Of a stretch of DNA of 12,698 nucleotides, positions 1-12,698 are shown piece after piece. How positions within the stretch are numbered: the stretch's first letter is position 1; each line of letters opens with the position of its first letter. Under the pieces are notes generated by a model, which was not told the DNA's origin, ran no database searches, and was given only the letters and a program-made list of their open reading frames with translations. Source of the stretch: Planctomycetota bacterium (GTDB lineage Bacteria > Planctomycetota > Phycisphaerae > Sedimentisphaerales > Anaerohalosphaeraceae). The translations under genes were made by a program, and so were the position numbers. The stretch covers positions 1 to 12,698 of the forward strand of contig QNBS01000032.1 of assembly GCA_003644175.1 (NCBI GenBank), given 5' to 3'.

Positions 1-5
1 AAACT

Positions 6-404
6 ATGAAATTTGACGCCGACAAGTTAGGGCGGATGATCGAGGCTGAGTGTGCGGAGGTGTGTTTTGCGCTTCTTCACGGCTCGGCCAAAGAGGGCGA
101 TGTTCGCCCGGGCGGAGATATCGATATAGCGCTTTATATGGATGGGCGGGCGACGCTTGAGGTTTTTCAAAAGGTAATCGAAATAGTGTCGGAACTTGCG
201 CCGGGCGTGAAGTGCGATCCGGGCGTGCTTAACGGGGCCGAGCCGGTGTACCGCTTCGAGGCGTTGAAAGGAAGGCTCTTGTTTTGCAGGGATCAGGAGC
301 GTTATCTGGATTTTTTTTCGCTGACGTGCAGGGAATATGAAAGCCGGATGGCCGACTACCGGCGGCAGCATAAGTATCGTCTGGAGTATCAAGGGCATGA
401 GTAA
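6..404 (+). CDS. MNT-type nucleotidyltransferase-domain protein (antitoxin-like)
   Basis: This 132-residue protein belongs to the minimal nucleotidyltransferase (MNT) family, judged by the G-S-X10-D-x-D signature: Gly26-Ser27, then Asp38 and Asp40, the metal-binding acidic pair of the DNA polymerase beta fold. The usual serine just before the first aspartate is Gly37 here. MNT proteins are typically the antitoxin half of MNT-HepT modules and act by adenylylating the HEPN toxin; that role is inferred. No HEPN/HepT gene follows: the next gene is an unrelated sugar enzyme 43 bases downstream. A partner, if any, lies upstream of the window or is lost. The ATG at 6 is only five bases from the window edge, so the true start could be further upstream. 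Confidence 0.72.
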   Translation: MKFDADKLGRMIEAECAEVCFALLHGSAKEGDVRPGGDIDIALYMDGRATLEVFQKVIEIVSELAPGVKCDPGVLNGAEPVYRFEALKGRLLFCRDQERYLDFFSLTCREYESRMADYRRQHKYRLEYQGHE

Positions 405-435
405 TCTTTACAAAGATCGTAACATTATAACATGA

Positions 436-1401
<966 letters not shown>

Positions 1402-1415
1402 AGAAGTGTATTACG

Positions 1416-1988
1416 TTGAAGCAGGCTTATATTATCGCAGGACCAAACGGCAGCGGGAAGACCACTTTTGCCAGAGACTTCATCGAAGAGACAGGGCTGC
1501 CTTTTGTTAATGCGGATGACATTGCCTATAAGCTGGCCCCAGACGGGAAGTTCGAACATGTGCGAATCAAGGCCGGCAAGCTTTTTTTTCATGAATTGAA
1601 CCAGAATATCCAGCGAGGAGAGTCATTTGCTGTAGAAACCACGCTTGCCGGGAAGTATTTTTCTCGAGTCATCGGAGAGTTGAGAGCAAGTAAATACAGA
1701 ATCGTTCTTAGTTTCATTTTTGTTGAAAACGAACAGGAAGCTATCAACAGAATCAAACTGAGGGTGTTGAAAGGGGGGCATGATGTTCCGGAAGAAGATG
1801 TTAGAAGAAGATATTGGCGGAGTAAAAACAATTTCTGGAATATGTATAGAAGTTTTGTTGACGAATGGAGTCTTTTCATGAATAGCGAGGACAGTTTCTC
1901 GCTTGTTGCTGTTGGGGGAAAAGATACGTATAATATTGTAGACGACAATAACTTTGCCTGCTTTAAACGGGAAGTTGAGGGAATATAG
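1416..1988 (+). CDS. Zeta-toxin-like P-loop kinase (COG4185-type)
   Basis: This 190-residue P-loop ATPase is of the zeta-toxin/COG4185 type. The Walker A motif GPNGSGKTT is at residues 9-17, the NADD segment at 32-35 and an ETTL motif at 74-77, followed by the RVxxGGHDVPEEDVRRRY stretch (about 114-131) characteristic of this group. Classical zeta toxins phosphorylate UDP-GlcNAc and block wall synthesis; whether this subgroup does so is inference. The start is TTG at 1416, 14 bases after the fucose-synthase gene, with only a weak purine stretch upstream; it places the P-loop in the usual position. A 69-codon gene starts two bases after its stop and is the likely partner, giving a toxin-first order. 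Codons are more AT-rich than in the flanking sugar genes, consistent with acquisition as a module. Confidence 0.82.
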   Translation: MKQAYIIAGPNGSGKTTFARDFIEETGLPFVNADDIAYKLAPDGKFEHVRIKAGKLFFHELNQNIQRGESFAVETTLAGKYFSRVIGELRASKYRIVLSFIFVENEQEAINRIKLRVLKGGHDVPEEDVRRRYWRSKNNFWNMYRSFVDEWSLFMNSEDSFSLVAVGGKDTYNIVDDNNFACFKREVEGI

Positions 1989-1990
1989 GC

Positions 1991-2200
1991 ATGACGAAGA
2001 AGACTTATGAGTGGGCTCTTGAGATGGCGCGGATAGGTAATCGTGCTGTTCGCAAGGCCCAGGAAGAGAATCGCCGGTTGGGTTTGCCGAATGTGTATTC
2101 GCGCAACGGGCGGGCTTACTGGGAACTGCCGGACGGGACGTTGACGATGACGCCGCCTGAAATGTTCACAAGACCACAGGGGTCAGGCCGGAAGGCTTAA
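1991..2200 (+). CDS. Small partner protein of the zeta-like kinase (candidate antitoxin)
   Basis: This gene encodes 69 residues, starting with ATG two bases after the upstream kinase stop; its ribosome-binding site (GAGGGA) lies inside the end of that gene, so the two are probably translationally coupled. The N-terminal half is charged and probably helical (Arg/Lys/Glu-rich, residues 1-30). The middle has PNVYSRNGRAYWELPDGT (about 34-51), a pattern recalled from small proteins encoded beside zeta-like kinases. No signal peptide or membrane segment is visible. An antitoxin role is inferred from size and tight pairing only. Codons are more G-rich than in the kinase gene, which is odd for a two-gene module moving as one. 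Confidence 0.66.
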   Translation: MTKKTYEWALEMARIGNRAVRKAQEENRRLGLPNVYSRNGRAYWELPDGTLTMTPPEMFTRPQGSGRKA

Positions 2201-2218
2201 GGGAATGGAGAAAGCCTA

Positions 2219-2821
2219 ATGCATGTACCTTTGCTGGATTTGAGGGCGCAGTATGAGACGATCAGGGATGAGGTTTTGGCGGGCATCAATGAGGTGCTTG
2301 ACTCGCAGCGATGTATCGGCGGGTCTAAGATTGACGAACTTGAGAAGGCTGTGGCCGAAGCGAGCGACTGTGAGTATGCCGTTGGCGTGTCGAGCGGAAC
2401 CGATGCGATATTGAATACGCTGATGAGTCTGGATATCGGGCCGGGCGATGAAGTTATTACGACGCCTTTTACGTTTTTTGCGACTGTCGGCTGCATTGCG
2501 AGGGTTTGTGCGAAGCCTGTTTTTGTCGATATCGATCCGCGGACATACAACATCAACCCCGAACTTATCGAAGCGGCGATTACCGACAAGACAAAGGCTG
2601 TTATTCCTGTGCACCTGTTCGGGCAGCCGGCGGATATGGATCCGATCATGGCGGCGGCGCTTTCGGTGAAGCTTCCTCATCTTGCCGGTTGGTCGGCGGC
2701 ACGGAGAGCCAACGCTGAGTATTATAATAATAAGTTCGCCGGCACGGTGCCGGTATATCCCGAGCTTACCGATGAGATGAAGGACTATGTGGCGGGAAAA
2801 GTTTTGTCCTTTCTTCAATAG
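2219..2821 (+). CDS. Internally deleted WlbC-like (DegT/DnrJ/EryC1/StrS) sugar aminotransferase, probably inactive
   Basis: The 200-residue product aligns with the intact 368-residue aminotransferase at 7207-8313 in three blocks. Residues 1-143 match 1-143 (about 75% identical by hand count), 145-176 match 236-267, and 177-200 match 343 to near the C-terminus. Missing are about 91 residues, including the SFFPSKN segment with the PLP-binding lysine (Lys186 in the intact copy), and about 75 residues of the C-terminal domain. Both gaps are multiples of three, so the frame stays open. The family is normally about 360-400 residues, so catalysis by this product is very unlikely. It keeps a GGAG ribosome-binding site 8 bases before ATG. 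It may be a decaying paralogue still read through, a non-catalytic partner of the intact enzyme, or an assembly collapse. Confidence 0.85.
   Translation: MHVPLLDLRAQYETIRDEVLAGINEVLDSQRCIGGSKIDELEKAVAEASDCEYAVGVSSGTDAILNTLMSLDIGPGDEVITTPFTFFATVGCIARVCAKPVFVDIDPRTYNINPELIEAAITDKTKAVIPVHLFGQPADMDPIMAAALSVKLPHLAGWSAARRANAEYYNNKFAGTVPVYPELTDEMKDYVAGKVLSFLQ
2739..2753 (+). repeat. 15-base perfect palindrome at a deletion joint
   Basis: CCGGCAC, one G, then GTGCCGG form a perfect 7-bp inverted repeat lying exactly across the second deletion joint of the shortened aminotransferase gene (codon 176/177). The intact copy at 7207-8313 has no such palindrome at either corresponding place (about 8005 and 8230). 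It may have helped, or resulted from, the deletion. Confidence 0.55.
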
Positions 2822-2836
2822 CACATTTCAAAAAGT

Positions 2837-3748
2837 ATGCCATTAAACGAAATAGTCCGAATTGCACGTCCCGGCCATTGGGTGAAGAATATCGTTGTGT
2901 TTTTTCCCGTTGTTTTCGGGATGCACGCGACCGACGGCCGGGCGTGGCTGCGGGCGCTTGGCGCTGCGGTTGCTTTTTGCTTTGCATCGAGCTTTAGCTA
3001 CATTATCAACGATATCAGAGACCGCGCCAATGATCGCTACCATCGGCGCAAGAAGGATCGGCCTCTGGCGTCCGGAAAGCTGAGTGTCTCAACCGCTGTG
3101 GCGGAGGCGACTGTGTGTGTTGTTCTGGGTTTTGCCGTCGCGTCTGCTATTTCATCTCTGTTGTGCCTGGTGATTGCAGCATATGTTGTGCTCCAGGTTT
3201 GTTATACGCTGCTGCTGAAACAGAAGGCCCTTGTCGATGTGATCTGCATTGCGATGGGTTTTGTATTGCGTACCGTTTCCGGTGCGGTGGCTATCGGCGT
3301 CGTGGTCAGCCCGTGGCTGTTTGTCTGCATGTTCACGCTATGCCTGTTTATGGGTTTCTGCAAGCGCTACAATGAGATCGTAACGATAGGCGATATGGCG
3401 CGGGCCGAGAATCACCGTAATACTTTGATCGCTTATACGCCCGATCTTCTGACGCATCTTATTACGGTTTCGGCGGGGATTGCGGTTGTCGCGTTTCTCT
3501 TTTACGGACTGGCCGACAGAACGGTTGAGCAATTCGGCACCAACTACTTTGTTTACACGCTGCCTATTGTTGTTTACGCAGTATTCAGGTTTGCGATGCT
3601 TTCGATGAACGGCAGTTATGCGGACCCCACGGATCTGTTTTTGCATGACAGGGTATTTCAGATGACGGCGTTGTTGTGGGCCGTGTCGATGATGATTATT
3701 ATTTGCCGGGGGAGAGAGTTGGCGGGCTGGATACAAGGCCTTTATTAG
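2837..3748 (+). CDS. UbiA-family prenyltransferase, decaprenyl-phosphate phosphoribosyltransferase-like
   Basis: This 303-residue polytopic membrane protein is of the UbiA superfamily. RPGHWVKN at 11-18 and the Asp-rich NDIRDRANDRYHRRKKDRP (58-76) are the pattern of decaprenyl-phosphate phosphoribosyltransferase-like members; the second polar loop KRYNEIVTIGD (176-186), followed by a conserved HRNTL, also fits that branch rather than quinone-forming UbiA. Long hydrophobic stretches fill the rest, consistent with about eight to nine helices. The expected reaction is transfer of phosphoribose from PRPP to a polyprenyl phosphate at the inner membrane, a donor for pentose in envelope polymers. 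DprE1/DprE2-type epimerases are not seen nearby. It starts 15 bases after the deleted aminotransferase, with no strong ribosome-binding site. The acceptor and donor remain inferred. Confidence 0.85.
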   Translation: MPLNEIVRIARPGHWVKNIVVFFPVVFGMHATDGRAWLRALGAAVAFCFASSFSYIINDIRDRANDRYHRRKKDRPLASGKLSVSTAVAEATVCVVLGFAVASAISSLLCLVIAAYVVLQVCYTLLLKQKALVDVICIAMGFVLRTVSGAVAIGVVVSPWLFVCMFTLCLFMGFCKRYNEIVTIGDMARAENHRNTLIAYTPDLLTHLITVSAGIAVVAFLFYGLADRTVEQFGTNYFVYTLPIVVYAVFRFAMLSMNGSYADPTDLFLHDRVFQMTALLWAVSMMIIICRGRELAGWIQGLY

Positions 3749-3760
3749 TATGTGGGGATG

Positions 3761-3792
3761 GCCGGGTGCGGTTTTCCCGGAGGTCGCCCGGC
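3761..3792 (+). other. GC-rich inverted repeat in the gap between the UbiA-like and DUF362 genes
   Basis: GCCGGGTG (3761-3768) can pair with CGCCCGGC (3785-3792) in an 8-bp stem with one G-T pair and a 16-base loop. A competing shorter stem, CCGGG (3762-3766) with CCCGG (3776-3780), uses the same left arm. No T-run follows, so it does not look like an intrinsic terminator. A role in mRNA stability or attenuation is possible; chance in GC-rich sequence is also possible. Confidence 0.3.
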
Positions 3793-3845
3793 GAATGGGT
3801 GTGAAGATGGAGTAATTATAGCGTACGAAAAGAGAGAATGTTGTT

Positions 3846-4937
3846 ATGAGCAAAGTTGCGATTTTAAGAACAAGGCCCGAGACGGTGCTGGACGACGTGC
3901 GGCAAGTTATGGAGTTGGCGGATGTAAAGGGTTCGCTGGACAGTTCGGCAACGACTATTCTTAAGAATAATCTTTCGTGGCATCTGATGTATCCCGGCGC
4001 CAATACTACGCCATGGCAACTGGAAGGTGCGATACTGGGACTTAGGGGTGCGGGATTCGATGATTTGGTTTGTGTTGAGAACGAGACTGTTGTCACCAGC
4101 GCCAAGGCGGGCGAGCTGCTGAACAAGCAAAGGCCTGTGTGCGAGTATTATGATGTGCCCATAAAGTACAACTTTAAGTCGTCCGATATGACCTGGCGGC
4201 GGTATGAGCCTGAAGCTGAGATGATGGTGCTGGACGAGATTTTTCCGGAAGGGATTTGTATTCCGGATTATTTCCACGGGAGGAATGTGGTGCATCTTCC
4301 AACAATGAAATGTCATATCTATACGAACATAACCGGTTCGATGAAAAACGCCTTCGGCGGGCTTCTTAACAATAAGCGACATTACTGCCACTCTCGGATT
4401 CACGAAACCTTAGTGGATCTGCTGGCGATCCAGAAGGAGATCCATCCGGGTATTTTTACGGTTACCGACGGTACGACGGCCGGCAACGGGGCCGGTCCGA
4501 GGACGATGATTCCGGTGGCGAAGGATATCCTTATGGCGTCGGATGATTGTGTTGCTATTGATGCCGTTGCGGCGAAGATGATGGGTTTTGAGCCGATGGA
4601 CCACAAGTTTATCCGGCTGGCGCATGAAAGAGGGCTTGGGACCGGCAAGTTCGACGAGATTGAAATAGTCGGCGATGTCGATGCGGCCGGGGAAAGGTGG
4701 GGTTTCAGTACCGGCGACAACGCAGCCTCGTGTGTCGGCAAGCTGTTCTGGTTCGGTCCGATGCGCCGGCTTGAGAAACTGATGTTTCACACGCCTCTGG
4801 TGTATGGCTTCATATTTGCTTCTGCTGTTTACCACGACAAGATATGGTATCCGTCGAACGGCAGGAAGGTTGTGAACAAATGGCTCGGAGAAAGTCCGTG
4901 GGGCAGGCTGTTTGCTGATTACAAGGTTGGCGGTTGA
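3846..4937 (+). CDS. DUF362 domain-containing protein
   Basis: This 363-residue protein carries the DUF362 signature: VVHLPTMKCHIYTNITGS at 148-165 followed by MKNAFGG and a His-rich stretch, then the VTDGTTAGNGAGPR segment and a DCVAIDAVAAKMMG motif in the C-terminal half. The ferredoxin-type Cys clusters found in some DUF362 proteins are absent; only scattered cysteines are present. A mildly hydrophobic segment lies near residues 315-330, but no signal peptide is seen. The function of the domain is not established. The gene follows the UbiA-like prenyltransferase after 97 bases, which suggests a shared membrane-lipid or polysaccharide role. The start at ATG 3846 is preceded by a purine-rich GAGAG about 12 bases upstream, somewhat far. 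No catalytic role is assigned. Confidence 0.85.
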   Translation: MSKVAILRTRPETVLDDVRQVMELADVKGSLDSSATTILKNNLSWHLMYPGANTTPWQLEGAILGLRGAGFDDLVCVENETVVTSAKAGELLNKQRPVCEYYDVPIKYNFKSSDMTWRRYEPEAEMMVLDEIFPEGICIPDYFHGRNVVHLPTMKCHIYTNITGSMKNAFGGLLNNKRHYCHSRIHETLVDLLAIQKEIHPGIFTVTDGTTAGNGAGPRTMIPVAKDILMASDDCVAIDAVAAKMMGFEPMDHKFIRLAHERGLGTGKFDEIEIVGDVDAAGERWGFSTGDNAASCVGKLFWFGPMRRLEKLMFHTPLVYGFIFASAVYHDKIWYPSNGRKVVNKWLGESPWGRLFADYKVGG

Positions 4938-4990
4938 ATCGAAATGCGTGAGTGCATATTCGAAATAGTCGTACCGTCAAATGGAGAACT

Positions 4991-5416
4991 ATGATAAAAA
5001 ATAATGATATCGGTATTCAAAGACTTTGGTGTTTATTGTCAATTTGTATAATTACGCCTATAGGTTTTTGGTTTAAATATTATAGAGGAGTTGGCGACTG
5101 GTGGTTCAATGATTATGGAGCCGGTGTGCTCTATGTGGTTTTCTGGTGCTTGTTTTTCCGCCTGATTTTTTGCAGGAAGAAAAACGCTTTAAAGATATCC
5201 GTTTGGGTATTGGTCGTAACATGCTTACTGGAAGTGCTTCAATTCTGGCACGCAGCTTTTCTGGAAATGATTCGGGCTATCTATATAGGCAGTTTATTGA
5301 TTGGGACTACTTTTGTATGGCTGGATTTGCCTCATTATGTACTTGGGGCGGTAATAGGTTTCTTTTTGATCAAGCTTCTGGAGAAAACAGGGGCAGACCA
5401 CAGGCGTCAGTTGTAG
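4991..5416 (+). CDS. DUF2809 family small membrane protein
   Basis: This 141-residue protein has about four hydrophobic segments and the conserved blocks of DUF2809 (a VanZ-like fold): GDWW at 35-38 followed by YGAGVLYVVFW, LEVLQFWH at about 80-87 followed by FLEMIRA, and GTTFVWLDLPHY near 107-118. The ATG at 4991 is preferred over the in-frame GTG at 4952 because GGAGA sits four bases before it and the extra 13 residues (basic, polar) are not family-like. The function is unknown; membrane location is evident. It lies 53 bases after the DUF362 gene and before the wlb cassette. Its codons (AAA, ATA, TTT) resemble the AT-richer block to its right rather than the genes to its left. Confidence 0.82.
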   Translation: MIKNNDIGIQRLWCLLSICIITPIGFWFKYYRGVGDWWFNDYGAGVLYVVFWCLFFRLIFCRKKNALKISVWVLVVTCLLEVLQFWHAAFLEMIRAIYIGSLLIGTTFVWLDLPHYVLGAVIGFFLIKLLEKTGADHRRQL

Positions 5417-5519
5417 TTGATTCAGATGTTACGGGTATCACTGAAAGGCAAGCATAATCCTTGCTGTTTTTCCGACTCGCGACTTCATATACGTCAAGGA
5501 TATAGTCGCCGCTAATGTG

Positions 5520-5540
5520 CACATGGCTGAAAGCGAATCT
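5520..5540 (+). repeat. Short repeat words upstream of wlbA
   Basis: The gap before wlbA contains the word CACATGGCT (5520-5528), two bases, then AAGCGAATCT (5531-5540). The same two words occur, in reversed order and again two bases apart, in the gap just after wlbD (9455-9475). Function is unknown. The two sites bracket the four-gene wlb cassette and may mark its edges or share a regulatory role. This could still be coincidence. Confidence 0.35.
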
Positions 5541-5560
5541 TCAATAGAAAGGCGTAGTAG

Positions 5561-6502
5561 ATGAAAAAGTTTGCTCTAATCGGCGTTGGTGGATACATCG
5601 CCCCAAGACACTTGAGAGCAATAAAAGATACCGGCCACACATTAGTCGCTGCTTTGGACAGGAGTGATTCAGTTGGCGTACTTGACAGTTATTTTCCCGA
5701 CTGCAGGTTTTTTACAGAGTTTGAGCGATTTGACAGGCATCTTGAAAAAATAAAGAGAAACGAAGATACTCGCGTTGATTACGTATCAGTTTGTTCGCCA
5801 AACTACCTTCATGATTCTCATTGCAGGTTCGGTTTGAGAATCGGTGCAGATGTGATTTGTGAAAAACCCCTGGTGGTAAATCCGTGGAATGTGGATGCTC
5901 TTGCTGAAATAGAAAAGGAGACGGGGGGTAAGATAAGCACGATTTTACAGCTTCGTCTCCATGCAGCCATTCAGGCGCTCAAGGAAAGAGTTGGCGCCGC
6001 TCCCGTCGATAAGTCCTTTGATATCGACTTGACCTATATTACCTCAAGGGGCCCATGGTATAATGTGTCATGGAAAGGTGATGTTCATAAATCCGGCGGG
6101 ATCGCCAATAATATCGGGATCCACTTTTTCGATATGCTGGCCTGGATATTTGGCCCGGTTAAGCAGAATGTAGTCCATTTGTTTGAGCCGAACAAGGCGG
6201 CGGGATTTCTTGAACTTGAAAGAGGACGCGTCAGATGGTTCCTCTCGCTTGACCGCAATGATTTGCCGTTTAAACCCGGGCCGGGTCAGCCAAAAACGTA
6301 TCGTTCTATTACGATTGACGGGCGGGAGGTCGAATTTTCAGAGGGCTTTACCGAATTACATACAGACAGTTACAGGCAGATATTGGCCGGTAACGGTTTT
6401 GGGCTTGATGATGTAAAGCCGTCTATAGAAATAGTATCGGAGATCCGAAATACAAATCCCATCGGCCTCAAGGGTGATTATCATCCGATGCTGGCAAAAT
6501 AA
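5561..6502 (+). CDS. wlbA: UDP-GlcNAcA 3-dehydrogenase (Gfo/Idh/MocA oxidoreductase), WlbA/WbpB type
   Basis: This 313-residue Gfo/Idh/MocA oxidoreductase oxidises C-3 of UDP-N-acetyl-glucosaminuronic acid with NAD+, the first dedicated step towards UDP-ManNAc3NAcA in the cytoplasm. The N-terminal nucleotide-binding motif GVGGYIAPRH is at 8-17; the EKP motif with Lys102 and the GIHFFD motif with His188 and Asp191 give the expected catalytic residues. Length matches WlbA/WbpB (about 315). The RPG-type sequence SVCSPNYLHDSH (about 85-96) is also characteristic. An AGAAAGG ribosome-binding site lies 8 bases before ATG 5561. It heads a four-gene run in the Bordetella wlbABCD order. A -10-like TATAGT at 5501-5506 lies upstream but has no convincing -35, so the promoter is unproven. 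Confidence 0.92.
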   Translation: MKKFALIGVGGYIAPRHLRAIKDTGHTLVAALDRSDSVGVLDSYFPDCRFFTEFERFDRHLEKIKRNEDTRVDYVSVCSPNYLHDSHCRFGLRIGADVICEKPLVVNPWNVDALAEIEKETGGKISTILQLRLHAAIQALKERVGAAPVDKSFDIDLTYITSRGPWYNVSWKGDVHKSGGIANNIGIHFFDMLAWIFGPVKQNVVHLFEPNKAAGFLELERGRVRWFLSLDRNDLPFKPGPGQPKTYRSITIDGREVEFSEGFTELHTDSYRQILAGNGFGLDDVKPSIEIVSEIRNTNPIGLKGDYHPMLAK

Positions 6503-6532
6503 CATCCCAAATATTATTGGAGAGGTAATAAC

Positions 6533-7210
6533 ATGGCGGCGTATTTTGTTCACGAAACAGCTGTAGTTGATGATGGAGCAGTCATTGGCGAAGGAACAAA
6601 GATATGGCATTTTTCTCATATAATGTCGGGAGCCAGGATAGGCCAAAAATGTATTTTTGGTCAGAATGTATGTATAGCCGCCGGAGTGATTATCGGCAAC
6701 AATGTTAAAGTGCAGAACAATGTTTCAATATACACCGGGGCGGTCATTGAAGATGATGTTTTTCTGGGTCCCAGTTGTGTGCTTACAAATGTTACCAATC
6801 CTCGCTCTCAGGTCGTTCGTCACAGCCTCTATGAAAAGACTGTTTTTAGAAGAGGGACAACGGTAGGGGCAAACGCCACGATAGTTTGTGGCATCGAGCT
6901 TGGGCGGTACAGTTTTATTGCCGCCGGTTGTGTTGTCGCAAAGGATGTGCCGGACTATGCGCTTATGGCGGGTGTGCCCGCTCGACAGGCCGGCTGGATG
7001 AGTCGGCATGGAATTAAACTCGGCGCCCCTGATGCAGAAGGCATTATGCTTTGTCCCGAAAGCGGCTATCGTTACAAAGAGGTAGCCCCCGGCATTGTCA
7101 AATGTTTGGATCTTGATGAGGAGTCCCCGTTGCCGGAGGACAAAGCGGTCGGCAAAACATCTTACGATGAATTCAAGAATAAGATTAACTCGTTAAAAGG
7201 ATATTTATGA
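6533..7210 (+). CDS. wlbB: UDP-GlcNAc3NA N-acetyltransferase (left-handed beta-helix), WlbB/WbpD type
   Basis: This 225-residue hexapeptide-repeat acyltransferase is expected to acetylate the 3-amino group made by the aminotransferase encoded next, giving UDP-2,3-diacetamido-glucuronic acid. Repeats of the [IV]-G-x4 type run from about residue 12 to 150 (VIGEGTKIWHFSHI, IGQKCIFGQNV, IIGNNVKVQNNV, VGANATIV), broken by a loop around LTNVTNPR as in the WlbB/WbpD group. After the helix a roughly 65-residue tail carries CPESGYRY (Cys174) and Cys191 with an acidic stretch, a tail recalled from longer family members. A strong GGAGAGG site lies 7 bases before ATG 6533. The stop overlaps the next start (ATGA), so translation is coupled to wlbC. 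Confidence 0.92.
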   Translation: MAAYFVHETAVVDDGAVIGEGTKIWHFSHIMSGARIGQKCIFGQNVCIAAGVIIGNNVKVQNNVSIYTGAVIEDDVFLGPSCVLTNVTNPRSQVVRHSLYEKTVFRRGTTVGANATIVCGIELGRYSFIAAGCVVAKDVPDYALMAGVPARQAGWMSRHGIKLGAPDAEGIMLCPESGYRYKEVAPGIVKCLDLDEESPLPEDKAVGKTSYDEFKNKINSLKGYL

Positions 7211-8313
7211 AAGTTCCGCTATTAGATCTGCAGGCTCAGTATGCCGGCATAGAAAATGAGGTAATGGCTGCCGTATCCGAAGTGCTGAAAACACAGAGAT
7301 GTATTGGAGGCCCAAAGGTTGCCGAACTTGAAGAGAAAATTGCCGCCGCCAGCAACTGTAAAATTGCCGTAGGCGTATCCAGCGGCACCGATGCAATTTT
7401 AAACGTTCTAATGAGCCTGGATATTGGACCCGGCGACGAAGTGATAACCACACCGTTCACTTTTTTTGCGACAGTCGGTTGTATCGCCCGTACCGGCGCA
7501 AGGCCGGTGTTTGTAGATATTGATCCCAAAACATACAACATAGATCCTTCTTTAATAGAGGAAAAAATTTCCGACAAGACAAAGGCGATCATGCCGGTGC
7601 ATCTTTTTGGTCAGATGGCCGACATGGACCCGATCACAGAGATCGCCAAGAAACATGCCCTTCCTGTAATAGAAGATGCCGCTCAGTCCATAACGAGCAG
7701 GTATAAAGATAAAACGGCGGGCAGCATCGGCACTGCCGGATGCTTTAGCTTTTTTCCAAGCAAAAACCTCGGCGGCATTGGCGACGGCGGGATGATAGTG
7801 ACCAATGACGAGGAGTTTTACGAAAAGCTTGCCATAATGCGAAATCACGGCAGCAAGCCAAAATACTACCACAAGCTTGTCGGCGGCAATTTCCGTCTTG
7901 ATCCGATACAGGCCGCCGCTCTTCTGGTAAAACTTCCGCACCTGGACGAATGGTCAAAAGCCCGCCGCAAAAACGCGAAATATTATAACAGCAGATTTTC
8001 GGGAACAGATATTCAAACGCCTTATATAAATCCGGATTGCGTTACAATTTACAATCAGTATGTGATCAGAGCGGCAAAGCGCGACGAACTGATGTCGCAC
8101 TTAAAAGAAAACCAGATTGGTTGCGAAATCTACTACCCGGCGCCAATACACTTGCAGGAATGTTTCAGTTCTCTCGGCTACAAGCAGGGAGATTTTCCGA
8201 ACGCAGAAGAAGCGGCCAATGAAGTATTGGCGCTGCCGGTTTATCCCGAGCTAACCGACGAGATGAAAGACTATGTGGCTGATACAGTCCTTTCGTTTGG
8301 AAGTGGGGATTAA
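7207..8313 (+). CDS. wlbC: UDP-3-keto-GlcNAcA aminotransferase (PLP, DegT family), WlbC/WbpE type
   Basis: This full-length 368-residue DegT/DnrJ/EryC1/StrS aminotransferase transfers an amino group, normally from glutamate, to the 3-keto sugar made by WlbA. Seen in the sequence: GVSSGTDA (about 56-63) and PFTFFATVG (about 82-90) of the cofactor pocket, EDAAQ (about 156-160) with the PLP-ring aspartate, and SFFPSKNLGGIGDGG with Lys186 as the Schiff-base lysine. The C-terminal domain ends in PVYPELTDEMKDYV. The gene overlaps wlbB by four bases and has AAGGA 7 bases upstream of ATG. A second copy lacking two internal pieces lies at 2219-2821. The copies differ strongly in codon choice, so they are not a recent tandem duplication. 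Confidence 0.94.
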   Translation: MKVPLLDLQAQYAGIENEVMAAVSEVLKTQRCIGGPKVAELEEKIAAASNCKIAVGVSSGTDAILNVLMSLDIGPGDEVITTPFTFFATVGCIARTGARPVFVDIDPKTYNIDPSLIEEKISDKTKAIMPVHLFGQMADMDPITEIAKKHALPVIEDAAQSITSRYKDKTAGSIGTAGCFSFFPSKNLGGIGDGGMIVTNDEEFYEKLAIMRNHGSKPKYYHKLVGGNFRLDPIQAAALLVKLPHLDEWSKARRKNAKYYNSRFSGTDIQTPYINPDCVTIYNQYVIRAAKRDELMSHLKENQIGCEIYYPAPIHLQECFSSLGYKQGDFPNAEEAANEVLALPVYPELTDEMKDYVADTVLSFGSGD

Positions 8314-8316
8314 AAG

Positions 8317-9429
8317 GTGAGAAAAATAAAAATCCTCACAGTTGTAGGCGCCAGACCCCAGTTTATAAAAGCGGCGGCGCTAAGCAGAGCAATTAAAAAG
8401 TTTAACAACAACAGCGATTCCATTAAGGTTGAAGAGTCAATTGTTCATACCGGCCAGCACTACGACGACAACATGAGTAAAATATTCTTTGATCAGCTAA
8501 AAATACCGCATCCCGAAATCAACCTGGAGGTAGGTTCCGGGTTGCATGGAAAACAGACCGGTATGATGCTCGAAAAACTTGAAGAGGTGGCGATAGATAA
8601 AAAGCCCGACTGGATGCTGATTTACGGCGATACAAATTCAACACTTGCAGCCGCCATTGCTGCGTCAAAACTGCATATCCCCATTGCACATGTCGAAGCG
8701 GGACTGCGGTCCTTTAATCGCAAAATGCCGGAAGAAGTAAACCGTGTAGTTGCGGACCATCTCTCCAGAATTCTTCTTTGCCCGACTGATACCGCCGTCA
8801 AAAATCTATCGAACGAAGGAATTACAGACAGGGTGTATCAGATCGGCGATGTGATGTATGATTCGGTGTTATTTAATTTTAAGTTAGCGGTTGGCGGCAG
8901 TAATATTATTGAACAATTAGGACTTGTGTCCGGGCAGTATTATCTTGCTACAATACATAGAGCAGAAAATACCGACGAACCACAGAGGCTGCAAAATATA
9001 ATAAATGCATTTTCGCAGATAGATGCGACTATCGTATTGCCGCTTCATCCAAGGACAAAAAATACACTGGGTGTCAGCTTAAAGAAATTAGCCGGTAATG
9101 TTTTAATTACCGCTCCGGTTGCATATTTAGACATGTTAATGCTGGAAAAAAATGCGTCTGTAATTCTTACAGATTCCGGAGGGGTCCAGAAAGAAGCTTA
9201 CTGGGCGTCTGTCCCCTGTATTACATTACGCGATGAGACCGAATGGATAGAACTTGTTGACGCCGGAGTAAATCAGATCGCCGGAGCAGATACTGCTGCG
9301 ATACTTGACGCTGTAGAGAAAGTCGGACAAGTTGCAGACAGACTCAAATCCACCAATACCCGGCTATACGGCGATGGAAACACCGCAGAAAAAATCGTCG
9401 AAAAACTAGTTTTTAGCAGTAGTCTATAG
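8317..9429 (+). CDS. wlbD: UDP-GlcNAc3NAcA 2-epimerase (non-hydrolysing), WlbD/WbpI type
   Basis: This 370-residue non-hydrolysing UDP-GlcNAc 2-epimerase-family protein, by context, inverts C-2 of UDP-2,3-diacetamido-glucuronic acid to give UDP-ManNAc3NAcA. VGARPQFIK at 10-18 (Arg13), Asp105 in YGDTNST, Glu127 in HVEAGLR, Glu139 in PEEVNR and His214 in TIHRAEN correspond to the known catalytic and binding residues of E. coli WecB. The LTDSGGVQKEA segment near residue 285 binds the nucleotide. The start is GTG at 8317, three bases after the wlbC stop, with AAAAGG overlapping the gap. On sequence alone it could be a plain UDP-GlcNAc 2-epimerase (WecB); the wlbABC neighbours make WlbD more likely. 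Confidence 0.9.
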   Translation: MRKIKILTVVGARPQFIKAAALSRAIKKFNNNSDSIKVEESIVHTGQHYDDNMSKIFFDQLKIPHPEINLEVGSGLHGKQTGMMLEKLEEVAIDKKPDWMLIYGDTNSTLAAAIAASKLHIPIAHVEAGLRSFNRKMPEEVNRVVADHLSRILLCPTDTAVKNLSNEGITDRVYQIGDVMYDSVLFNFKLAVGGSNIIEQLGLVSGQYYLATIHRAENTDEPQRLQNIINAFSQIDATIVLPLHPRTKNTLGVSLKKLAGNVLITAPVAYLDMLMLEKNASVILTDSGGVQKEAYWASVPCITLRDETEWIELVDAGVNQIAGADTAAILDAVEKVGQVADRLKSTNTRLYGDGNTAEKIVEKLVFSSSL

Positions 9430-9454
9430 ATCACGACACTGCCTTGATAATGAC

Positions 9455-9475
9455 AAGCGAATCTCACACATGGCT
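9455..9475 (+). repeat. Short repeat words downstream of wlbD
   Basis: The 98-base gap between wlbD and the flippase gene holds AAGCGAATCT (9455-9464), two bases, then CACATGGCT (9467-9475). These are the same two words found in opposite order upstream of wlbA at 5520-5540. The rest of this gap is AT-rich, with no convincing promoter or terminator hairpin. Confidence 0.35.
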
Positions 9476-9527
9476 AAAGTATTACAATAATTCTCAAAAT
9501 TAATTTATGGCATTTTACACTTAACTC

Positions 9528-10874
9528 ATGACCGACAGTACTAAGCCGAAAAAAAAGATCCGTGCAAGGCACTTCATAGAAACATTTGCTACAAGCGGTT
9601 TTGTTTTGGGGTGCAGTTTTTTGCAAGGTGTGATACTTGCTCGCCTTCTTGGGCCGGACGGTCGCGGAGATTACGCAGCGATAATTCTATGGCCGACGGC
9701 CCTGGCTAATATCGGGTTATTTGGAACGAATTATGTGATAGGCCGAATATCAGCTAAAGAAGTGGAATTGGGCGACCTGCTTCGTGGAGGAGTGGTCTTA
9801 GCCGGTATTACAAGTGTCATTACGGCGTTACTTGGTTATTTACTGTTGCCGTATTTAATTCCGCCGGACAAGCATCATATATTACAACTGGCGAGGTTTT
9901 TTCTGATTTATATACCTGTTTACCAGATAGCGGCCAATTTAGCCGCTATCGATCAGGGCAGCGGAAACTTTTCCCGGGGCAATTTTATTCGTGCTATTCA
10001 AAGTCCGGTTCTTATATCTTTTCTTATCCTTATAATTCTTCTGAAGTTGCACAATTTGCTTTGGTTTGTGTCGGCGATGTTTCTTTCATTTAGTTTTGTA
10101 ACCATGGGCAGATTAGTTCTTTTAGTCAAAGAACACAGCATAAAGGGCGGATTGTATCCCCTTACACGAATAGTTCGTGATTCCTTTTCTTTTGGTTTAG
10201 TAGGATTGGCTGCCCAGGCATATCAATATATTGACAGGATTCTGTTGTTATGGCTATTGCAGCCGCAAAGTATGGGGTTTTATGTCGTGGGGTTGTCTAT
10301 TGGAGCGGTGTTAAGAAGTATCACGGGTTCAATGGCGCACGTGTCTTTTACAATAACAGCGCAGGCTGAAGTTTCGGAGGGGTTTAATCGGGTCAGCAGT
10401 ATATTTAGAAAGGCGGCAATTGCTATGTTTTTTTGCGGCGGCGTCCTTGCCGTTCTAATACCTTTTTTGTTGCCACTGGTATATGGTTCGAAGTTTAAAG
10501 GCGCCGTTCTCCCATCGATACTCCTTATTTTCGGCTCAATATTCGCCGGGTTTTGCCTGTTGCTGGATACATGTATGCGAGGCCAGGGAAAGCCTTTTGC
10601 AGGACTGATTGGCCGGGTGGTTGCGATAATAATTATGGTTATAGCAGGCTATCCATTTCGGATATTCGGCGCAACAGGCATTGCTATATCATTTGTATTA
10701 GGCCAGATTGGCTATTTAATTACAATGTTCTTTCAGCTTGTCGGCCATTATAAGAACGCAAAACTATCCGATTTTTTACCCCGACTGTCGGATGCGGTTG
10801 ATATTTTAAATGTTTTCAAAAGGACGGTTAAAACCATATGGCTACGTATAAGTGATTTGGCGGGCGTTAAATGA
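9528..10874 (+). CDS. wzx: Wzx-type polysaccharide flippase (MOP superfamily)
   Basis: This 448-residue protein is almost wholly hydrophobic, with about a dozen membrane stretches and a basic N-terminus (KPKKKIRARH) expected in the cytoplasm. ARLLGPDGRGDYAA at about 38-51 is the classic N-terminal motif of Wzx-type lipid-linked oligosaccharide flippases, and the length suits the family. The C-terminal half (LPLVYGSKFKGAV near 317-329, then a long hydrophobic run) matches the polysaccharide-biosynthesis C-terminal domain. It is expected to move undecaprenyl-PP-linked units across the inner membrane. It starts at ATG 9528 with no clear ribosome-binding site; the in-frame ATG at 9507 is followed by a stop after five codons. 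It follows wlbD by 98 bases and precedes a ligase/polymerase-like gene. Confidence 0.9.
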   Translation: MTDSTKPKKKIRARHFIETFATSGFVLGCSFLQGVILARLLGPDGRGDYAAIILWPTALANIGLFGTNYVIGRISAKEVELGDLLRGGVVLAGITSVITALLGYLLLPYLIPPDKHHILQLARFFLIYIPVYQIAANLAAIDQGSGNFSRGNFIRAIQSPVLISFLILIILLKLHNLLWFVSAMFLSFSFVTMGRLVLLVKEHSIKGGLYPLTRIVRDSFSFGLVGLAAQAYQYIDRILLLWLLQPQSMGFYVVGLSIGAVLRSITGSMAHVSFTITAQAEVSEGFNRVSSIFRKAAIAMFFCGGVLAVLIPFLLPLVYGSKFKGAVLPSILLIFGSIFAGFCLLLDTCMRGQGKPFAGLIGRVVAIIIMVIAGYPFRIFGATGIAISFVLGQIGYLITMFFQLVGHYKNAKLSDFLPRLSDAVDILNVFKRTVKTIWLRISDLAGVK

Positions 10875-11037
10875 ACAACAATAAATTTATGTCGCCTCCA
10901 TAATTTTTTCAGGATTTGCTGTAAATACCCCATAGATGTGTCAACAGAAGAAGACGGTTGCCGAACGAGAAAAGGATGAAACCGGCAGAATTAAAAGGCG
11001 AGTATGAGGTTTCCCAAATCTTTGTGAAAAGGTCTAA

Positions 11038-12504
11038 ATGAATTCCGAGCCATATACAGAAAATTATGCCGAAGGGCAGGAAGTTTTGTACGCTGAACAA
11101 CCTGCAGGAGCGAGCAAAGGCCTCTTTATTTGGCTCTGTGCTTTGGTGCTGTCCTTCTGCTATGAAATTCCGGTCGTGCAATTAACATCGATGGATAGAT
11201 TGAATCCTCGATTGTTTGACATAGTTTTTCTAATAGGCTTGTTTACAATTTTTCCGAATCTTAGGGGAGTAGGGCAAGCGCCCAGGTTATTTCGTATTTG
11301 GGCGGGAATTGTTACTGTTTTCTGTATTTGTGCCCTTGTATGGTTTCCCTTTTTTCCATGGTTCTATGGAAAATATTGCTTATTCTTTGCGTTAAAGTAT
11401 GTCGAGGGTTTGCTTTCAATTTATGCTGTTGCAAAAATACAGTTAACTTCTAATCAAAAGAGGACACTGCACAATATGGTTATCGTCGGAGGCATTATTG
11501 TTGCGGTGTACGCAATTCCTGAGTACTTTGGGAGAACCAGACCGCAAACTTTCGCTGTCGGGAAAGAATATATTTACAAAGAGGGGAGCCTGTTTAGCTG
11601 TCTCGGAATGACATATTTTCATGTTTCGATGTTCAGTTCGGTTTCTTCCTTTATGATATTTGCCAGGTTTAATGCCTGCAAGAATATGGCTGCCAGGTTG
11701 AAGTGGCTGGGGCTTGGGTTTTTTGTGGCATGGCCGGCATTTTTTTCCGGATGCAGGGCAGGTTTTGTCGCCTGGATTATTGGATGGTTAGTTTTGTTGA
11801 TAATTTCGAAAGTGTCTTACCGCAGAATTGTTATTGGCCTGGCAATTCCGTTAGCGTTCTTTCTGTTTATAACATTAGGCTTTTCCGGGTTATCGGCAAT
11901 TGCAGAGAAATCGTTTACTCTTCAAAGATTTGAATTCGGAGAAGAGACCGGTACGGGAAGCAGCGTGAAATCAAGAATGAGTTTAGAGTGGTATAATCTC
12001 AGTGCATATCGCCAGCAGGGGATTCTAATTCCTTTTATAGGCGCCGGCTTTTATGTCGCACCTAATGTGGATGAAACTGGTGTCAAAAAGTACCGTGTAG
12101 GCTATGGGATTCATAACAGCTATCTATTTGCACTTGAACAGGGTGGGCTTGTTGTCTTTTTCCTTTTTATCTGGTTTCTCATAACTTGCTGGAAGAGTCT
12201 CAAGAGGATGCGTCTGCCAGGCAACAACGAGATTGACAGAGCGTTTGCAACAGGCATGTTCGCCTATTTGTGTGCGGTTATTATTGTGATGCAGGGCGGC
12301 CAAATTTTTTGGTATGGATTTGGTAAGGTTAATTTCAATACATATATAATTTTGTTGTTTGTACTTGCGGTCAAACAGTCTATGCCAACAGAGGATGAGT
12401 ATTATCTGGAAGAGGGATCGTATTATGCCTTTGAGCATGATGGCTATGTTGATTCGGATGCTCCATATACAAGTGGTGCATCTGATGGCGATTTGGACAT
12501 GTAG
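11038..12504 (+). CDS. O-antigen ligase/polymerase-type membrane protein (WaaL/Wzy-like)
   Basis: This 488-residue polytopic membrane protein has ten or more hydrophobic segments and a large central loop, followed by YGIHNSYLFALEQGG with His359-Asn360-Ser361, the typical conserved site of the Wzy_C/O-antigen ligase family. It is expected to polymerise repeat units or attach glycan to an acceptor on the periplasmic face; the two roles cannot be separated by sequence. The N-terminus (1-27) and the C-terminal tail (449-488) are both acidic and tyrosine-rich. The tail has 12 Asp/Glu, 6 Tyr and no Lys/Arg, which is unusual. The ATG at 11038 has AAAAGG about five bases upstream. The gap before it (10875-11037) contains no supported gene. 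Confidence 0.87.
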   Translation: MNSEPYTENYAEGQEVLYAEQPAGASKGLFIWLCALVLSFCYEIPVVQLTSMDRLNPRLFDIVFLIGLFTIFPNLRGVGQAPRLFRIWAGIVTVFCICALVWFPFFPWFYGKYCLFFALKYVEGLLSIYAVAKIQLTSNQKRTLHNMVIVGGIIVAVYAIPEYFGRTRPQTFAVGKEYIYKEGSLFSCLGMTYFHVSMFSSVSSFMIFARFNACKNMAARLKWLGLGFFVAWPAFFSGCRAGFVAWIIGWLVLLIISKVSYRRIVIGLAIPLAFFLFITLGFSGLSAIAEKSFTLQRFEFGEETGTGSSVKSRMSLEWYNLSAYRQQGILIPFIGAGFYVAPNVDETGVKKYRVGYGIHNSYLFALEQGGLVVFFLFIWFLITCWKSLKRMRLPGNNEIDRAFATGMFAYLCAVIIVMQGGQIFWYGFGKVNFNTYIILLFVLAVKQSMPTEDEYYLEEGSYYAFEHDGYVDSDAPYTSGASDGDLDM

Positions 12505-12509
12505 AGGCA

Positions 12510-12698
12510 ATGGATAAGTTTCAAATCGATGTAATAGTTTCTGCACTTTCCAAAAAACAGATTATTAAGCGGCCGGTTTCATTAGCTTATAAAACTGCCG
12601 TGCGATTTTTCGGTTTTTACGGGTATGACCAGAAATCTCAAAAAATGTTTTCTTCAATACTTCTCGACGCAACGCCTGACATCGGTCGGCGTGAGACG
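12510..12698 (+). CDS. Unrecognised protein, 5' part only
   Basis: An open frame starts at ATG 12510, five bases after the stop of the ligase/polymerase gene, and runs off the window end after 63 codons without a stop. GAGG lies just before it (12504-12507), closer than ideal. The visible residues begin MDKFQIDVIVSALSKKQ and continue with a basic and aromatic stretch (about 20-40) and no clear signal peptide. No family is recognised. Position suggests another polysaccharide gene, but nothing in the protein itself shows it. Confidence 0.5.
   Translation, partial: MDKFQIDVIVSALSKKQIIKRPVSLAYKTAVRFFGFYGYDQKSQKMFSSILLDATPDIGRRET

Follow-up and report, generated by a model that had tools for sequence, protein, structure and literature searches.

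Two genes for WlbC/WbpE-like aminotransferases lie in the window analyzed here, the whole stretch of 12,698 nucleotides of a Planctomycetota bacterium. One of them is intact, whereas the other encodes only 200 residues and still has an open reading frame, a start codon and a normal C-terminal end. What is the short gene: a working enzyme, a short protein kept for some other role, an error of assembly, or the remnant of a gene that has decayed? In this study, we compared the short gene with the second copy in the window, with its positional counterpart in a genome of the same genus, and with homologues from other relatives.

Structure of the short gene and its missing segments

The short ORF (2219-2821, + strand) encodes a WlbC/WbpE-like protein of 200 aa with a match to PF01041, and we read it as probably a decayed resident aminotransferase gene. 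When the window's own genome was searched with the intact copy (7207-8313) as query, the short gene was returned as three collinear pieces, corresponding to residues 1-143 of the intact copy (2219-2647, 76% identity), residues 231-267 (2636-2746, 70% identity) and residues 343-364 (2747-2812, 86% identity). Three retained blocks, all on the + strand, could be delimited by similarity to the intact copies: block 1 with residues 1-143 (2219-2647); block 2 with residues 144-176, equal to residues 235-267 of the intact copy (2648-2746); and block 3, the C-terminal end (2750-2821), which was placed from the ORF as well as from similarity and whose stop codon lies 15 bp before the start of ubiA. The preliminary description of this DNA had reported that codons 144-234 (91 codons) and 268-342 (75 codons) were missing in comparison with the intact copy, and the three-piece match bore this out; gaps of the same two sizes were found against the same-genus orthologue. 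The copy at 7207-8313, which had served as the yardstick in that description, was adequate for the coordinates and sizes of the gaps, but the proper comparison is with the syntenic orthologue from the same genus (see below). The other features read from the letters also held: the frame, the start codon and the C-terminal end are kept, a ribosome-binding-like stretch, AGGGAATGGAG, stands upstream of the start (read by eye), and no internal stop or frameshift was found within 2219-2821.

The PF01041 match of the short ORF covered profile positions 3-134 of 360, which is the first third, and the full domain is not present. In comparison, the intact copy matched positions 3-359, nearly end to end. 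The deleted segment contains D157 and Q160, which were invariant in a 49-row alignment, as well as S185-K186-N187, which were at least 90% conserved in the same alignment (numbering of the intact copy). K186 is probably the lysine that binds the pyridoxal phosphate (PLP) cofactor, judging from the WbpE K185A entry 3nys (known by its entry title) and an offset of one residue taken from the start of the WbpE match. A catalytic PLP lysine was therefore not found in the short ORF, given that the segment with this presumed lysine is gone, in agreement with the earlier statement that it fell within the first gap. With D157, Q160 and K186 lost, and considering established knowledge of the family, activity as a WbpE/WlbC-type aminotransferase is ruled out on the basis of sequence; a binding protein would be possible but is unsupported.

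With regard to predicted fold, the model of the short protein had a pLDDT of 77.0, a pTM of 0.49 and three strands, and deletion 1 was predicted to fuse two helices into one long helix (residues 135-172). The model of the intact copy had a pLDDT of 94.6, a pTM of 0.93 and seven strands before residue 200. Three of these strands (154-157, 177-181 and 195-199) are deleted in the short protein and a further one (53-57) was not predicted, and the compact large domain with a seven-stranded sheet was not recovered. A Foldseek search with the short model gave WbpE entries as the best matches by E-value, with TM scores of 0.36-0.39 by query length (0.39 for the top one, rmsd 13.0), and the highest TM score shown was 0.47 (7b0d). 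WbpE entries were among the best solved matches of both window copies. Thus, the short ORF is similar to WbpE (WlbE/WlbC), a 3-aminotransferase of the DegT/DnrJ/EryC1/StrS family (PF01041), in sequence family and in its N-terminal part, whereas it differs from this enzyme in lacking the lysine segment, D157, Q160 and four of the seven predicted strands.

Intact syntenic orthologue in the same genus

The window belongs to a genome bin of 405 contigs (2.51 Mb, 76.56% complete). In a genome of the same genus (G001, locus L028 on contig C129), an intact wlbC of 366 aa was found at the same place (6102-7202), as would be expected if the short ORF were a gene remnant. The order in L028 is an fcl-like gene, a gap of 39 bp, the intact wlbC, a gap of 15 bp and ubiA. 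DNA identity between the window and L028 was 91% over 1-1371, 85% over 2199-2659, 88% over 2637-2748 and 93% over 2750-2899. By this comparison, the short ORF did not arise by shortening of the 7207-8313 copy; it is a resident gene whose orthologue is intact elsewhere. A protein of 216 aa encoded on another contig (P0002) is even nearer to the short protein than the same-genus gene product is (11 differences in 143 residues), and continues past block 1 into the segment removed by deletion 1, ending near reference residue 206. In a genome of the same family (G014), the gene at the resident place is intact as well, and no wlbC intervenes between wlbB and the epimerase-like gene that comes after it; gene names in G014 were given by eye and by similarity to the window.

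The left neighbor, a GDP-fucose-synthase-like gene (fcl; 448-1401, +), scored 296 bits, below the cut-off of 500, and is syntenic in the same-genus genome with 91.6% DNA identity. A further stretch of the window (1416-2200, +) is absent at this place in the same-genus genome. It comprises a gene for a zeta-toxin-like kinase (1416-1988; PF06414, 32.2 bits, cut-off 22.3) and an ORF of 69 aa (1991-2200) for which no Pfam match was found. This stretch had matches in 9 of 59 genomes, its own included, and is possibly a mobile toxin-antitoxin pair. At the left end of the window, positions 6-404 resemble an MntA-like nucleotidyltransferase antitoxin (52.2 bits, cut-off 60), and the L028 ORF at 4274-4696, just before the counterpart of 6-404, may presumably encode a HepT-type partner.

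Origin of the two deletions

At junction 1 (2637-2659, +), where 91 codons are missing in comparison with the same-genus gene, a short direct repeat is seen (MDPIMAxA / LDPIQAxA). The two ends of deletion 1 in the same-genus gene are alike at 19 of 23 bp and lie 273 bp apart and in phase, which is the size of the loss; none of the other pairs compared in that gene (234,178 in all, with spacings of 150-450 bp) was as good. Of the window's 23 bp at this junction, 22 match the left side and 18 match the right side. The repeat exists because two helices start with similar residues, MDPIMA and LDPIQA. The same two stretches were alike at 10 to 18 of 23 positions in 22 other homologues, the partial gene of G020 included, and by this measure the repeat is unusually good in the window's genus.

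It had been argued previously that two random deletions would both stay in frame only about one time in nine. This argument fails, since deletion 1 runs between two in-phase repeats and repeats of this kind are mostly in phase. Among 22 intact genes, repeats of at least 17 of 23 bp at spacings of at least 60 bp were in phase in 115 of 126 pairs, which include overlapping pairs and one duplicate genome and are therefore not independent (the partial gene of G020 was left out). The in-frame outcome of deletion 1 is therefore expected.

Junction 2 (2739-2753, +), where 75 codons are missing, was also compared with the same-genus gene. No bases shared between its two sides were seen in that gene, and one window base at the junction matches neither side (both read by eye). 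The joined sequence at 2739-2753 forms a perfect 7+1+7 palindrome by eye, probably by chance.

RecA-independent deletion between short direct repeats is known in Escherichia coli (PMC5426353). Deletion 1 resembles bacterial gene remnants formed by deletion of this kind, in that exactly one repeat distance was lost and one repeat-like copy was left. On the other hand, the short gene differs from them in having two deletions, both in frame and the second without visible repeats, and we infer its mechanism.

Selection on the retained blocks

The dN/dS ratio of the retained blocks, whose calculation had been proposed as a check, was 0.101 between the short gene and the same-genus gene over 200 codons (dS 0.56; 25 nonsynonymous and 55 synonymous differences). 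Ratios of 0.057-0.101 were obtained for six pairs of intact genes (dS 0.27 to 2.3), and the ratio between the short gene and the G014 gene was 0.084, while three pairs with the 7207 copy were saturated. When changes were polarised by G014 and by the majority, 11 nonsynonymous and 17 synonymous changes fell on the short branch and 10 and 11, respectively, on the other branch (Fisher p 0.58 between branches), with 2 changes unassigned on one count and 19 on the other. At sites conserved in 90% of the other genes, the short gene departed at 5 of 118, two of which were common to the same-genus gene; departures at the same sites in other genes ranged from 0 to 12. Thus, relaxed selection, which would be looked for in a remnant, was not seen in the retained blocks by dN/dS, polarised changes or conserved sites. 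The ratio suggests constraint, but it does not tell decay from retention: either the loss would be recent or the product would be kept. Since relaxed selection was not seen, and since the power of such comparisons is low if the loss is recent, the short gene is considered here as most likely a remnant and not as a proven pseudogene.

Distribution of the short form among relatives

Open frames were compared by length in 58 relatives and the window's own genome, among the matches listed. No open frame near 200 aa was found in the relatives among these matches, except at contig ends. The short frames of G028, G022, G010 and G004 run to contig ends and that of G020 ends with its contig, while for G055 and G030 placement at a contig end was deduced from coordinates.

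Two protein searches were also carried out, both of which admitted proteins of 110-350 aa only and left out the intact 366-aa genes by design, so that no frequencies can be drawn from them. Among the best 120 of 7913 matches of the short-protein search, no other protein covered more than 91% of the query, and among the best 120 of 478 matches of the junction-centered search no other covered more than 78%. Both flanking motifs were present in order in 113 of 234 proteins from the listed matches. A spacing of 8 residues between them was found in the window's own protein only (1 of the 113 listed), and the other 112 had spacings of 51 to 109. The search for homologues with the same 200-residue architecture, which the preliminary description had recommended, therefore gave none among the matches listed beyond the window's own. 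The short form is not shared by relatives among these matches, as would be expected of a remnant, and it is this absence that stands as evidence against retention.

Ten homologues besides the window's own, among the 120 listed, had in-frame gaps of at least 10 residues, and six of the ten reach reference residue 364 or 365. Another 18 of the 120 had an unaligned tail of at least 10 residues, as after a frameshift or in a mis-joined contig, and 80 were plainly truncated. The gapped and tailed homologues look like sporadic losses or assembly errors. Six wlbC-like proteins (P0004, P0022, P0023, P0062, P0098 and P0099) reach the C-terminal end with different in-frame gaps of 11-77 residues, and the gaps of P0023 and P0098 take in the region of the PLP lysine. 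Such short DegT-family homologues (for example, P0004, P0023 and P0098) are similar to the short ORF in having in-frame internal losses and reaching the C-terminal end, whereas each of them has its own end points and none has the architecture found in the window.

Descent of the second copy and its sugar cluster

The second WlbC/WbpE-like aminotransferase gene (7207-8313, +; 368 aa) is intact according to its PF01041 match, its WbpE match and its model. As in the WbpE pathway, it sits with oxidoreductase-, acetyltransferase- and 2-epimerase-like genes: a WlbA/WbpB-like oxidoreductase (5561-6502, +; sugar-dehydrogenase models, all below cut-off, role from context), a WlbB/WbpD-like acetyltransferase (6533-7210, +; hexapeptide acetyltransferase models, those shown below cut-off, role from context) and a WecB-type UDP-GlcNAc 2-epimerase (8317-9429, +; TIGR00236, 321.2 bits against a cut-off of 210.15). 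The Wlb names are those which we take to apply to these genes in the window. The region 5561-9429 appears to be in keeping with a pathway for UDP-2,3-diacetamido-mannuronic acid, in which only the epimerase passes a curated cut-off. WbpE aminates the C3 keto group of UDP-3-keto-GlcNAcA toward the diacetamido sugar (PMC10622841). A DUF362 protein (3846-4937) and a DUF2809 protein (4952-5416) are also encoded inside the sugar cluster.

Trees of 24 sequences were built in three versions (retained columns, all columns and nucleotides). The partial gene of G020 was kept in this set, the rows of G052 and RS9 are identical and look like one genome present twice, and L031-L033 were the only ones taken from the 80 named loci (L030 is a contig of G001). 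The short gene paired with the same-genus gene with support of 0.985, 0.997 and 1.000 in the three versions, respectively. The 7207 copy fell near sequences from other families of the order, its exact place being weak (0.27, 0.80 and 0.08). By these trees, the two window copies fall in different clades and are of different descent. Recent duplication of the 7207 copy, or a collapse with it, was rejected, as the clades differ and so do about a quarter of the residues; the latter difference had already been held against mixing with this copy, and the trees add to it.

When 59 genomes were searched with the short protein, the window's own genome was the only one to show two matches above 200 bits among the matches listed. 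Cover for the lost function would come from the second intact family member in the cluster, whose substrate is presumed to be alike. A close wlbB (E 6e-100 or better) was present in 15 of 39 relatives and was right beside wlbC in 11 of these 15, the others being G007, G013, G014 and G015. Judging from these placements, the window has both arrangements, and it is the resident-place gene that suffered the deletions.

The right neighbor of the short gene encodes a UbiA-family prenyltransferase (2837-3748, +; profile matches). Within its first 60 aligned bases it is 93% identical to the same-genus gene. Beyond a break at about 2897, some 76 bp past the stop of the short gene, identity is 68%, and this second part is about as distant from G014 (67%) as from the same-genus gene. 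The break looks like a boundary of exchange or recombination, in the lineage of either the window or G001. It fits, without proving, an exchange in which the right-hand genes of the cluster gave way to a version with a wlbC of its own.

Discussion

Our results suggest that the short ORF is, with good probability, a recent remnant of a redundant resident gene, produced by ordinary gene decay. Recent decay, a selected short subunit and an assembly collapse had been offered as three possible readings; the first is the best supported, the second is unsupported and the third is unlikely. We observed two deletions, an intact orthologue in syntenic position, a second intact copy and the repeat at junction 1, and the form was not seen elsewhere among the matches listed; the loss of the lysine segment and of predicted strands adds to the support for decay.

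In the order of events that we infer, the product of the resident gene would have been the 3-aminotransferase which, like WbpE, aminates a 3-keto sugar in the synthesis of a nucleotide sugar. The wlbA-wlbB-wlbC-wecB block to the right contains a wlbC from a different lineage, which was either acquired or present there for a long time and would have made the resident copy redundant, and this redundancy may be the cause of the loss. Short-homology deletion between MDPIMAxA and LDPIQAxA, the two in-phase repeats, would then have removed 273 bp, and a second event with no clear homology another 225 bp, leaving a gene that presumably has no function. Deletion 2 might be in frame by a one-in-three chance; or a polarity effect might be involved, since ubiA starts 15 bp after the stop codon of the short gene and a loss that shifts the frame would end translation shortly before it. 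Some findings count against this story. Relaxed selection was not seen in the retained blocks, and the short gene has neither a frameshift nor an internal stop. The same-genus genome has wlbC but gave no close match to wlbB (best E 4.2e-4; its bin is 89% complete). The drop of identity within ubiA may belong to the lineage of either genome.

An artefact of assembly or library, in which the true gene is full-length and the contig lost two pieces, appears unlikely, although the bin is fragmented and incomplete and the ten gapped homologues among the 120 listed could be errors of the same kind. With the same-genus gene as a stand-in for the ancestor, junction 2 has no shared bases and junction 1 is an imperfect 23-bp repeat, and with homology so short or absent the usual assemblers would hardly make a false join. 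The bin gave no intact allele of the resident gene, and the 200-aa protein is present on 2 contigs, though possibly from the same reads. A small control, in which 20 own contigs and the window were compared with 21 contigs of G001, gave 15 ORF pairs, some of them antisense, and flagged three: the short gene, with its internal shortening, and two other length differences, too few to be firm.

It is quite improbable that the short protein was retained, for example as a non-catalytic partner of the intact WlbC enzyme or as a dominant-negative regulator. The preserved frame, start, ribosome-binding-like stretch and C-terminus, the apparent constraint on the retained blocks and the single fused helix predicted at 135-172 are all what such a protein might show, but the repeat accounts for deletion 1 being in frame, the form is in no relative among the matches listed, and the predicted fold is weak (pTM 0.49, TM scores as above). 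Moreover, the presumed partner differs at about a quarter of residues and belongs to another clade. Slightly less probable again is the specific proposal that the two in-frame deletions made a small helical protein that binds intact WlbC and tunes sugar synthesis; if true, it would add a new example of deletions turning an enzyme into a regulator. Finally, a collapse between other near-identical copies is unlikely, since no bases common to both sides of junction 2 were seen in the same-genus gene, and a collapse with the neighboring 7207 copy is very unlikely, since the two copies are in different clades.

For annotation, the 200-aa protein is better labeled a likely remnant than an aminotransferase. 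In-frame deletions need not signal selection, because most repeats within this coding sequence are in phase. The locus may represent a snapshot of gene replacement in a sugar cluster, in which the resident gene is partly deleted and a copy from another lineage lies nearby.
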